DNA from: Gemmata massiliana
GTDB taxonomy: Bacteria > Planctomycetota > Planctomycetia > Gemmatales > Gemmataceae
Assembly: GCA_000531095.1 (NCBI GenBank)
Contig: HG799462.1
Coordinates: 995,551-1,059,550, forward strand
Length of the DNA: 64,000 nucleotides
Reading direction: 5' to 3'
Below are positions 1 to 64,000 of the stretch, one piece after another (within the stretch, counting starts at the first letter, position 1; each line of letters begins with the position of its first letter). The notes below the pieces were generated by a model. That model ran no database searches. It was not told the DNA's origin and saw nothing but the letters and a program-made list of their open reading frames with translations. The translations under genes and the position numbers were made by a program.

Positions 1-302
1 GTGTCTTCGACCTTCGTCGCGACCCCTTCGTTGTTAAAGAGTGTGACGATTTCTCGCGGACCGATCGCCGCGAGCGCGGAGTGGAGGAACTTCCCGTTAG
101 TGCCGAACGCTTCCACGATGCCGCGTGCGTCGCAGTCGTGCGTGATGTTGCACCGCGTGCCGCCGGACATGAGGATCTTCACGCCGGGTTTCTTGCCCTT
201 CTCCAGAAGGAGCACCTTGCGCCCGCGCTCGGCCGCGTGAATCGCAGCCATCAGCCCGGCAGCCCCGGCACCCACGATAATCGCGTCGAAATCGAAGCCC
301 AT
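1..302 (-). CDS. HI0933/YhiN-family FAD-dependent oxidoreductase, N-terminal part
   Basis: Only the first 100 codons are in the window; the gene runs off the left edge. The start ATG (complement of 300-302) gives MGFDFDAIIVGAGAAGLMAA, a textbook dinucleotide-binding Rossmann loop (GxGxxG at residues 11-16). It is followed by an acidic strand end (LLLEKGKKPGVKIL) and the motif SGGTRCNIT near residue 47, which is characteristic of the HI0933-like flavoproteins of unknown substrate (family knowledge). Cytoplasmic, probably FAD-bound. It is transcribed away from the restriction-modification genes. The family call is firm; the physiological reaction is not known for the family. Confidence 0.85.
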   Translation of the reverse strand, partial: MGFDFDAIIVGAGAAGLMAAIHAAERGRKVLLLEKGKKPGVKILMSGGTRCNITHDCDARGIVEAFGTNGKFLHSALAAIGPREIVTLFNNEGVATKVED

Positions 303-599
303 GACTGATATACCCTGCCGATCGGCCCGAAGCATGCAACTCACGTTGGGTTGGCTCAGCGGACATCTTACCGGTCACAGAGAGTACGCTCGACATGGAA
401 GGTTGGTATGGGGGCTGGTACGGTGGTATTGGTGGGGACGATCAGGGCCTTCGATAGTGAACTTTCTGTCGGGCCGGAACAATCGGAAAAGCTCGCTCCC
501 GGCGGAAGCGACTGAGCAGGAGTTCTCACTCCCGTGGTTCGTCCCAAGCACCGATAATGATCGAGCCCGACTTGTTGACCGAACGCAAAGGAACGTGGG
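303..599. other. Intergenic region between flavoprotein and methylase
   Basis: About 300 bases between two divergently transcribed genes. I see no convincing coding frame, hairpin or consensus promoter. It should hold the promoters of both flanking genes. Base composition is slightly more AT-rich than neighbouring coding DNA. Confidence 0.5.
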
Positions 600-1946
600 A
601 TGCCCGCACGCAGGTTTACCGTGCTCTCGTTGTTTTCTGGGGGCATGGGCCTTGACTTGGGGCTTGAGCAGACCGACCGCTTCCGGTTGCTTGCCTGTGC
701 GGAAGTCGTCCCAGCCTTCTGCAACACCATCCGCCACAACCGGGACGCGGGTCGGATCGGGGATAAGAAGCTCAAAGTCTACGAAGGCGACATCCGCGAG
801 TTGAAGGCCGATCAACTACTTTCGGACTTGGGCATCGAGCAGGGGGGGCTTGACCTGCTCGTTGGCGGGCCGCCGTGCCAGTCTTTCAGCACCACGGGCA
901 AGCGGGCCACGGTCCAAGACCCACGTGGAACCCTGCTCTGGCAATTCCTCCGGTTCGTTCAAGAACTTCGCCCCAAGATGTTCCTGATGGAGAACGTTCG
1001 GGGCCTCATGTCGGCCGCCCTTCGCCACCGGGCCATCAAGGACCGACCCGACAAGGGTGGGATGCCTCTTGAAGCTGATGAACAACCCGGTTCGGTCATC
1101 AGCCGGTTTCTATTGGACCTGCGCTACTCGTACCGACTGGACTGCTTCGAGGTCAACGCCGTCAACTACGGTGCCCCACAGCTTCGGGAGCGGGCCATCT
1201 TCATCGGTAACCGCTTCAACCGACTGGTAGAGTTCCCGGAACCGACGCACGGCAACGAGCCGCCAGCCGCGCAACCGCGGAGCTTGTTCGATGAAGAAGA
1301 GCGTACCCCGCTCCTGCCCTTCCGCACGCTTGGTGACGCCATCCAAGGCTTGAAGGAAGCGAACCCGGTTGTCATGGACTTCAGCCCGCGGAAGAAGAAG
1401 TACCTTGAGATGATTCCCCCGGGGAGCAACTGGCGTTCGCTGCCGGAAGCCGTGGCGAAGGAAGCAATGGGGAAAGCGTTTTTCGCCAAGGGGGGGCGTT
1501 CCGGCTGGTGGCGTCGGCTGACATTCGACCTCCCGTCCCCGACAATCTTGACCTTGCCCAATCACGCGGGAACCGCCCTTTGTCACCCGACGGAGACGCG
1601 AGCATTGACCCTGCGTGAATGCGCCCGCGTTCAAGAGTTCCCGGACGAATGGGAATTCTGCGGGCGGACACAGGAACAGTACACGCAGGTCGGAAACGCG
1701 GTTCCGGTGCGGTTGGGGCAGGTATGCGGACACGTACTCGCCCGGGAGCTTGAAGCCATCTACCGGAACGGATTGAAACCAGAACTGGGAGAGCACCAGC
1801 CCTGCCGGATTGTCTACGTTAAGTCACACATCCGCACGCGCCAATGGTTTAAGGCCGGTCAAACATTCCTCTGGAAAGACGGCGAGGAAGACGGCAACCC
1901 GACCTACGGCCCCGCGAAAACGAAACGCAAAGTCCGCGAAGTTTGA
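600..1946 (+). CDS. DNA (cytosine-5)-methyltransferase of a type II R-M system
   Basis: 448 residues. It transfers a methyl group from S-adenosylmethionine to C5 of cytosine in a specific duplex DNA site, protecting the host from the endonuclease encoded 25 bases downstream. The order of C5-methylase motifs is complete: motif I SLFSGGMGLDLG (residues 10-21), motif IV GGPPCQSFS with catalytic Cys93, motif VI ENVRG (131-135), motif VIII QLRERAIFIG (194-203), and motif X QVGNAVPVRLG (363-373). The target-recognition stretch lies between about 210 and 310. A roughly 70-residue tail follows motif X. Start ATG at 600 gives a normal N-terminus close to motif I. GC content looks lower than in the rest of the window, suggesting acquisition as a cassette with the next gene. 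Target sequence cannot be read from the protein. Confidence 0.93.
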   Translation: MPARRFTVLSLFSGGMGLDLGLEQTDRFRLLACAEVVPAFCNTIRHNRDAGRIGDKKLKVYEGDIRELKADQLLSDLGIEQGGLDLLVGGPPCQSFSTTGKRATVQDPRGTLLWQFLRFVQELRPKMFLMENVRGLMSAALRHRAIKDRPDKGGMPLEADEQPGSVISRFLLDLRYSYRLDCFEVNAVNYGAPQLRERAIFIGNRFNRLVEFPEPTHGNEPPAAQPRSLFDEEERTPLLPFRTLGDAIQGLKEANPVVMDFSPRKKKYLEMIPPGSNWRSLPEAVAKEAMGKAFFAKGGRSGWWRRLTFDLPSPTILTLPNHAGTALCHPTETRALTLRECARVQEFPDEWEFCGRTQEQYTQVGNAVPVRLGQVCGHVLARELEAIYRNGLKPELGEHQPCRIVYVKSHIRTRQWFKAGQTFLWKDGEEDGNPTYGPAKTKRKVREV

Positions 1947-1971
1947 GAACCAAACACCGTAGGGTGGAACG

Positions 1972-3105
1972 ATGGCAAAGAGCAAGAAGCCCAAGAAGCC
2001 CAAGAAAGTTGGAGGCGTGTCGTTGACCCGAGGGCTTTACAAGGCCATCAAAGTAGCCAAGCACGAGTTCCACCCGACACAAATTGCGGATCGACTCAAT
2101 CAAACGGACAAGGCCCGCGTTGAAGCTCTCTCCGACTCTATCTCAACCTACATCGTGAAGAACCTGCCTGAAGCCATCGAACGGCGAGACGGCTTGGAGG
2201 ATTATCGCACCAATCCCTACGTTTTGCTCACGTCCGCCAGCGTGATGAAGTTGATAGACGCTGACGCATTCGCCAATTTCTTGTTCAACAACAAGCTCTA
2301 CATGGGTCTCGAAACTTCGTTCGGGAAGTCCATCGAGTCCGTGCTCGTAATCCCATACCCCGTTGGCACCACGTCAACAGCGAAGTGGGAAGACCCTCCG
2401 GAAAAGGTCGCGGAGAGCAAAGCCCTTGTTGGACTGGACAGGGAAGAGAAGGCCGCAAAGCGCATCGACTCGGTTTGGCGTGAAATCGACAAGTCCCTCG
2501 TCGTTGACAATCGCCGATATCTGGTCAGCATCAAGAGCGGTCCGAATTGTATCAACGACACTCAAGTTACCGGCATGACTTCGGCCATTGTCCAGCAGTA
2601 CCCGAAGTGGATGGAGGAGACGAAGAAGAACTACGGTGAAGTCACCGAGCTTGACGTAATCATTGGCCTCACTTACGGGACCGACCGGACGACGAACAAC
2701 AAGGAAAACCAAATCCTCATTAAGCTGCTTCAGCAGGGTTTCGTGGAAGAGGACCGGGCGAACAAGCCGGGCGTACTCATCGATTCCGTAACTCGTTCGG
2801 TCCGCGTCTACCGACGGATCGGAATTGATTTCTGGTCAGTGATTGGCAACCCACTTCAACCCCAGAACTACAGTTTCGTCTACCTCGAAGTTCTATTGAC
2901 CTTGGCGAAAGCTTTGGCGAAGGGCATGACGGCTGCGAGCCTCGAAGAGGGGGCAAATGTGAAAATTAAACAGTTGTCGCAAGCCTTGGCGAACCTCTCG
3001 TTTCCCCGCAACAGCCTCCCTGCATGGATGCGAGAAGAGTTCAAGGACCACGAGTTGACGTGGCTTGCGGCCGCGATGACAGCGTTTTACGACGCGGGAG
3101 TTTGA
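1972..3105 (+). CDS. Probable type II restriction endonuclease, EcoO109I/PmeII-like
   Basis: 377 residues, co-directional with and 25 bases after the C5-methylase, which is the usual place for the partner endonuclease. Lysine-rich start (MAKSKKPKKPKKVGG), then an all-alpha-looking N-terminal part. A central segment around residues 108-135 (GLETSFGKSIESVL, IPYP) precedes RRYLVSIKSGPNCINDTQV (182-199), which looks like the beta-strand/Lys core of a PD-(D/E)xK nuclease; Lys188 is the candidate catalytic lysine and Glu122 and Asp166/Asp173 are candidate acids. The residue two before Lys188 is Ser, not Asp or Glu, so the canonical (D/E)xK is not intact as read. The resemblance to the EcoO109I/PmeII type is from memory of that family's IKSGP-type core, not from a search. 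Composition is visibly more AT-rich than flanking genes. Confidence 0.7.
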   Translation: MAKSKKPKKPKKVGGVSLTRGLYKAIKVAKHEFHPTQIADRLNQTDKARVEALSDSISTYIVKNLPEAIERRDGLEDYRTNPYVLLTSASVMKLIDADAFANFLFNNKLYMGLETSFGKSIESVLVIPYPVGTTSTAKWEDPPEKVAESKALVGLDREEKAAKRIDSVWREIDKSLVVDNRRYLVSIKSGPNCINDTQVTGMTSAIVQQYPKWMEETKKNYGEVTELDVIIGLTYGTDRTTNNKENQILIKLLQQGFVEEDRANKPGVLIDSVTRSVRVYRRIGIDFWSVIGNPLQPQNYSFVYLEVLLTLAKALAKGMTAASLEEGANVKIKQLSQALANLSFPRNSLPAWMREEFKDHELTWLAAAMTAFYDAGV

Positions 3106-3179
3106 CGCCTTGCGCGGGTTCGCGCTGCGCTTTATTCGGGCGCCTTGTCTCTCGTGCGCGCTTCGCGCATGCTGGAGTT

Positions 3180-4241
3180 ATGCTCTCGTTCACGACCCCC
3201 GAATTCCTGTGGCTGTCGCCGCTGGCACTGGTTGTCGCTTGGTGGTGGCGCCGGCGCCGTCGGCCCGCGCTACGCTTTAGTGATGTCAGTGGCTTCGGGA
3301 ACCACACCGGTCGGCGGGCGTCGTTTGCGGCTTGGGGCGGTCCCGTGCTTCGCGGGCTGGCGTGTCTGTGCCTCGTCGTTGCGTGCGCCGGCCCCCGCCG
3401 GCCGGACGCGCGCACGCCGCTCCCGTCCGAAGGGATCGCGCTCGTGATGGCGCTCGACGTGAGCGGCAGCATGGGCACCGAAGACGTCGCGTGGAGCCTC
3501 AACAGCCCGCCGGCGTCGCGCCTCGATGCCGCCCGGCGCGCACTGAAGTTGTTCTTGGCCGGTGGGGACGCCCCCGACGGCACGAAATTCGAGTCTCGCC
3601 CGGGCGATTCTGTGGGGTTGGTCGTGTTCGCCGCGGTGCCGCAGACCGCATGCCCGCTCACGCTCAATCACTCGGTGTTCTTCAAGGTCGTCGATGGGCT
3701 TCAGCCCAAAGGCGGCGTCGACGCGGGCACGAACATCGGTGACGCGCTCGCCGAGGCGATTGTCCGCCTCGACGCGGTCGATAACCCGAAGAAGGCCCGC
3801 GTGCTGATTCTTCTCAGCGACGGCGAACACAACGTCTTCAAGGAAGACGTGCCGGACGCGAAGAAACCCGGTATCGACCGCACGCTGAAGCCGCGCGAAG
3901 CCGCGCAACTTGCTGCGAACCTGAACGTAAAGATTTACACCATCGACGCTGGTGGCGAACCGCCTCCGGGTTCCACGCCGGACATGATCGCGCAGCGCCT
4001 GGCCGGGCGCCAGGCACTCAAGGACGTGGCCGAGATGACCAGCGGCAAGGCGTTTCACGCCACCAGCGGAACGGACCTGCTCGCCGCGTACCGCGAAATC
4101 AGTGCTCTGGAGAAGGTCAAAGATCAAGCTCCGATTTACCGCAAACACTTCGAGTATTATGCGTGGTTCGCGGGGGCCGCACTCGTCTTAATTCTGTCCA
4201 CACACGCGCTCGATCGCACCCTCTGGCGCGCGGTGACGTGA
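3180..4241 (+). CDS. batA: BatA-like VWA-domain membrane protein
   Basis: 353 residues. The ATG at 3180 is chosen because it is preceded by GGAG and starts directly with a membrane segment (residues about 8-23); frame upstream of it is not protein-like. A second hydrophobic segment lies at about 56-70. Next comes the von Willebrand A domain beginning with the MIDAS motif DVSGSMG (93-99) and continuing with a LILLSDGEHN strand. A C-terminal transmembrane helix ends the protein. This two-helix, VWA, one-helix layout is that of BatA of the Bacteroides-type aerotolerance operon. The VWA domain probably faces the periplasm. It opens a run of five Bat-type genes; the moxR and DUF58 genes that usually precede batA are absent here, their place being taken by the R-M genes. 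Confidence 0.85.
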   Translation: MLSFTTPEFLWLSPLALVVAWWWRRRRRPALRFSDVSGFGNHTGRRASFAAWGGPVLRGLACLCLVVACAGPRRPDARTPLPSEGIALVMALDVSGSMGTEDVAWSLNSPPASRLDAARRALKLFLAGGDAPDGTKFESRPGDSVGLVVFAAVPQTACPLTLNHSVFFKVVDGLQPKGGVDAGTNIGDALAEAIVRLDAVDNPKKARVLILLSDGEHNVFKEDVPDAKKPGIDRTLKPREAAQLAANLNVKIYTIDAGGEPPPGSTPDMIAQRLAGRQALKDVAEMTSGKAFHATSGTDLLAAYREISALEKVKDQAPIYRKHFEYYAWFAGAALVLILSTHALDRTLWRAVT

Positions 4242-4299
4242 GACCTTTTCGTGTGGATAGGCAATGGTGAATTTAATGGAATTTCGTTCACTGATTGCG

Positions 4300-4305
4300 T
4301 ATAAT
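4300..4305 (+). promoter_or_regulatory. Possible -10 box upstream of batB
   Basis: A perfect TATAAT lies in a 250-base, unusually AT-rich spacer between batA and batB. No good TTGACA-like -35 element stands 17 bases upstream, so this is only a candidate internal promoter for batB and the genes after it. Confidence 0.3.
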
Positions 4306-4387
4306 TCCGTTGTTGAGAGTAGTTGATCCAAGTGCGATCTGAAACTGAAGGTCGGGAACCGTGAGGAAAATGGATGCGTGCCCACCA

Positions 4388-4500
4388 AATGTTAGCCGTT
4401 TACGCGGCCAGTTGGGTGTTGGTGTAGCGTAATTGCCTGGATTTTGGCGTTCTGGTGAGTGCGACGGCCTCGCGGGGCGAGAATGTTAGCAAATGTTAGC
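4388..4500 (+). repeat. Three copies of AATGTTAGC upstream of batB
   Basis: The nonamer AATGTTAGC occurs at 4388-4396, 4482-4490 and 4492-4500, the last two being separated by one base (a direct tandem). The last copy contains the ATG used as the batB start below. The GTTAGC core recurs in two other intergenic regions of this window (near 29534-29632 and 55541-55695). It may be an operator or another protein-binding site; this is inference. Confidence 0.45.
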
Positions 4501-5611
4501 GATTAACAATGGCGCTCTTGTGAATTTCTTCAACTCGTCCTCCGGACTGGGCGGGTTGCTGACCGACGCGCGCGAATTTCTCGCGGTGGTGCGGTTGGCC
4601 CGGCCGGACGCGCTGTGGTTGCTGCTCCTGCTCCCGCTACTCGGACTGCTGAACCGCTGGGCCTCGCGGCGCCGAAAGCACGCGGTCGCAACGATCGGGC
4701 GCCCGGCGGCCGTGGCCGGTCAGCTCACTCACCCGCGCCCGCCGCGCCGGTGGATCGGGTTCACGTACCCGCTCGCGTGGGCGCTGCTCATTTTGGGCAT
4801 TGCTGGCCCCCGGTGGGGTAAGAGCGACGAACCGGGCGTCGCGGTCGGGCGCGATGTGGTCATCGTGATCGACTTGAGCCGCTCGATGCTCGCCGAAGAC
4901 ATGTCCGACCCGAAGGCGAAGACGCGCTGGGAGGGCGCCCGCGCCGGTGCTCTCGATTTGCTCAACACAATGATCCGACGCGGCGGGCACCGGGTCGGGG
5001 TGATCGTGTTCGCATCGAAGCCGAAAGTGCTCTGCCCACTCACGACCGACTACAAGCACGTAAAGGATGTACTGGAAGACATTAACGGCAAATTCCCGCC
5101 GCCGGAGTGCAAGGCCGGGGCGGACCCGAACATCACGTCCGGCACCCGTTTCGGGTCCGTGTTGATTGCTGCTGTCGAGATGCACGACGCGCAGTTCAAA
5201 GGTTCACAGGATGTGTTCTTTATCTCCGACGGCGACGACCCGGACGAGAGCGACAGGGAATGGGTACGCGGCGCGAATGCTGCCCGCGCCGCAAACGTTC
5301 CTGTTTACACTGTGGGCGTCGGCCACCCGACCAAAGTGACCGTTCCCGAAATCGAGTCTGTAGCGGACCCGTTCGGCACGAAGTTGCAGGAAGAACTGCT
5401 GGAGCAAATCGCGCGGGAGACGTCCGGGGAGTACATCGCCGCGCGTACCAGTAACCCGCAGCTCGGTGAGTTCTTTCACAATCGCATCGACGTTCAAAAG
5501 GTGCGAACCATCGTGGGCGAGGATCAGGTTCCTCAACCGAAGGAACGCTACCCGTGGGTGCTCGCCCCGGCGCTGTTATTGTTCCTCGGCGGGTGGCTAC
5601 GCGGTCGGTAA
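4493..5611 (+). CDS. batB: BatB-like VWA-domain membrane protein
   Basis: Up to 372 residues. Membrane segments at about 41-54 and 92-104 precede a VWA domain with the MIDAS motif DLSRS (127-131) and a later FFISDGDDPDES strand; a short C-terminal hydrophobic segment (ALLLFLGGWLRGR) ends it. It is the second VWA protein of the Bat locus, expected to act with BatA in a membrane complex. The start is uncertain: the ATG at 4493 lies inside a repeated AATGTTAGC motif and has no ribosome-binding site, and BatB proteins usually begin close to the first helix. GTG codons at 4520 and around 4586 are alternatives. Confidence 0.83.
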   Translation: MLAINNGALVNFFNSSSGLGGLLTDAREFLAVVRLARPDALWLLLLLPLLGLLNRWASRRRKHAVATIGRPAAVAGQLTHPRPPRRWIGFTYPLAWALLILGIAGPRWGKSDEPGVAVGRDVVIVIDLSRSMLAEDMSDPKAKTRWEGARAGALDLLNTMIRRGGHRVGVIVFASKPKVLCPLTTDYKHVKDVLEDINGKFPPPECKAGADPNITSGTRFGSVLIAAVEMHDAQFKGSQDVFFISDGDDPDESDREWVRGANAARAANVPVYTVGVGHPTKVTVPEIESVADPFGTKLQEELLEQIARETSGEYIAARTSNPQLGEFFHNRIDVQKVRTIVGEDQVPQPKERYPWVLAPALLLFLGGWLRGR

Positions 5612-5682
5612 GTAACGAGTGCGGGAAAGTGGGAGCGGCTCGGGGTACAATCGAAGGCGGAAACCGCGAAACGGAGGGTTCA

Positions 5683-6564
5683 ATGGCAACGTCGCGCGTC
5701 ACGCGGTTCGCTTGTTACCTTTTGCCCCTCTCATTTTGCCTCTTCTTAGCCGCAGCGCCGCCACAAACCGAGTCGCCGGACGATCTCATTCGCCGGGCGA
5801 ACGATGTGTTCCGCTCCGGGGACAAGGACGCGGCCGACAAGCTCTACGCGACTGCGGAGGAGCGGGCGCCCGATCCGGGGCTGGTCGCGTTCAACCGCGG
5901 TGCGGTGCTCTTTGACCGCAAGCAGTACCGCGACGCCGAACAACACTACGAGCGCGTACTGAAGGACGCCGAGTGCCCGCCGGAGCGCGCGGCGCGGGCG
6001 TGGTACAACCGCGGTACCTGCCTGTTGTGGCGCGGCGGGTCCATTGACGTGTACCGTGCGGCGATCGCGTGCTTCGAGCACACGCTCGATAGCCCCGCGG
6101 CCGATAAGCCGCTCAAGGACCGCGCTGCGGACAATTTGGAACTCGCGAAACTGCTCTGGAACGAGGAGCGGAAGAAGGAAGAGAACAAGAAGAAGTCGCC
6201 GAACACAGACGTGCCGCCGGAAGAGAACCCTCAAGCGCGGCCGGACCCGGATAAACAAGCCGGCGGGAACGATGATGCCGGTAACGAAACCGATCCCTCC
6301 CGCAACGGCAACAACCCGAAGAGTGTCGGCACCCAACCGCAACAACTGCCCAACGGTGCCAACAACCCAATGCCGACCGAGCAGACGGCGCCCGGGAACA
6401 ACGCGACCATTCAACCGCTCGAAGACAAGAGCGAGGTTCAGCAGCTCAGCGAAAAAGACGCGCGCGCGAACATGTCCGAGATCGTAAAACGCATCAAGCG
6501 CGAGCAGCAGTCGCTTCTGCGAACGCTCTACGGTCCCGAGCGCCCGAGCGTGCGGGATTGGTAG
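5683..6564 (+). CDS. batC: BatC-like TPR protein
   Basis: 293 residues. The ATG at 5683 follows a strong ACGGAGGG ribosome-binding site and begins a signal peptide (residues 1 to about 24, hydrophobic core YLLPLSFCLFLAAA). Tetratricopeptide-type helical repeats cover about 30-135 (for example LVAFNRGAVLFDRKQYRDAE). A long polar, Asn/Pro/Gln-rich low-complexity stretch follows (about 165-260), then a short conserved-looking C-terminus. Probably periplasmic or membrane-tethered, bridging the VWA proteins to BatD, by analogy with other Bat loci. It begins 71 bases after batB. Confidence 0.78.
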   Translation: MATSRVTRFACYLLPLSFCLFLAAAPPQTESPDDLIRRANDVFRSGDKDAADKLYATAEERAPDPGLVAFNRGAVLFDRKQYRDAEQHYERVLKDAECPPERAARAWYNRGTCLLWRGGSIDVYRAAIACFEHTLDSPAADKPLKDRAADNLELAKLLWNEERKKEENKKKSPNTDVPPEENPQARPDPDKQAGGNDDAGNETDPSRNGNNPKSVGTQPQQLPNGANNPMPTEQTAPGNNATIQPLEDKSEVQQLSEKDARANMSEIVKRIKREQQSLLRTLYGPERPSVRDW

Positions 6565-6622
6565 CAGTTCGGCGTGAGTGGTAACTGAGTGCAACGGCGA
6601 GTGAACGGAGGTTGGCAGAACG

Positions 6623-7633
6623 ATGACTCAGCGATGCACACTTCGCCCGCGCTGGGTTGGTATTTGCTGTTTTGCCTTTTGCCTTTTCCCTTTTGTCTTT
6701 CTCACCGCCAACGGGCAACCGGCCTTCTTCGAGCCGAAAGAGGACTACTACAAGGCGAAGGGGCGCAGCGTCCGCGTGAAGTGGGAAGTCGAACCGACGA
6801 CGGTTCAGGTGAGCAGAAATTTCTCGGTGACGATGGTGGTCACCGGTGCTCAGAACCCGACCGAGATCGTGAAGCCCGATTTGCGAAAACTGAAAGCGTT
6901 CGACGTGTTCAAGGTCACCGATGTCTCGGACCCGCCACGCGACGCGCAGGCAAAAGAGGCGCGGTTCGCGTACAAGCTCGCTCCGCGGAACACGTCCGTG
7001 AAGGAAGTGCCCGAGCTCAAGTTCCATTACTTCAACCCGTCCGCGGCGCCGGGGGCCAAACAGTTCCCGTCCACGCGGGCCGAGGCCGTCGAGATCACTG
7101 TACTGGAGCCGCCGAAGGTCGAGCGCCCCGTGGTGCCGCTCGACGCACCGGAATTCCTGTTTCACGCTGCGACCGGGCCGGACGTGCTCGGGAGCGGGCC
7201 GCAGGTGCCGTGCCGGTGGGCGTGGCTCGCGGCGGGGTGCTTCGGCCCACTCGCGGCATTCGGCTGGTTGCTCGTGTGGCGCCGGGTGTATCCGGACGCG
7301 GCACGACTCGCACGCATGCGCCGGTCGCGAGCGGCTCGGCGTGCGAACGACACGATTCGTAAAGCGAGCCGTACCCCAGACCCGCCCGCGACCATTGCGA
7401 ACGCGGTGCTGGGCTACCTGCGTGCGCGGTTCCCGCTTCCCGAATCGGCCGCGACCCCCGCGGAAATCGCCGCTGCGTTGAAAGAGCATCGCGTGCCCGA
7501 AGAGATCGCCGAACGGACGAGTGACGTGTTCCGCGCCTGTGACCGCGCCCGGTTCGCGCCTTCTGGTGACAACGAGCTGGCGCTTGCCGCGAGTGCCGAA
7601 GCCGCCGTCACCCGGCTGGAGGCGCTCGCGTGA
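6623..7633 (+). CDS. batD: BatD-like membrane protein, short form
   Basis: 336 residues, with a GGAGG ribosome-binding site about 12 bases upstream of the ATG. Signal peptide at 1 to about 31, then a beta-rich extracytoplasmic part (about 35-175) containing VKWEVEPTTVQVSRNFSV, which resembles the start of BatD/oxygen-tolerance domains. A transmembrane helix lies at 199-219 and a basic cytoplasmic tail follows, with an alpha-helical end. BatD proteins are commonly more than 500 residues with several repeats of the beta domain, so this is a reduced version. It lies between BatC and BatE, which supports the call. Confidence 0.7.
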   Translation: MTQRCTLRPRWVGICCFAFCLFPFVFLTANGQPAFFEPKEDYYKAKGRSVRVKWEVEPTTVQVSRNFSVTMVVTGAQNPTEIVKPDLRKLKAFDVFKVTDVSDPPRDAQAKEARFAYKLAPRNTSVKEVPELKFHYFNPSAAPGAKQFPSTRAEAVEITVLEPPKVERPVVPLDAPEFLFHAATGPDVLGSGPQVPCRWAWLAAGCFGPLAAFGWLLVWRRVYPDAARLARMRRSRAARRANDTIRKASRTPDPPATIANAVLGYLRARFPLPESAATPAEIAAALKEHRVPEEIAERTSDVFRACDRARFAPSGDNELALAASAEAAVTRLEALA

Positions 7634-7679
7634 ATGGTCTGGTTGCTCGGAATCAAACGGACCAAATGGGTCAAATGCT

Positions 7680-7716
7680 CCCGGGGTTGAAACCCCGGGG
7701 CCGTAATCCCCGGGTT
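7680..7716. repeat. GC-rich palindromic repeat against the batE start
   Basis: CCCGGGGTT at 7680-7688 and AACCCCGGG at 7691-7699 form a nine-base-pair stem with only two bases between them; a third CCCCGGGTT-like arm at 7707-7715 can pair alternatively with 7691-7700. An ATG at 7634, four bases after the batD end and in frame with batE, reads MVWLLGIK and then meets a stop at 7688-7690 formed by the palindrome. The repeat therefore appears to have landed in the leader of batE. Confidence 0.6.
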
Positions 7717-7717
7717 T

Positions 7718-8506
7718 ATGTGGTGTGTAGCCCTCGCGCTCCTTTGGGCCTCACCCGCACGAGCGACTTCGTCCACGGACACACTCGTTGCGGCGGAACG
7801 TGCGTTTGCGGAGGGAGTGGAACTCCGCGGCGATGCCGACCGCGCTAAGGTCGCGTTCGCGCGTGCGGCGGCCGGGTACGACGAACTCTGGGCACAAGGG
7901 CACCACACGGCCGAACTTGCGCTGAACCGCAGTCGCGCCCACCGGCTCGCCGGGAACCTGCCGCGGTGTATTGCGGCCCTTCACGACGGTTTGGCCGTCG
8001 CTCGGTTCGCTCGCCCGCTTCAGGTGGAACTCGAAGACGCGCGCTCGCGAGTGCTGTACCCGATCGAGGGCGAACTCGCGGGGCAGGGGCGCCAGCGCCA
8101 GGCACGCACTGTGAGCACACGCATGTCGCCCGCGGACGCATGGGCGCTTGCGGGTTTCGCGTGGCTCCTCGCGTGCGGTGGGATTGTGCGGTGCGTCATG
8201 ACACGGAACGCGCTCTGGCTCGCCTTCACCACGTTCTGGGTGGCCGCGCTCGGGTTGCTCACTGTGCTGTGGGTGCAGGACGCCGAGCAGCGCGTCCAGG
8301 AATCGCAGCCGCTTCTGGTAGTGACGGACGAGGTGTACTTGCGAAAGGGGAACGCGACCGAGTACCCCGCGCGAATCGAACCCGCACTGCCGAAAGGGGC
8401 AGAGGTGCGAGAACTGGTCCGGCGCGGCGGGTGGGTTCAGGTGCAGTTGCCCGGCGGAATGGCCGGCTGGCTCCCGGAGGCGTCCGTCATTCCGTGCGGC
8501 GGGTAG
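7718..8506 (+). CDS. batE: BatE-like TPR and SH3 membrane protein
   Basis: 262 residues. A short signal sequence (MWCVALALLWASPARA) is followed by TPR-like helices (about 20-105), two adjacent transmembrane helices (about 140-158 and 166-186), and a C-terminal bacterial SH3-type domain (about 200-258, VVTDEVYLRKGNATEYP through GGWVQVQLPGGMAGWLPEASV). This TPR plus SH3 layout is that of BatE, and the gene closes the Bat locus. There is no ribosome-binding site before the ATG at 7718: a GC-rich palindrome lies there instead, and the original start may have been the in-frame ATG at 7634. Confidence 0.72.
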   Translation: MWCVALALLWASPARATSSTDTLVAAERAFAEGVELRGDADRAKVAFARAAAGYDELWAQGHHTAELALNRSRAHRLAGNLPRCIAALHDGLAVARFARPLQVELEDARSRVLYPIEGELAGQGRQRQARTVSTRMSPADAWALAGFAWLLACGGIVRCVMTRNALWLAFTTFWVAALGLLTVLWVQDAEQRVQESQPLLVVTDEVYLRKGNATEYPARIEPALPKGAEVRELVRRGGWVQVQLPGGMAGWLPEASVIPCGG

Positions 8507-8551
8507 CGGACATTGAACGCCGGAACGGGAGCGTGATCTGCCCCGTTGCCT

Positions 8552-8785
8552 TCATTCACCGAGGTGTTCACCGAGTGCGGCACGCAGGCGCGCCTCGAAC
8601 GCGGGCGAGAGCGAGCAGCATTTCGGGAGCGCGCGGGCAACCCGCACCGTGTGCGAGTACGTTGCGACGAACCCCTCGCACTTCTTGCACCCGCTGATAT
8701 GGATCGAAACAGTCTCATGGTGTTCGATCACCAGTTCGCCGTTCAGGTAGTCCACCAGGAGGGCCGCCAGTTCCGTGCAGGTCAT
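8552..8785 (-). CDS. Zinc-finger anti-sigma factor
   Basis: 77 residues. The HxxxCxxC motif (His29, Cys33, Cys36 in HISGCKKC) is the zinc-binding signature of the zf-HC2 anti-sigma fold. There is no transmembrane helix, so it is a soluble member. It overlaps the sigma factor gene by four bases (ATGA), implying translational coupling and a cognate pair: it should bind and hold the sigma factor inactive until a signal, often redox or thiol-based in this family, releases it. Confidence 0.82.
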   Translation of the reverse strand: MTCTELAALLVDYLNGELVIEHHETVSIHISGCKKCEGFVATYSHTVRVARALPKCCSLSPAFEARLRAALGEHLGE

Positions 8786-9348
8786 GATGCGTCCTTGTCC
8801 TCAAAGTGCGGGGCCAGCAGGTCGCGCATCCGCATTCGCGCCCGGTGCAGGCGGCTCTTCACGGCGGGTACGCTCAGCCCCAGCATGGTGCCGATGTCGG
8901 AGTTGGGCAGACCTTCCACATCGGCGAGCAGGTAAACGTCGCGGAACGGCTCGGGCAGTTCGGTGATCGCTTTCTCGATGATTGCCTGCTGCTCGGCTGC
9001 TAACACCGGTTCGTCCGGTGGCAGGTTCCAGCGCTTGACTTCGGTCTCGGGCGCGACCGCATCGAGGGCCTCGTCCGCCAGGTCGGCAGACTCGTGCTTC
9101 TGCCGGTTCGCGCGTTTCGCGCGGTGGGCCAGTGCCGCGTTTACAGTGACGCGGTGCAGCCATGTCGAAATCTGTGAGTCGCCGCGGAACGAGTCGAGTT
9201 TGCGCACCACCTGGAGCAATACGTCTTGCGTCACGTCTTCGGCGTCGGCGTCGTTACCGAGCATCCGACGGGCGAGATTGAATATGCGCGGCGCGTATTC
9301 ACGGAACACCAGTTCCGGCGTGAGTTTCTCGGGCAGCGGTGCGACCAT
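8782..9348 (-). CDS. RNA polymerase sigma factor, ECF type
   Basis: 188 residues. Region 2 is at about 14-85 (YAPRIFNLARRMLGNDADAE, then DVTQDVLLQVV and STWLHRVTVN). Region 4 is at about 120-180 with a helix-turn-helix (SDIGTMLGLSVPAVKSRLHR). No region 3, as expected for group 4 (ECF) factors. It directs polymerase to a specific regulon and is controlled by the overlapping downstream anti-sigma gene. The regulon is not visible here. Confidence 0.92.
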   Translation of the reverse strand: MVAPLPEKLTPELVFREYAPRIFNLARRMLGNDADAEDVTQDVLLQVVRKLDSFRGDSQISTWLHRVTVNAALAHRAKRANRQKHESADLADEALDAVAPETEVKRWNLPPDEPVLAAEQQAIIEKAITELPEPFRDVYLLADVEGLPNSDIGTMLGLSVPAVKSRLHRARMRMRDLLAPHFEDKDAS

Positions 9349-9410
9349 GCGGCGGCTCGCGGGCGAGGGGCGGGCTTCTCCCTACCATAGCAAGGAACGC
9401 CGAAGGGGTG

Positions 9411-9501
9411 AAAGGTGAAGGGGCGAAAGGCGCAAAGAACCTGCCCCAATCACCGTCCGCGCACAGCGGATTCGTTTTCACCCTTTCACCCCTTCACCTT
9501 T
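9411..9501. repeat. Imperfect inverted repeat between sigma and HAD genes
   Basis: Twenty-base arms at 9411-9430 and 9482-9501 (purine-rich GGTGAAGGGGCGAAAGG type against its complement) match at 19 of 20 positions around a 51-base spacer. The right arm ends about 14 bases before the HAD start codon. It lies between divergent genes, so it is not a terminator for either; a repeat-family relic or a protein-binding site is possible. Confidence 0.45.
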
Positions 9502-9514
9502 CGCTCCGGACCGC

Positions 9515-10147
9515 ATGAAAGCCGCTCTTTTCGACTTCGACGGCACCCTCGCCGACAGCTTCGCCGCCATCACGTCGAGCACCAACCACGTGCGTCAGAG
9601 CTACGGCCTCCCGCCGTTGCCCGAGGCCGAGGTGTGCCGGTACGTGGGCTACGGCCTCGCGAACCTCATGGCCGATCTCGTGCCGGGGGCGCCGGTGGAC
9701 GAAGCCGTTACCCGGTACCGTGAGCACCACGCGGGGGTGATGGTCGCGGAGACGCGCCTCATGCCCGGCGTCGGTGACACGATTCGGGCGCTCGCACAAC
9801 GCGGGCTGAAACTCGGCGTGTGCAGCAACAAGCGCGTCGAATTCACACGCGAACTTGTCCGCGCACTTGGCTTGGCCGATTGTTTTGCCTGCGTTCTGGG
9901 ACCGGACGATGTCGCAGACCGGGCGAAACCCGACCCAGCTATGCTCTTAGAGGGGCTGAATCGCTTAGGAGTTTCAGCGAGCGAAACAATTTACGTCGGT
10001 GACATGGTCGTTGACGTGCGGACCGCTCGTGCGGCCGGGATCGCAGTGTGGCTCGTACCCACGGGAACAACGGAGCCGGATGCCCCCGCGGATCGTGTTC
10101 TGGCGTCGTTCACGGAACTGTTGGAACTGCTGCCCGCACACGGCTAA
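9515..10147 (+). CDS. HAD-superfamily hydrolase, phosphoglycolate phosphatase-like
   Basis: 210 residues. HAD motif I is FDFDGTLADS with nucleophile Asp7 and acid Asp9. A helical cap (about 20-85) follows, then motif II near GVCSNK, motif III Lys in KPDP, and motif IV in YVGDMVVDV. Layout and length match the Gph/phosphoglycolate phosphatase subgroup, which removes phosphate from 2-phosphoglycolate or similar small phosphates in the cytoplasm. The exact substrate cannot be read from sequence. Confidence 0.85.
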   Translation: MKAALFDFDGTLADSFAAITSSTNHVRQSYGLPPLPEAEVCRYVGYGLANLMADLVPGAPVDEAVTRYREHHAGVMVAETRLMPGVGDTIRALAQRGLKLGVCSNKRVEFTRELVRALGLADCFACVLGPDDVADRAKPDPAMLLEGLNRLGVSASETIYVGDMVVDVRTARAAGIAVWLVPTGTTEPDAPADRVLASFTELLELLPAHG

Positions 10148-10169
10148 ATGCCCTCGCTCAACTCAAAAA

Positions 10170-10222
10170 GCGTGGGGTCGGTCAGCGGACAGCAATGAGC
10201 TGTTCGCTGACCGACCCCACGC
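10170..10222. terminator. Long perfect hairpin between convergent genes
   Basis: Arms of 24 bases (10170-10193 and 10199-10222) pair with a single G-T wobble around a five-base AATGA loop. It lies 22 bases after the HAD stop and 22 bases before the stop of the convergent minus-strand gene, preceded by a run of A on the left. That places it as a bidirectional terminator, though the stem is much longer than needed; a palindromic repeat family member is an alternative. Confidence 0.65.
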
Positions 10223-10244
10223 GAAACGTTCCTTTGTTTCCGAC

Positions 10245-12719
10245 TTACCGCGGCTTCTTCGCGGGTTTACCAACCGGAGCCGGCTGTGCTTTCGGTTGCT
10301 CGGCTGGTGGTTGTTGGGCTTTGGGCGGTTGAACGACCTTCGTCGGCGGGGCGGTCGGAACTATGGCTGCCGGGCGCGGTTGAGCCACCGGCGCCGGAGT
10401 CGGTTGCGTTTTAGGCTGTACCGTGGGGGCAACTGCGACCGGTTTGGGCTGTTGTTGTGCAGCCGGGATAACAACTGCGGGTTTGGGTTGCGGTTGCACA
10501 GCCGGAACAACCGCGAGCGACGGCTTCTGATCCCCCTTGGGCGGGGATGTGGGGCGCGGGTCGGCCTTCGGGGGCGTGGGTGGGTTCCGCTTTGGCTCGA
10601 CCTTCGGTGGGGCTGGCGGGGTTGTTGGTCCCTTCGGCTCGACCTTTGGCAGTGGCGTTGTGGGCGGAATGACCGGGGGCTTCGGGTCGACCCTTGGCAG
10701 CGGAGTCACCGGCGGTTGAGTCGGAGGAACGACCGGAGGCGTCGTTGGCTTCGGATCAACCTTGGGAACTACCGGTGTGCCCTTTGGCGGGTCAACCTTC
10801 GGCATGACCGGTGTGACCGGCTTCGGATCGACTTTGGGCGGGTCGGTCTTCGGCATCGGGCTGACCGGCGGATTGACCGGGGGCTTCGGGTCCACTTTGG
10901 GAAGCGGAGTTCCCGGCGTTTTTGGCGGGTCGATCTTCGGTGTCGTCGGACTCACCGGGGGCTGTGTAGGCGGTGTACCCGGCTTTACCGGCATCTTGGG
11001 ATCGATCTTGGGCGGATCGACCTTGGGCATCGGGTTCACCGGAGTTCCCGGCGTCTTGGGATCGATCTTCGGTGTTGGGTTGACCGAAGGATTCACCGGA
11101 GTTTTCGGGTCCACCTTCGCGCCGGGGGTGTTGACCGACCGGTGCGGGTTCGGCGGCGGAGCTTTCTTCTCGTCGGTGCTCACCGCGGCGCGCTGGATTG
11201 CCGTTTTCGGTACATCCAGTTTGATTGTTTGCGGTTTGGCAGGCGGTTGTGTAACGCCCGGGGTTACCACCGGCTTGGGTTGATTCACCGCGGCCGTTTC
11301 GAGCTTGGTCCGTTGAACCGCGACCTCGCGAATTTGCTTCGCTGCGGTCGCTTCGTTGCGCCGGCGCTCGGCATTCACCGCCTCGAACTTTGTCCGCTGG
11401 AGATCGGGTGCGACCTTCAGCGGCGCGAGCATCGCCACGTTCGATACGTCGCGGTTGTTCACCGTCGAGGCGCCGTTCACCACCGTGATGTTGTTCGTCA
11501 CGTTGGTGACGTTGGTCTTGGTGATGTTGTTGATGGTCGTGTTCTGCTGTACGAGCGTGACCGGCGGACGGGCCACATCCCCGCGGTACCGACCGGTATA
11601 CAGGTCGTTCACGCCCCCCCGCCAGCGCGGGCTGCTGCGATAGTGGACGGAGTAGTAGCTCCACAGCGGGTCGTAACCCCAGGTACGGCCGACGCCGAAT
11701 CCGATGCTAAACCCGTTGCGGCTCACGGTCCCGCACCACGCAGTGTATCCGCCGGTCGCGTACCGCCGATCGAAGTAGTCACCGAAGTAGTAGTTCCCGT
11801 ACCCGCGGCGCACGAACAGCGCGCCCGTCATGCACGGCTCACTGACCACGTACACCGGTGTGTAAACGAACGCGGGCCGGGTGTAGATCGGGCGGGAGAT
11901 CACGACCGGGGCGAACAGCACGCCGCGGTGAGCGAGCGGGTAATCCCAGTAACCGTCACAAAACACGAATCCGGCCGGGGTCCAGTAGTAGCGCGCGGGC
12001 ACCCACACCCAGTTGGGTCGGTAATCGATCCAAACGCCCGGGCGCCAGACGTACTTTCCGCGCCACACCCACGAACCGGGCACGTACACGCTCGTGGTGT
12101 TCGGTGCTTCGATCGTCGGTCCAACTTCCAGGGAGGCCGGGGGCTGGGACAGGTACTCGATTTCCGGCTGAACTTGCGGTTGCTGGAGTTGTTGCGGTTG
12201 TGGCGGTGTTAGTTCTTGCCAGAAGCCTGGAACGTATTGCCACCCGCCCCTCACCTCGCGCCACGAACCCGGCACCCACACGCGCCCCGGGGGTGGTTGG
12301 CGCCAGAACCCGCTCACCCAGATGAACTGGGTGCTCTCTTCGTCCCAGCTCCAGTAGCCAGGAATCCACTGCACGTTGTCGCCTTCCGGCTTCTGGTCCG
12401 GCGGCAGTTCCTCGACCGGATCGGGCGGTTGCTTCGCGACGACGGGGGATTCGGCCGGCGCTTCCGCGGTGGCTGCGAACGCCTCGTGAACCGGCCCCTT
12501 GGCAAGCACCTCAATTCCGTCGCCTTGCCCCGGCTGAGTTGGCGGCGCGGGCTCAACCGGCTGCCCCTGTTGTCCGGGGAGCGGCAGAGGAATGGGCTCG
12601 GGATCGGGAGAAACGAGCGGGATCGGGTCTTGTGCCGGCGCGGGGGTGATGGTGACGAGCGCGAGCACGAGTGAGCCGAACACGCCGAGGGGCAGCACCT
12701 TCAGCACTCGTTCGGTCAT
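10245..12719 (-). CDS. YXWXGXW-repeat exported protein with proline-rich C-terminal half
   Basis: 824 residues. The ATG at 12719 begins a clear signal peptide (1-30, ending in APAPAQ); the frame upstream is not protein-like. Residues about 116-168 carry repeated W-x-x-G-x-W units (IPGYWSW, VSGFWRQ, VPGSWRE, VPGFWQE), and more lie at about 205-265, all typical of the planctomycete YXWXGXW family. An Asn/Thr/Val-rich stretch (INNITKTNVTNVTNNITVVN) is next. The last 300 or so residues are a proline/lysine array of PKVDPKPP-type repeats ending in a basic tail. Probably an envelope or cell-surface structural protein; function of the family is unknown. The basic proline array could bind an acidic polymer or span the envelope (inference). 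Confidence 0.82.
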   Translation of the reverse strand: MTERVLKVLPLGVFGSLVLALVTITPAPAQDPIPLVSPDPEPIPLPLPGQQGQPVEPAPPTQPGQGDGIEVLAKGPVHEAFAATAEAPAESPVVAKQPPDPVEELPPDQKPEGDNVQWIPGYWSWDEESTQFIWVSGFWRQPPPGRVWVPGSWREVRGGWQYVPGFWQELTPPQPQQLQQPQVQPEIEYLSQPPASLEVGPTIEAPNTTSVYVPGSWVWRGKYVWRPGVWIDYRPNWVWVPARYYWTPAGFVFCDGYWDYPLAHRGVLFAPVVISRPIYTRPAFVYTPVYVVSEPCMTGALFVRRGYGNYYFGDYFDRRYATGGYTAWCGTVSRNGFSIGFGVGRTWGYDPLWSYYSVHYRSSPRWRGGVNDLYTGRYRGDVARPPVTLVQQNTTINNITKTNVTNVTNNITVVNGASTVNNRDVSNVAMLAPLKVAPDLQRTKFEAVNAERRRNEATAAKQIREVAVQRTKLETAAVNQPKPVVTPGVTQPPAKPQTIKLDVPKTAIQRAAVSTDEKKAPPPNPHRSVNTPGAKVDPKTPVNPSVNPTPKIDPKTPGTPVNPMPKVDPPKIDPKMPVKPGTPPTQPPVSPTTPKIDPPKTPGTPLPKVDPKPPVNPPVSPMPKTDPPKVDPKPVTPVMPKVDPPKGTPVVPKVDPKPTTPPVVPPTQPPVTPLPRVDPKPPVIPPTTPLPKVEPKGPTTPPAPPKVEPKRNPPTPPKADPRPTSPPKGDQKPSLAVVPAVQPQPKPAVVIPAAQQQPKPVAVAPTVQPKTQPTPAPVAQPRPAAIVPTAPPTKVVQPPKAQQPPAEQPKAQPAPVGKPAKKPR

Positions 12720-12984
12720 GATTGTGTACCTCAATAAGCAAGGTGCGATCACTTGATTCGTTAAAAAACGCCGAACTGTGCGAAGCTTGCGCGGCCCGAA
12801 GGTCATTCGGTGCAGATGCAAAGCGGATACCGCTTCATGAAAGTGGTGTAACTTGAACGGCCGGCTGGAAAAAGGGGAGATTGGGCGAACATTGCGGCGC
12901 AATTAAACCATCTCGATTAACGCAGGTGCAATGAAAAGGCCCAATTTGCGTCAAAAGTAGATCGGAAATGAGTGGGAGACGATT

Positions 12985-13467
12985 GTGACAATCCGTGAAG
13001 CGACCGAAAGTGACTGGCCGAACGTGTGGGCGCTGTTCCAGAGTGTCGCGACGAGTGGGGATGTATTCGCTTATGACGAATCCACGACCGAAGCTATCGC
13101 GCGGAAGTTGTGGTTCGATGCCCCTGCGACGTGTTTCGTGTGCGAAGAAGACGGCCGATTCGCCGGGACGTACTATGTTCGACCAAACCACCCCGGTCGC
13201 GGGGCTCACGTCGCGAACGCGGGTTACATGGTCTCCTCGGACTTTCGCGGGCGCGGGCTTGCGGTCGCGATGTGTCAGCACTCGCTCGAAACCGCAAAGA
13301 CACTCGGTTTTACCGCCATGCAGTTCAATTTCGTGGTGAGTGCGAACGTATCCGCGGTTCGGGCGTGGGAGCGGTGTGGTTTCGCGGCGGTGGGGCGTCT
13401 GCCCGGGGCGTTCCGGCACAAGGAACACGGCTTCGTAGATGCGCTCGTGATGTTCCGCGAATTGTGA
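12985..13467 (+). CDS. GNAT-family N-acetyltransferase
   Basis: 160 residues from a GTG start with GTGGGAG a few bases upstream. It begins TIREATESDWPNVWALF, the usual first strand and helix of a GNAT domain. The acetyl-CoA pyrophosphate loop is at FRGRGLA (87-93), and the C-terminal NVSAVRAWERCGF helix-strand is also typical. It would transfer an acetyl group from acetyl-CoA to an amine, substrate unknown. Stands alone, divergent from the YXWXGXW gene. Confidence 0.85.
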   Translation: MTIREATESDWPNVWALFQSVATSGDVFAYDESTTEAIARKLWFDAPATCFVCEEDGRFAGTYYVRPNHPGRGAHVANAGYMVSSDFRGRGLAVAMCQHSLETAKTLGFTAMQFNFVVSANVSAVRAWERCGFAAVGRLPGAFRHKEHGFVDALVMFREL

Positions 13468-13471
13468 GCGA

Positions 13472-14566
13472 TCAGCCGATCACATCGATCACGTTTCCGT
13501 CGGCGTCGGTGATGTTCGATGGCTGTACTGCGAGCACGAAGTTGGGGAGTTCTGGCCAGGTATACCGGCCCCGAACCGGCTGAAGATTCGCGCGGACGGC
13601 CGCGAGCGCGGTTGGGGTAAGGTCGATCGTCAGCACCGTGTCATCGGTCTTCCACCCGGGTGTGTCACGAGCACAGAAGTTGACGGCCTGTTCACGACCG
13701 ATCAGCCGAAAGTCGCGCCCGTGCGCGAGGCGCGAGCGCAACTTCGGCACCAGCGCCTGAACGCCCCGCGCGCCGAGAACGAGCACCGCAGTTCGTGACG
13801 CGCCTTTGCCCGCCGTCTCCCATTCGACGAACGTAACAAAGATGAGCGGGGTCTGGGAGCCTTCGCGGTCGATTCCGGTTTGAACTTGTTCTGCGACCGA
13901 CGGGGTTTCGAGAGCCGAACGGCGATCCAGATCGGTCAGCAACAACGGATTGGCGCCTCGGAGGAGGTTCAGAACGGGCGTCGTGTGCCAGTCGCCGCAG
14001 GCCGCGTGTTCGTCACTCGTGAGGCCGACGATTTGCAGGAATTTGACACTCCCGTTCGGCGTGTCTATCGTACCGAGTTGCGGGTCGGGGACGAACGCGA
14101 TTGCGCGAATCGCGGTATCCGTTCCCAAAGCAATGGGGCCGTTCAGGTCCATTAAGTGCCCGGAGTCGAATGCGTTCCCGAACCGGCGAACGTACTTGCC
14201 CAAATTCATCAGGAAGTTGATCGCCCAATTGGGCGGCAGTTCTTCGGTCCCGCGCGCGAGCCGGAACGTCAACTCGAAGCCCCACCCGCTCATGTCCGGG
14301 GCGTCGGATTCCTTCGCGTACAGCTCGCTGAACCCGTAGGTAACGAAGTGCCAGTGCGGAGCACCTTCGGTCGCGCGGTACGCGCTGATGCCGTAAATGA
14401 GGCCGTCGCCGAACGGCGGATGCGGGGCGGACGCGGCGTGGACCGGGTCCGGTTGATCGGGGTAGATCCGCTCGCACGCGACATCGATTGCGTGCCAGCC
14501 CGGGGCATCGTCCGGTTCCCCGGCGGGTGGGACCGGAGCCTGATTACCCTTCTTCTTCTTGGCCAC
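13472..14566 (-). CDS. Suppressor-of-fused (SUFU) domain protein
   Basis: 364 residues from the GTG at 14566, chosen because GGAG precedes it and the lysine-rich VAKKKKGNQ start looks natural; an ATG at 14602 would add 12 residues. The region from YGISAYRATEGAPHWHFVTYGFSELY through MSGWGFELTFRLAR is the signature of SUFU-like domains (glycine/aromatic-rich beta sheet), followed by the WAINFLMNLGKYV helix. In bacteria these proteins are mostly orphan and sometimes linked to immunity or contact-dependent systems; no toxin gene is adjacent here. It ends five bases from the convergent acetyltransferase. Confidence 0.72.
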   Translation of the reverse strand: MAKKKKGNQAPVPPAGEPDDAPGWHAIDVACERIYPDQPDPVHAASAPHPPFGDGLIYGISAYRATEGAPHWHFVTYGFSELYAKESDAPDMSGWGFELTFRLARGTEELPPNWAINFLMNLGKYVRRFGNAFDSGHLMDLNGPIALGTDTAIRAIAFVPDPQLGTIDTPNGSVKFLQIVGLTSDEHAACGDWHTTPVLNLLRGANPLLLTDLDRRSALETPSVAEQVQTGIDREGSQTPLIFVTFVEWETAGKGASRTAVLVLGARGVQALVPKLRSRLAHGRDFRLIGREQAVNFCARDTPGWKTDDTVLTIDLTPTALAAVRANLQPVRGRYTWPELPNFVLAVQPSNITDADGNVIDVIG

Positions 14567-14639
14567 AACGTGTCTCCACGAACGGTCCACGGAGGATCGC
14601 ATTTCGCGGGCAGCAGGTCAACAAGCCGCGGGCTATTGG

Positions 14640-16121
14640 CTATTTCAGAACGAGGTAGCCGATGACCGCGCTGAGGGCCATCACCACGACGAGTAGAACG
14701 GGAGTCCAGTTGAACGATTCCTCGCGGTTCTCGGGGTGCGGGCGGGCAGGCTTTGATTTGTTGGTTTCTCGTGGCTCTCGTGGGTTGTGCGCAGTGTGTG
14801 CGCCCGAGGCCCCGGAGTAACTGTACGCGGTGGTCGCGTTGTACGTTCCGCTCGACGGCTGGGTCGGTAGAGGGGACGACGGTTTGGACGGTGAAGTCGA
14901 GGGTACGGGGGTGTTGGGGCGAGGGGCGGAGCCGCCCGCCCGGAGGCGCGAAGCCGAGGAACTTGATCCGGTCGGTAGGGGGCCGCCATAGTCGGTCGTT
15001 TCGTCCGAACCGGGAGTCCGGGTTGCGGGCATCGCAAGGGCTGCGGGCGTTACGACGAGGTCACGGAACTCGGGTACGCTGGACAGTGGGCTGAACTGCC
15101 CGTTTTTCGTGCGACTGACAAGCACGCCGGAGGGATCACCGAGTAGGCTGTCGCGCAGCGCATTACGGATGCCGTCGGTGCTGCCTTTGACGGTGTGGGC
15201 CTTATCGTTTTCGTCGCGGTAGACCAAGTACCATACATCAGCGGCTGGAGCCTGAGTTTGGGCGTTTGGACTCCCAGCCGTGGTCGCTGAGCGGCTCTGG
15301 CCGGTCAGGTCTTCGAGGAACTCGCGGCAACTGGACGGGCGCTGACTCGGTTCCGCACTCATTGCCCGGCGAATAGCCCAGTCCACGCGGTCCGAGACGG
15401 CCGGTTTCAGATCTTTTGGTGCCCGGAATTCGTTGCGGATCTTGCGCATCCAGCAATCGAGTGGGCTGGCATTCTCGAAGGGGACGACGCCGGTGACCAT
15501 CGCGTATAGGGTGGCGCCGAGGGAGTAAATGTCGCCCCGCACGTCCACCGTTTTGGCGTTGCGGAACTGTTCCGGGGCCATGAAGTGCGGGGTGCCCAGC
15601 CCGCGCCCGGTGCGCGTCAGGTTCAGGTCGCCTTCGACCTCCTTGACCAGGCCCATGTCGGTGAGCTTCGCGACGCCGTCCTTGTTGACCAGGATGTTGT
15701 CCGGCTTGACGTCGCGGTGTACGAGGCCCTGCTTGTGGGCGCGCTGGAGCCCGTCGCACACTTGGGCAATGAGCCGCACGGCCTCCGCTTCGGGGTACGC
15801 TCCCTGCTTCTCGATTCGTTGGCCGATCGACAGGCCGTCCACGAATTCCATAACGAGGAACGGGTGCGGCAGCGCGCCGCTGTAATCGAGTGCCTTGACC
15901 ACGTTCGGGTGGTCCAGCACCTTCGCCGCGAGGAACTCGCGCTCGAACCGCTGGAGCAGGATCGGGTTCTTGGCAGTGGCCGGCGCGATCACCTTCACGG
16001 CCACGATTTCGCCCGTGGTCCGGTTCTTGGCCTTGTACACGGTTCCCATCCCGCCCTCGGCGATCTTCGACACGATGTCGTAGTTGCCGAGTTGAGGCGG
16101 GACGGGCGGTTCGACTGCCAT
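14640..16121 (-). CDS. Serine/threonine protein kinase with C-terminal membrane anchor
   Basis: 493 residues from ATG 16121. Kinase domain about 14-275: glycine loop AEGGMGTVYK (21-30), Lys43 in AVKVI, catalytic loop HRDVKPDNI (135-143, Asp137), and the metal-binding motif, which reads DMG (155-157) rather than the usual DFG. GTPHFMAPEQF follows as the activation-loop end. About residues 295-355 hold a small GYF_2-like domain (WYLVYRDENDKAHTV). A Ser/Pro/Thr-rich linker leads to a single transmembrane helix at about 471-492, so the catalytic part is cytoplasmic. Planctomycetes carry many such Hanks-type kinases. It is divergent from the coiled-coil operon starting at 16458. Confidence 0.9.
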   Translation of the reverse strand: MAVEPPVPPQLGNYDIVSKIAEGGMGTVYKAKNRTTGEIVAVKVIAPATAKNPILLQRFEREFLAAKVLDHPNVVKALDYSGALPHPFLVMEFVDGLSIGQRIEKQGAYPEAEAVRLIAQVCDGLQRAHKQGLVHRDVKPDNILVNKDGVAKLTDMGLVKEVEGDLNLTRTGRGLGTPHFMAPEQFRNAKTVDVRGDIYSLGATLYAMVTGVVPFENASPLDCWMRKIRNEFRAPKDLKPAVSDRVDWAIRRAMSAEPSQRPSSCREFLEDLTGQSRSATTAGSPNAQTQAPAADVWYLVYRDENDKAHTVKGSTDGIRNALRDSLLGDPSGVLVSRTKNGQFSPLSSVPEFRDLVVTPAALAMPATRTPGSDETTDYGGPLPTGSSSSASRLRAGGSAPRPNTPVPSTSPSKPSSPLPTQPSSGTYNATTAYSYSGASGAHTAHNPREPRETNKSKPARPHPENREESFNWTPVLLVVVMALSAVIGYLVLK

Positions 16122-16457
16122 AAGGGTGCGCTCCGACAACCGCCGCCGGTACGTGGGCCAGCGCGCGGGTATTATACTTATAGTCCAAACGCGGCCGTTG
16201 TGCGCGGACAGTTCCAGTTGGGGCGGCCGTTTGTGGCGGGTAGAATCCCTGAAAGGTTCGCTCGCGGTCCCACATAATCGATAGGACCGACACCGCCTTT
16301 CCAAGTTTCCGATCTCCCGCGTTTTGTGTACGTTCGGCGCTTGTCAAGGTCCGTGTTGTCCGCCAGAATCGCATCTGGAAGCGCTTCAGCGCGTGTGACG
16401 TAACTCCAAATGGTGGTTGGGTTCTCGCAGCCCAACCCCGCAGGGACTCGAACTGCC
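16122..16457. other. Divergent intergenic region with candidate kinase promoter
   Basis: 336 bases between the kinase and the coiled-coil operon. Positions 16171-16176 read TATAAT on the minus strand, 50 bases upstream of the kinase ATG, without a clear -35 element. The rest shows no coding frame or hairpin that I trust. Confidence 0.4.
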
Positions 16458-17693
16458 ATGAGACTGTTCGGCATCCTGCTGATTGTCCCGATCCTCCTCG
16501 CGGGGGGTGGCTACGTCTACCTCGCGACCCAGGACTGGAAGGGCCGCCAGCAAATCAACGCGGCCGGGCTGCGGCACCTGTTGCTCCTTCAGGGGCTCCC
16601 CGTCGAAGGGGCGGATTTCAGTGCCGACGATGAGACGCCCTTTGAAGTTCCAATGGCCGGTGGCGAAGTCACTAGTACGGTCAGCAAGAAGTTGCTCGAA
16701 ACCTACTTCCGCAACGGTACCGCCGGGGGCGGGGCTTCGACGGGCGGGGAGCAAGCGCCCGCGCGGCTCTCGCTCGCGGCAAACGCACCCGTTACCGACC
16801 AGGTCGGGGAAGCCAAGCGCGTGCTCGGGCTGTTAAAGGGTGAGCTCGACAAGGCCCAAGACGCGGCGCAGAAGATCGCCCTCGTTGAAGGCTGGTTGCT
16901 GATCCAGGCCGAGACGATGAACGAGCGGGTTCAGTACCAGGAATGGGCCTCGCGCAACGACAAGACCGGTGCTCCCAAGTCCGCCGAGAAGCTCGCCGCG
17001 GACGCGGATTCGCTCGTTCACGCTTTGGACCGCAAGTTCTACCGCGTTGCCCCGAAACTCTACGCGGGTGGCAGCGCGGCGCTCGCACCGGCCAAGTGGC
17101 AGGAGATGCAGAGCAAGGCTGAAGGGGCGGGCGCAGATGCGGCGCAGTTGAAGCCCCCGGTGGCGACTGATGACGCCGATCGCCGTGCGCGCCTGGCCCA
17201 CTTGTTCGTTCATCTCGATCGGGACGCGGCGTGGCAGCGCCGAGTGGCGGTGGTGGTGGGGTTGCGGCGCTACGTGGCCGCGATCACGGCCCAAACCATC
17301 CGGTTCCGCGAGATGCGGAGTCAGGTGGAGCTGCCGTTGGGGGTGGATCAGGCGAACTTCCAGAAGGTCCAGGACTACTTGCTCAACGAGGCGCGACAGA
17401 AAGTGAACCAGGTGCGCGTGGTTGCGGACGAGAAGGCAAAACTCGTGGAGCAGAAAACCGCCGCGGACGATGCCGTGAGTCGCCGACAAACGCAACTCGC
17501 CAGTTTACGGGCGCAGCTCCAGAAGGTGCAGACCGAAGTTGACGAGCACCTCGTGCAGCAAACCGGAATCGAAAAGCAACTGTACGAGATCCAGCGCGAA
17601 GTCAGCCTGACGTTGGAAGAGGTGTACCGGCTCGAAGCTCTTCTCACTGACGTGGAGCGTGAGCGGTACGGGCTCCTGCCGCGTCAGCCCTAG
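16458..17693 (+). CDS. Membrane-anchored coiled-coil protein, first of four-gene operon
   Basis: 411 residues from ATG 16458 (an in-frame ATG at 16410 gives a non-protein-like leader). One N-terminal transmembrane helix (LFGILLIVPILLAGGGYVYL, about 3-22). A mixed middle region follows, then a strong heptad-like coiled coil at about 305-405 (Glu/Lys/Gln/Ala-rich, with QTQLASLRAQLQKVQTEVDE). No known domain recognised. Orientation should leave the coiled coil outside the inner membrane or cytoplasmic depending on anchor topology. It starts a unidirectional run of four small membrane proteins ending in a terminator at 19881. Confidence 0.75.
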   Translation: MRLFGILLIVPILLAGGGYVYLATQDWKGRQQINAAGLRHLLLLQGLPVEGADFSADDETPFEVPMAGGEVTSTVSKKLLETYFRNGTAGGGASTGGEQAPARLSLAANAPVTDQVGEAKRVLGLLKGELDKAQDAAQKIALVEGWLLIQAETMNERVQYQEWASRNDKTGAPKSAEKLAADADSLVHALDRKFYRVAPKLYAGGSAALAPAKWQEMQSKAEGAGADAAQLKPPVATDDADRRARLAHLFVHLDRDAAWQRRVAVVVGLRRYVAAITAQTIRFREMRSQVELPLGVDQANFQKVQDYLLNEARQKVNQVRVVADEKAKLVEQKTAADDAVSRRQTQLASLRAQLQKVQTEVDEHLVQQTGIEKQLYEIQREVSLTLEEVYRLEALLTDVERERYGLLPRQP

Positions 17694-17806
17694 TGTGCTT
17701 TGTGACCCGGGCTTTGGGGTGGTTTGGTCCGGGCGTGTACGGATTCGGGAAACCTGTCTTCGTTTAGACTCGAAACGCGATTCGCTCATTCCGGCCAGGT
17801 GCGACG

Positions 17807-18559
17807 ATGACCGCAATCGGCAAGCTGATGGCTTTCCTGCTCCTCGCCGTTGGGCTCGCGATGATGACGTGGGCGCTGAGCGCCTACGCCCAGCGCCCGG
17901 CGTGGTTCGACCCGATTCCCGAGGGTGGGGTCGATAAGAACGCCCGCACGGCCACGTTCGCGCAACTCAAGGCCGAAATCGACGCATTGAACCGTAGTGC
18001 AGAGGTCGCGACCAGCGTTTGGGGCACCAGTTTGAAAGAACTGGAGGCGAGCGAATCGCTCCGCGCCGGGCGCCTCAAAGGCTACGCCGATCGCTACCAG
18101 TGGGCTCGAAAAGGCAACCCCCGGGATCTGATCGATCCGGCGAACCCCCGGAGCGGGAAAGGATTTTACGCGCCCACAATTGATCCCGCTCTGAAGCTCT
18201 ATGATTTGAGCGCGGACGCGACCGGTAAGCCGAAGGGCGCGCCCCTTCTTGGGAGCGACGAGTTGCCACTTCCCGGGATCGACATGTTGACCGACTCGGT
18301 ATCGAACGACCTCAAGGAGATGTTGGAGCTGACGGCACAGATCACGGAGCAGCGGCGGAAATTCGATGAACTCAGTGCGGACGTGGTCGCGACCGAGGAT
18401 CGCCTGGTTGCGGTGAACACGATCCGCGATAGCGTGCAGGCCGAACTGTTTTTCCTCTCCACGTTCACCTCGAACGAGTACGAGACGCGAGAGACGGTCG
18501 CCCGGCGCAAACAGCAACTACAGAAGCGGCTGAGGGCGCTCGGGGGCGCCCGTTTCTGA
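17807..18559 (+). CDS. Membrane-anchored coiled-coil protein, second of operon
   Basis: 250 residues. N-terminal transmembrane helix (MAFLLLAVGLAMMTWALSAYA, split: helix about 8-26), then QRPAWFDPIPEG. A helical middle follows, then a short proline/glycine region (RDLIDPANP through LPLPGIDML), and a C-terminal coiled coil at about 165-245 (SNDLKEMLELTAQITEQRRK). Not a recognised family. Its topology matches the genes on both sides, suggesting subunits of one envelope assembly. Confidence 0.72.
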   Translation: MTAIGKLMAFLLLAVGLAMMTWALSAYAQRPAWFDPIPEGGVDKNARTATFAQLKAEIDALNRSAEVATSVWGTSLKELEASESLRAGRLKGYADRYQWARKGNPRDLIDPANPRSGKGFYAPTIDPALKLYDLSADATGKPKGAPLLGSDELPLPGIDMLTDSVSNDLKEMLELTAQITEQRRKFDELSADVVATEDRLVAVNTIRDSVQAELFFLSTFTSNEYETRETVARRKQQLQKRLRALGGARF

Positions 18560-18651
18560 CGCGTGGTACCGGATGTCCGAAAGATCGGCGCGGCTGTTCG
18601 CATCTGAATCATCAGTGGGGCGCGAAACAAGGTGAGTGGGGAGGGCGTGTG

Positions 18652-19563
18652 ATGAGTTGGCTCGGCAAAATTTTGACGTTCCTGGTTCTCATCGCCTCAC
18701 TCGTGTGGGCGTATTTCACCGTCAACGTCTACGCGACGCGGACCAACTGGAAGGCTCGGGCCGACGCCTACGAAAAGGCGCTGAAATTGAGCGAGGCGAA
18801 CCGGGACGCCGAATTGGTCAGCACCCGCGCGGAGAAAGAGCAGCTCGTCCGTCAGCTGGAAACTGAGAAGGGCCGCAACGCGGAACTGAACAATAAGTAC
18901 GACGAACTCGAGGCCCGGAGCAAGAAGGGCGACGACGACTTTAAGAAGGCTACTGACACGATCAGGGCCACGGCCGCAAATGCGGCCCTCATGATCGCGA
19001 GTGAGAAAGTCACTCTGGGCGAGTTAACTAATACACGTAAGCGAAATACCGAACTCGAAGGTAAGGTGGTCGCACTCGTACTGGCGCTGCAAACCGCCGA
19101 GCGCGAGCGCCTCCGGGCCGAAAACGATTCCAAGCTCCAGCGCTCCTTTGCCGAGGACAATGCCAGGAAGATCCTCGAACTGACCGATCTCGTGGCCCAG
19201 TTGCGACAGACCGGCGGGAGCGGAACCGCGGCCGTACTTCGGAGCATCGATAAGGCCCCGGCAGCCCTGCCGGACAACACGCGCGGGACCGTTCTCCGCG
19301 ACGCCGCCAATGAGTTCGTCCAGATCAGCATCGGCATTGACGCCGGGCTGGAACCCGGTTCACGACTGGACGTTTACCGCGAGTCGGGCGGTGGTCAGTA
19401 CCTCGGTACGCTCGTCGTGACGAAATCGCTGCACCCGAAGCAAGCGGTCGCGGAGTTCCGGCCGGCCCGTCGGGTGCCCGTCTCACAGCTCCGCCCCGAC
19501 GAGTTACCACGCAAGGGCGACACCGTGGGCATTATCTCGACCGGCGCGCCTAAACTCCCTTGA
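18652..19563 (+). CDS. Membrane-anchored coiled-coil protein with beta-rich C-terminus, third of operon
   Basis: 303 residues from ATG 18652 (a GTG immediately upstream adds one residue). Transmembrane helix at about 6-24, a long coiled coil at about 30-195 (for example KEQLVRQLETEKGRNAELNN), then a beta-rich module at about 215-300 (GTVLRDAANEFVQISIGI, DAGLEPGSRLDVYRESGGG, QYLGTLVVTKSL). One helix, a coiled coil and a small beta barrel is the general layout of MreC; sequence identity to MreC is not evident, so this is a structural analogy only. Confidence 0.74.
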   Translation: MSWLGKILTFLVLIASLVWAYFTVNVYATRTNWKARADAYEKALKLSEANRDAELVSTRAEKEQLVRQLETEKGRNAELNNKYDELEARSKKGDDDFKKATDTIRATAANAALMIASEKVTLGELTNTRKRNTELEGKVVALVLALQTAERERLRAENDSKLQRSFAEDNARKILELTDLVAQLRQTGGSGTAAVLRSIDKAPAALPDNTRGTVLRDAANEFVQISIGIDAGLEPGSRLDVYRESGGGQYLGTLVVTKSLHPKQAVAEFRPARRVPVSQLRPDELPRKGDTVGIISTGAPKLP

Positions 19564-19601
19564 ACCACTTGGGCGCTGACACCCCGCACGGAGAACGACC
19601 A

Positions 19602-19847
19602 ATGGCCAGAAGCCGGACACGCGACGATCGCGGCGACGATATGCCCAAGCGCCCGGAACAGGTGAAACGCGACGGCCCTTACGTGGTAATGCTGTTCATC
19701 ACGTTAGTGGCGGTGGCGGTCGGGTGCGTGTTGCTCTACTTGGACAATAGCGAGTACGCTGGGAAGAGCCCGCCCAAGGAGACGCCGAACGTGCGCGCGC
19801 TCGGGACGGAGTTAAAATCTGACGGCGGGACGGCTCCCAAATTGTGA
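19602..19847 (+). CDS. Small single-pass membrane protein, last of operon
   Basis: 81 residues from ATG 19602. Basic, arginine-rich cytoplasmic start (MARSRTRDDRGDDMPKRP), one transmembrane helix (about 30-49, YVVMLFITLVAVAVGCVLLY), and a short polar tail. It follows the third coiled-coil gene by 38 bases and precedes the operon terminator. Function unknown. Confidence 0.65.
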   Translation: MARSRTRDDRGDDMPKRPEQVKRDGPYVVMLFITLVAVAVGCVLLYLDNSEYAGKSPPKETPNVRALGTELKSDGGTAPKL

Positions 19848-19880
19848 TCTCACCCTGCGCGCCTCCCTATCCGATTGATG

Positions 19881-19909
19881 AACAACCCCGGCTCGCGGCC
19901 GGGGTTGTT
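19881..19909 (+). terminator. Intrinsic terminator of the coiled-coil operon
   Basis: AACAACCCCGGC (19881-19892) pairs perfectly with GCCGGGGTTGTT (19898-19909) around a five-base loop and is followed by CATTTTC. It begins 34 bases after the last stop codon of the operon. Confidence 0.8.
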
Positions 19910-20024
19910 CATTTTCTGGCCACTTCAGGTTGACAAACTTCGTCTTTATTTCGTTTCCTGGGGTCGCTAATGTTCGCGCCGTCGGGGTGAGATAGGTAGG
20001 TTTCTCAGGAAGGGGCGTGGCTTT

Positions 20025-20810
20025 ATGCGTCGAGCAACGGCGTGGGTCGTCGTGGTCGGCGTCGCTGTACTCGGGATCACCGGGCCGGCGTCGGCTGCGG
20101 ACGGGTTCTGGGTGTCCATTGCGACCGGTCTGGCCGGTTCGTCTACACCGACGGGCTACCAGGATTGGTGGTTCGAGACGCCTCACGGTCCCCCTCCGGT
20201 TGCGGTTACGGGCCTCAGTGGGGGGACCATCGAAGCCACCACTGGTGGCGGGAGCAGCTTTTTCACGGGCGGCGCGGTTCCCGTGGTGGTGCCCACGACG
20301 GACGGGTACGGGTACCTCGCGGGCGGTTCAAAGCCGAGTGACCTGAGTAGCGCACTCAAGCGCCAAATGGAGGGCGGTCAAGGGTTGGCGAGTGCCGCCC
20401 CCGACGCGAGTGCGACGGCCCCGCCCGCGAACGCACTACTGCTCTCCGCGGTACTGGGCGATGCTGATTCGACCGGCGCTCGCTCGCTGACGGTTTCGGT
20501 CACCGACCCGCAATCGAACCCGGTCGCCGGTGGGGTCGTGAGCGTGCCGGACGGCGGGTGGTGGGTGATCGGTCTCGGGCCTGGGGACAAGGAGACGACC
20601 ACAAACCCGGGCAACGGGAGCGGTAACGGTAACGGCAACGGCAATGGAAGCGGCAGTGACCCGGGTAACGGGAGCGGTGGAGACGGTGGAACGGGTGGCA
20701 CCCCCGGGGGACCGATCGCGACGCCGGAGCCGGCAACCGGGTTACTCCTGGGTGTGGGCGGGTTGGCCGCGGGCGGGTTCCGGCTCTTTAACCGCCGCCG
20801 CACGAAGTAA
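20025..20810 (+). CDS. PEP-CTERM sorting-domain protein
   Basis: 261 residues. Signal peptide at 1 to about 24 ([19 protein letters not shown]). The middle is Gly/Thr/Ser-rich, with a glycine-asparagine repeat tract at about 192-225. The C-terminus is a PEP-CTERM motif: TPEPATG, then a hydrophobic helix ([13 protein letters not shown]) and a basic end (RLFNRRRTK). Such tails are recognised by exosortases and mark proteins exported and anchored or released at the cell surface, often with extracellular polysaccharide. No exosortase gene lies in this window. Confidence 0.82.
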
Positions 20811-20833
20811 GACACGACGCCCCGACACGCGCG

Positions 20834-20863
20834 AAACACGGCTCTTCGGGGCCGTGTTTTTGT
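20834..20863 (+). terminator. Intrinsic terminator after PEP-CTERM gene
   Basis: AAACACGGC (20834-20842) pairs with GCCGTGTTT (20851-20859) and the stem runs directly into a T-rich tail (TTTTGTTTTC). It starts 24 bases after the stop codon. Confidence 0.8.
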
Positions 20864-21021
20864 TTTCTCAGCCCCGTGCGTTACAGCGCGAATCGGTGCG
20901 CCCGATGTGTTCCCTTCGCGGCCCCCGCTGGAAATGGGTGTACTCATCCCTAATCATGTCTGCGGGGACCGGCGGATGTGCCGGTCCGCGAACTCAACGC
21001 CCCAACGGGAGTAAGTCACCG

Positions 21022-21618
21022 ATGCCGGTTCAAGTACAAAAGGAAGCCCCGGATTTTACCGCGAAGGCCGTCATTAACGGCCAGATCACCCCCGACGACG
21101 CGCCCTACAAACTTTCGAGCAACCGCGGGAAGTACGTCGTCCTGTTTTTCTACCCGCTCGACTTCACCTTCGTTTGCCCCACGGAGATCATCGCGTTCAG
21201 CGACCGCATCGCCGAGTTCGAGAAGCGCAACTGCCAGGTCGTCGGCGTGTCAGTGGACAGCCAGTACTCGCACCTCGCCTGGATCGAAACGCCGCGCGCC
21301 AAGGGCGGGCTGGGCGAACTGAAGTACCCGCTCGTCGCCGACCTGACCAAGAAGATCAGCGCCGACTACGGCGTCCTCCTGGACGCGGGGATCTCGCTCC
21401 GTGGCCTGTTCGTGATCGACCAGAAGGGGATTGTGCGCGCGATCACCGTTCACGACCTGCCGCTGGGCCGCAGCGTGGACGAGGCGCTCCGCGTACTGGA
21501 CGCGCTCCAACACTTCGAGAAGCACGGTGAGGTGTGCCCGGCCGACTGGAAGCCCGGTGCCGCGACCATCGACACGAAGAACGCGGGCGCGTACTTCGAG
21601 AAGGCTGCGAAGAAGTAA
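21022..21618 (+). CDS. Peroxiredoxin, typical 2-Cys (AhpC/Prx1)
   Basis: 198 residues from ATG 21022, chosen as the first Met before the family's usual start ([16 protein letters not shown]); the longer upstream frame is not protein-like. Peroxidatic cysteine is Cys52 in FTFVCPTE and resolving cysteine is Cys172 in HGEVCPADW. The length and both motifs are those of Prx1-type enzymes, which reduce hydrogen peroxide and organic peroxides using thioredoxin or AhpF. Cytoplasmic. It is monocistronic, with a hairpin at 21643-21667 beyond its stop. Confidence 0.93.
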
Positions 21619-21642
21619 ACCGCGTTAGTTACAGCGGCACTC

Positions 21643-21667
21643 GCGTGCCCGGTCTGTCCGGGCACGC
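21643..21667. terminator. Hairpin between convergent genes
   Basis: GCGTGCCCGG (21643-21652) and CCGGGCACGC (21658-21667) form a perfect ten-base-pair stem with a TCTGT loop between the peroxiredoxin stop and the stop of the convergent membrane protein. No clear T run, so a bidirectional terminator is likely but not certain. Confidence 0.6.
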
Positions 21668-21681
21668 AGATTCATCTCGCG

Positions 21682-22341
21682 TTACACGCACACTTCCAGC
21701 ATCAAGAAGTTGTCGGGTTCCTTCTTGTACAGTGCAGACGCGGCCCGAAGCGTTTTAATGCGGTCCTCGTGCCACGGGTTTTCGAGAACCGGCATCGTGT
21801 CCGCGTAGGGAAAATTTTCCAACAGATCGCGGCGCACGAGCATCGCGCGCACCTTGCGAATTCGCTCGTCACCGACCAGCTCACATGTCAGGAACAGGGC
21901 GTACTTCACGGTGGTGACCGGCAGGCCGGCGTCGCGCTTGATGTGCCCCTCGACGAAGTGCTCCGCGACCGCGTTCAACACGAAATTGAGTAGGAACCAG
22001 CGGTCCTCTTTCGCGATCGGCATCACCGGGTTCTCGACCGTGGTCGCGCGGGCCGCGGCCCACACCTTCGCGACCGCCAGCTTGTTCAGGAACACCTCGT
22101 CGAGCGAGCGCTCCAGCACGGTGCGGATCTTCAACGCGCCGTCGGTGAAGATGTTCAGGCTGACGATGATGCGGTCCAGGAACTCCTTCGCGTACCACTG
22201 GCGCGTGGCCTGGCGGCGCGCCCACCACCAGGTAAACGCGAAGGTCGCGCCGGAAGTGGTCGCCGCGACGAGAATCGTCACGATGACGCGCTTGGTGTAT
22301 TCAGCGGAAACTTGGTCCGTATCCAACCCGAATAGGAACAT
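21682..22341 (-). CDS. Hypothetical protein with N-terminal membrane helix
   Basis: 219 residues from ATG 22341 (MFLFGLDTDQVSAEYTKRV). One hydrophobic helix at about 20-38 (VIVTILVAATTSGATFAFTW), followed by an amphipathic, mainly helical cytoplasmic or periplasmic domain to the end. Cys and Trp content low, no recognisable catalytic motif. No family recognised. It lies downstream of bamA on the same strand with a gap of about 140 bases, so cotranscription is possible. Confidence 0.65.
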   Translation of the reverse strand: MFLFGLDTDQVSAEYTKRVIVTILVAATTSGATFAFTWWWARRQATRQWYAKEFLDRIIVSLNIFTDGALKIRTVLERSLDEVFLNKLAVAKVWAAARATTVENPVMPIAKEDRWFLLNFVLNAVAEHFVEGHIKRDAGLPVTTVKYALFLTCELVGDERIRKVRAMLVRRDLLENFPYADTMPVLENPWHEDRIKTLRAASALYKKEPDNFLMLEVCV

Positions 22342-22483
22342 GGGGCACTCCCAGGTGTTCGTTTTCGGAATTGTACACGGTGGTGAAGGCACCGGGACCG
22401 GGCTTCATACAGGAACCGGTGGCGTCCCAAGAATGTGAAGAAGCGAGCGAGGGGTTGGTGCCCGCTCGCTCAAAACCTTCGCG

Positions 22484-24838
22484 TTACTTGCTGCCGAACA
22501 GACCCATCGAGAAGTTGAACACCTGGCGGTGATCGTTCGGCCCCTGGCGCAGCGGGAACGCGATGTCGAACGCCAGCGGGAGCGGCCCGAGCGCCGGGAC
22601 CGACAGCCGGATGCCCGCACCCACCGACACGCGGTAGTCCCGGATCTCGAAGTTTCGTTCCACGGTCCCGTGGTCCACGAACGCGACCACGAACATCTTG
22701 TCGCTCGGTAGCACCGGGATCTGGTACTCGATCGTGTTGAGCAGCGAGAACGTGCCGCCGACCGCCAAATTGTTCTCGAACGGCCCGACTCCGCGGAAGC
22801 TGAACCCGCGGAAGCTCCGGATACCACCGGCGTAGAACCGCTCGAACACCGGGGCGTTCGTGCCGGCCACCGCGACCTGGGTACGGAACCCGAGCACGTG
22901 CCGGCCGCTGCCGTCCTCGCGGGCCAGGTACCGCGACGAAAAGAACTGCGTGAACTCGGCCGTACCGATCGGGAACGTGTAATCGCCGAGCACCTGCTCG
23001 AACCCGGCGTCGAACACGTTACCCTTCGTCGGGTAGATGTACGAGTCGCGCGTGTCGCGGTTGATCCCGGCCCGCAGCCCGAGGAGGAAGTGACTGCCGG
23101 CGTCCTTGCTGATCGCGTATGGAGCATAGTACGGGACGTCCTTCACGTTCACGCCTTCGATGCGCGTGCTCGCGGACGCGCTCCAGATCTGGTCGAGGCG
23201 CCGGTCCAGTGTGATGCGCCCGCCGAAGCGGTCCTCGTTGTACTCCGCGTAGGCCCGGTTGTAGTAGTACGCCGAGGTGGTCAGGCCGAACGGCGTGTTC
23301 ATCAGGTACGGCTCGCGGAACGTGACCGAGTAACGCTGAAACGAGGTGCCCGGGGCGGCCTCGATGCGCAACTCCTGGCCGCCGCCGCGGAACGCGCGCC
23401 CGTAGCGGATGTCGTCCCAGCTCGTCGGGAACCGGAACAGGTCGAAGTTCCGCTCGTTGATCGCGATGTTACCCGTGAGCCCGGCGTCCGAGTTCACGCT
23501 CCCACCGAACACGATGTTACCCGTGCGGGTCTCGCGCACCTTGACGAGAATGTCTTTGTACTCGGAATCGAACTCGTTCGGGACCACCTGAACATCGGGC
23601 GGATCGTCCGCGTCGAAGATGCCCAGCCGCGCGAGCCGCATCTTCGCGTCCTCGATCTTCGGGTACTGGAGGATCTGGCCCGGGCGCAGGTCGAGCTGAT
23701 TCAGGATGACGTCGTCGCGGGTGACCGCGTTGCCGTCGATCTTGATTCGACCCACGCGATCCTGTGCGCCCCGGTCGTTGAGGACGTTGTAATTCACCTG
23801 CACTAGCCCCGGTTGCACCTCGGTCCACTGTTCCTCGATTCCGGCCATGACGCCGCGGTACCCGTAGTAGTCACGGAGCCGGGTCAGGTCGCGCTGGGCC
23901 ACGCGCCGGTCGTACCGCTCACCGATCTGCAGTTCGGTCACGGCCGTGAGCTTCTCGGTCGGGTACGAGGTGTTCCCGGTAATGAACTTGTCGGACACGT
24001 GGTACTGGGCGCCCTCAATGATGTGGTACACGATGGTCACGTGGCTCATGTCGGCCGAGCGCTGGACCTCCGGTTTGATCTGGACCGCGAGGTAGCCGAG
24101 AGCCTGGTAGTACTCGGTCAGCGCCTTGCGGTCGAGTTCCAGCGACATCGGGTTGAACTTGCCGCCGATCAGCCCGCCGAACGCCTTTTTGGTCACCAGT
24201 TGCGTTTGGAGCCGGCCGGACATGGCGCCCGAGTTCCCCACGAACTCGATGCGCGAGACCTTCACGACCGGTCCTTCGACGATGTCGTAAACCACGCGGG
24301 AATCGGTCGGTTTGTTCCCTTCCACCAAATCCACGGTCGCGAAGTACCGCCCGTCGTCCTGGTACCGTCGCAGGATGGCCGCGCGCCCGAGTTCGTTGGC
24401 CAGCGGATTCATCGGATCGCCCTTGCGCAACCCGGTCAGCGTGCGCAAGTCACTGGGGCTGATGTGCTCCGCGCCGCGGTACACGATCTCCTGCACCGTG
24501 CTCGACAGTTCGTTGACGAAAATCGTCACCGTGATGCGCCCGTCTTGCTCGTTCGTGGTGAGCACACGGATGCCGTCCGGCGTGAACCAGCGGGTGTTCT
24601 GGAGCCGGCGCACGTCTTCCTGGATCAGAGCCTGGTCGTAGGCTTTGCCGGACCGCGAGTGCATGACGTTGAGAATCTGTGCGGTCGTGTGGATGCGGTT
24701 ACCGGCCGTTTGGATTTCCGCAATTTGTTTCCCTTGTGGGTTGTCGGCCGCGCGCAGCCACCCCCGTGCGCCCGCGAACATCGCGAGCGTGACCACGGCG
24801 GTGACGAGCCACGAACGGTATCGACGGCAGGCGGGCAT
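22484..24838 (-). CDS. bamA: Outer membrane assembly factor BamA (Omp85 family)
   Basis: 784 residues. Signal peptide at about 1-30. Several POTRA domains occupy about 35-430 (first IAEIQTAGNRIHTTAQILN; later ones with VSRIEFVGNSGAM, VSDKFITGNTSYPTEKL, VGRIKIDGNAVTRDDVI). A 16-strand beta-barrel follows, with the loop-6 type region around the GGIRSFRGFSFRG motif (the conserved RGF element). The C-terminal strand is FNFSMGLFGSK, ending in Lys rather than the usual aromatic residue. It inserts beta-barrel proteins into the outer membrane; its presence argues for a Gram-negative-type envelope. Confidence 0.93.
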   Translation of the reverse strand: MPACRRYRSWLVTAVVTLAMFAGARGWLRAADNPQGKQIAEIQTAGNRIHTTAQILNVMHSRSGKAYDQALIQEDVRRLQNTRWFTPDGIRVLTTNEQDGRITVTIFVNELSSTVQEIVYRGAEHISPSDLRTLTGLRKGDPMNPLANELGRAAILRRYQDDGRYFATVDLVEGNKPTDSRVVYDIVEGPVVKVSRIEFVGNSGAMSGRLQTQLVTKKAFGGLIGGKFNPMSLELDRKALTEYYQALGYLAVQIKPEVQRSADMSHVTIVYHIIEGAQYHVSDKFITGNTSYPTEKLTAVTELQIGERYDRRVAQRDLTRLRDYYGYRGVMAGIEEQWTEVQPGLVQVNYNVLNDRGAQDRVGRIKIDGNAVTRDDVILNQLDLRPGQILQYPKIEDAKMRLARLGIFDADDPPDVQVVPNEFDSEYKDILVKVRETRTGNIVFGGSVNSDAGLTGNIAINERNFDLFRFPTSWDDIRYGRAFRGGGQELRIEAAPGTSFQRYSVTFREPYLMNTPFGLTTSAYYYNRAYAEYNEDRFGGRITLDRRLDQIWSASASTRIEGVNVKDVPYYAPYAISKDAGSHFLLGLRAGINRDTRDSYIYPTKGNVFDAGFEQVLGDYTFPIGTAEFTQFFSSRYLAREDGSGRHVLGFRTQVAVAGTNAPVFERFYAGGIRSFRGFSFRGVGPFENNLAVGGTFSLLNTIEYQIPVLPSDKMFVVAFVDHGTVERNFEIRDYRVSVGAGIRLSVPALGPLPLAFDIAFPLRQGPNDHRQVFNFSMGLFGSK

Positions 24839-25137
24839 CGGATTCCCCTTGGGGTACCGGGCATTCGAGCGGCGGCATCGGCGGTAGCGAGTTGGGGCAC
24901 ATAAACCCCGTGCGATTTTGTGTCAAGATCGTGACACCGGATGACGATGCGGCCGTGCGATGAGAAGCGGGGGGAACTGGGATGTGTGATGACGAACTTT
25001 AGAGTTGTTATTTTGGGTATTCTGGCTCATCTAGGGTATTTGTGCGGAGATTGAGCGTAATCCCCAGTGACTCTGGTGAGATGGGTTCGTGTATTTTGCC
25101 GGTGTTCCGTAGTGCCCGGTTTCGCGCGAATGACACG
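24839..25137. other. Intergenic region upstream of bamA
   Basis: Nearly 300 bases, AT-richer than the flanks around 24985-25080. Holds the bamA promoter on the minus strand. I see no coding frame or strong hairpin. Confidence 0.45.
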
Positions 25138-25485
25138 TCACGGAGCGGCGCGAGGGATGGGCGCTGGGGCCTGACCGGGGACGTCCGTATCGCGCGGGTG
25201 GGGCGCTGGAGTGATCGGGGACGCACTCGGAGTTGGTACCACGCGGTCAACATAAACGGGGACTGAAGGGCGCGCGAAAAGCGCGAGCGCGAGGCCCCCA
25301 GCAATCACCGCCAACACGCCCGAAACCGCGCGCCAGAACATGATCGCACGGGCTTTCGATTCGCGGCCCGCGGCGAACATGAACGAGTTCCACTCGAACC
25401 CGTGCGGGGACGGGTCCAGTTTGGCGAGCGCCACCGCGAGCGGATCGGGGGCGTTCGGTGGGTGGTTGGGTGCGGACGTATTCAT
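25138..25485 (-). CDS. Small membrane protein coupled to ECF sigma factor, putative anti-sigma
   Basis: 115 residues. Its ATG (25483-25485) overlaps the sigma-factor stop by four bases, the arrangement of sigma/anti-sigma pairs. The N-terminal half is polar with HGFEWNSFMFAAGRESKARA. A transmembrane helix follows at about 58-75 (AVSGVLAVIAGGLALALFA). The C-terminus is Pro/Ala-rich and probably extracytoplasmic. No zinc motif, so it is not a zf-HC2 protein. Role as the sigma partner is inferred from position and topology. Confidence 0.62.
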   Translation of the reverse strand: MNTSAPNHPPNAPDPLAVALAKLDPSPHGFEWNSFMFAAGRESKARAIMFWRAVSGVLAVIAGGLALALFARPSVPVYVDRVVPTPSASPITPAPHPRDTDVPGQAPAPIPRAAP

Positions 25486-25973
25486 TTTGCGTGAGCGGGG
25501 CGCTCGGCCCCGAGTTTTTGGCGGAGGACTTCGAGGCCCGCAGCGTACCGCCGGTAACAAGTGGCGGCGGAGCTGCCCACGGCCTCGGCGATCTGCTCGA
25601 ACGTCAGCCCGCCCCACAGGTGCGCGACGATAATTTCGCGCGTTTCGGCCGGCAAGTGGGCCAGGGACGCGGACGCGGCTTGGGCGTCCAGACCGGTCGG
25701 GTCGTAAGAGGGCGAAAACCACTTGGGCGCGTTGTCGGCCGCGGCAGATTCGTAACGAGTGCGCCGGCGGGCGGCCCGACTCGCATCGATGGCCCCGTTC
25801 CGGACCACCCGATACAGCCACGGTAGAAGGTTATCCGGCGGGGTGCCGATGCGGACCAGTTTTAGGAACGCGGTCTGCACCACGTCTTCGGGGCAGGCGC
25901 ACCATTGTCGGGCGTACAGCACAAGCGCCGCCGCATAGCGATCAACCAGTGCCGCTAGTTGGTCCGGTCCCAT
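25482..25973 (-). CDS. RNA polymerase sigma factor, ECF type
   Basis: 163 residues. Region 2 lies at about 8-70 (YAAALVLYARQWCACPEDVVQ, split by the DVVQTAFLKL helix, then LLPWLYRVVRNGAID). Region 4 lies at about 108-155 with helix-turn-helix TFEQIAEAVGSSAATCYRRY. Short linker, no region 3. Cys residues at 26 and 28 in the region 2 helix are unusual. It is translationally coupled to the downstream membrane protein. Confidence 0.87.
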   Translation of the reverse strand: MGPDQLAALVDRYAAALVLYARQWCACPEDVVQTAFLKLVRIGTPPDNLLPWLYRVVRNGAIDASRAARRRTRYESAAADNAPKWFSPSYDPTGLDAQAASASLAHLPAETREIIVAHLWGGLTFEQIAEAVGSSAATCYRRYAAGLEVLRQKLGAERPAHAK

Positions 25974-26076
25974 CGCTTAGTTGACGTCTCTGGTTGGTGG
26001 GTATTTCATGCCGGGCACCCGTTTCAGGAAAGTACGCTGGTGCCTGAATACGTGCGGTTCGGCGGTGGCGATCCAC

Positions 26077-26586
26077 TTACTTTGTGCCCGCGGTGTTGAG
26101 CTTTCGTGTGTATTTCGTGTCGCCGATCCAGAGCGTGAGTTGGTCGCCCTCGAACACGAGGTGCTTGGGTTTGCCCGGTGCGGCCGGGGTTAGCACCCCG
26201 CACAATCGGCCGGTCGGGTCGAACACCTGCACACCAATCTCCGTTGCGGCATAGATGCGGCCGTCCCGGTCCGTTGTGAGCCCCGTTACCTCGATCGTTG
26301 TTTCCCCGTATTTCGGGCGCAGCGGGCCGTAGTCGATGTACGGTTGAGAGCCGGGAGCCTGGGTTTGCCGCGCCTCAATGAATCGCCCCGCCGGAACCCA
26401 CCGGAAGGTTGTGCTGCCGTCCGGTGAACGAGTTGCAACCGGGCCGTTGGCTGCTCGCGGTTTGGGCTGCTCTGCCTTCTTCCACCCCTCGCCGTCAATC
26501 AGGATCTGTGCCAGGGGCATGTCCTGAGCGACGCTGGTGGAAGAGGCGGCGAGAACCAGCACGACCGGCGTGAGATATCGCGTCAT
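26077..26586 (-). CDS. Exported SMP-30/gluconolactonase-like fragment
   Basis: 169 residues with a signal peptide (about 1-21, VVLVLAASSTSVAQ). The C-terminal half (GLTTDRDGRIYAATEIGVQV, then FDPTGRLCGVL through LTLWIGDTKYTRKL) looks like the last two blades of an SMP-30/gluconolactonase beta-propeller; a full propeller needs about 290 residues. It may be a stand-alone short protein or a remnant. It follows a PF00756-type esterase on the same strand, and such domains do occur fused to or beside esterases in planctomycetes. Confidence 0.6.
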   Translation of the reverse strand: MTRYLTPVVLVLAASSTSVAQDMPLAQILIDGEGWKKAEQPKPRAANGPVATRSPDGSTTFRWVPAGRFIEARQTQAPGSQPYIDYGPLRPKYGETTIEVTGLTTDRDGRIYAATEIGVQVFDPTGRLCGVLTPAAPGKPKHLVFEGDQLTLWIGDTKYTRKLNTAGTK

Positions 26587-26653
26587 TCGATCGACTCGCA
26601 GCGGACATTATTGCGGAAGCGTGATTTTAGGCCGGCGGTTCCACCCCACAGAA

Positions 26654-27550
26654 TCACTTTGCTGGTGGGGTGTCGCGCCACAACCACCGCAGCGCGTCCG
26701 GAAGGAGTACGCCGCCGTGCTTCCCGTTGTGTCCGCCGTCGCCGTACACGAGCTTGTAGTCGTAGTCCATGTATTTCAGGGACGCGGCCATCGACAGGTT
26801 CGCGAGCGGCCAGTGCCCGTGCAGGTTGTCGAGGTCGCCCGCGCCGTCCTGGAGGAACACGCGGACCGGCTTCCGCTCCGTCTTCCGGATCAGTCCGGGG
26901 TACACGTCGCCGCCGCGAATGTTGGTGAAACTGCCGACGTGCGAGAGCACCTTCGAGAACAGGTCCGGGCGCTCCCATGCGGCCGTGAATGCGCAGATGC
27001 CGCCGGAACTAATGCCACAGATCGCCCGACCGTCAGCGTCCGTCCTCAATTTAATAGTTTTCCCAATTTCTGGGAGTATCTCCTTTTCCAGGAACTGGGC
27101 ATACTGATTAGAAACAGTGTCGTACTCAAAACTGCGGTTCTGGCGCCAGTCTTTCTCCTCCTTGCCCGGAGTGGGAAACTTGCCCGGGTTGATGAAGATG
27201 CCCACGGTGATGGGCATCTCTTTTTTATGAATCAGGTTGTCGAACACGACCGGCGCGCGGAACTGGCCCTTCTCCCCCACATAGCTCCCGCCGTCCTGGA
27301 AAACCATGACGCCGGCCGGTGTACGGCCGTCGTACTGGCTCGGCACGTACACCCAGTAGTCGCGTTCGGTGCCCTCGAAGATTTTGCTCGTCTTCCAACG
27401 GTGTTGTGTGACGTTTCCCTTCGGAACATCGCTTTGAGGCGCCGAGTCGGGGCCGTAGGTGTAATCGTCGGCCGCCGCCGCCGAGTGTCGGGGCGGTATC
27501 GTGACGGCGATCAGTCCGGCGAGAGCAACGAGCGGAAGCGAGTAGCGCAT
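26654..27550 (-). CDS. Secreted esterase of the enterochelin esterase-like family
   Basis: 298 residues from ATG 27550, giving a signal peptide (about 1-26, [20 protein letters not shown]). Alpha/beta-hydrolase fold: strand [10 protein letters not shown] (82-91), nucleophile elbow GISSG with Ser181, and a late [12 protein letters not shown] that carries the catalytic His. Family members hydrolyse carboxylic esters such as those in siderophores or plant polysaccharide decorations. Exported, substrate unknown. The SMP-30-like gene follows 67 bases later. Confidence 0.83.
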
Positions 27551-27642
27551 CAGAGAGGCCTTTCGGGTTGGCGGGCGCAGGCGGTGATCGAGAGCGTACT
27601 GCATTCGGTCAGTGCCCGCAACACGTGGGAGCCGCGCAGCCC

Positions 27643-29541
27643 ATGATTACGGCTTCCCCGATCGAAGCACTGCTCCGTGAAGCGCTCGACCGGCTCGCCC
27701 AACAGGAGCAGCGGACGGCCGCTCTCGAAGCGGCTGTGTTCGGAACCGTTTCTCCCGGTCCCTCGCCCGCGCCCCTCTCCAGTGCGCTCGCACAAACGGT
27801 CCGAAACACGGACACTCCAACTGCTTCGCACTGGCCCGCCCCGCGCAAGGTGGAACCGCTCCCCGCGAGTACCCCCGCACCGGGCGCCACCGTTTCGCCC
27901 GCCGCGGTGATGGCCGCGCTCGATGATGCGTTCTGGTCCGTGGCGCCGGACGGCCAATCAGTGCTTTTTGCGGGCGGAGCCGTCGAGCGACTGTACGGCC
28001 TGACCGCACACGAACTGCAAACTCAGCGCGGGCGGTGGATCGACGCGATTCCGGCCGACGACCGCGAACGACTCCGCCTTGCGTTCTCGCTGCTGCCGGG
28101 AGCCGGCGCTTTCTCGCTCGAACACCGCATCGCCCACGCGAGCGGCCGAATACGGTGGGCCGTCACGTCCGGGAAACTGATACGTGACTCCGAAGGGCGC
28201 CCGCTCCGCGTAGACGGCTCCACCACCGACATCACCCGCAAGGCCCGCGCACGCGACGCCGTTCTCACGGTCCTTGACGGCGTCGGGGCCGCGACCGCGG
28301 GCGACTTCCTCGTGAAACTCGCCCGGTACTTGTGCATCGCGTGCGCGGTGCGTGCGGCGGTCGTTGTCGAACCGCACGCGCCGGGCGAAGTCCGGACCGC
28401 GGTCGCGTGGATCGGCGGCCGGGCGGGAGCCCCATTCACCTTCGACACGAGCGCGGAACTTGTACGCGACCTCGTGGCGGGTGGGTCCGCGTTCGTGCCC
28501 TCGGGCGCCCGCATGCGCTACCCGAATGACCCGTTCTTGCTCAAACTCCGAGCCGAAGCGTTTGCCTCCGAACCGCTCATCGATGCGGCCGGGCGGTTGC
28601 TCGGTTTCGTGGCCGTGGCCGACGACCGCCCTTTTGATGCCGACACCGACGCCCCCACTGTGCTCCGCTCTCTCGCGCCGCGGGCCGCGGTCGAGTTGGC
28701 GCGTGCGATTGAAGCACCTGCGGTGAGTGAGCTTCAATCGCGCCTCACAGCGGCCGAAGAACGCGCTGCGGCCACCGAAAACGCTCTGCGTGCGACCGCG
28801 AACCTCGCCGACGCGGGGCGCCTGGCGGCCGGTATCGCGCACGACTTCCACAACATGCTCGGTGTCATCATTGGCAACGCGGACCTGATCCGCGAGGGGC
28901 TTCCCAGTGGGGATTCGCGCGCCGAGTTCGCCGAGACGATCGCTCAAACCGCACAGACCATTGCCATTGTGAGCCGGCAGTTGGTCGCGCTCAGCAAGCC
29001 CCGCGGACCGAACTTCGCCCCGCTCGATGTCGCCGCGGCCCTGCACTCGCTCGCGCCGATGCTCCGGCGCCTGACCGAGCGAAAAATTGCGCTCGAACTC
29101 GACGTCGCGCCGAACCTCCCGCTCGCTCGCGCCGACGCGACCGACTTCGACCGCGTGGTGCTCAACCTTGTGTTGAACGCCCGCGACGCGAGCCGGCCCG
29201 GGAGCACTATCACCGTGCGCGCCGCGACCGCGCGGGCCGAACCGGGGCACCGGGGCTGGCCCGCCGATACCCCGCCGAACGAGTACATCGCGATCACGGT
29301 TGTGGACCAGGGGAGCGGGATGACGCCCGAGGTCCGCGCCCGGATGTTCGACCTGTTCTTCACCACGAAGGGCGACCACGGAAACGGCCTGGGCCTCGCC
29401 ACAGTGAGCGCCGCTGTTCGCGCTGCGAGCGGCCACATTGAAGTGGAATCGGAACCCGGTTGGGGAACGACCATCCGCATCTACTGGCCCCAGGTGCCCG
29501 AACCGAACCCGTCCCGCTTCTCGCCGCCCGCCGAATGTTAG
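27643..29541 (+). CDS. PAS-GAF sensor histidine kinase
   Basis: 632 residues from ATG 27643. N-terminal helix and proline-rich linker (1-88); PAS domain about 92-200 ([43 protein letters not shown]); GAF-like domain about 205-355; coiled linker; HisKA about 385-455 with the H-box [19 protein letters not shown] (His400); ATPase domain about 490-620 with N-box [11 protein letters not shown]1 VVDQGSGM and G2 GNGLGLATV. No transmembrane helix and no receiver domain, so it is a soluble, small-molecule or redox sensor. No response regulator is adjacent. The stop codon lies within an AATGTTAGC repeat. Confidence 0.9.
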
Positions 29542-29632
29542 CCGATTCGCGCAAAAGTTAGCCGCGTTCGTTTCTCGGCAAGTCTTTATCAAGTTGAAAC
29601 TTGCATCGAATCGCATCGGTAGGATGCTAACA
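29534..29632. repeat. GTTAGC/GCTAAC motif cluster
   Basis: AATGTTAGC at 29534-29542 overlaps the histidine-kinase stop codon; AAGTTAGC follows at 29555-29562; and GCTAACA, the inverted orientation, is at 29626-29632. The spacing and composition resemble the cluster upstream of batB. Confidence 0.4.
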
Positions 29633-29930
29633 AATGCTGACATTCCGGGTTCCGCCGCCGGTGTGGTTCGAGTCACAAACGCCATACGTATCTGATGTCA
29701 AATGCCCGGCAAGGCTCGCCAGCTTGAACCGGTTCGTAGTAGCGCAACGACACTGATGTGAGTTACTGGTTGTTCTCCGGTGGGCCGAGTCACGATCTGC
29801 GTAAACGGTTACCGCTTCGCAATCGACGTGTGCTCTCACTTCGTAAGTGGACCGAGTGTATAGGCTTTCGTGTTTCCCGCTGCTACAACACCGGATATTC
29901 CTCTACCTCCGCCCCGGGACCGTTCCACCC
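29542..29930. other. AT-rich intergenic region before dapL
   Basis: About 390 bases that are clearly more AT-rich than flanking coding DNA. They carry the GTTAGC motifs noted separately and presumably the dapL promoter. I see no gene, tRNA or strong terminator. Confidence 0.45.
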
Positions 29931-31181
29931 ATGTCCGCTTCCGCACCGACCGCTTCCGATCCGTGGTTCCAGTCGCTGTTCGCCGACCGCATCGGCGGGG
30001 CCAACTACGGCAAGGGAACCGACATCTACAAGTTCGAGAAGATCAAGCGCGCCAAGCGGAAAGCTCTCGCCGATCACCCCGAGCGCAAATTGCTCGACTT
30101 CGGTATCGGTGAGAACGACGACATGGCCGACGCAACCGTGCGCGACGCCCTCACGCGAGAAGCGAACAAGGTCGAGAACCGCGGGTACGCGGACAACGGC
30201 ATCCAGAATTACAAGGACGCCGCCGCGGAGTTCATGCAGCGGCAGTTCGGGGTCACCCTCGATCCGGTGACCGAGGTGTGCCACTGCATCGGCAGCAAGC
30301 CGGCCTACGCGATGCTCCCCGCGGTGTTCATCAACCCCGGCGACGTGACCCTCATGACCGTGCCCGGCTACCCGGTCGCGGGCACCTGGACGCGCTACCT
30401 CGGTGGCGAGGTGGTGCGGCTGCCGCTGCTGGAGAAGAACGGTTTCTTCCCGGACCTCGACGGCATACCCGACGACGTGAAGAAGCGCGCGAAGTTACTC
30501 GTCATCAACTACCCGAACTCGCCGACTGGTGCGGTTGCGACGCGCGACTTCTACAAGCGCGTCATCGAGTTCGCCCACAAGAACCAGACCGTGATCGTGC
30601 AGGACGCGGCGCACATTCTGTTGAGCTATAAGTCCGAGCCGCTGAGCTTCCTGCAAGTGGAAGGGGCGAAGGAGGTCGGCGTCGAGGTCCACTCGATGTC
30701 GAAGGGCTTCAACATGATCGGCTGGCGCCTCGGCTTCGTGTGCGGGCACCCGAAGATCGTGCAGGCCTACGCCGACGTGAAGGACAACAGCGACAGCGGA
30801 CAGTTCATGGCGGTGCAGCACGCCGCGGCGCAGGCGCTGCGCACGCCCGAGATCCCGGTCCAGATCCGGGCGAAGTACAAGCGCCGGCTCGAAAAGCTGG
30901 TCGCGGCGCTGAAGCAGGTGGGGTTCAAGTGCGAGATGCCGGGGGGCACGTACTTCCTCTACGCGAGCGCACCGAAGGCCGCCGGCGACCTCGCGTTCCC
31001 CAACGCCGAGGCCGCGTCGCAGTACCTGATCCACGACCAGAGCGTGTGCTGTGTGCCTTGGGACGACGCGGGCGCGTACCTGCGGTTCTCGGTGACGTAC
31101 ATCGCGAACAGTGAGGCCGAAGAGGACGCGCTGATGGCAGAAACTGTCGCGCGTCTCAAGGGCATGAACCTGAAGTTCTGA
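29931..31181 (+). CDS. dapL: LL-diaminopimelate aminotransferase
   Basis: 416 residues from ATG 29931. PLP-dependent fold type I aminotransferase. N-terminal DPWFQSLFADRIGGANYGKG and LLDFGIGENDDMADATV match DapL. The PLP lysine is Lys258 in SMSKGFNMIGWR, and NYPNSPTGAVA is the conserved Asn-Pro turn. It converts tetrahydrodipicolinate directly to LL-diaminopimelate with glutamate as amino donor, the short route to meso-diaminopimelate and lysine found in chlamydiae, cyanobacteria, plants and planctomycetes. Cytoplasmic. Confidence 0.9.
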   Translation: MSASAPTASDPWFQSLFADRIGGANYGKGTDIYKFEKIKRAKRKALADHPERKLLDFGIGENDDMADATVRDALTREANKVENRGYADNGIQNYKDAAAEFMQRQFGVTLDPVTEVCHCIGSKPAYAMLPAVFINPGDVTLMTVPGYPVAGTWTRYLGGEVVRLPLLEKNGFFPDLDGIPDDVKKRAKLLVINYPNSPTGAVATRDFYKRVIEFAHKNQTVIVQDAAHILLSYKSEPLSFLQVEGAKEVGVEVHSMSKGFNMIGWRLGFVCGHPKIVQAYADVKDNSDSGQFMAVQHAAAQALRTPEIPVQIRAKYKRRLEKLVAALKQVGFKCEMPGGTYFLYASAPKAAGDLAFPNAEAASQYLIHDQSVCCVPWDDAGAYLRFSVTYIANSEAEEDALMAETVARLKGMNLKF

Positions 31182-31196
31182 AACTGGGGTTGGTGC

Positions 31197-31769
31197 GTGG
31201 AAGACGATGTTCCTCCGACCCCGAATTTGTGTTTTTCGACCGACGAGCTTCGTCGGGTTGAGGTGGCGTCGCGGTGGTGCGGACTTGCGAGTCCTCCCTA
31301 CTGCGATGCCGCGTTGACTATCTCCCGCCGGCGGCGCTGGTTGCGCGGAGGAACGGTGTTCGCCCGTTCGACGCGCGAGGGCCGTGCCGATCACGTATCA
31401 CCACACGTGCTCACCGCTCTACTAACCGCGCTTGGCCGCCCGCTGGTGCCCGACATCGATCACGCACAATTCCCAGATTGGGCACGAGAATTGGCTGGCG
31501 AAAATTCGTATTATGCAGGGAATTGGACAGACGATTATCCCGCCCATCATTTCCGGCTTGTCTTCACGAGCAGTCGCGAAGTCCGCATCCGCACCGAGAG
31601 CCAACAGCCTTTCATGCTGCCGTTTTGGATCACTCCCCCGGCAGCGAACTTCCGCGTGCCCACCTACGACCCGCAGTTGAGTCTCGCCCTCGCGGAGCTT
31701 CTTCCCGAGGGGTACCTCGATAAGCATCGACTAGCTGGGGGGGGTACCGCCCGGCTCTTGAAGAGTAAA
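31197..31769 (+). pseudogene. Hypothetical protein gene, probably frameshifted
   Basis: An open frame starts with GTG 15 bases after dapL. The stretch from about 31400 to 31735 looks protein-like (PDWARELAGENSYYAGNW, then DPQLSLALAELLPEGYLDKH), but the frame then runs on into the next gene. An eight-G run at 31737-31744 precedes this; shifting frame there gives GGYRPALEE and a stop at about 31769, a more natural end. The first 60 codons are not convincing. No family recognised. Either a decayed gene or a homopolymer sequencing error. Confidence 0.35.
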
Positions 31770-31860
31770 TGCCCGAGGTTCCTTTCACGCGAATTTCACT
31801 CGCACTTTGCCCGAAGCTCCTATCTCAAACCGGGAACCACCCTGCATCCCGGAGCCGCCC

Positions 31861-33225
31861 GTGTCCGACGAAATTGCCCGGCTCCGCCGCTGGCAGGCCG
31901 TTACGGTCGTCACGCTGTTCACCGGCTACGCGGGCTACTATGTGTGCCGGTCGAACCTGTCGGTTGCGTCGCCCCTGTTGCTCAAAGAGTACGGCCCGGA
32001 CGGGCTCACGAAAGCGCACATCGGCGACATCGCGTCCGTGGGCGTGCTGTTCTACGCGATCGGCAAAGCGCTCAACGGGGTTCTCGCCGAGTACCTCGGG
32101 GGCCGGCGCATCTTCTTGCTCGGCATGTTCGCGTCGGTCGCGTGTACGGTCCTGTTCGCACTCGCGCCTAACAGCACGGGCGCCCTTGGGGGGCTGGCGA
32201 GCAGTTTCGGACTCCCGGTCGCGGTGATGCTGCCGTTCTTCGTCGTGTGGGGCGCGAACCGGTTCGTGCAGTCGATGGGGTGGGGCGGGCTGGTACAGAT
32301 CACGTCGCGCTGGTTCACCGCGAACCGCATGGCGACCGTGATGGGCGTGCTGACGATGAGTTACCTACTCGGTGACGCACTCGCGCGCCTCTATCTCGGT
32401 GGGGTCGTAAGTACCGGAGTCGGCTGGCAGGGGGTGTTCTTCGCGGCCGCAGCGATGCTCGGCGCGATCGGCTGCGTGAGCTTTTTCACCCTGAAGAACC
32501 GCCCCTCGGTCGTCGGACTACCGGAGCCGCCCCCGCCACCGGGCAACGTGTACGGTGCTGACACCGGATACGGGAAGATTTCGCTGTGGGGGCTGCTCGG
32601 GCCGCTGTTTTCGAGTTTCACGTTCTGGCTCGTGTGCCTGATGAACGTGGGGCTGACGCTCATCCGCGAAACGTTTAACTTGTGGAACCCGACGTACCTC
32701 AATGAAGTGGTGAAGTTGGACGCTTGGGCGGCGGGGGTGGCGAGCCTCGTGTTTCCGCTCGTCGGTGCGGTGGCCGCGCTGTTCGCGGGGTGGCTCGTGG
32801 ACCGTCTCAACGGGCGCTACGGTCTGGTCGTCGTATCGTCACTCGTTGGTCTGGTCGTCACTCTTGGCCTGTTTGCGTGGGTACCGCTGGAGGGCCGGAC
32901 CTGGGCCGCGCTCGCCCTCATCGGCGCGGTGGCACTGTTCCTCCTCGCGCCGTACACGTTCTGTTCCGGCGTGCTCGCGGTGAAACTCGGCGGGCAGCGC
33001 GGCGGATCGACCGCGGCCGGGATCATCGACACGGCCGGCTATCTCGGGGCGACGCTCGCCGGGTCCGGCATCGGCCGCATTTCCCAACACTACGGTTGGG
33101 GCACGGCGTTCGGCGCGCTCGCGGGCGTGGCCGCACTGACGATGCTCGTCGCCACGGTATTCGCCCTCCGCCGTTCGCCCGACGCCCCTCCTGCAGAACC
33201 CGAAGGCGATGGCAACAATTCCTGA
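31861..33225 (+). CDS. Major facilitator transporter, OPA (GlpT/UhpT-like) family
   Basis: 454 residues from a GTG at 31861 (a TTG at 31807 in frame is an alternative). Twelve hydrophobic segments with a central cytoplasmic loop around residues 220-245. The first helix motif FTGYAGYYVCRSNLSVASPL resembles the YxxYxxxRxxLS pattern of organophosphate:phosphate antiporters, and RFVQSMGWGGLVQITSRWF is the typical helix 4 region. Inner membrane; substrate probably an organic phosphate or phosphonate exchanged with phosphate (inference). The stop overlaps the start of the broken dehydrogenase by 17 bases, so the two form an operon. Confidence 0.85.
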   Translation: MSDEIARLRRWQAVTVVTLFTGYAGYYVCRSNLSVASPLLLKEYGPDGLTKAHIGDIASVGVLFYAIGKALNGVLAEYLGGRRIFLLGMFASVACTVLFALAPNSTGALGGLASSFGLPVAVMLPFFVVWGANRFVQSMGWGGLVQITSRWFTANRMATVMGVLTMSYLLGDALARLYLGGVVSTGVGWQGVFFAAAAMLGAIGCVSFFTLKNRPSVVGLPEPPPPPGNVYGADTGYGKISLWGLLGPLFSSFTFWLVCLMNVGLTLIRETFNLWNPTYLNEVVKLDAWAAGVASLVFPLVGAVAALFAGWLVDRLNGRYGLVVVSSLVGLVVTLGLFAWVPLEGRTWAALALIGAVALFLLAPYTFCSGVLAVKLGGQRGGSTAAGIIDTAGYLGATLAGSGIGRISQHYGWGTAFGALAGVAALTMLVATVFALRRSPDAPPAEPEGDGNNS

Positions 33226-34389
33226 GATCCGGGCTGCGGTCTTTGACGGTCCCGGTGCGCCGTTTCGCGTGGAATCACCGTCGCGCCCGACGTTGCGGTC
33301 GGGCGAGGCGCTGGTCCGCGTGTCGCTGTGTACCGTTTGCGGGAGCGATCTGCACACGTTCCTCGGGCGCCGGAAAGAGAAGACACCGTGCGTGCTCGGC
33401 CACGAGCCGGTCGGCGTCGTGGAGGAAGTGGCCGGCGACGTCCGCGATGTGGGCGGCGAGCCGGTCCGCGTGGGCGATCGCGTGGTGTGGGCCGTCGCGG
33501 TGTCGTGCGGCGCGTGCTTCTTTTGCACGCGGGGCCTACCCCAAAAGTGCGAATCGCTCCGCAAGTACGGGCACGAGGCGATTACCCCGCAGTGCGGTCC
33601 CGTCGGCGGACTGTCCACGCACTGTCACTTGCTCCAAGGAACTGCGATCGTAAAAGTGCCCGCGGGCCTGCCCGATGTGGTCGCCGCGCCCGCCGGGTGT
33701 GCGACGGCTACGATCGCCGCGGCTCTGCGAGTGGGGGGAGTGATAAAACCTAACCCCCTTACCTAAGAAGGAAGGGGGGACCGAACCATCGGTAGTTTTA
33801 AGCCCCTCTCCGTTTAGGGGAGGGGTTGGGGAGGGGTTGCTTCCGAAGCCCTCCTCCGTCGTCATCTTCGGTCTGGGAATGCTCGGGCTAACAGCGTGTG
33901 CGTGGGCCGATGCCCTGGGTATGACCGCGATCGCGTGCGACGTGAGCGACAAGCCGGTTGGCGCAAGCGGCGCGGTTCGGGGCGCGACACCTGGCGAAGC
34001 CGGACGCGGTCGCGGACCTCGTGAAATCGCTCACACAGGCGCGCGGGGCCGACCTCGCGCTCGAACTGAGCGGGGCGCCCGACGCCTCGCGTGCGGCGCT
34101 CGATGTACTTCGCGTCGGCGGAACGGCGGTCTGGGTCGGCGCGGTGTTCCCCACTGCACCGGTTTCTATCGAGCCGGAAACGATTGTTCGCCGGTGCCTC
34201 ACTGTGACCGGCATTCATAACTACGCCCCGCGCGATCTAGCGGCCGCGGTCGAGTTTCTCGCGGCGAACCACACGCGGTTCCCGTTCGCGGAACTGGTAT
34301 CGAAGTCATTTCCCCTGGCCGAAGTGAATGAGGCGTTCCGGTTCGCGGAAGCCGAGCGCCCAGTGCGCGTCGCTGTCGCGTGTGACTGA
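33209..34389 (+). pseudogene. Zinc-dependent alcohol dehydrogenase, interrupted
   Basis: The first 184 codons (33209-33760) form an intact N-terminal GroES-like domain: CTVCGSDLHT with zinc ligand Cys, GHEPVG, and the CGACFFC structural-zinc region. After AAALRVGG a palindromic element (33745-33838) introduces a stop at 33764-33766. Coding resumes in another frame with SSVVIFGLGMLGLTACAWAD (NAD-binding GxGxxG-type loop), then shifts once more near 33955, where a single extra C separates CDVSDK from LAQAARFGARHLAKP. The rest reads to the stop at 34389. It resembles the phosphonate-associated dehydrogenase type (HpnZ-like) by memory. As written it cannot make a full enzyme. Confidence 0.82.
33745..33838. 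repeat. Composite palindromic element inside alcohol dehydrogenase
   Basis: Two hairpin-forming halves: 33745-33782 (CCCCCTTACC ... GGAAGGGGGG type) and 33798-33838. The second is a 41-base unit identical, in reverse complement, to 57566-57606 in the helicase gene. Its first half resembles 57515-57555 and 60681-60718. It interrupts the reading frame of the dehydrogenase at the junction between its two domains. Confidence 0.75.
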
Positions 34390-34444
34390 AATCGGCGCTA
34401 CAATTGATCGTTGTTGAACGGAGTTCAGAGCGGGAAGCGACCGC

Positions 34445-35815
34445 GTGGCATCCGATCTCCAATCACTGCTGGCCGCCATCGTCGCCGATCCCTCGGACGA
34501 TGTCGCGCGCCTCGTCTACGCGGACTGTTTGCAGGAGCACGGGAACTTCGCCCGTGCGGAGTTCATCCGCTTCCAGGTCGAAGCCGAGCGCCACCATCCG
34601 CACTCCAGGACGCGAGCTGACCTGGACCGGCGAGCATACGCGCTGTTCGCAGGGCACTGGATCGAGTGGTGGGGGGAAGTGTGTGCCGCGGTGGGATTCC
34701 CGCGCCCGACACGCGAACCCGCAGGGCGTTTTAGTCGGTTCGCTCAGCGGGTCGGTCTCCGAGAGATGACGGGTTCCCCCTACGATCTCGGTGGTTTTGT
34801 GTTTGGGTGCGACGTGCGAATGCAACTCGGGAGTGATCCCGCGCCCAAACTTGCGGGTTGGTTCCGGACGGGCTTTCGTCGCGGGTTTCCGGATTCATCC
34901 TCGATTGCGTTGTCGAGTGATTGGCTTACTCACCGTGCACTGCCGCGCTGGTCTTCTGTTTCTCCGGTGACGACTCTTGGTGTCCGTGTCCCTGTCCGAA
35001 AATTTTGGAACGACGGCCCTTATCTCACCGGGGTCCGTTCGTTGAACCTGTACGATTGTGACCAAACCGTGTTGGACGCGGTTCTTCGGTCGCCGCATCT
35101 GGCGGGGCTCGAAGATCTGAGCTGGTGGATCAACAACAGCGAAGATGACGACGGAGTTGTGTACCCGTTCGTCGATCACACAGCGACGGTTATGCGGCAC
35201 GCGCGACTCGCAAGTTTGAAGCGGCTGGCGCTGCAAGTGTGGACGGATCAAGCGGCCGAAGCCGTTGCGAACTGTGCGCACCTTGCGGGATTAGCCGAAC
35301 TGGAAGTATCTCTCGCGCCGGACTCGTTCCGTCCGACTAGTGTTGCTCGCCGATTAGTTACTCTCTCTCGTTCGCCGTACCTCGCGGGACTCCGCTCACT
35401 GATAATAACCGGCCCACTTGAGGCGAACGGGATCGAGTCCGTCATCCGATACGCGACGTGGACCGGCTTACGGAAGTTGGTCTTCGTCGCGTCCGGGCGT
35501 GGATCCGAATTCAACGATCTTACCCCATTTTCCGGACCGGATAACTTGCCCGAACTGGAAGAACTTCGGCTGATAGGAGTACATTTGACACCGGACCAGA
35601 TTGATGTTTTGGTCCGGTCCGCGCTACTCAAACGTGTCAATCACTACGCCTATCGAGGCACCTATCCGAATGACCTTGATGACGTCGTTCGATTAAGTGA
35701 AGCGGTTGATCCCATCAAAATTGAGACATTCTCCGTTACAGGGAACGGATTGTCTCCGCTCCTTACAGCTGTCTTACGCGAGAAATTCGGCGATCGGCTG
35801 CACCTTACTTCCTAA
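34445..35815 (+). CDS. TIGR02996 repeat-companion domain protein
   Basis: 456 residues from GTG 34445. The first 50 residues (LLAAIVADPSDDVARLVYAD, then CLQEHGNFARAEFIRFQVE) are the planctomycete TIGR02996 domain, found at the head of many Gemmata proteins. The remainder has irregular leucine-rich-repeat-like units (YLTGVRSLNLYDCDQTV, HLAGLEDLSWWI, LPELEELRLIGVHLTPDQI), with no enzyme motif. Probably a cytoplasmic protein-interaction scaffold; role unknown. GC content drops toward the 3' end. Confidence 0.85.
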   Translation: MASDLQSLLAAIVADPSDDVARLVYADCLQEHGNFARAEFIRFQVEAERHHPHSRTRADLDRRAYALFAGHWIEWWGEVCAAVGFPRPTREPAGRFSRFAQRVGLREMTGSPYDLGGFVFGCDVRMQLGSDPAPKLAGWFRTGFRRGFPDSSSIALSSDWLTHRALPRWSSVSPVTTLGVRVPVRKFWNDGPYLTGVRSLNLYDCDQTVLDAVLRSPHLAGLEDLSWWINNSEDDDGVVYPFVDHTATVMRHARLASLKRLALQVWTDQAAEAVANCAHLAGLAELEVSLAPDSFRPTSVARRLVTLSRSPYLAGLRSLIITGPLEANGIESVIRYATWTGLRKLVFVASGRGSEFNDLTPFSGPDNLPELEELRLIGVHLTPDQIDVLVRSALLKRVNHYAYRGTYPNDLDDVVRLSEAVDPIKIETFSVTGNGLSPLLTAVLREKFGDRLHLTS

Positions 35816-35821
35816 CGACGA

Positions 35822-36037
35822 TTAGGCCGCGATGCGCAGCGGGCCGATGACGGTGGCGCTGGAGCTTTTTGCGAGGCTCGCGAGTTCGCGCCGGGCTTGC
35901 ATCAGCACGAGACTGACGGACGATTCGGCCCCGAGTTGTTCGATCATCAGGGAGAGGTACTCGGCCGCCCAGCGGGCTTCCGAGATGTCGATGGTCACGG
36001 CCTCGGGGATCAGGACGGACGGGTCGGAAATGATCAT
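35822..36037 (-). CDS. Small hypothetical protein
   Basis: 71 residues. The ATG at 36037 is preceded by a strong AAGGAGG ten bases upstream on the minus strand, which decides the start over a longer upstream frame. The sequence is MIISDPSVLIPEAVTIDISE followed by an amphipathic helical body (AAEYLSLMIEQLGAESSVSL and LMQARRELASLAKSS). No membrane helix, no recognisable domain. Its stop lies only seven bases from the stop of the convergent TIGR02996 gene. Confidence 0.62.
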   Translation of the reverse strand: MIISDPSVLIPEAVTIDISEARWAAEYLSLMIEQLGAESSVSLVLMQARRELASLAKSSSATVIGPLRIAA

Positions 36038-36317
36038 GGCCGGGAACCTCCTTGTTCGTTTGGCACATTCTGAATTATGCGACCTGCTCCAATCACGATT
36101 CAAGGCCAATTTCCCGGCCGGCAATTTCGGATAGACTTTCTGGCGGCTCATTCTTTACTCATTTTCTCCTTGACTCGCGCTCTGCACATCTGTTAACAAT
36201 GTGTTCGCTTCTCTCTCACTCGCTGCAGACCGCCCGATCACCGATTGCACCCATCCGGTTCACGCCGCGCCACGCGACCGGAGTCGCAGGCCCGTTGGCG
36301 ACTCGGGAACCGTTTCG

Positions 36318-37178
36318 ATGTCCTCGCCCCACAAACGCGGGTTCACGCTGATCGAGTTCCTCGTCGTCGTGATGATTATTGCGGTCCTGATCGCGCTACT
36401 GCTGCCCGCGATTCAGAAGATCCGCGAGGCCGCCGCTCGCATGAAGTGTCAGAACAACCTCAAACAGATCGCCCTGGGGTTCCACAGCCACCACTGTTCG
36501 GCCACCCGGTTCCCCTACGGCGGGTGGCACGTTCACCCCGCTTCTGCGCCGGACTGCGCCGATCCGTATGCCCCCACGCACCGAGCGCGCGAGGAGAGTT
36601 GGAGCTGGGCGTACCACATCCTGCCCTTCATCGAACAGGACGCGCTGCACAAGAACACCGACCCGGCTTTCGTCCGCAGCGTGCCGGTGAAGACGTACTT
36701 TTGCCCGTCGCGCAGGGCGCCGATGACCATCAACGGAAACGCGAAGATCGATTTCGCCGCGAACGCCGGCAGCATGGACACGGGTGGAAACGGCGTGGTG
36801 ATGCAGACCCCGCTCGGCGCAATCCGCCTCAACGAAATCACCGACGGCACCAGTTGCACGGTACTGGTCGGCGAGAAGCAGATGAACACGGCGGCGTTCG
36901 GGGTGAGTCGAGACGATAACGAATCGTACTGCACGCCCGGCTGGAACGGAGACTGGGAAGTGTACCGATGGGGAGCGGCTGCGCCGGCGCCGGATTTCAA
37001 GAACCCGAATGACACAAGCACAGCGGTGCAGGTGTTTGGGTCGGCTCACCCAAACGGCTTCAACGTCGCGTTCTGCGACGGCTCCGTGCGGTGTATTCGC
37101 TACACCGTTAACCTCACGATTTGGACCCGCGCGTGCGTTCGGAACGACAATCAGTCTGTGAGCCCGAACGATCTGTGA
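36318..37178 (+). CDS. DUF1559 prepilin-like protein
   Basis: 286 residues from ATG 36318. Type IV-pilin-like N-terminus KRGFTLIEFLVVVMIIAVLI: cleavage after Gly7 and Glu five residues into the mature protein. Then the conserved LLPAIQKIREAAARMKCQNN and the C-terminal HPNGFNVAFCDGSV element (the H-X9-DG signature). These paired features define DUF1559 (SBP_bac_10), an expanded planctomycete family of pseudopilin-like surface proteins of unknown role. Exported and membrane-anchored by the pilin helix. Confidence 0.92.
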   Translation: MSSPHKRGFTLIEFLVVVMIIAVLIALLLPAIQKIREAAARMKCQNNLKQIALGFHSHHCSATRFPYGGWHVHPASAPDCADPYAPTHRAREESWSWAYHILPFIEQDALHKNTDPAFVRSVPVKTYFCPSRRAPMTINGNAKIDFAANAGSMDTGGNGVVMQTPLGAIRLNEITDGTSCTVLVGEKQMNTAAFGVSRDDNESYCTPGWNGDWEVYRWGAAAPAPDFKNPNDTSTAVQVFGSAHPNGFNVAFCDGSVRCIRYTVNLTIWTRACVRNDNQSVSPNDL

Positions 37179-37194
37179 TTGCGTCTGAAGTGGG

Positions 37195-37680
37195 TCACAT
37201 CACCGGTCGGTGGCGTGCGGCTCGGGCCGCATTGCACGCACTACAAACGCCCCGAACCACCAGCGTGTGGCTCTCGGCCCGGAACTGGTTCTGGGCCGAA
37301 ACCTTTTCTAACAGGGCTTCCAGTTCCTCGCTCTGGAACTCGGTCATCGAACCGCACTGCTCGCAGACGAGGTGGTCGTGTGCCGGGTAGCCGTAGTCGT
37401 GGTCGAAGACGGTGCGCGAGCCGAGTTCGATCCGGCGCAAGAGGCCCGCGTCTACGAGCGAAGAAAGCGTGCGGTACACGGTCGCCCGGCTCACGCGCTT
37501 CTTCGCGGCCTTCAGGTTCTCGATGAGCTGCTCGGCGTCGAAGTGTTCGTGCTGTGCGAAGATGTGCTCGACCAGCACCCGCTTCTGGTCGGTGAATCGC
37601 TGCGGGGTTTTCCGGCTCGCCAGGTACTCCCGAAACTTGCTCTCGGGGGTCTGCGACACCTCAACAGCGGGCAGTGACAC
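37195..37680 (-). CDS. Fur-family transcriptional regulator
   Basis: 161 residues from a GTG at 37680, with GGAG about nine bases upstream. Winged helix at about 25-92 (FTDQKRVLVEHIFAQHEHFD, KKRVSRATVYRTLSSLVDAG). The dimerisation domain has HDHLVCEQCG (Cys106, Cys109) and a second pair Cys146/Cys149 in CSAC, the structural zinc site of Fur/PerR/Zur proteins. The metal sensed cannot be told from this; the His-rich HDYGYPAHDH segment is the usual regulatory site. It represses genes by binding an AT-rich box; an AT-rich core TAATTATA lies at about 37720, upstream of its own start. Confidence 0.9.
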   Translation of the reverse strand: MSLPAVEVSQTPESKFREYLASRKTPQRFTDQKRVLVEHIFAQHEHFDAEQLIENLKAAKKRVSRATVYRTLSSLVDAGLLRRIELGSRTVFDHDYGYPAHDHLVCEQCGSMTEFQSEELEALLEKVSAQNQFRAESHTLVVRGVCSACNAARAARHRPVM

Positions 37681-37759
37681 GGTGCGATTCTCCGGATGTA
37701 AGGGCGCACGCAATCGCCCGTAATTATAGTCGGGCGCCCGAGATCGGGGTGAAGACGAT

Positions 37760-37790
37760 GAGAAAGCCGACCCAATTCTTTGGATCGGCT
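37760..37790 (-). terminator. Probable terminator downstream of FlgM-like gene
   Basis: AAAGCCGA and TCGGCTTT are near-perfect arms flanking the sequence at 37760-37790, with T-rich tails on either side. It lies 80 bases after the FlgM-like stop codon and upstream of fur, so it probably separates the two minus-strand genes. Confidence 0.5.
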
Positions 37791-37869
37791 TTGCCACTTT
37801 TACAGTGCCGTTTCAGCCGTCTGTTGTATTCACGAGAGGTGCGACCGAACCCCGCTGTCCGTTGGTGCT

Positions 37870-38148
37870 TTACGCCCGGTCCGCGATCCGGCGGATCAGT
37901 GCCTCTTCCGCGAGGAGCCACTTTTCCTCGGTGTCGTAAGTGCCGTCCGCAATTTGCTGGCGCACGCGGGCCACGAGTTCGTGACGGATACCGTCCGGTG
38001 ATTTCGGTTCCGGGTTCCGTACCGGTTCGGGCGCCGCGACCGGTGCGCTGGATCGGCGCATCATTCGATCGAAGGGCGAACCCAGCGGTGCGGACTTGAC
38101 GACGGCGACGCGCCAGCGGTGCCAGCCACGTGGTGAGGTCTCGCGCAT
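37870..38148 (-). CDS. FlgM-like anti-sigma domain protein
   Basis: 92 residues. The N-terminal half is basic and proline-rich. The C-terminal segment RHELVARVRQQIADGTYDTE, then EKWLLAEEALIRRIADRA, fits the FlgM family pattern of a helix, G-x-Y turn and second helix that binds sigma-28. No flagellar genes are nearby, so regulation of flagellin is only a possibility; a different sigma target is equally open. The start could be internal. Confidence 0.5.
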   Translation of the reverse strand: MRETSPRGWHRWRVAVVKSAPLGSPFDRMMRRSSAPVAAPEPVRNPEPKSPDGIRHELVARVRQQIADGTYDTEEKWLLAEEALIRRIADRA

Positions 38149-38678
38149 TGGAATATCGTCTCCCTGCCGCCGCGAGCGTGGCTCGTTCGGCAGTCGGTCG
38201 GTGTGCGGCCCTTCCGGTCGAGCCGGAGCGCCTGCACGCGGTTCACCCTCTCCCGGACCGGCAGCAAGTGGAACGCCGGAGCGCCCAAATTCTCACCGGT
38301 CCAAACCCCCGAGCCGCGCCGTCGAATCCTGACCGCACTCTCGTTGGTCTTTGTCCTGGGTAGGGGCAGACTCCTCAGCCCCGGGACACGGTTCACACGT
38401 TCAGTGAGCCGCGTTCCATTCTACGCAGGTGTATCGTCGTTCGCGCGCAACCTCTCGCAAGAAAATGCGCACCCGGTTGCACGGCTTTGGGCGGTTCTCG
38501 TCCCGGCGCGCCCGTTACTCGGATGATGCCCAGCGAACGGTTCACGCGGTCGACCCAACCCCGGCTCTTGTCGTACTTTGCTGGAATCCACTCAAGCCCC
38601 CGCGCTTGAGTTTGTGTTGAGTTTTTCTGTCCGGTTTTCTGACTGAGCGAGTCGGCCGCGGTCACCGGACACTAAACA
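38149..38678. other. Long non-coding stretch with one hairpin
   Basis: About 530 bases between FlgM-like and endonuclease V genes, both minus-strand. No credible coding frame in either direction. One hairpin at 38590-38611 (arms ACTCAAGC/GCTTGAGT) is followed by a T-rich TTGAGTTTTTC on the plus strand; whether it terminates anything on that strand is unclear because no plus-strand gene precedes it. Confidence 0.4.
38590..38611 (+). terminator. Hairpin with T-rich tail
   Basis: ACTCAAGC (38590-38597) pairs with GCTTGAGT (38604-38611) around a six-base GC-rich loop, with a T run 14 bases further on. It looks like an intrinsic terminator in the plus direction, but no gene lies upstream, which leaves open an unannotated short transcript. 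Confidence 0.4.
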
Positions 38679-39359
38679 CTAAGTCCCAAATTCCATTCGC
38701 AATCGGTTCGCGGCCATGTGTGCCGCTCGGGTCGGTGCGGGGTGCCGGTAGCCGCTCAGCGTCGCCCGGACCAACTGGGTTGCGGAGTCTACGTCGACCT
38801 TGTGCCCCGGCGACACGTACACCGGCTTCACCCCGGTCGCCGAGCGCACCACCGCACCAACTGTCTCACCGTCGAGCGACAGGGGCGTCGCGTCGCCCGC
38901 GTTCGGGCCGGGCTCGGTGTGATCGCCCACGAGCCAGCTCTTCGCGCACCCCACACACGGCAGGTCGAGCCACAATCCGAGGTGGCAGGCCAGACCGAAC
39001 CGGCGCGGGTGCGCGATCCCCTGTCCGTCGAGCATAACCGCGTCGGGTGCGCGGATCAATTCGCCGAACGCGGTGAGCAACGCAGGAATTTCGCGAAACG
39101 ACAACAACCCCGGAACATACGGGAAAGTCACCTCGCGCGTCACCGTGCGCTCTTCGACCACGGACAGGTCGGACGCTCTCAGCACCACGACCGCGGCGAA
39201 CAATCTTGGCTCTGTTAGATGGTAGGCGATGTCGCACCCGGCGACCAATTCAATAGCACCGACCGGCACGGACGTGTCCACGCGGGCAGCGAGTTCGTTT
39301 TGGAGCGCAACAGCGGCTTCTTCTGTTGTCGGCCACTCGTGCAAAGAGGGAAATTGCAT
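38679..39359 (-). CDS. nfi: Endonuclease V
   Basis: 226 residues from ATG 39359 (upstream frame is not protein-like). Endonuclease V cleaves the second phosphodiester bond 3' to deoxyinosine and starts alternative excision repair of deaminated adenine. Catalytic residues are visible: Asp43 in AGCDIAY (most relatives have AGVD), Glu90 in LLSFREIPALL, Asp111 in VMLDGQGIAHPRRFGLACHL, and the late CAKSWLVG element. Length matches the family. Cytoplasmic, apparently monocistronic. Confidence 0.9.
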   Translation of the reverse strand: MQFPSLHEWPTTEEAAVALQNELAARVDTSVPVGAIELVAGCDIAYHLTEPRLFAAVVVLRASDLSVVEERTVTREVTFPYVPGLLSFREIPALLTAFGELIRAPDAVMLDGQGIAHPRRFGLACHLGLWLDLPCVGCAKSWLVGDHTEPGPNAGDATPLSLDGETVGAVVRSATGVKPVYVSPGHKVDVDSATQLVRATLSGYRHPAPTRAAHMAANRLRMEFGT

Positions 39360-39718
39360 AATATTTGTGGAGAGCACAATTTTGCTGAAAGGGACGGATT
39401 GTCCCGGTTGTACGGACGGTCTGTTGGGCCGCGCGGTTCGTTGCGCCGCGAAACCCTTCAGAACCTGTGGGGTTAGTTGGGAATCGCCCCGTCCGTGCTG
39501 CAACGTGACGCGATCGTGTGAGTAAGAAGATCTCCCGCTATGCCCATCTGTTTCCCAAGCCCGCCGCCATGCTTCCCAGGCCACCCGCCCGAGCTGCTGT
39601 GCCCGTGATTTTCGCTCTATGAATCTTTTGCCCCGGACCGCACGCAGACCACCGGCGCGGGTTCATCGGCCTATTGGACAGGACGCCCCGGATCGATTCC
39701 TTGCATGGTGAAGTTTTG

Positions 39719-42700
39719 ATGCCCAACAGTGTGACCGCACCGCGGCAATCGGGTGCCTTTCCGCAGTACAATGGTACCGGCGCCGAACCGCGATTGCTCC
39801 ACGAGTTCTTCGCGCACGCGGCTCGAAAGTGGCCGGACAACGTCGCCATCGACGCCCCGCCCTGTGCCGCGCGCCCGAGCCGCCGCACCATTACATACGC
39901 CGAACTCGACCGCCGAACGGACGCGCTGGCGGCGTATTTGCGCGAGTTCGTGACCGGTGAGTGCGTGGTCGCGATCCTGCTCCCGCGCAACGCGGAGCAC
40001 GTCTACCTCGCGCAGCTCGCGGCGATGAAGGCCGGCGCCGCTTACGTGTGCATCGACCCCACGTTCCCGGACGCACAAGTTGGCATTATTCTCGGGGACG
40101 CGAAGCCCGTTGCCGTATTAACGGATACGACCGGGCTCGGCCGGGTTCGTCGGTGTGCCCCCGCGATTGGGTGCGCGCTTGATGTGGTGGCGTGGGCCGA
40201 CCAGCCCGTGACCTCTGTTCCGCCGCTCCCACCGGCCCCGTGGCTCACACCGCACAGCCTCGCGTACCTCATCTACACGTCGGGCACTACCGGCAAGCCG
40301 AAGGGGGTGATGATCGAGCACGCGGCCATCGCGAACCTCGTTCGCGGCGACCTCGAAACGTTCCCCGCAGCGCCCGAGGACCGCGTCGCGCAGAACTCGT
40401 CGTGCGCCTACGATTCGTCGGTCGAAGAGATCTGGATGGCGCTTGCGGCCGGTGCCACGCTCGTTGTGATGGACGACGACGCGACGCACCTCGGCCCGGA
40501 CCTCGCGCCGTGGCTGCGCACCGAGGCCGTCACGGTCTTCTGTCCGCCGCCGACGCTCCTGCGCACGATCGGGTGTGACGATCCCGAAAGTGCCTTACCG
40601 GACCTGAAACGCATCCACGTTGGCGGGGAGCCGCTCCCGCGTGACGTGGCCGATAAGTGGGCGCCGGGGCGCTGCCTCGTGAACGACTACGGCCCGACCG
40701 AGTGCGCGGTTGTCGCGCTCCGGGGTATCATCCACCCCGGGGACACGATCAACATCGGGCGCCCCGTACCCGGCATTCAGGCGTGGGTACTGAACGAGCA
40801 CCTCGAAGAAGTGGCGCCGGGCGAATCGGGCGAACTTTGCCTCGGCGGTGCGGGTGTGGCCCGCGGGTACCTGAACGACGTCGAACTCACGAACCGCAAG
40901 TTCCCCACGCACCCACGGCTCGGGCGCATCTACCGCACCGGCGACCTCGTTCATCGGGTGGCCGACGGCACGTACATTTGCCACGGCCGGATCGATACAC
41001 AGGTGAAGATCCGCGGGTACCGCATCGAACTGGAAGCGATCGAATCGCGACTTTCTGCGCGTCCCGATGTGCGAGAAGCGGCGTGTCGCGTTCAGGGCGA
41101 GGGGCCGCAGCAGCAAATCGTTGCGTTCGTGGTGCCTGCGAACCCCGCGGCGCCGCCATCGTTCGATGTGCTGAAAGCCGCGCTCCGCGAACAGCTTCCC
41201 GAGTACATGGTGCCGGCCCACTTCGGGCTACTGGCCGCGCTGCCAACTGCGGTGAGCGGGAAGCTCGACCGTCGGGCGCTGCCGACGCTGGAAATTCACG
41301 CGCCAGAGCCGCACGGCCGCATTACCGACCCGCGCGACGAGATCGAAGAGCGCATCGCGACCGCGGTTCGTCGCGTGTTCAATTTGAAGGAGCGCGTTTC
41401 GGTCGATCACGACTTTTTCAACGACCTCGGTGGCGATTCACTTCGCGCCGCGATGCTGATTTCCGCTCTGCGCGACGATCCCGCAACGGCCACCCTCGCC
41501 GTTCGTGATTTGTACCAGACGCGGACGATTGAAGGACTGGCGCAGCGCGTTCGGAACGCAAGCGGCCACGCGAGCCTTCACAAGCCGACCGAACCCACCA
41601 AGCGGCTGAACCCGCTGCTCGCAACGATCGTGCAATCTGCCTGGTTGTTGCTCGGGCTAATGGTTACTGGCCCCGCGCTCTACCTGCTGGCGTTCCACAT
41701 TGTCCCGGATGCCACGGCGAGTTTGGGCTTGGCGCCGTTCCTGCTCACGACGCCGCTGCTCTACGCGGCAGGCATTTGCCTGTACGCGGTCGGTTCCGTG
41801 ATCTTCGCCGTGATGGTGAAGAAAGTGCTGATCGGCCGGTACGAGCCGGTTCGGGCACCGATTTGGGGGAGCTTCTACGTTCGCAACTGGATCGTGCAAC
41901 AAACCGCACGACTCATCCCCTGGCGGTTCTTCGACGGCACCGTTTTCGTGAGCGTGATTTTGCGGGCGCTCGGCGCGAAGGTCGGACGGGGCGTTCACAT
42001 TAGCCGCGGGGTCGCGCTCGTTCACGGCGGGTGGGATCTGCTCGAAATCGGCGACAATGTGACCATCAGTCGCGACGCGACACTGCGCCTCGTTGACCTC
42101 GAAGACGGGCAAATCATCGTCGGTCCGATTTCGATCGGCGCCGGCTGCACGCTCGACATTCGTTCCGGGCTCGCGCCGAACACGCGCATGGAGCCGGATA
42201 GTTACCTCGCGGCTCAGGGCTACGCGCTCTCCGGGGCCGTGCTTTCTCGCGGAACGCGCTGGGCCGGAATTCCGGCTGCGCCCGCGGGCGAAGCCCCGCC
42301 TGCCGCGCAGTTACCGGAAGGTAGCCACGAGCTTTCGCCGGTAATGCACGGCGTCGTGTTACTCGGCGCGAAGTTACTGTTCACGGCGCTTGCGGTCCTT
42401 CCTGTCGCGCTCGCGGTACTGCTGTACGCTCAGGTGCAAGGGATAGACACCGCCGCGGCGACCGCGTGGTTACTGCACCCCACGATCAGTACCGACCAGT
42501 TCGTTCTCTCGGCGCTCGTGGCCGTGCTCATTGTCCCAGCGCTGCTTGTATCGCGGTGCGTCTCGATGCGAACGCTCGGGAAGATTCCCGAGGGCGTGGT
42601 TAGTCGGTGGAGTTACACCTACATCCGCGTGCTGTTGAAGCGGGACATTCTGGATTGGGCGAACGACTGGCTCAACGGCACGCTACTGTGGCGCGTGTGG

Positions 42701-43741
42701 CTGCGCGGCGCGGGCATGAAGATCGCACGCGATACCGAACTGAGTACGATTTTCGACACCGTGCCGGAGTTGGTCGAACTCGGCCCGGGCACCTTCTTCG
42801 CGGACGGCATTTACCTCGGCGCCCCGCACGTTCACCGCGGAACGGTCACCCTGGCACGCACGAAACTCGGGGCCGGCGTGTTCCTCGGTAACTATGCCGT
42901 CATTCCGATCGGTCAGACGATCCCGGACGGCGTGCTCCTCGGAGTCTGCACCGTTGCGGACGATCGCATCATCACGCGCGGAACGTCGTGGTTCGGGGAA
43001 CCGCCGTTCGAGTTGCCGAAGCGGGAGATCGTGGAGGCCGACGCGCGCCTGACGCACAAGCCCTCGTGGATTCGTTACGCGAACCGTGTGTTCTGGGAAC
43101 TGCTGCGGTTCGCACTTCCCCTGGTGCCGCTGGTGCTGGTCGCGACGTGGTTCGCGGTGCTGGAGGCGGTTCAGCCCGAAGTTTCGCTCGCGGTCCTCGC
43201 GTTCGGCGTGGTGCCCGCGCTCGATCTGGGCTTCCTCATAGGGCTGTGCTTGTTCGGGCTGGGCCTGAAGTGGTTCCTGCTCGGTCGCGTGCGCCCGGGC
43301 ACGCGCACACTTTGGTCGTGCTGGTGCAGCCGGTGGGACTTCAACTACATCGCGTGGCACTACCTCGCTTTGGCCCCGATGCAGGCACTCGAAGGTACCG
43401 TTTTGCTGAACGGCTACCTGCGTGCTCTGGGCGTGAAGATCGGGAAGAACGTCGTCGTGGGCGATGTGTTCGCGCTCGTTGTGGACCCCGACATGCTGGA
43501 ACTTCAGGACGGTGCGACCGTGAGTTGCTTGTTCCAGGCCCACACGTTCGAGGACCGCGTGCTCAAGATCGACCGGGTCGTGATCGGGAAGAACTCGTCG
43601 GTGGGGATCGGTGCTGTGCTGCTCTACGGGTGCCACATCGGTGACGGTACTCGCGTGGCGGGGCACAGTGTGGTGATGAAGCGCGAGCGCTTGCAGCCCA
43701 ATCACACCTACGCCGGTTGCCCGACGCACCTGTTGAGCTGA
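39719..43741 (+). CDS. Pls/PosA-type non-ribosomal peptide synthetase, membrane-bound
   Basis: 1,340 residues from ATG 39719. Adenylation domain about 20-540 (core motif A3 LIYTSGTTGKPKGVMIEH at 184-201, A5 NDYGPTECAV, A7 YRTGDLV, A10 SGKLDRRALP). Carrier domain about 550-630 with phosphopantetheine Ser574 in DLGGDSLRA. No condensation or thioesterase domain. The remaining 700 residues alternate six or so transmembrane helices (first near 640-665) with three left-handed beta-helix, hexapeptide-repeat-like soluble modules (for example GWDLLEIGDNVTISRDATL). This A-T-membrane layout defines the Pls/PosA family, whose founder makes epsilon-poly-L-lysine by iterative self-condensation. Product here is probably a homopoly(amino acid); which amino acid is not readable. 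Confidence 0.9.
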   Translation: MPNSVTAPRQSGAFPQYNGTGAEPRLLHEFFAHAARKWPDNVAIDAPPCAARPSRRTITYAELDRRTDALAAYLREFVTGECVVAILLPRNAEHVYLAQLAAMKAGAAYVCIDPTFPDAQVGIILGDAKPVAVLTDTTGLGRVRRCAPAIGCALDVVAWADQPVTSVPPLPPAPWLTPHSLAYLIYTSGTTGKPKGVMIEHAAIANLVRGDLETFPAAPEDRVAQNSSCAYDSSVEEIWMALAAGATLVVMDDDATHLGPDLAPWLRTEAVTVFCPPPTLLRTIGCDDPESALPDLKRIHVGGEPLPRDVADKWAPGRCLVNDYGPTECAVVALRGIIHPGDTINIGRPVPGIQAWVLNEHLEEVAPGESGELCLGGAGVARGYLNDVELTNRKFPTHPRLGRIYRTGDLVHRVADGTYICHGRIDTQVKIRGYRIELEAIESRLSARPDVREAACRVQGEGPQQQIVAFVVPANPAAPPSFDVLKAALREQLPEYMVPAHFGLLAALPTAVSGKLDRRALPTLEIHAPEPHGRITDPRDEIEERIATAVRRVFNLKERVSVDHDFFNDLGGDSLRAAMLISALRDDPATATLAVRDLYQTRTIEGLAQRVRNASGHASLHKPTEPTKRLNPLLATIVQSAWLLLGLMVTGPALYLLAFHIVPDATASLGLAPFLLTTPLLYAAGICLYAVGSVIFAVMVKKVLIGRYEPVRAPIWGSFYVRNWIVQQTARLIPWRFFDGTVFVSVILRALGAKVGRGVHISRGVALVHGGWDLLEIGDNVTISRDATLRLVDLEDGQIIVGPISIGAGCTLDIRSGLAPNTRMEPDSYLAAQGYALSGAVLSRGTRWAGIPAAPAGEAPPAAQLPEGSHELSPVMHGVVLLGAKLLFTALAVLPVALAVLLYAQVQGIDTAAATAWLLHPTISTDQFVLSALVAVLIVPALLVSRCVSMRTLGKIPEGVVSRWSYTYIRVLLKRDILDWANDWLNGTLLWRVWLRGAGMKIARDTELSTIFDTVPELVELGPGTFFADGIYLGAPHVHRGTVTLARTKLGAGVFLGNYAVIPIGQTIPDGVLLGVCTVADDRIITRGTSWFGEPPFELPKREIVEADARLTHKPSWIRYANRVFWELLRFALPLVPLVLVATWFAVLEAVQPEVSLAVLAFGVVPALDLGFLIGLCLFGLGLKWFLLGRVRPGTRTLWSCWCSRWDFNYIAWHYLALAPMQALEGTVLLNGYLRALGVKIGKNVVVGDVFALVVDPDMLELQDGATVSCLFQAHTFEDRVLKIDRVVIGKNSSVGIGAVLLYGCHIGDGTRVAGHSVVMKRERLQPNHTYAGCPTHLLS

Positions 43742-43790
43742 TACCTCTACGGCGCCCCCCGCCCTTGTGGGCAGGGGTCGCCACATCGCA

Positions 43791-45779
43791 CTACTTGCGC
43801 GAAGCGTACCACTCGCGCCACTCGTTCGCGGTGGCGAAATCCTTCTCGGTGAGGCTCTTCAATCCGGCGCGGGCCGCTTTCGCAACGGCCTCGTTCTTGT
43901 CGCTCAGTGCGTCGATCAGGTCGGGGATGTGGTTCTTGTCATCCTTCATCGCGCACGCGAGCGCGGCCCCTCGGCGCAGCTCTACGTCCTCGGCTTTCAG
44001 CATCCCGCGGAGCGAAATCGGCGTCATGCGACACAGGCGCTCAGCGAGGGCCTCGCGCGCGGTCGCCTTCCGCTCGCCTTCGAGTAGCGGAATCACGGCG
44101 AGCAGCGCTCCGGTGTTCTCCTGCCCCTTCGCTTCGCGGACGCGCTTGAGTGTGGCCTCCCAGTCCACGTTCGACGTGCGCGTGAGTTCGATGGCGATCT
44201 CACTCGCGGTCGTGCCCTGCGTCGGTTTCGGGGTGCTCGGCGGCACCAGGGTAATGGGTTTGCTTGGCGGCTCGACTGTTCCGGGCGCCGGCTTCGTGGG
44301 AGCCTCCGGTTTCGCGCTTGGTTCTGGTTTCGTGCCCGGTTCGGTTTTTGCCGCGACCGCATCGTCCGGCGCGGGTGGGGCGGCGTTCGCCCGGAGTTCC
44401 GCGTTGGCCGGGTTCCGTTGAACTTTCGCCGCGAGGTCGCGTGCGAGGTTGGAGCGCGAGAGGAACAGGATCGCGAAGGCGGTGTCCACGTCCGTACCAT
44501 GCCCGCTGCGCCCGACCCATGACCCGTCGCCGCGTTGGGTAGCGATCAGCGCATTGGCGCCGAAATCGTACCAGTCGACGTCACCGATCTTGTCCACCCC
44601 ATAGATGACGCCGACGCGCTCCAGGGACCAGAAGAAATATAGGTCGGCGTCGTTCCCGCGCCGGCCGCGCCCGCCGTTTGCGAGTGCGGCTGCGAGGTTC
44701 GCCATGCCGAGTTTTACGGCCGCGTCACGGGGATCAACCGGCCCCTTATTCGGCTTTGGTGCGGCCGGATCCGCGGGCTTCTTCGGCGGTGCCGGTTCGG
44801 GCATTTTGGGCGGATTGTAGAACGGGTCGTTCGGGTCTATATCGGCCGAGACGACGGGTTTAGTGGGTGCCGGCTTCGGCTCTTTTGCTTCCGGCTTCCC
44901 GACGAGCGCGGCCTTCTGTTTCTTCTCCTCGCGCCGGGCGATCGCGGTCGCGAGACCGAGCAGCCCGGCGCACGTCATCGACGGGCTGCCGTCGGCGCCC
45001 CCCAGAAGTCCGCTGTAGGGCCACCCGCCGGATGCGGTCTGTTGCAAGAGGAATCGCTTCTCGATGAGGTCGAGGGCGGGTTCGACTGGGACGCCGTGCT
45101 TGCGCGCGGTCCACACACCGAGCACACCGAACTGCGTGTTCGAGTTGTCGTCGGGCAGTCGGCCCCGGCCGGTCTCTGCCGCGAGCAGCGCTTGACGGTA
45201 CTTCTCCACGTCCGCGTGGAGCTTCCCGGTCGCACCGGGCTTGTCCGCGGGCTTCGGTGCGCCCAATTTGGTGGGTTCCGGTTCCTTGCCACTCCCCGTC
45301 ACGAGTGTGGTGTCGGAGAGCCTAGTACGAAGGAGGCGCTCGGTCGCGGGCGGAACGGCCGCGACGCACTCGTAGGTCCAGCCGCCGTTCATGTTTTGGC
45401 CCGCGAGGAGCCGCACACCGAGCATCTGGATCAGCGGCCGGTCGCCCGGTTCGCCGAGGCGGTCGAGGTACAAGAGGCAAAGGGTGATGTGGTACGTTTG
45501 GGTTTGCGTGTACGACGCATCGCGGACGACGGTGGTGATCTTCTTCACGGCAGCGTCATCGGCCGGCACACCGGCTTCGAGTAACGCGAGACCCACAAGT
45601 GCCGTCGCCCCAACGCGGTCGGGATCACGGATCGCCTTCCCGTTTTCGCCCCCGGATTTTTTGAGGTACGCGATTCCCTTCTGAACTGCCGCATCGATGT
45701 CTTTGGGCGCAGCCGCGCGCGCAGAATGCGGGACCGAAATCGCGAGTACAAGCGCCAATAGAAGACGCAAGAGCGCCAT
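43791..45779 (-). CDS. Exported squalene cyclase-like repeat protein, paralogue 1
   Basis: 662 residues. Signal peptide at about 1-22. Residues about 25-400 show prenyltransferase/squalene-cyclase-like alpha-alpha repeats (GATALVGLALLEAGVPADDA, then NMNGGWTYE and ASGGWPYSGLLG) but no DXDD catalytic motif is seen. A proline/lysine linker (about 295-345) divides the repeats; the C-terminal 130 residues are HEAT-like (LRRGAALACAMKDDKNHIPD, LIDALSDKNEAVAKAARAG). Same order as the next gene upstream, with which it clearly shares ancestry. Likely a periplasmic binding or scaffold protein rather than an enzyme. Confidence 0.8.
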   Translation of the reverse strand: MALLRLLLALVLAISVPHSARAAAPKDIDAAVQKGIAYLKKSGGENGKAIRDPDRVGATALVGLALLEAGVPADDAAVKKITTVVRDASYTQTQTYHITLCLLYLDRLGEPGDRPLIQMLGVRLLAGQNMNGGWTYECVAAVPPATERLLRTRLSDTTLVTGSGKEPEPTKLGAPKPADKPGATGKLHADVEKYRQALLAAETGRGRLPDDNSNTQFGVLGVWTARKHGVPVEPALDLIEKRFLLQQTASGGWPYSGLLGGADGSPSMTCAGLLGLATAIARREEKKQKAALVGKPEAKEPKPAPTKPVVSADIDPNDPFYNPPKMPEPAPPKKPADPAAPKPNKGPVDPRDAAVKLGMANLAAALANGGRGRRGNDADLYFFWSLERVGVIYGVDKIGDVDWYDFGANALIATQRGDGSWVGRSGHGTDVDTAFAILFLSRSNLARDLAAKVQRNPANAELRANAAPPAPDDAVAAKTEPGTKPEPSAKPEAPTKPAPGTVEPPSKPITLVPPSTPKPTQGTTASEIAIELTRTSNVDWEATLKRVREAKGQENTGALLAVIPLLEGERKATAREALAERLCRMTPISLRGMLKAEDVELRRGAALACAMKDDKNHIPDLIDALSDKNEAVAKAARAGLKSLTEKDFATANEWREWYASRK

Positions 45780-45881
45780 GCGTGGCCCTCGCTGGACGTG
45801 AACGACAGGAACGGGCGATCTGCGACTTGCTTCTCGATGCTACAACGCAGCCCGACCGGAAATGTTGGAGCAATAATGCTG

Positions 45882-45917
45882 GTGGGGCGGGTTGTGCTGA
45901 CCCACAACCCGCCCCAC
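45882..45917 (-). terminator. Hairpin terminator between tandem paralogues
   Basis: A 15-base arm at 45882-45896 pairs perfectly with 45903-45917 across a six-base loop. It lies 58 bases beyond the stop of the upstream paralogue (minus strand), so it probably ends that transcript and separates the two paralogues. Confidence 0.7.
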
Positions 45918-45974
45918 ACTCATCACCAATCCGTGGTCCTAATAGATAAACGGCTTTTCGGCACCGTCGAGACA

Positions 45975-47879
45975 CTATTTCTTTTGCTTCGTGTACCAAT
46001 CTCGCCATGCGGCTGCGGCCGCGGCCTTTTGTGCCGCTGTTGCCCCGGAAACGGGGCCAAAGTCCTTTCCGGACAAACTCTTAAGGCCGGCTTTCGCGGC
46101 CCGAACCACGGAATCGTCCGCGTCGGCAATCAGGTCGATCAGGTCGGGGATGTGCTCCTTATCGTCCTTCATCGCACACGCGACCGCAGCCCCGCGGCGC
46201 AGTTCGGCCTCGCTCGCTTTCAGCATGGTGCGGAGCGAAGCCGGCGTCATGCGGCACAGGCGCTCGGCGAGGGCCTCTCGCGCGGCGGCCTTGCGGTCGC
46301 CGTCCGCGTGAGTCGCTGTCACCACCAGCGCGCGCGTGTGGGTCGGTCCCTTGGCGTCGCGGGATTCGGTGAGCAACTTGGTCCAGTCACTGCTCGACGA
46401 TTTCAGCAACAGAGAGGCGCGCGTGATGGCCTCGTCGCCGGTCGGGTTCGGCAGATTGACGACCGGTATCGCGGCGCTCACCGGCGTGGTCGGCCGGTTG
46501 GGGAGCAGGTCGGTCGCGGCCGGCCCGGTCCCGGCTTTCATTTCGGTGCTGGTGGGGTCTTTTTGCACCTTGTTGGACAGGTCGCGTGCGAGGTTCGAGC
46601 GGCAGAGGAAGAGGACCGCGAACGACGTGTTCACTTCGGCCCCGTAACTCCCGCCGATGCCCCACGAGCCGTCCGCCCCTTGCGAGCGCACAAGGGCCGT
46701 GGAACCGATGTCGTACCAGTCGATGTCGCCGATCTTTTCCAAACCGTAGGTGACGCCGACGCGCTCCAAGGACCAGAGGAAGTACAGGTCGCCGTGCCCG
46801 TGCCCCCCGCCGTTGGCGACGAGTAACCCCCTGCCGGCACGGATCTGGTCGATGATGGTCAGCCCCAACCCGGCAAAGGCGCGCTGGATGACGAGGTCGC
46901 GTGCGTCGGCGGGGCGGGCCTGCGGCTTCTTGGGCGGGTCCTTCCCGGCGGGCGGGTTGTAGAACGGGTCGTTGGGCTTATTGGGTTTCGCGGGGTCCGG
47001 TTTCGGAGCCGGGTTATCGGTCTTCAGGCGCCGTTCCTCGCGCCGGGCCACACCGGTCGCCATCCCGAGCAACCCCGCGCAGTACATCGCGGGGCTCCCG
47101 GCGGGGGCGATGCCCGCGGGGCCTGTTCCCCCAGAGTACGGCCAGTTCCCGGTGCGCTGGTCCTGGGCGCCCATGAACCGCTTCTCGATGAGATCGAGGG
47201 CTTCTTCTACAGGGGCGCCGTGTTTGCGGGACATCCACACCGCCATCACCGCGAACTGCGTGTTCGAGTTGTCGTCTCCCCCTCCGATTCCCCCACCCTG
47301 GGCGCGAGCGGCAACCAGTGCCTGGCCGTATTTCTCAACGTCTGCGTTGAGTTTGGGTGGCTTTCCGTTTTCACCAGCGGTCAGGCGGACCTGTTGAAGA
47401 CTGTTTTTGAGGTACGTCGCGGTTTCCGCGGAAACCGGCTGGATGCTCTGGTACGTCCAGCCGCCGTTGACCGACTGCCCGACGATCAGGCGCGCCGCGA
47501 GCATCTGAATGATCGCGGCGTCGCTCGGGTCACCGAGGCGGTCGAGGTACATGATGGACAACGAGATCTGGTACGTTTGGTTCTGTGTGAACGAGGCGTC
47601 GCGGACGAGGGCGGTGATCGCTTTCACCGCGGGGTCGTCGACCGGTACGCCCGCTTCCAGAAGTGCCAGCCCGGAGAGGCACGTCGGGCCGATGCCGTAG
47701 CTGGCCTCGTTGCCCCCGTTGAAACCTTGCCCCGGCTTCTGGTTGTAGCGCGCTTTGAGGTGCTCGGCCCCGGCTTTAATCGCGCGATCGATTTCTTTTG
47801 GTGTGGCTCCCGGCGCGGTCTGTCCCGCAGCCAGGACGATACTGCACAGCCCGGCGAGACGAACGAATTTTGAGATCAT
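45975..47879 (-). CDS. Exported squalene cyclase-like repeat protein, paralogue 2
   Basis: 634 residues, signal peptide about 1-23 (LAGLCSIVLAAGQTAPGA). Same layout as the neighbouring gene: alpha-alpha repeats (YGIGPTCLSGLALLEAGVPV, QSVNGGWTYQS, RTGNWPYSGG), a lysine/proline/asparagine linker, YFLWSLERVGVTYGLEKIGD, then HEAT-like C-terminus (LRRGAAVACAMKDDKEHIPD). Near-identical blocks with paralogue 1 (SLERVGV.YG.(D/E)KIGD(V/I)DWYD and the HEAT end) show a tandem duplication, while linkers have diverged. Confidence 0.8.
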   Translation of the reverse strand: MISKFVRLAGLCSIVLAAGQTAPGATPKEIDRAIKAGAEHLKARYNQKPGQGFNGGNEASYGIGPTCLSGLALLEAGVPVDDPAVKAITALVRDASFTQNQTYQISLSIMYLDRLGDPSDAAIIQMLAARLIVGQSVNGGWTYQSIQPVSAETATYLKNSLQQVRLTAGENGKPPKLNADVEKYGQALVAARAQGGGIGGGDDNSNTQFAVMAVWMSRKHGAPVEEALDLIEKRFMGAQDQRTGNWPYSGGTGPAGIAPAGSPAMYCAGLLGMATGVARREERRLKTDNPAPKPDPAKPNKPNDPFYNPPAGKDPPKKPQARPADARDLVIQRAFAGLGLTIIDQIRAGRGLLVANGGGHGHGDLYFLWSLERVGVTYGLEKIGDIDWYDIGSTALVRSQGADGSWGIGGSYGAEVNTSFAVLFLCRSNLARDLSNKVQKDPTSTEMKAGTGPAATDLLPNRPTTPVSAAIPVVNLPNPTGDEAITRASLLLKSSSSDWTKLLTESRDAKGPTHTRALVVTATHADGDRKAAAREALAERLCRMTPASLRTMLKASEAELRRGAAVACAMKDDKEHIPDLIDLIADADDSVVRAAKAGLKSLSGKDFGPVSGATAAQKAAAAAAWRDWYTKQKK

Positions 47880-48046
47880 GACTCAACCCTCGGCGACCGC
47901 GAGGACACGACGGTACAGCCTACCTTAACATTTAGTCGCACGCGAGGCGACCGCGAAATGTGCGTGTACCGGCGCGGCACGGGTGGTTGCGAACGCCCGC
48001 GGGACTAAAGTACCTGGGTCGTCCTCGTTTTTGGATCGGCCCATCA

Positions 48047-49480
48047 ATGTCGAAGTTCTTCAAGTACAAATCGGCCGCGGAACTGGGAGCGGAGAACGCC
48101 CGGCTCGGGATCGATTTGCGGTTCTCCGAAGACCTCGCACCTCTGTTCCAGCCCCTTGTTGTGGGGCCGCGAACCATCGGTAATCGGTGGGGCATTCACC
48201 CAATGGAGGGGTGCGACGGCGAACCGGACGGCTCGCCGGGCGAACTCACGTTTCGTCGGTACCAGCGCTTCGGCGCGGGCGGGGCGAAACTCATTTGGGG
48301 CGAAGCGTGTGCCGTCACGCCCCAAGCGCGAGCCAACCCCCGGCAAATAGTACTCAACGAATCGACCAAGTCCGCGTTCATGCGAATGGTCGCCGACTGT
48401 CGGAAGGCTCACTGCGACGCGAACGGAACAGATACCGACTTGCTCCTCGGACTGCAACTGACGCACTCCGGGCGCTACAGCCACCCGCATCCGATCATTG
48501 CTATCCACGACCCGATCCTCGATCCGCGCACGACCGCGAACCGGGCCACGGGTGCGCGCGTCACGGCCGACTACCCGCTCATTACCGACGACGAACTGAA
48601 GCGCCTCGTCGATGACTACGTTCGCGCCGCGAAACTCGCGGTGGAAGTGGGCTTCGATTTCATCGACGTGAAGCAGTGCCACCGTTATTTGCTGAATGAG
48701 TTGCTCGGCGCACGGAACCGCCCCGGTCCCTATGGTGGCAGTTATGAGAACCGCACCCGGTTCGCACGCGAAGTCTTCCAGGCCGTGCGCGCGGCGGTTC
48801 CCGCTTACGTCGTCCTCGCGACGCGGATGAACGTTTACGACGGCATCCCGTTTCACAAGTCGGCGAACGACGACGGTACCCCCGATACTCACGCGCTCCC
48901 ACTCGTGAACGGCTGGGGGATGTCCGAGGGTGACCCCTTTACTGTGGATCTCACCGAACCGCTGCGCTGGATCGCGGAGATGCGCGCGCTGGGGGTAACG
49001 CTCGTCAACGTGACGATGGGCAACCCATATGCGCAGCCGCACTACGGGCGCCCGTTCGAGTACGCGCCGCCGGACGGCTACGAATCGCCCGAGCACCCGC
49101 TCACCGGCGTGGACCGGCACTTCCGCACGGTCGAAGCCATTCAGAAGACGTTCCCGGATCTCGCCCTCGTAGGGACGGGATACAGCTACTTGCAAGAGTT
49201 CCTGCCACAAGTGGCTGCGGCGAACGTCCGCGACGGGCGCGTGAGCATCGTGGGCGTCGGGCGCGGCACACTGTCCCAGCCGGACTGGGTGCGGCAGTTG
49301 CTCGATAGCGGCAAGCTTGATCGCAAGCGCGTCTGCCGCACGTTCAGTTATTGCACGGCGATTATGCGCGCGAAGCAGCACCCGCTGGGTCAGTACGCGA
49401 CCGGGTGCCCGCCCTTCGATAAAGAGGCCTACGGCGAAATTTGGAAGGAAGTGCAGCAGTTGAACGTGAAGAAATCGTAG
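48047..49480 (+). CDS. NADH:flavin oxidoreductase, old yellow enzyme family
   Basis: 477 residues from ATG 48047. FMN-dependent TIM barrel. Visible signatures: LLGLQLTHSGRYSHP (substrate-site His in the beta-4 region), FDFIDVKQCHRYLLNELL (catalytic His), and the C-terminal IVGVGRGTLSQPDWVRQL phosphate-binding end. The tail CTAIMRAKQHPLGQYATGCPP has cysteines but not the full CxxC iron-sulphur set of the larger 2,4-dienoyl-CoA reductase type. It reduces an activated C=C bond with NAD(P)H; the substrate is unknown. Monocistronic, cytoplasmic. Confidence 0.85.
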   Translation: MSKFFKYKSAAELGAENARLGIDLRFSEDLAPLFQPLVVGPRTIGNRWGIHPMEGCDGEPDGSPGELTFRRYQRFGAGGAKLIWGEACAVTPQARANPRQIVLNESTKSAFMRMVADCRKAHCDANGTDTDLLLGLQLTHSGRYSHPHPIIAIHDPILDPRTTANRATGARVTADYPLITDDELKRLVDDYVRAAKLAVEVGFDFIDVKQCHRYLLNELLGARNRPGPYGGSYENRTRFAREVFQAVRAAVPAYVVLATRMNVYDGIPFHKSANDDGTPDTHALPLVNGWGMSEGDPFTVDLTEPLRWIAEMRALGVTLVNVTMGNPYAQPHYGRPFEYAPPDGYESPEHPLTGVDRHFRTVEAIQKTFPDLALVGTGYSYLQEFLPQVAAANVRDGRVSIVGVGRGTLSQPDWVRQLLDSGKLDRKRVCRTFSYCTAIMRAKQHPLGQYATGCPPFDKEAYGEIWKEVQQLNVKKS

Positions 49481-49597
49481 TCTGCGAGCGAATGATAGGT
49501 TGAGAGCAAACTCGAACGCTGGCTCGGCGCCCACTCGTGCTCATCACGAACGGAGTTCGTTAGGCGGGCCGGTTGCGCCAAAGAGAACAGGCCCGCC

Positions 49598-49960
49598 ATG
49601 TCCGCTCGTAGGTGGTTCATACTGCTCGGTTTCGTGCTCGTTTCGCTCGCGCTGTCGCTGGGGTGGTTCGTTTGGGCCGTGTTCAACGCGCCGCCCGGTC
49701 AGCGGATGGGCGCGGTGGGCATCACCGGTATCCTTCAGTTACTCGAGCTACCCCTCGCTTACGGCCTGCTGCGTTTCAGTGACTACGCCCACACGTGGGC
49801 CGTGCGCCTGAACCTCGTGAAGATCGCGGGCGCGGTCGGCCTCACGGTCGCCGGTGCCATTAGTAACCAAACCGAGCTGGTCGCGGCCGGGATCGCGGCG
49901 TGCGGGCTCTTCGTCGCGTACACCCTGTTTCTTCGGCGCAACGCCGAGTTCTTCGATTGA
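49598..49960 (+). CDS. Small polytopic membrane protein
   Basis: 120 residues. Four hydrophobic segments (about 6-25, 38-58, 68-85, 95-112), the first with WFILLGFVLVSLALSLGWFV. Short loops, basic residues near the cytoplasmic faces. No family recognised. It precedes the aldolase gene by 44 bases and could be cotranscribed with it. Confidence 0.6.
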   Translation: MSARRWFILLGFVLVSLALSLGWFVWAVFNAPPGQRMGAVGITGILQLLELPLAYGLLRFSDYAHTWAVRLNLVKIAGAVGLTVAGAISNQTELVAAGIAACGLFVAYTLFLRRNAEFFD

Positions 49961-50004
49961 TGGGCGATACAACAGGTGCGTACCCTCCTCCCCCGGAACG
50001 CTCC

Positions 50005-50799
50005 ATGCGCACTAACCCCATCAAGCAGCTCCTGAAGTCCGGTAAGCCCACGGTCGGCACGTGGCTCTCGCTCGGGAGCGTCACCGCGGCGCGGTTCCTC
50101 GCCCGCTCGGGCTTCGACTGGCTCACGGTCGACGTCGAGCACTCGCTGGTGAACGTCGAAACCACCACGCACATGATCGCGTCCATCGCGGACGCCGGGA
50201 GCGTGCCACTCGCGCGCGTGCCCTCCAACCGACACGATCACATCAAGCGCGTCCTCGATAACGGCGGGTTCGGCGTCGTGGTGCCGATGGTGAACACGCG
50301 CCAGGAGGCCCAGGACGCCGTGAGCGCGTGCCTGTACCCGCCGTTCGGTACGCGGAGCGTCGGCGGCAGCGTTCACGCGCTGAACTTCGCCGCGAACCCG
50401 GTGGACTACTACGCCCGGGCGAACGACGAGATCCTCATCGTGCTCCAGTGCGAGCACATTCAGGCCGTGCGGAACTTCGAGGAGGTGTACTCCGTGCCCG
50501 GCGTCGACGCGGTGTTCGTCGGTCCCAACGACCTCGCCGCGAGCATGCGCAGCGCCGACGACAAGCCGCCGCACCCGGACGTCTTCAAACAGGCGCTCGC
50601 GGACATCCTCGCCGCCGCGAAGCGGATCGGCGTCCCCGCCGGCATCCACACGTTCAGCATCGAGGAAGCGAAGTCGCGTATTGCGGACGGCTGGCAGTTC
50701 ATCGCGGTGAACAGCGAACTGAAGTTCCTGACCGACGGGGCGAAGCAGGTCGTCGATGGCTTGGGGCTGGGCAAAGGGGGTGACCTCGCGAAGTATTGA
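50005..50799 (+). CDS. HpcH/HpaI-family aldolase
   Basis: 264 residues from ATG 50005. The family's metal-dependent class II fold is evident: VGTWLSLGSVTAARFLARSG, DWLTVDVEHSLVNVETT (substrate and metal region, with the usual D-x-E-H), VVVPMVNTRQEAQDAV (glycine/proline strand), and VFVGPNDLAAS. Relatives cleave 2-keto-3-deoxy acids or 4-hydroxy-2-oxo acids to pyruvate plus an aldehyde. Cytoplasmic. Substrate unknown. Confidence 0.87.
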   Translation: MRTNPIKQLLKSGKPTVGTWLSLGSVTAARFLARSGFDWLTVDVEHSLVNVETTTHMIASIADAGSVPLARVPSNRHDHIKRVLDNGGFGVVVPMVNTRQEAQDAVSACLYPPFGTRSVGGSVHALNFAANPVDYYARANDEILIVLQCEHIQAVRNFEEVYSVPGVDAVFVGPNDLAASMRSADDKPPHPDVFKQALADILAAAKRIGVPAGIHTFSIEEAKSRIADGWQFIAVNSELKFLTDGAKQVVDGLGLGKGGDLAKY

Positions 50800-50802
50800 A
50801 CA

Positions 50803-50932
50803 CCTGGGACCGCGGGCATCTTGCCCGCTGTGCGCGTGATGGAGAGGCGCCACGTGAATCACAAACCGCGCGCGTTTACCTGCTCTTCTCAAGTTCACAG
50901 CGAAGAGCGGGCAAGATGCCCGCGGTCCCAGG
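50803..50932. repeat. Palindromic element with 27-base perfect inverted repeats
   Basis: Arms at 50803-50829 and 50906-50932 are exact reverse complements over 27 bases (GGACCGCGGGCATCTTGCCC type), separated by 76 bases. Each arm is itself partly palindromic (GCGGGCA/TGCCCGC). It starts right after the aldolase stop and fills the gap to the lipoprotein gene. No open frame inside. A miniature inverted-repeat element or a bulky structured RNA is possible. Confidence 0.75.
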
Positions 50933-51020
50933 AAACCGACTAAAAATCTCCGTTGACCCCCGTTCTCACCGAGGTTATGCACGCGAGTGAAACCTTTAGA
51001 AACTCAAGGCGTGCGAACCG

Positions 51021-51887
51021 ATGCGGTGGGCGTGGGTACGTTCGGTAATTGTGATAGCATGCGCGACCGCTCCGAGCGGGTGCCTGACGCGCGCCGAACA
51101 GCCGTCGCTCGCGTCTGTGGCCCGGTCGCTCGCGCCGGTGCAACAGGTTGAAGGCATCCAACTCGAATCGATCATCCTCGAGCGCCCCATCGGTGACCGG
51201 TTCCTCGATCGCGAACTCTGGGACTCGACGCTGCCGGTCGGTTCGCCCGAAATGCAAGTACTCCTGAGCGAGAACGGGTTACGGGCGGGCATCTTGGCCG
51301 GATCACTCCCACCGCGATTCCAGGCACTTCTCGAATCCGATGCCGAAGCGATCGCGGGGCGCGGGCTGACGTTCGCGAACCGCAAAGAAGAAGTGCTCCC
51401 GACCAGCGGGCCGAGCGATCTCTGTGAGTTCACCGTGCTCACGGATCTCGCCGGTAAGCGTGCCCCGGTCAGTCTCAAACAAGCCCGGGGCGGCATCCTC
51501 GTGCGGCCGGAAGCGACGAGTGACCGTCGCGTGCGGATCACGTGCGAACCGCAAATCCAGCACGGCGAGCGGCAACAGTACTTGCGCCCGTCGGAGGACG
51601 TGACCGGGTGGGTGAAGCACGAAGAGGTACCGCTCGTCCGTTACCAGCCCCTCGCGTTCGATGTTCCGCTTGGCCGGAGCGAGTACCTGGTGATCGGGTG
51701 GCGCGCGGACCAGGACGACACGCTCGGGGCCGCGCTCTTCGGTGTGGAAGCGAACGCTCAGCCGCGGCAGCGGGTTCTCGTTATCCGCGCTCGCCAGGTG
51801 AACCCCAGTGCCACGCCCGATCTGCCGTCGCTCGGGTCGGGCGGGCGCCGGGCGTCCATCGCGGCCGAAGCCGGGCGCCCGCGCTAA
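51021..51887 (+). CDS. Putative lipoprotein of unknown function
   Basis: 288 residues. Signal with lipobox-like APSGC at about 17-21 (SVIVIACATAPSGCLTR), which would put a lipidated Cys at the N-terminus. The remainder is soluble with a beta-rich middle (SLKQARGGILVRPEATSD, RVRITCEPQIQHGERQQYL) and a C-terminal disordered tail. No domain recognised. It follows the palindromic element. Confidence 0.65.
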   Translation: MRWAWVRSVIVIACATAPSGCLTRAEQPSLASVARSLAPVQQVEGIQLESIILERPIGDRFLDRELWDSTLPVGSPEMQVLLSENGLRAGILAGSLPPRFQALLESDAEAIAGRGLTFANRKEEVLPTSGPSDLCEFTVLTDLAGKRAPVSLKQARGGILVRPEATSDRRVRITCEPQIQHGERQQYLRPSEDVTGWVKHEEVPLVRYQPLAFDVPLGRSEYLVIGWRADQDDTLGAALFGVEANAQPRQRVLVIRARQVNPSATPDLPSLGSGGRRASIAAEAGRPR

Positions 51888-51965
51888 TCTCGTTGTCAAC
51901 TCTCCGTGAAGACGTTCGGGAGCCGCACGTTTCGCGCCCCCCGAAACGTCCGTTTCGCACCGAGA

Positions 51966-53429
51966 TCAGAACGACACCTTGTACTTCTCGGCGAGTTTGC
52001 GCTTCGCGTCGTAGATAGTCTTGTCGATCATCTCCCAGGTTTCGGCCCGGTGCTGCTTGTCGTCGGAGACCACCTTGGCCATCTGCTCCCGGATTTTGGG
52101 GATGTTGGTGTCCACGAACACGGGGTTGCTGAATAGCGCCGCGCCGCCCCACCACCCGAACGACCGGCCGCCCCCGTACCCGTAGAAGTACTGCTGCTCG
52201 GCCAGGGCCTTCGTATCGATCGGCACCCCGCGCAGGCTTTGGCCGATGGCCCGCAGGCGCCGGGCCGACTGGTGCGCGGCATCGATCGCGACCGGGTCCA
52301 CGTTCCGGGGGCTGATGTGCAGGAGTTGGTCGGCCGCCTTATCGTGCCAGGTCGCGGTCTTATCGTAGTTCGGGCTGTCTTTCTTCTGGGCGATCTCACC
52401 CAGGATCGTGTTCACGGCCTGGAGGTAGCGCTTGGTCGCGCTCGCGGTCGGCGTGGCGCCGGTCGTTCCCGGCTCGGGTTCCGCGGCCGGGTTCGGGAAC
52501 GCGAATAGGGACACGATGTGTTTCAGGTCCGCGGTCGTGAGGCTCCCGGACAGAGTGAACGTCGTGTCTTTGAACTCGGGCTTCCAACGCTCGAACCCCT
52601 CGATCGCGATCCCCTGGTCCTCGATCAGCTCGCGGACCAGGTCCGGCAGCGTGTTCCGGAACCGAGCCGGTTCAACGGCAAACTCGATGGCGATGCTGGC
52701 GGTGATCTTGTCGGTCACCTTCGCCGAGAACGTCATCCCCTTCACCTGGGACAAGAAGCTCGCGAGCAGGTTCACGTCCGCGTTCTTGATCTTGGCCACC
52801 GCCGGACTGGTCGGCAGAGCCATTTTCAGGATGGTCTTGTCCACCGCGTCTTCGAGATCGACCGCGATGGTGACGGTGTTATCCTTGGCACCCTCGGTCG
52901 CTTTCTTCAGGTACGGTGACAGCGTGCCGGTTTTGTTCGCGAGAGCGCTCTTCAGGTAGCGCGCGGTGAACTGGCGATCGGCCGGGTACACGGCCACAAG
53001 GGTCGTGCTCGGGAGCCACGTGAAGTAGACGTCGCGCGGGGACAGCGCGGCCACCTGCCCGACGATGTCGTCGCTGGAACCGCCCTCGCGTGTGGCCACG
53101 TCGCGCATGTTCGGGAGGCTGCCCACGGTGACCAGCCCGACTTGGCACCCTCGAACAAGCGTGTTCAGGTTCACGTCCGCGGCCACGACTACCGCTTCCG
53201 CGTCGGACGGGACGAACCCCAGCCCGCCGCGGTTCCCGGGTTGACCCTTCTCGCTCCACTTCTCGCTCTTGGCGAGCGGGCTGGCGTAAGCCCCTTTCGC
53301 GTCGACGAGCAGTAAGGTGTTGGTGCTCGTCGGCGTGTACTTCAGAAGCCCGTCATACGGCCCCGCCGCACTCGCTGGGGCGGCGAGCGCGAGGAGCAAA
53401 CACCAGACGACCGGAGCGGAGCGCGGCAT
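51966..53429 (-). CDS. Exported hypothetical protein
   Basis: 487 residues from ATG 53429, preceded by AGGTGA seven bases upstream, which marks the start over a longer frame. Signal peptide at about 1-21 (VVWCLLLALAAPASAA). The body is mixed alpha/beta with no enzymatic motif I recognise (NTLLLVDAKGAYASPLAKSE, AVVVAADVNLNTLVRGCQVG). The C-terminus has a Tyr/Gly-rich patch (YFYGYGGGRSFGWWGG). It belongs to the kind of large exported proteins of unknown role common in planctomycetes. Same strand as the M61 peptidase upstream. Confidence 0.68.
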   Translation of the reverse strand: MPRSAPVVWCLLLALAAPASAAGPYDGLLKYTPTSTNTLLLVDAKGAYASPLAKSEKWSEKGQPGNRGGLGFVPSDAEAVVVAADVNLNTLVRGCQVGLVTVGSLPNMRDVATREGGSSDDIVGQVAALSPRDVYFTWLPSTTLVAVYPADRQFTARYLKSALANKTGTLSPYLKKATEGAKDNTVTIAVDLEDAVDKTILKMALPTSPAVAKIKNADVNLLASFLSQVKGMTFSAKVTDKITASIAIEFAVEPARFRNTLPDLVRELIEDQGIAIEGFERWKPEFKDTTFTLSGSLTTADLKHIVSLFAFPNPAAEPEPGTTGATPTASATKRYLQAVNTILGEIAQKKDSPNYDKTATWHDKAADQLLHISPRNVDPVAIDAAHQSARRLRAIGQSLRGVPIDTKALAEQQYFYGYGGGRSFGWWGGAALFSNPVFVDTNIPKIREQMAKVVSDDKQHRAETWEMIDKTIYDAKRKLAEKYKVSF

Positions 53430-53564
53430 GGGAGTCACCTCGGAGTGTGGCCGGAACGCACTCAATCTCGCGACCCGAGGGGGTGAAGTCAAGCGCCCGC
53501 CGCGCCGGAACGGTATCCCGATCGACAAAATTACGGGCACCCTAACACCTTTTCACGCCACCGC

Positions 53565-55433
53565 TTACTTCGTCTTCGATTTGACAACCTCGGCCAGAAC
53601 GTCCGCTTTACCCTCGGCTTTCTCCAGGCGCGGGTAGCGGGCGCCGCCCTTGTAATCGAGCGCGTGCGTTTTGAAGAAGTCGCCGCTCTCGGCGAGTAGT
53701 TCGAGCTTCCCACCGGTCCTTGTTGCAGCGACGGCGGTCTTCAGGTTGTCTGTTGCGAACCGGCGCCCGTTGACCGCGATCAGTTTCATCCCTGGGGCCA
53801 GCCCCGCTTTCGCTGCGGGCGAGCTCGGCACGATGTCGCCCACGAGTCCCTCCCCGCTCACAGCGAAGCCGACCGAATCGGTCAGGTTGACGCCCTTCGC
53901 GAGTCCCTCCATCGTGGTGAACAGATCGGTGGGCTTCTCGGTGTAAGAGAGCTTCCAGCCGCCCTCGGTGATGCCTTCGAGCGGAGGCGTTTCCGCGGGC
54001 ACTTCGACCCGGCGCGCGAAGTACGCTTTCCAGTCGCGTTCGGCGACCGCGTTGAGCGCGTCGATCACGTTTTCGAGGCTGTACCCGCGCACCACGGGTG
54101 TTCCGGTGCCGCTCCCGAAGAAGGCCGCGCAGAAGTCGTCGATCGACTTCGCGCCCTTCGTGTGCGTGCGGATGAGCACATCAACTTCGAGCCACAGCAG
54201 CGTGCCCTCGTCGTAGAAGTCCACGGCCCGGCGCGCGGAGCGCCACGACCCGGTCGCGTCGAAGAGCGTGCTCGCCGCAGCCGCAGTGTCGTCCAGCGGG
54301 CGCCACCCGCGTGCCTTCACGTTCGTCATGCGCGCGGCCGTCATCGCGAGGTAGTCGCGTGCGTCTTCCGCGGTGAGTAACCCGGAACGCGCCGCGAGCA
54401 GCCACCCGAGGTAGTTGGTCAGCCCCTCGTAGACCCATAGCAACCGCGTTTGTTGGGGTTTTTGGTAGTCGGGCATAATCATGTCGGCCGGGCGCCGGAA
54501 CTTGCCGTTCCACGAGTGAACGAACTCGTGCGGGAACAGCGTGGCCGCGGCCTTGCGCTCACCGACTTTGACCAGCGCGAGTTCGGCCAGCCGGTTGTCG
54601 CTCGACTGGTGGTGTTCGATCCCGGCACGCGGAATGTGGTTGCTCAGCCCGAGCAGGAACGTGTAGTCGCGGTACGGTTTCGCCGGGCCGAATAGAGCTG
54701 CGGCCTCTCCGGGCAATTTGTTCCACGCCTTGAGCGTCGCTTCGGGCACTTCGAGACCGTCCGGGCTATCGCACGCGAGCACCACGCGGTGAAGTTGCCC
54801 CTCCTGGCCCGCACCGATGGGAACGATGCGCACATTTTCGCCCGCCAAAAGTGGCGAATCGATGAGCGTTTCCAGCGTGGCCTCTTTGAACGCGACCCGC
54901 CCGTCTTTCTCCTCGCGCGGAACCAGCGCGGTGCCGTACTTCCACTTCTCCGGCAACTTCACCGCGGCGTCGAACGTCAGGTCCAGCGGCTTCGCCAGTT
55001 TGGGGTACACGAGCACGTCGTTCCAGTTCATCGTCATGACCTTCGGCGACGCGACCGTCATAAACATCGCCCCGCCCTCGGCGCCGGCCGCGAGTAGCAG
55101 GTCGAAGGTCACCTCGATGGACGCGGCGCCGTCCGGCACCACGCAGTTGATCGTGAACGGGTCCGCGTCGTCGCGCTTCCATTCGATCGCCTTCCCGCCG
55201 GCGCGCACGCGGAACTCGGTCACGTTCGCGATCTGGCCGACCGGCCGGTGCCGGCCCGGAATCCACTTCGGGTAGTGCAGCGCGATCGGTCCCGGTGCGG
55301 TCGGGATCACCTCGCGGACGTGGATAACCTTGCGCGACACCTCGGCCGCATCGACGGACAATTCGATGTTCTGCGCGAAGGTCAGCGGCGGGAACGCAGC
55401 GAGGGCGAACACAACGAGCGCGAAACGCAGCAT
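53565..55433 (-). CDS. M61-family metallopeptidase with PDZ domain
   Basis: 622 residues from ATG 55433. Signal peptide about 1-20. N-terminal beta domain, then the catalytic gluzincin domain with zinc motif FPHEFVHSW (His302, Glu303, His306), a preceding GIEHHQSS (271-278), and the glutamate ligand in LWVYEGLTNYLGW. C-terminal PDZ domain at about 535-600 (GFAVSGEGLVGDIVPSSPAA). This is the glycyl-aminopeptidase layout. Exported, probably periplasmic, cutting N-terminal Gly/Ala from peptides. Confidence 0.88.
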   Translation of the reverse strand: MLRFALVVFALAAFPPLTFAQNIELSVDAAEVSRKVIHVREVIPTAPGPIALHYPKWIPGRHRPVGQIANVTEFRVRAGGKAIEWKRDDADPFTINCVVPDGAASIEVTFDLLLAAGAEGGAMFMTVASPKVMTMNWNDVLVYPKLAKPLDLTFDAAVKLPEKWKYGTALVPREEKDGRVAFKEATLETLIDSPLLAGENVRIVPIGAGQEGQLHRVVLACDSPDGLEVPEATLKAWNKLPGEAAALFGPAKPYRDYTFLLGLSNHIPRAGIEHHQSSDNRLAELALVKVGERKAAATLFPHEFVHSWNGKFRRPADMIMPDYQKPQQTRLLWVYEGLTNYLGWLLAARSGLLTAEDARDYLAMTAARMTNVKARGWRPLDDTAAAASTLFDATGSWRSARRAVDFYDEGTLLWLEVDVLIRTHTKGAKSIDDFCAAFFGSGTGTPVVRGYSLENVIDALNAVAERDWKAYFARRVEVPAETPPLEGITEGGWKLSYTEKPTDLFTTMEGLAKGVNLTDSVGFAVSGEGLVGDIVPSSPAAKAGLAPGMKLIAVNGRRFATDNLKTAVAATRTGGKLELLAESGDFFKTHALDYKGGARYPRLEKAEGKADVLAEVVKSKTK

Positions 55434-55987
55434 AGCGAGCCTCTCCGGTTGCAAACGGGAGCCGCCATGATACCCGGCGCCCGCGCGAAAGTGTACTCGC
55501 CGCGTCTGTCGGCGGTTCACGAGCCCCGAAGCTAGCAAACGCTAACGTTTTGGGATTGTGGGGCCGCCTTCTGGCTTGAAGAACGTGCCAACTCCGTACT
55601 GCTCTGAGAGTTCCGCATAGTTCCTTCACGCGAACACGATGCGACCAGATAACAATTGCTACAAACCATCCGGAATCCGCGATTTCGTGCTAACATCGAA
55701 CTGAAAATTCCCTCAAAATGAGCCGCTTTTAGGTGGCCAAGCTGAGTGAACGGCTGATGTCAGCCGTTCGGAGAGTAGTCCACGAATGGGCTACTCTCCG
55801 AACATTGCGGATGCGATTTGCTGAATTATGTAGAATTGAACTAATGTTCACAAGTGATTAGCCCGAAATTTTCGGGCCGAACTTCATCCAACGGAAACCG
55901 GATCACCTTGGGGCGGATGACCCCGTCACGGTACAATCGCGGTGAGGGCGAACACCGATGTGGCGCCGGGTTTCGTAAAGGGGACTC
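55434..55987. other. Long AT-rich intergenic region with motifs and hairpins
   Basis: About 550 bases between the divergent peptidase and helicase genes. It contains GCTAACG at 55541-55547, GCTAACA at 55689-55695 and the consecutive hairpins at 55749-55803, but no credible gene. Confidence 0.45.
55749..55803. repeat. Two adjacent palindromes
   Basis: AACGGCTGA (55749-55757) pairs with TCAGCCGTT (55760-55768) around two bases; overlapping it by three, a second stem joins 55766-55781 with 55788-55803 (15 of 16 paired, six-base loop). Such back-to-back palindromes resemble repetitive extragenic palindromes, and lie far from any stop codon that they could terminate. Confidence 0.55.
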
Positions 55988-58411
55988 ATGCTCCGCGAAG
56001 TGCAGATCGACATCCGCCGGCAGCGTGCGAAAGCGGTCAAGTTTCAGATCGAGAACCTGGGCAAGAACCGCGTGTTCTCCGACTACCGAATCACAAACCC
56101 GGAGTCCGGCGGGCAGTACACGGTGTCCGTGAAAGGGTTCGAGGTCGGGGACAATTCCTGTACGTGTCCGGACTTCAAAGCGAACACGCTCGGCACCTGT
56201 AAACACATCGAGGCGGTGCTCGATCACCTCAAGGACGAACTCCCGCCGCACCTGCAAAAGAAGAAGGCCGCGGTCACTCGGCCGGAAATCTTCCTCCACT
56301 ACGGCGAGCAACTTCAACTGGGCGCGCACATCCCGCCGCGCCACTCTGACAAGCTCGCGAAACTCGCGCACACGTACTTCGACGAAAAGGGCTTGTGGTC
56401 GGGGCGCGGGAGGTACACCGATCTGATTCGTGATGTGGAGGCGGTGCCCGAAGAGGTCACCGTGATGTCCGACGCGCTGGAGTTCGTGGATCGCGAGATC
56501 GAGCGCGCGGAACTACTCGCCCGCGAACAGGTGTGGGTGAAGCAGCTCGAAGCCGGAACCCTCGACCTGAATCTGCTCTCGGCCCCGCTTTACGACTACC
56601 AGATGCGCGGGGCGCTTTTCCTCGCGTGCCGCGGGCGCAGCATCCTCGGCGACGACATGGGATTGGGCAAGACCGCTCAGACGCTCGCCGCGGTCGAACT
56701 GCTCGCACGCGAGCGCGGTATCCAGCGGGCGCTCGTGGTGGCGCCCGCGTCGGTGAAGTACCAGTGGGAATCGGAGATCCGGAAGTTCACCTCGCGGCCG
56801 GTCCAGGTCATCGACGGCAGCCCGGAAGCGCGCCTCGATCAGTACGCGGAGCCGACGTTCTTCCGCCTCGTGAACTACGAGCAAGTCGTGCGCGACCGCG
56901 AGGCGATCAACGCCTGGAAGCCCGACGTGATCGTTCTCGACGAGGCCCAGCGCATCAAGAATTGGGAGGCGAAGACCAGCAAAGAGGTGAAGAAGCTCAA
57001 GAGCCGGTACGCGATCGTGCTGACGGGTACGCCGCTCGAAAACAAGCTCGAAGAACTGTACAGCATCGTGCAGTTCGTGGACGAGCGGCGGTTCGGCCCC
57101 GCCTTCGAGTTCCTCTACGAACACCGCGTGCTCGACGAGGCCGGCAATCTGAAGGGGTACCGCAACCTCGACAAGATCCGCGAGAAACTCGCGCCGATCT
57201 TCCTGCGGCGCACACGCGGCGAGGTGCTCACGCAACTGCCGGCCCGTACCGACAACACAGTATTCGTGGAACTGGCAGCCGAACAGCGCACGCACTACGA
57301 GGAACAGCGCACCACGCTCGCGCGATTGCTGCAAAAGAACTACCTCACTGACCTCGATCGAAAGCGCATCCTTGCGTGTCTGGTCAACTTGCGCACTATC
57401 TGCGACAGCCTGTTCCTCTTCGACCGGCAGACGCGGATCTCACCAAAACTCGACGAGTTCGCAGAACTGGTGCCGGAACTGCTCAGTGATCCGACGTCCG
57501 CCGCGTCTGGTATTACTCCCCCTTCCTTTTTAGGGAAGGGGGTTGGGGGATTAGGTTGTGCCGATAACCCCTCCCCAACCCCTCCCCTAAACGGAGAGGG
57601 GCTTAAGACGGGGAGCAACGGTGCAATGGCTTCTGTTCCTATTTCTGCTACCGATCACAAGCTGGTCGTTTTCTCGCAGTGGGAAACGATGGCGATGGAA
57701 GCGGCGAAGGTATTGGACAAACTCGGCGTCGGGTACGTGCTGTTACACGGCGGGCTGCCGGGCAAGGAACGCAAGGCCGTATTGGAACGGTTCCAAACAG
57801 ACCCCGCGTGCAAGATCTTCCTTAGCACCGATGCGGGCGGCACGGGTCTGAATCTTCAAACCGCCGACACGGTGGTGAATCTCGAACTGCCGTGGAACCC
57901 GGCCGTGCTCGAACAGCGCATCGCCCGCGTTCACCGGATGGGTCAGAACCGCCCGGTGCGGGTGATCAATTTTGTCACACGCGGCACAATCGAAGAGAAG
58001 GTGCTGCGCACCGTTGAGGCCAAGCAGGGCTTGTTTACGGGACTGTTCGCGGGCGATGCGGACGAGCTCCCGTTCGAGGCGATCAACACCGGCGGGTTTC
58101 TCGACACGATGCGCGAGCTGGTCGGCGACGAGTCCGGGGACAAGCCGCTGAGCGCTGGGGCCAAGAAACGCGAGCCGGGCACCCGGAAACCGGGAGAGGG
58201 CGCGGCACTTGCGCCCCGCGAACCGTCTGATCGGTCGGGGCTTGCGGCTCCGGATTCGATGTGGAACGGGATCGCGCAGATTATCGAAGGGGCGTGCGCG
58301 GTCGTCGCGAACCCGGACGCAGCGAAACAAATGCCGTCCGACGTCCGCGAACGTCTCGAAACGGCAATTCGGGCGCTCGCAAGCAATCTTCGGTCGGAAT
58401 CCGCGAATTAG
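55988..58411 (+). CDS. SWIM-domain SNF2-family helicase
   Basis: 807 residues. SWIM zinc finger at 58-73 (Cys58, Cys60, Cys71, His73). SNF2 ATPase core: Walker A within DDMGLGKTAQTLA (about 222-234), Walker B DEAQ (about 318), GTPLENKLEELYSI (motif III), then the second RecA lobe after residue 545 (VVFSQWETMAMEAAKVLDKL, GGTGLNLQTADTVVNLELPW, ARVHRMGQNRPVRVINF). Acts on duplex DNA or protein-DNA complexes using ATP. Between the lobes, residues about 508-546 are encoded by a palindromic repeat element (57515-57606) read through in frame. Start ATG 55988. Confidence 0.9.
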   Translation: MLREVQIDIRRQRAKAVKFQIENLGKNRVFSDYRITNPESGGQYTVSVKGFEVGDNSCTCPDFKANTLGTCKHIEAVLDHLKDELPPHLQKKKAAVTRPEIFLHYGEQLQLGAHIPPRHSDKLAKLAHTYFDEKGLWSGRGRYTDLIRDVEAVPEEVTVMSDALEFVDREIERAELLAREQVWVKQLEAGTLDLNLLSAPLYDYQMRGALFLACRGRSILGDDMGLGKTAQTLAAVELLARERGIQRALVVAPASVKYQWESEIRKFTSRPVQVIDGSPEARLDQYAEPTFFRLVNYEQVVRDREAINAWKPDVIVLDEAQRIKNWEAKTSKEVKKLKSRYAIVLTGTPLENKLEELYSIVQFVDERRFGPAFEFLYEHRVLDEAGNLKGYRNLDKIREKLAPIFLRRTRGEVLTQLPARTDNTVFVELAAEQRTHYEEQRTTLARLLQKNYLTDLDRKRILACLVNLRTICDSLFLFDRQTRISPKLDEFAELVPELLSDPTSAASGITPPSFLGKGVGGLGCADNPSPTPPLNGEGLKTGSNGAMASVPISATDHKLVVFSQWETMAMEAAKVLDKLGVGYVLLHGGLPGKERKAVLERFQTDPACKIFLSTDAGGTGLNLQTADTVVNLELPWNPAVLEQRIARVHRMGQNRPVRVINFVTRGTIEEKVLRTVEAKQGLFTGLFAGDADELPFEAINTGGFLDTMRELVGDESGDKPLSAGAKKREPGTRKPGEGAALAPREPSDRSGLAAPDSMWNGIAQIIEGACAVVANPDAAKQMPSDVRERLETAIRALASNLRSESAN
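57515..57606. repeat. Composite palindromic element in frame inside helicase gene
   Basis: First half 57515-57555 (CCCCCTTCC ... GGAAGGGGGTT type hairpin) and second half 57566-57606, a 41-base unit identical in reverse complement to 33798-33838. Its frame is open through the whole element and yields PPSFLGKGVGGLGCADNPSP and a following TPPLNGEGLK stretch, so the helicase reading continues. Confidence 0.78.
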
Positions 58412-58537
58412 GGACGGCGAGCGATTCGGTTGGTACGAACCGTGCAAATTCACCCGGGCGTTACAGCGGCCCGGTGCGGATCGCCGGGTCCAGATTCGTT
58501 TCCCACTTTGGTGGGGAGCCCACCCGGAGGATCTGCC

Positions 58538-58924
58538 ATGAAGACGAAGGCATTTGCACTAGCGGCGATGGTGGTCGCGGGCGTGCTGAGCACCGCGGGT
58601 TCTGCTGATGCCCAGTACCGGTACCGCGGCTCTCGCTCGTACACGTACACCAACCCGACCTACTACGCGCCGACTTACACGGCTCCGGTCTACACCGCAC
58701 CGACTTACAACGGCGTCGTTGGAGTTGGCGCTTACACACCACTCGGCGGCACGAGCATGGTGGTGCCGAGCGGTTACTCGTCGTCCTATTACAGCCCGAC
58801 GTACACCCCGACCTACACCTACCCGACGTACAGCTACAGTTATCCGACCTACGGGAGCTTCTACAGTGGGGGCGTTTACACCTCGCCGGGCGGAGCGTGG
58901 TACGGTCGGGGCTGGCGTCGATAG
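58538..58924 (+). CDS. Small tyrosine-rich secreted protein
   Basis: 128 residues from ATG 58538 with CGGAGG 13 bases before. Signal peptide about 1-25 (ALAAMVVAGVLSTAGSADAQ). The mature part is about one-fifth tyrosine with Pro/Thr/Ser repeats (YTYTNPTYYAPTYTAP, YSPTYTPTYTYPTYSY). No known domain. Such sequences can be cross-linked or form surface fibres (inference). A second, similar gene follows 120 bases later. Confidence 0.72.
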   Translation: MKTKAFALAAMVVAGVLSTAGSADAQYRYRGSRSYTYTNPTYYAPTYTAPVYTAPTYNGVVGVGAYTPLGGTSMVVPSGYSSSYYSPTYTPTYTYPTYSYSYPTYGSFYSGGVYTSPGGAWYGRGWRR

Positions 58925-58935
58925 TACGTTAATAG

Positions 58936-58957
58936 GCCGTAAAGCAGACTTTACGGC
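58936..58957 (+). terminator. Terminator after first tyrosine-rich gene
   Basis: GCCGTAAAG (58936-58944) pairs with CTTTACGGC (58949-58957) across a four-base loop, followed by TTGTTACATTT. It starts 11 bases after the stop codon. Confidence 0.7.
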
Positions 58958-59047
58958 TTGTTACATTTCGCAGTGAAAGAGAAATCTCATTAGTCGGTAC
59001 TATTTAACGTCACACGGCAACGTGGACTTCAACATAGGAGACACATC

Positions 59048-59404
59048 ATGAAACGCTTCGCTGTCGCGGCCGTTCTTGCTGCCGCCCTCGGTTTCGGGAC
59101 CGCAACCACCGCCAACGCTCAGTACGTTCAGCGGTACACGACCATCACCCCGAACGGTGGTGTGGTCATCAACAACGGGTACTCCAACTGGGGTGCGTAC
59201 CAAACCAACAATACGTACATCTCACCGTTCGGCACCGTGAAACAGCGCTCGTACTACGGCGACGTGTTCGGTAACAGCTACGGCGCCTCCACCGGCTACA
59301 ACTTCTACAGCGGCTACGGCTACAACCGCGGGTTCTACCAACCCAGCCCGTTCGTGTACCCCTCTTACGGTTACCGCTACGGTTACTACGGTCGCCGCTG
59401 GTAA
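59048..59404 (+). CDS. Small tyrosine/glycine-rich secreted protein
   Basis: 118 residues. Strong signal peptide (about 1-24, AAVLAAALGFGTATTANAQ). The mature part is Tyr-, Gly- and Asn-rich (NFYSGYGYNRGFYQPSPFVY, SYGYRYGYYGRRW). Same design and similar end (YGRGWRR versus YGRRW) as the gene just upstream, so distant paralogues or convergent composition. Probably an envelope or matrix protein; function unknown. Confidence 0.72.
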   Translation: MKRFAVAAVLAAALGFGTATTANAQYVQRYTTITPNGGVVINNGYSNWGAYQTNNTYISPFGTVKQRSYYGDVFGNSYGASTGYNFYSGYGYNRGFYQPSPFVYPSYGYRYGYYGRRW

Positions 59405-59427
59405 GCGGAGCGACGAAACTCAACATT

Positions 59428-59459
59428 CAACGGGCCGCGGACGAATCCGCGGCCCGTTG
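59428..59459 (+). terminator. Terminator after second tyrosine-rich gene
   Basis: A perfect 14-base-pair stem (59428-59441 with 59446-59459) with a CGAA tetraloop-like loop, 23 bases beyond the stop codon. The T run after it is weak. Confidence 0.7.
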
Positions 59460-59553
59460 GCGTTTCCGGCTCCCCATCTGTAAGCGTTGGGAGATCAAGT
59501 TCGACGTGGATCGAACCCTTACCGTGTTCGTTCCGTCGCGATAATGCTCGTAA

Positions 59554-60333
59554 TTATCTCACCTCGATCAGCCGGCACTCGGACAACATTTGTTCGTCGC
59601 CGTCCCCCACGAGCAGCAGCTTGCCCCCCACGCACCGCGTGGGGCCGTTGTCTGGGCACACATGGTCGGTGTCGGTGCCGAGCGCGAACTCTCCCTCCGT
59701 GCGGTACGAGACCGGGTACACGAGCGGCAGGTGAACGGGCATCGTCGTGCCGTCGCGTAGCGTGAGTGTCGCAGAGCGGTAGAGTTGGTCGAGCAGCGCC
59801 GCGGCCGGTGTAAGTTGCACTTTCCGGAGCGCCTCCCACGGCACCCACAGATACTCGCCCCCGCGGAACACTTCCAACACGGACGCGAACCGGTCGTCGG
59901 CGTCACGCAGCCCGTCGAACTCGACTCCGTTAATGAACCCGCAAACGTGTGGACTCGCGGCGTCGGCCGCGTCGATGGCCCGCATCGCGTTGTCCGGTTC
60001 CGCGTGCCGGAGGAACCTCACGGCTTTCCAGCGGCGGGTCGCGTGGTTCGGTGGCGGTTCGGGGAGAATGTTCGGTTCGCGCCCGCCCCCAGTGCGGAGC
60101 CGTTCGCTACGGAACAGTCGGTGGAACTCCCGTTCCACTTCCGGCCACTCGGGTTCGTCGATTTGGATTCGCGTGAGGTGTTCGAGGGCGTCGTCGAACC
60201 GCCCGGCGAACGCGAGCAGGTCGACGAGCAACCGCCGGGCGGCGGGATCGGTCGGCGCGGCGGCGACTGCGGTTTCTTGGTGTGTAACCGCGTCCGCCAG
60301 CCGCCCTTCGGCGAGCATATCGTGAACTGTCAT
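59554..60333 (-). CDS. ImpE/TagJ-family protein, orphan
   Basis: 259 residues. N-terminal TPR-like helices (MLAEGRLADAVTHQETAVAA, DPAARRLLVDLLAFAGRFDD) and a C-terminal domain with NGVEFDGLRDADDRFASVLE, VFRGGEYLWVPWEALRKV and the late KLLLVGDGDEQMLSECRLIE: the arrangement of ImpE/TagJ proteins, which bind the ClpV/TssB side of type VI secretion sheaths. No TssA-M genes are in this window. Role without the rest of the system is unclear. Confidence 0.78.
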   Translation of the reverse strand: MTVHDMLAEGRLADAVTHQETAVAAAPTDPAARRLLVDLLAFAGRFDDALEHLTRIQIDEPEWPEVEREFHRLFRSERLRTGGGREPNILPEPPPNHATRRWKAVRFLRHAEPDNAMRAIDAADAASPHVCGFINGVEFDGLRDADDRFASVLEVFRGGEYLWVPWEALRKVQLTPAAALLDQLYRSATLTLRDGTTMPVHLPLVYPVSYRTEGEFALGTDTDHVCPDNGPTRCVGGKLLLVGDGDEQMLSECRLIEVR

Positions 60334-60350
60334 TCAAACATTTTATGCGA

Positions 60351-61226
60351 TTACGCGGCTCGCGCAACCGCCGTCGCGTTCGCGGGTACTGTGACCGGCA
60401 CCGGGTGACCGCTCAGGCGCGACAAAACGTCCGTTACCTGGAACGGATTGAGCGTCTGAATGACTTCTGATTCGACTGACATTTCGGGGAATCGAGGTTC
60501 CACATCCAACGCGGGTCGCACGGTCGCCGGCCCGACCAACACGACGCGCTCGCCCGCGACACGCGGAACAGCGGCGAGTGCCTGTGTCGGCCAGAGCCAG
60601 TGTTCGCCCCCGGCCAGTCCGACCGGTAACGTGCCATCGGCTAACAGGGCCGCGGGCTTGAACATCTGGAAGCCTAGCTTTTCTCCCCTTCCCTTTAGGG
60701 AGGGGGTTGGGGGGTAGGTCAGCCCCGTTTCCGCGAGCAGGCGGTGCAGTTGCGCGATTACGGCCGCTCCGCGAGCGTGCAGACGCACGCCCGCGCGCTC
60801 GTTTGGTGCAACGACGAGGAACACTTCGTCGTCCGGCACCGCGAGCAAGTCCGCGAGGTCGTTCGCGGCAGCGTTGTGGGGTTCCATCGCGAGCGCGGCG
60901 GCTTTAAGGCCGTCGAGTGCCCGCGCGAGCCGCCGGACTTCTACGTGAGCCAACAGCGTCGGCAGTTCGGTCGTGATGAGCGTCGTGAGTTCAGCGAAGC
61001 GGTCCGGTGCGGCGGTTCGCACGGCTTCGAGTTCGGCCTGGCGCTTCGCGTCGAAGAAGAACACAGCCGGCTCGTTCCATCGGGCCGGCCGGAGTTGCTT
61101 CGCGGCGCGTATCAGTGCCTCACGCAGAACGAGAAGGCGCGGGCGCGCGGCAAACGCCGGATCACCCGTGTCAGGCAACGCGACGGGGGGCACCCCCGCA
61201 CGGTAGTCGGAGAGATTAGCGGACAT
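60351..61226 (-). CDS. Hypothetical protein carrying a palindromic repeat
   Basis: 291 residues from ATG 61226. Leu/Ala/Arg-rich, mainly helical N-terminal half (AARPRLLVLREALIRAAKQL) and a beta-rich C-terminal half (ERVVLVGPATVRPALDVEPR). Residues about 171-187 (TYPPTPSLKGRGEKLGF) are encoded by a half-copy of the palindromic element (60681-60718), in frame. No family recognised. It lies 17 bases upstream of the ImpE-like gene on the same strand, so they are probably cotranscribed. Confidence 0.62.
   Translation of the reverse strand: MSANLSDYRAGVPPVALPDTGDPAFAARPRLLVLREALIRAAKQLRPARWNEPAVFFFDAKRQAELEAVRTAAPDRFAELTTLITTELPTLLAHVEVRRLARALDGLKAAALAMEPHNAAANDLADLLAVPDDEVFLVVAPNERAGVRLHARGAAVIAQLHRLLAETGLTYPPTPSLKGRGEKLGFQMFKPAALLADGTLPVGLAGGEHWLWPTQALAAVPRVAGERVVLVGPATVRPALDVEPRFPEMSVESEVIQTLNPFQVTDVLSRLSGHPVPVTVPANATAVARAA
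60681..60718. repeat. Half palindromic element inside hypothetical gene
   Basis: Reads CTCCCCTTCCC ... GGGAGGGGGTTGGGG, the same hairpin-forming unit as 57515-57555 with small length differences. It keeps the minus-strand gene open. Confidence 0.65.
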
Positions 61227-61282
61227 ACGGCGCGTCCTCCTTGACGGGCGCGCCGCATTAAACGCGAGAGTCGGAAATGATT

Positions 61283-61594
61283 TCAAGTGGAACCCGGGAA
61301 ACGTCTAGCGCCCATCAAACGGAAGCGCCCGATGTGAACTTCCCATTTTGCGCGGTCCACCGCAAACACCACCCCGATTGGTCCGATAATAGCAACTCGC
61401 AACTCGCCCATGACCTTCAACGCACCTCGTGACTCGCCGAATTCGTCCGCGATCCAGGTGAGGCCGTCCAGAATCTTGCGGGCCGCGGCGAGTGCCTCGG
61501 TCCGCTGCCCGCGAGCGGCAGCACGAGCGACCACGTCACGCAATTGGTCCTTGACAGCTTCGGAGAGGAGCACGCGAAACTGAGGGGCGGACAT
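61283..61594 (-). CDS. Small protein, possibly ParE/RelE-like
   Basis: 103 residues, coupled to the upstream gene by a one-base TGATG overlap. FRVLLSEAVKDQLRDVVARA then a beta-rich C-terminus (LRVAIIGPIGVVFAVDRAKW, EVHIGRFRLM) resembles the helix pair plus sheet of ParE/RelE toxins, including the final strand-strand end. The match is weak and no clear antitoxin motif is found in the partner, so a toxin role is only a guess. Confidence 0.5.
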   Translation of the reverse strand: MSAPQFRVLLSEAVKDQLRDVVARAAARGQRTEALAAARKILDGLTWIADEFGESRGALKVMGELRVAIIGPIGVVFAVDRAKWEVHIGRFRLMGARRFPGST

Positions 61595-62103
61595 CAGGGC
61601 GTCCCCTCGAACTCGCGTTCGATCTCCGTCAGCGCGTCGCGCATCGACAGCACGGGTTCTTGCGACCGAAGGGCGAGGAAGTAATCGTCCGTGAGGTCGT
61701 CGTTGGGGTGAAGGTGGTCGTAGAGTGCGAAGAACGCGCGCCGCAGGCGCGCGTGTTCGGCGGTGAGAGCGCGAATGGTCGCTCCCAGTGAACTCGCCTC
61801 TTCTTTAGTGCGAAGCGGGTGCGTGGGGGGTACGTTCCCGCCTCGCGCAAGAAGCGCGAGTACGGTTTGCCCCTCAGCTTCCATAATTTCGGGCGTTTGG
61901 CTGCGGATGTGTGCGGCAGTTGCTTCGTCCAGCACCCCGGCTGTGGCCGGGTCTTCAAGTATCGCGCGGCACCAGTGGCGCAGGTTCGAGCACCGCGCAC
62001 GAAGTGCGACTGCTTCCCGCTCCAAACCGTCGGCAGAGTCGCTCGACTGCGGGGTGTAGCCGTTCGAGTCCGCGGGGGGCGTATTGGGAGCCGTGTCGTC
62101 CAT
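61594..62103 (-). CDS. Hypothetical protein coupled to ParE-like gene
   Basis: 169 residues. Polar, disordered first 28 residues, then helices with REAVALRARCSNLRHWCRAI and LTAEHARLRRAFFALYDHLH. No DNA-binding motif recognised. Its stop overlaps the start of the next gene by one base, so the two are translated together. The gene order long-then-small would fit an antitoxin-toxin pair, but sequence evidence is thin. Confidence 0.6.
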   Translation of the reverse strand: MDDTAPNTPPADSNGYTPQSSDSADGLEREAVALRARCSNLRHWCRAILEDPATAGVLDEATAAHIRSQTPEIMEAEGQTVLALLARGGNVPPTHPLRTKEEASSLGATIRALTAEHARLRRAFFALYDHLHPNDDLTDDYFLALRSQEPVLSMRDALTEIEREFEGTP

Positions 62104-62151
62104 TGCGATTCTCCGTGACGACTTCAGTTTAACGCCCCCGCGACGGTTATG

Positions 62152-64000
62152 TCAGCCGTTCAGTTCCACGGCCTCTTCCCAGTGCTGGTACAGGAGCGCG
62201 AGGGCGTTCTTCGATTTCTCCAGGTCGGCCATCGTGTCGCGGAGTCGCGTCGCGTCCTTGTACACGTCGGGCGTTTGCATCGCGGCTTCGAGGTCCGTGA
62301 TCTTCTGTTCGGTCTTCGCGATGTCCGCTTCGAGGTCCGGTACTTTCCGGTACGGGAACTTCCGTTTGGGCTTTGCGGGTTTCGCGTCGCCTATTGGCGC
62401 TCGTGGGGCGCTCGCGGGTTCATTTCCGCTGGCCTTCCGACCGGAGCCAGCCTTTTCGTTCGCTTTGTCAGCCTGTTCGCGGGCCTGACGCAGCAACTCG
62501 TAGGTGTCGTAGTTGCCGTAAACGACTTCCGTAGTGCCGTCGGCGAAGACGATCATCAGGTCCGCGACGCGGTTCAGGAAGTAGCGGTCGTGGCTCACGA
62601 CAATACACGTGCCCTCGTATTCTTTCAGCGCCTGTTCAAGCGAGTCGCAGGCCCAGATGTCGAGGTGGTTTGTCGGTTCGTCGAGGATGAGCAGGTTCGC
62701 GCCGTTCACCGTGAGCTTCGCGAGCGCGGCCCGCGACCGCTCGCCCCCGGAGAGTGATTTGATGGGGTGCTCGACGATCTCGCCGTGCAGCCCGAAGCTG
62801 CCGAGCAGGTCGCGCATCTTCTGCTCAGTCTGCTGCGGGTCGTCGTCGGGCCACACGGCCCGGATCACGCTCTTTTCAGGGTCGAGGATCGCGAGGTGCT
62901 GATCGAGGTAGCCCGGGAACACGAGGTGCCCGCGCTGCACGAGACCGCTCGTGGGTTCCTCTTCCCCGAGTAGGATCTTGAGCAGCGTCGTTTTGCCACA
63001 GCCGTTGGCGCCCATGATCCCGAGGCGCTTGCCGCGCGGGAGGTCGAAGTTCAGGTTCTCGAACAGCTTCTTCTCGCCGAACCGCTTCGTTAGGTCTTCC
63101 GTGTGGAACACGACGTCGCCAGAGCGCGTGACTTCGCTGAACGCGATGTTCGGACCGCTCACCTTCGTGGGCTTTTCGATTCGGTCGATCCGGTCGAGCG
63201 CCTTCACACGCGACTGGGCCTGTTTCGCGAGCTGTCCGTAGTGCGCCCGGCGGATGTACTCTTCTTGCTTCTCGATGTATTCCCGCTGCGCCTCGAATTC
63301 CTTCAGCTCGCGCTCGAACTTCTCGTCGCGGAGCCGCACGTACTGTTTGAAGCTCCCGGGGTAACTCGTGATCTTCCGCTGGTGCAGCTCGAACGTCTTG
63401 TTCGTCACCTTGTCGAGGAAGTACCGGTCGTGGCTGACGACGAGCATGCCCTCGGGTTGCTGTGCGAGGTAGTTTTCGAGCCACCGCGTGGTGCTGATGT
63501 CGAGGTGGTTGCTCGGCTCGTCGAGGAGCATCACGTCGGGCGCGGAGAGGAGCAGCTTCGCGAGTAGCAGTCGGCGCTGCTGGCCGCCGGAGAACGTGTT
63601 CACGTCGCGGTCGAGGTCCGTGGCCTTGAACCCCAGGCCCGCGAGCACGCCCTCGACCTTGTGGTCGAGTTCAAATGCGTCGTGGTGGCGGAGCAGTTCG
63701 GTGAGGCGGTCGAACCGTGCGCTCAGTTGCTTGTGCTGGATCTCGTCGGTCGCCGCGGCGAGTTCTTCCGCCACGCGCTCGAACTCGCGCTGCGTTGCGA
63801 GCAACTCGTTGAACGCGCTCTTCGCTTCCTCGAACAGCGTGCGCCCGACGGGGAACTCGGCGACCTGCTGGAGCAACCCGAGGCGCGCGCCCGCGTGCAG
63901 TTGGACTTTCCCGGAATCGGGTTCGTCCAACCCCGCGAGGATGCGCAAGAGGGTCGTTTTGCCGGCCCCGTTTGGGCCGACGAACCCGACCCGCTCGCCC
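62152..64000 (-). CDS. ABC-F family ATPase (Uup/EttA type), partial
   Basis: The 5' end lies beyond the right edge; 616 codons are present. Reverse-complement reading at the edge gives GFVGPNGAGKTTLLRILAGL, the first Walker A. Two ABC domains: the first with FSGGQQRRLLLAKLLLSAPD signature and DEPSNHLDI Walker B, the second with LGIMGANGCGKTTLLKILLG and LSGGERSRAALAKL. Between them is the ABC-F linker (about 80 charged residues, EREFKEFEAQ-type). The C-terminal coiled coil (LEADIAKTEQKITDLEAAMQ) is of the Uup type. Cytoplasmic, ribosome-associated translation or structure-clearing factor rather than a transporter. Confidence 0.9.
   Translation of the reverse strand, partial: GERVGFVGPNGAGKTTLLRILAGLDEPDSGKVQLHAGARLGLLQQVAEFPVGRTLFEEAKSAFNELLATQREFERVAEELAAATDEIQHKQLSARFDRLTELLRHHDAFELDHKVEGVLAGLGFKATDLDRDVNTFSGGQQRRLLLAKLLLSAPDVMLLDEPSNHLDISTTRWLENYLAQQPEGMLVVSHDRYFLDKVTNKTFELHQRKITSYPGSFKQYVRLRDEKFERELKEFEAQREYIEKQEEYIRRAHYGQLAKQAQSRVKALDRIDRIEKPTKVSGPNIAFSEVTRSGDVVFHTEDLTKRFGEKKLFENLNFDLPRGKRLGIMGANGCGKTTLLKILLGEEEPTSGLVQRGHLVFPGYLDQHLAILDPEKSVIRAVWPDDDPQQTEQKMRDLLGSFGLHGEIVEHPIKSLSGGERSRAALAKLTVNGANLLILDEPTNHLDIWACDSLEQALKEYEGTCIVVSHDRYFLNRVADLMIVFADGTTEVVYGNYDTYELLRQAREQADKANEKAGSGRKASGNEPASAPRAPIGDAKPAKPKRKFPYRKVPDLEADIAKTEQKITDLEAAMQTPDVYKDATRLRDTMADLEKSKNALALLYQHWEEAVELNG

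Follow-up and report, generated by a model that had tools for sequence, protein, structure and literature searches.

The window under analysis is a 64,000-nt stretch of Gemmata massiliana DNA (assembly GCA_000531095.1, contig HG799462.1, positions 995,551-1,059,550, forward strand). It holds a synthetase gene of 1,340 codons with no internal stop, apparently a single-gene unit, which lies with its two neighbours and its features as follows.

38679-39584, opposite strand to the synthetase: neighbour gene, endonuclease V
39719-43741, forward strand: synthetase gene, 1,340 residues
39809-41281, forward strand: adenylation domain (residues about 31-521; PF00501, PF13193, TIGR01733), core motifs intact
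40412-40426, forward strand: pocket residues Asp232, Ser233 and Glu236 (PheA positions 235, 236 and 239), from alignment
40616-40618, forward strand: pocket residue His300 (PheA 299), a position held by Tyr in almost all type B rows from outside Gemmataceae
40685-40687, forward strand: pocket residue Asp323 (PheA 322), Gly in most type B rows, Thr in Pls and PosA
41348-41551, forward strand: carrier (thiolation) domain, residues 544-611 (PF00550), with a GGDSL motif
41438-41440, forward strand: phosphopantetheine site Ser574, in the GGDSL motif of the carrier domain
41612-41830, forward strand: first helix pair, residues 632-704, presumed membrane hairpin (AlphaFold2 model)
41927-42298, forward strand: first left-handed beta-helix, C1, residues about 737-860 (PDB profile search, AlphaFold2, fold search)
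42338-42574, forward strand: second helix pair, residues 874-952 (AlphaFold2 model)
42713-43018, forward strand: second beta-helix segment, C2, residues about 999-1100 (PDB profile search, AlphaFold2)
43067-43282, forward strand: third helix group, residues 1117-1188 (AlphaFold2 model)
43430-43732, forward strand: third beta-helix segment, C3, residues about 1238-1338, with hexapeptide repeats (PF00132, PDB profile search, AlphaFold2)
43535-43558, forward strand: motif QAHTFEDR, residues 1273-1280, with candidate catalytic His1275 (conservation)
43791-45779, opposite strand to the synthetase: neighbour gene, protein with a weak HEAT match

We prefer the ATG at 39719 as the start over the longer frame that opens with TTG at 39674, because several relatives share the same N-terminus (MP...) and GGTGAAG stands ahead of this ATG. 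A comparison with the loci of relatives did not reveal a dedicated gene cluster around the enzyme; the endonuclease V gene and a Fur-type regulator are common to the window and five same-genus loci, a synteny that may reflect kinship only. At five other Gemmataceae loci, a sigma-factor gene and a gene for a 310-residue protein without a Pfam match are conserved nearby. The window genome has two matches above the cut-off for phosphopantetheinyl transferases.

The protein matches AMP-binding (residues 31-385, E 5.5e-75), AMP-binding_C (441-515), PP-binding (544-611) and Hexapep (1287-1319) in Pfam at E 0.001, and the NCBIfam models TIGR01733 (amino acid adenylation; above its cut-off) and TIGR02353 (Pls/PosA terminal domain; residues 686-1335, E 2.9e-106). 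These domains, together with three helix pairs in an AlphaFold2 model of the C-terminal part (mean pLDDT 91.7, pTM 0.91), bear out the proposal of an earlier note on this DNA that adenylation, carrier and presumed membrane modules share one chain; neither a condensation nor a thioesterase domain was found along the 1,340 residues with Pfam at E 0.001 or NCBIfam, again in keeping with that note. Its three left-handed beta-helix-like segments have likewise been recovered independently: a profile of the C-terminal part, searched against the PDB, matches left-handed beta-helix proteins at all three segments (best-matching stretches, e.g. 119-237, 379-494 and 618-718 of 720 positions), and the model folds into three strand-rich units, each preceded by a helix pair (six helices in three pairs, whose placement in the membrane is presumed). 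A fold search, which mainly covered the first beta-helix (model residues 113-244), aligned C1 to hexapeptide acyltransferases with Z 14-15. Neither sequence profile nor fold retrieved a solved structure of the whole terminal domain, the matches being single-domain beta-helix proteins.

The assignment of the enzyme to the Pls/PosA type, as the earlier note had it, stands in respect of architecture, of the retained Asp232 and Glu236 and of the plausibility of a polycationic product, but not in respect of family membership in the strict sense, since the protein falls under the TIGR02353 cut-off and lies in a separate branch. Its TIGR02353 score is 356.4 bits against a curated cut-off of 423.1; eight other type B terminal domains score 360-398 bits, all of them below the cut-off, as do all 17 full-length type B matches in Gemmataceae (L055 belongs to both sets), whereas a classical control, L041, reaches 615.9 bits. 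In a quick tree, midpoint-rooted for drawing only, the window protein groups with type B and apart from the classical rows (77 versus 4 rows, SH-aLRT 100), and its C-terminal part shows 24-29% identity to the four classical rows in the alignment. From the alignment used for the tree and the conservation counts, 17 rows were dropped (11 duplicate Gemmataceae loci and six incomplete or poorly aligned rows), while L090, L092 and L128, absent from the tree, were included in the motif and conservation alignments. On these sequence comparisons, the window enzyme is built like Pls and PosA but sits in a separate, widespread and little-studied branch, here called type B.

Type B was found in at least about eight phyla, as labelled and with many metagenome-assembled genomes among them, in the best 80 of 210 confirmed stretches; because only these were kept, the counts lean towards the kin of the window. 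Of 95 Gemmataceae genomes, 3 carry classical Pls, in four copies altogether, and three of these copies have a lysine-type pocket. The type B genes on Streptomyces plasmids bear no annotation beyond 'amino acid adenylation domain-containing protein', and such bare annotation, together with terminal domains that score below the NCBI cut-off, makes the branch easily overlooked. Among open-licence papers, our literature search returned none that deals with type B or with a planctomycete polymer of this kind, and none for the pocket code written as one word, a query that would miss codes printed with spaces.

The substrate pocket, read by an alignment that recovered the expected codes in relatives, is DSECHGDVVK in PheA numbering. 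The earlier note had proposed this prediction as a check, and the result falls outside the lysine, ornithine and Dab/Dap-type codes that were recovered or published. Asp232 corresponds to PheA position 235, the ligand of the alpha-amine, and Glu236 to position 239, which binds the side-chain cation in Pls and PosA. The former position is Asp in all 92 type B rows, thereby rendering a carboxylic-acid substrate unlikely. The consensus code of type B is DSECYGGVTK, present in 71 of 75 rows outside Gemmataceae (70 of 74 once the repeated identical protein L112/L159 is counted once), and the window departs from it at 299 (Tyr to His), 322 (Gly to Asp) and 331 (Thr to Val); by its position in the tree, the window pocket is a derived state within type B.

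Asp at 322 is shared by 13 of 17 Gemmataceae rows. Glu239 has been lost in 3 of the 15 rows that carry Asp322, all close relatives of the window enzyme, versus none of the 68 rows that do not, counts that are uncorrected for kinship and correspond to three changes at position 239 on the tree. Such confinement of the losses to Asp322 rows would follow from an ability of Asp322 to form the salt bridge in place of Glu239. Residues T301 of Pls and T304 of PosA contact the terminal amine of the substrate (PMC10522769), and both fall at position 322 by motif spacing. Judged from the aligned pockets, Gemmataceae have thus rebuilt the site by adding an acid at 322, where Pls and PosA hold the end amine of the substrate.

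In the terminal domain, Gln1273 and His1275 are conserved in every one of the 92 type B rows, as well as in all 10 usable classical rows (of 11, L174 being left out), and His1275 is the sole histidine of this domain that is invariant in both branches; the residues conserved specifically in type B include Trp772, His760 and Trp1206. Conservation thus marks His1275 as a candidate for the single catalytic site. We know of no proof of the active site of the terminal domain, even for Pls and PosA.

We read the window enzyme, with a probability of roughly two in three, as a single-module synthetase, bound to the membrane, whose product is a homopolymer or short oligomer of a basic amino acid. Its architecture, intact motifs, fold and invariant histidine come from the sequence and the model; from these we infer polymerisation, a basic substrate and a location at the membrane. 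The adenylation domain would activate a basic amino acid with ATP and load it onto Ser574 of the carrier, and the three helix hairpins and three left-handed beta-helices would work as one pseudo-three-fold polymerase, in which the loaded residue would pass to the amine of the growing chain at a single C3 site around His1275, so that the chain might grow without a condensation or thioesterase domain. The product is best read as a cationic homopolymer whose basic monomer falls within the range from lysine to arginine in size. For that monomer, our tentative first choice is a side chain with one positive charge and roughly the size of lysine, and one of arginine size comes second, as a rather doubtful option. 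We know of no isolated product for any type B enzyme, and an arginine polymer with isopeptide bonds is unlikely, since the guanidine of arginine is a poor nucleophile. Given a separate branch and a pocket rebuilt in Gemmataceae, the window enzyme may make a polymer that has not yet been isolated.

A more specific alternative, which we consider unlikely, is that type B enzymes, the window enzyme included, activate arginine and polymerise it through alpha-amide linkages. Its appeal lies in Bdello_A, a Bdellovibrionales adenylation domain (OFZ39577.1) that activates L-Arg, and in the spacing by which positions 239 and 278 match E204 and S243, the residues that the Arg/Tyr-activating domain ApnA_A1 uses for arginine (PMC11253843). 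The activity of Bdello_A in the one test was however modest (PMC10522769), and the window pocket differs from that of Bdello_A at 299, 322 and 331. The proven relatives known to us use side-chain amines.

It is also improbable that the enzyme is an aminoacyl transferase and not a polymerase, one that might hand a basic amino acid once or a few times to a membrane acceptor (a lipid, a glycan or the wall), by analogy with D-alanylation or with the N- and O-acetyltransferases of beta-helix fold. The nearest solved folds are indeed mostly one-step acyltransferases, and the C-terminal part stands at a large sequence distance from the classical rows, with some of its conserved residues specific to type B; nevertheless, the three-hairpin, three-helix build of the polymerases is retained along with the His/Gln motif, and genes resembling acceptor synthesis were absent among the four neighbours scanned.

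A SET-domain gene stands directly upstream of the synthetase in 29 of 69 type B loci, two of these matches being weak (67 and 77 bits); among planctomycetes the share is 6 of 11 loci. The gene was found neither in the window nor at 16 other Gemmataceae loci, and two Streptomyces plasmid type B loci gave no match. The SET protein of one type B locus has as its nearest solved relative BurB (E 9.5e-9), a SET-domain methionine S-methyltransferase (PMC12542666). Across whole genomes, a SET profile scored 216-244 bits in three actinomycete genomes that carry the gene upstream, 44 bits in the Bdellovibrionales genome L150 and nothing in the L125 and L135 genomes; it gave 65-66 bits in two of three same-genus genomes, 63 bits in one of two Gemmataceae genomes and, in the window genome, one match of 71 bits away from the synthetase locus. 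The profile found nothing in seven of eight sphingomonad type B genomes and a weak match (93 bits) in the eighth, which rules out the SET protein as an obligatory supplier of monomer in general. Three type B loci have a methionine synthase-type gene in the vicinity. The sphingomonad loci share an amino acid permease, an FAD-dependent oxidoreductase, a serralysin-like protease and a hydrolase, the permease cluster including two Lentzea loci, and these shared neighbours, which look like the synteny of close kin, were set aside. That type B polymerises a methylated amino acid supplied by the SET protein (S-methylmethionine or N-methyl-lysine), with Gemmataceae having lost the partner and switched substrate, has in its favour the upstream genes, the kinship with BurB and the methionine synthase-type genes, yet is very improbable, as seven sphingomonad genomes that share the type B pocket have no SET match, the BurB match is distant and S-methylmethionine offers no side-chain amine.

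To our knowledge, few homo-poly(amino acids) occur in nature. A broad type B branch with one conserved pocket points to a further polymer, and the Gemmataceae pocket series, in which an acid has appeared at 322 and three relatives have none at 239, would expose the rules of monomer choice in natural intermediates. More speculatively, type B as a whole might constitute an ancient class of poly(amino acid) synthetases that has escaped recognition, with representatives in some eight phyla, a near-frozen pocket and a frequent SET partner. Its product would be an undescribed cationic polymer, perhaps built from arginine or from a methylated basic amino acid; in Gemmataceae, the charge-reading acid would be on its way from 239 to 322, leaving natural intermediates of a switch of monomer. 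Some polymers of Pls/PosA-type enzymes are antimicrobial or antifungal (PMC10522769).

Among known systems, the epsilon-poly-L-lysine synthetase Pls of Streptomyces albulus (adenylation domain 7WEW) resembles the window enzyme in combining adenylation, carrier and membrane terminal domain in one chain, in the pocket residues Asp235 and Glu239 and in the His of the C3 motif, the last read from an annotated Pls of another Streptomyces (L155); the pocket of that Pls, in contrast, is DAESIGTVVK versus DSECHGDVVK, with Thr at 322 where the window has Asp, and the two lie in separate branches. The delta-poly-L-ornithine synthetase PosA of Acinetobacter baumannii is alike in architecture and differs in its pocket, DMEHNGTVSK. 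Its published computed model, in which three left-handed beta-helices of five turns each sit on top of a bundle of helices (PMC10522769), is consistent with our AlphaFold2 model, and the C-terminal part of the window protein aligns in two pieces, at 30.3% identity, to A. baumannii records of a plasmid collection. Bdello_A, for which PMC10522769 reports modest activation of L-Arg and of no known diamino acid, has as its published pocket DSECYGGVTK, the type B consensus, which is carried by a type B protein of the Bdellovibrionales genome L150, possibly identical with the source of Bdello_A; the window has His, Asp and Val in place of its Tyr, Gly and Thr at 299, 322 and 331. ApnA_A1 shares with the window a Glu and a small residue at the presumed positions 239 and 278 (spacing 39) but belongs to an anabaenopeptin assembly line. 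BurB, finally, is a distant relative of the SET protein adjacent to type B synthetases, a gene that the window lacks.

The earlier note had described the gene as a Pls/PosA-type synthetase (Pls, epsilon-poly-L-lysine synthetase; PosA, delta-poly-L-ornithine synthetase), an observation confirmed by an uninterrupted, stop-free frame of 1340 residues with AMP-binding, carrier and hexapeptide matches and a match to TIGR02353, the NCBIfam Pls/PosA terminal domain. Its features are listed here, the four Pfam families being the only ones found in the protein at E 0.001:

39719-43741, forward strand: open frame of the synthetase, 1340 residues
residues 31-385: AMP-binding (Pfam)
residues 441-515: AMP-binding_C (Pfam)
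residues 544-611: PP-binding (Pfam)
residues 1287-1319: hexapeptide repeats (Pfam)
residues 232, 233, 236, 275, 300, 302, 323, 331, 332, 515: substrate pocket positions, by alignment

The protein also exceeds the cut-off of TIGR01733 (NCBIfam), its adenylation core motifs and carrier motif GGDSL (Ser574) are intact, and the host genome holds two phosphopantetheinyl transferase matches over cut-off. Opposite-strand genes flank the synthetase gene, endonuclease V upstream and a weak HEAT-match protein downstream. This downstream gene (43791-45779) adjoins a similar-looking one (45975-47879), both on the reverse strand; they encode proteins of 662 and 634 residues, the former with a HEAT-repeat match near its end, below the curated cut-off, and no NCBIfam match.

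To judge by sequence and model, the window protein works like Pls/PosA, and to that extent the earlier reading stands; its placement needs amending, however, since the protein falls under the curated threshold of TIGR02353 (E 2.9e-106, 356.4 bits against 423.1) and lies on a separate branch, here called type B, with a locally remodelled pocket. Among 95 genomes of the Gemmataceae, the window's family, three hold four classical matches over the cut-off (612-670 bits), 17, the host included, have a single full-length match of 347-380 bits each, and three more have partial matches (G013 226, G008 77 and G030 63 bits). One family genome, G028, carries two classical genes with differing pockets, DAESIGTVIK (L039) and DFECLSAVTK (L040), and perhaps makes two polymers. 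Across the phylum, 15 of 392 sampled genomes, host counted, have a match with an E-value of 1e-40 or below; a single one exceeds the cut-off, and 14 stay under it at 316-390 bits. When genome_contigs (84,980 species) was searched with the type B terminal domain, the best 80 of 210 confirmed stretches came, by record titles, from Planctomycetota, Acidobacteriota, Verrucomicrobiota, Pseudomonadota, Actinomycetota, Armatimonadota, Bdellovibrionota and Myxococcota. All of the eight type B terminal domains scored, one from the Gemmataceae and seven from six other phyla, fall below the NCBIfam cut-off (360-398 bits; classical control, 616), and a quick tree of 81 rows splits 77 type B rows from four classical ones with an SH-aLRT of 100. 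Judged by sequence, type B is a separate, broad branch. The window's clade (support 100) comprises 17 rows, 16 from its family and one from a gammaproteobacterial MAG (L123); the family member L055, with a Dab/Dap-like code, falls outside it, as a basal branch of type B.

The pocket codes of type B are strikingly uniform: among the matches listed, DSECYGGVTK occurs in 72 of 92 rows and, outside the window's family, in 71 of 75 (70 of 74 without one repeat), including 11 of 11 further planctomycete rows counted within the 75, the exceptions being L092, L123, L144 and L145. The reading method gave the expected codes in three controls, namely an annotated Pls (L155, DAESIGTVVK), a Pls/PosA enzyme adjoining a diaminobutyrate transaminase gene (L170, DFECLSAVTK) and a Sphingomonas enzyme (L171, DMEHNGTVTK), the last differing by a single letter from the code published for PosA, DMEHNGTVSK (PMC10522769). 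The usual type B code is identical to one published for a protein of the Bdellovibrionales, the A domain of which showed modest activation of L-arginine and none of the known diamino acids (PMC10522769).

A gene for a SET-domain protein of some 160-270 residues precedes the type B gene, in the same orientation, in 29 of 69 loci among the matches listed, after removal of loci that duplicate those of the window's family; of the 40 loci without one, at least L080, L118 and L152 are truncated ahead of the synthetase start. It mostly overlaps or abuts the type B gene (309 bases off in L087), and 27 of the 29 proteins score 178-264 bits, L094 (67) and L123 (77) being weak. The gene is also present in six of 11 additional planctomycete loci; none was found at the 17 loci from the window's family, four classical family loci or the Streptomyces plasmid loci. 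Among solved structures, one such protein matches BurB best (E 9.5e-9), an enzyme reported as a methionine S-methyltransferase (PMC12542666), and the SET protein perhaps methylates monomer or product. It is accessory, because eight sphingomonad genomes that carry type B with the same code gave no SET match in seven cases and a weak one in the eighth.

In L086, L105 and L132, titled Pedosphaera or Verrucomicrobia, a cobalamin-dependent methionine synthase-type gene, Pfam-confirmed in L105 only (L105:13623-17411), lies near the type B gene and its SET partner. Behind the type B gene of a Streptomyces linear plasmid (L153:14296-20415) come four genes whose products, of 458-464 residues, have no Pfam match; one product was tested and belongs to the NsdA family of regulators (NF053720), and all four may be copies of a single type of regulator. 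In the window's family, five loci (L043, L044, L045, L052, L058) keep a sigma-70-type factor gene (Pfam match from L052) and a 310-residue protein (no Pfam match in L045) beside the type B gene. The MAG L123 combines a remodelled-type pocket, DSECHGDITK, with a divergent upstream SET protein (5605-6171, 77 bits), a combination that may reflect horizontal transfer or a binning error.

The window pocket reads DSECHGDVVK by alignment; where the annotated Pls L155 has Ala, Ser, Ile and Thr, it has Ser, Cys, His and Asp, respectively. His299 and Asp322 (PheA numbering) occur together in 13 of 17 rows of the window's family; three keep Tyr299 and Gly322, and one has Leu299 and Thr322. In Pls and PosA, position 322 is a threonine (T301 and T304) bonding the terminal amine, and position 239 is the glutamate of a salt bridge (PMC10522769). 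Three same-genus relatives have Ala or Ser at 239, all with Asp322, so that Glu239 is lost in 3 of 15 rows with Asp322 versus 0 of 68 without (83 rows with readable codes); His299 accompanies Asp322 in 14 of the 15, L092 having Tyr299. With classical rows included, the tree requires three changes at 239, five at 299 and five at 322. We read this as the gain of a substrate-reading acid at 322, after which the acid at 239 could be dispensed with; such a shift suggests a substrate whose side chain carries a single charge. A lysine-sized substrate would be our first guess, because the changes at 236, 278 and 322 relative to L155 are small in size.

Gln1273 and His1275 are present in 92 of 92 type B rows among the matches listed and in all 10 usable classical rows, within QAHTFEDR in the window and QTHLFEDR in six of the 10. 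Because His1275 is the only one of 16 histidines in the window's terminal part invariant in both groups, we propose one candidate catalytic site, in the third beta-helix, within a pseudo-three-fold terminal domain. Three segments of this part each match left-handed beta-helix proteins in a profile search of the PDB, which found no solved structure of the entire domain. An AlphaFold2 model built from 55 sequences (mean pLDDT 91.7, pTM 0.91) has three helix groups (model residues 12-84, 254-332 and 497-568), and after each of them comes a strand-rich unit; the first such unit aligns with hexapeptide acyltransferases (Z 14-15). The predicted arrangement is in line with the computed model published for PosA, described as a helical bundle beneath three five-turn left-handed beta-helices (PMC10522769).
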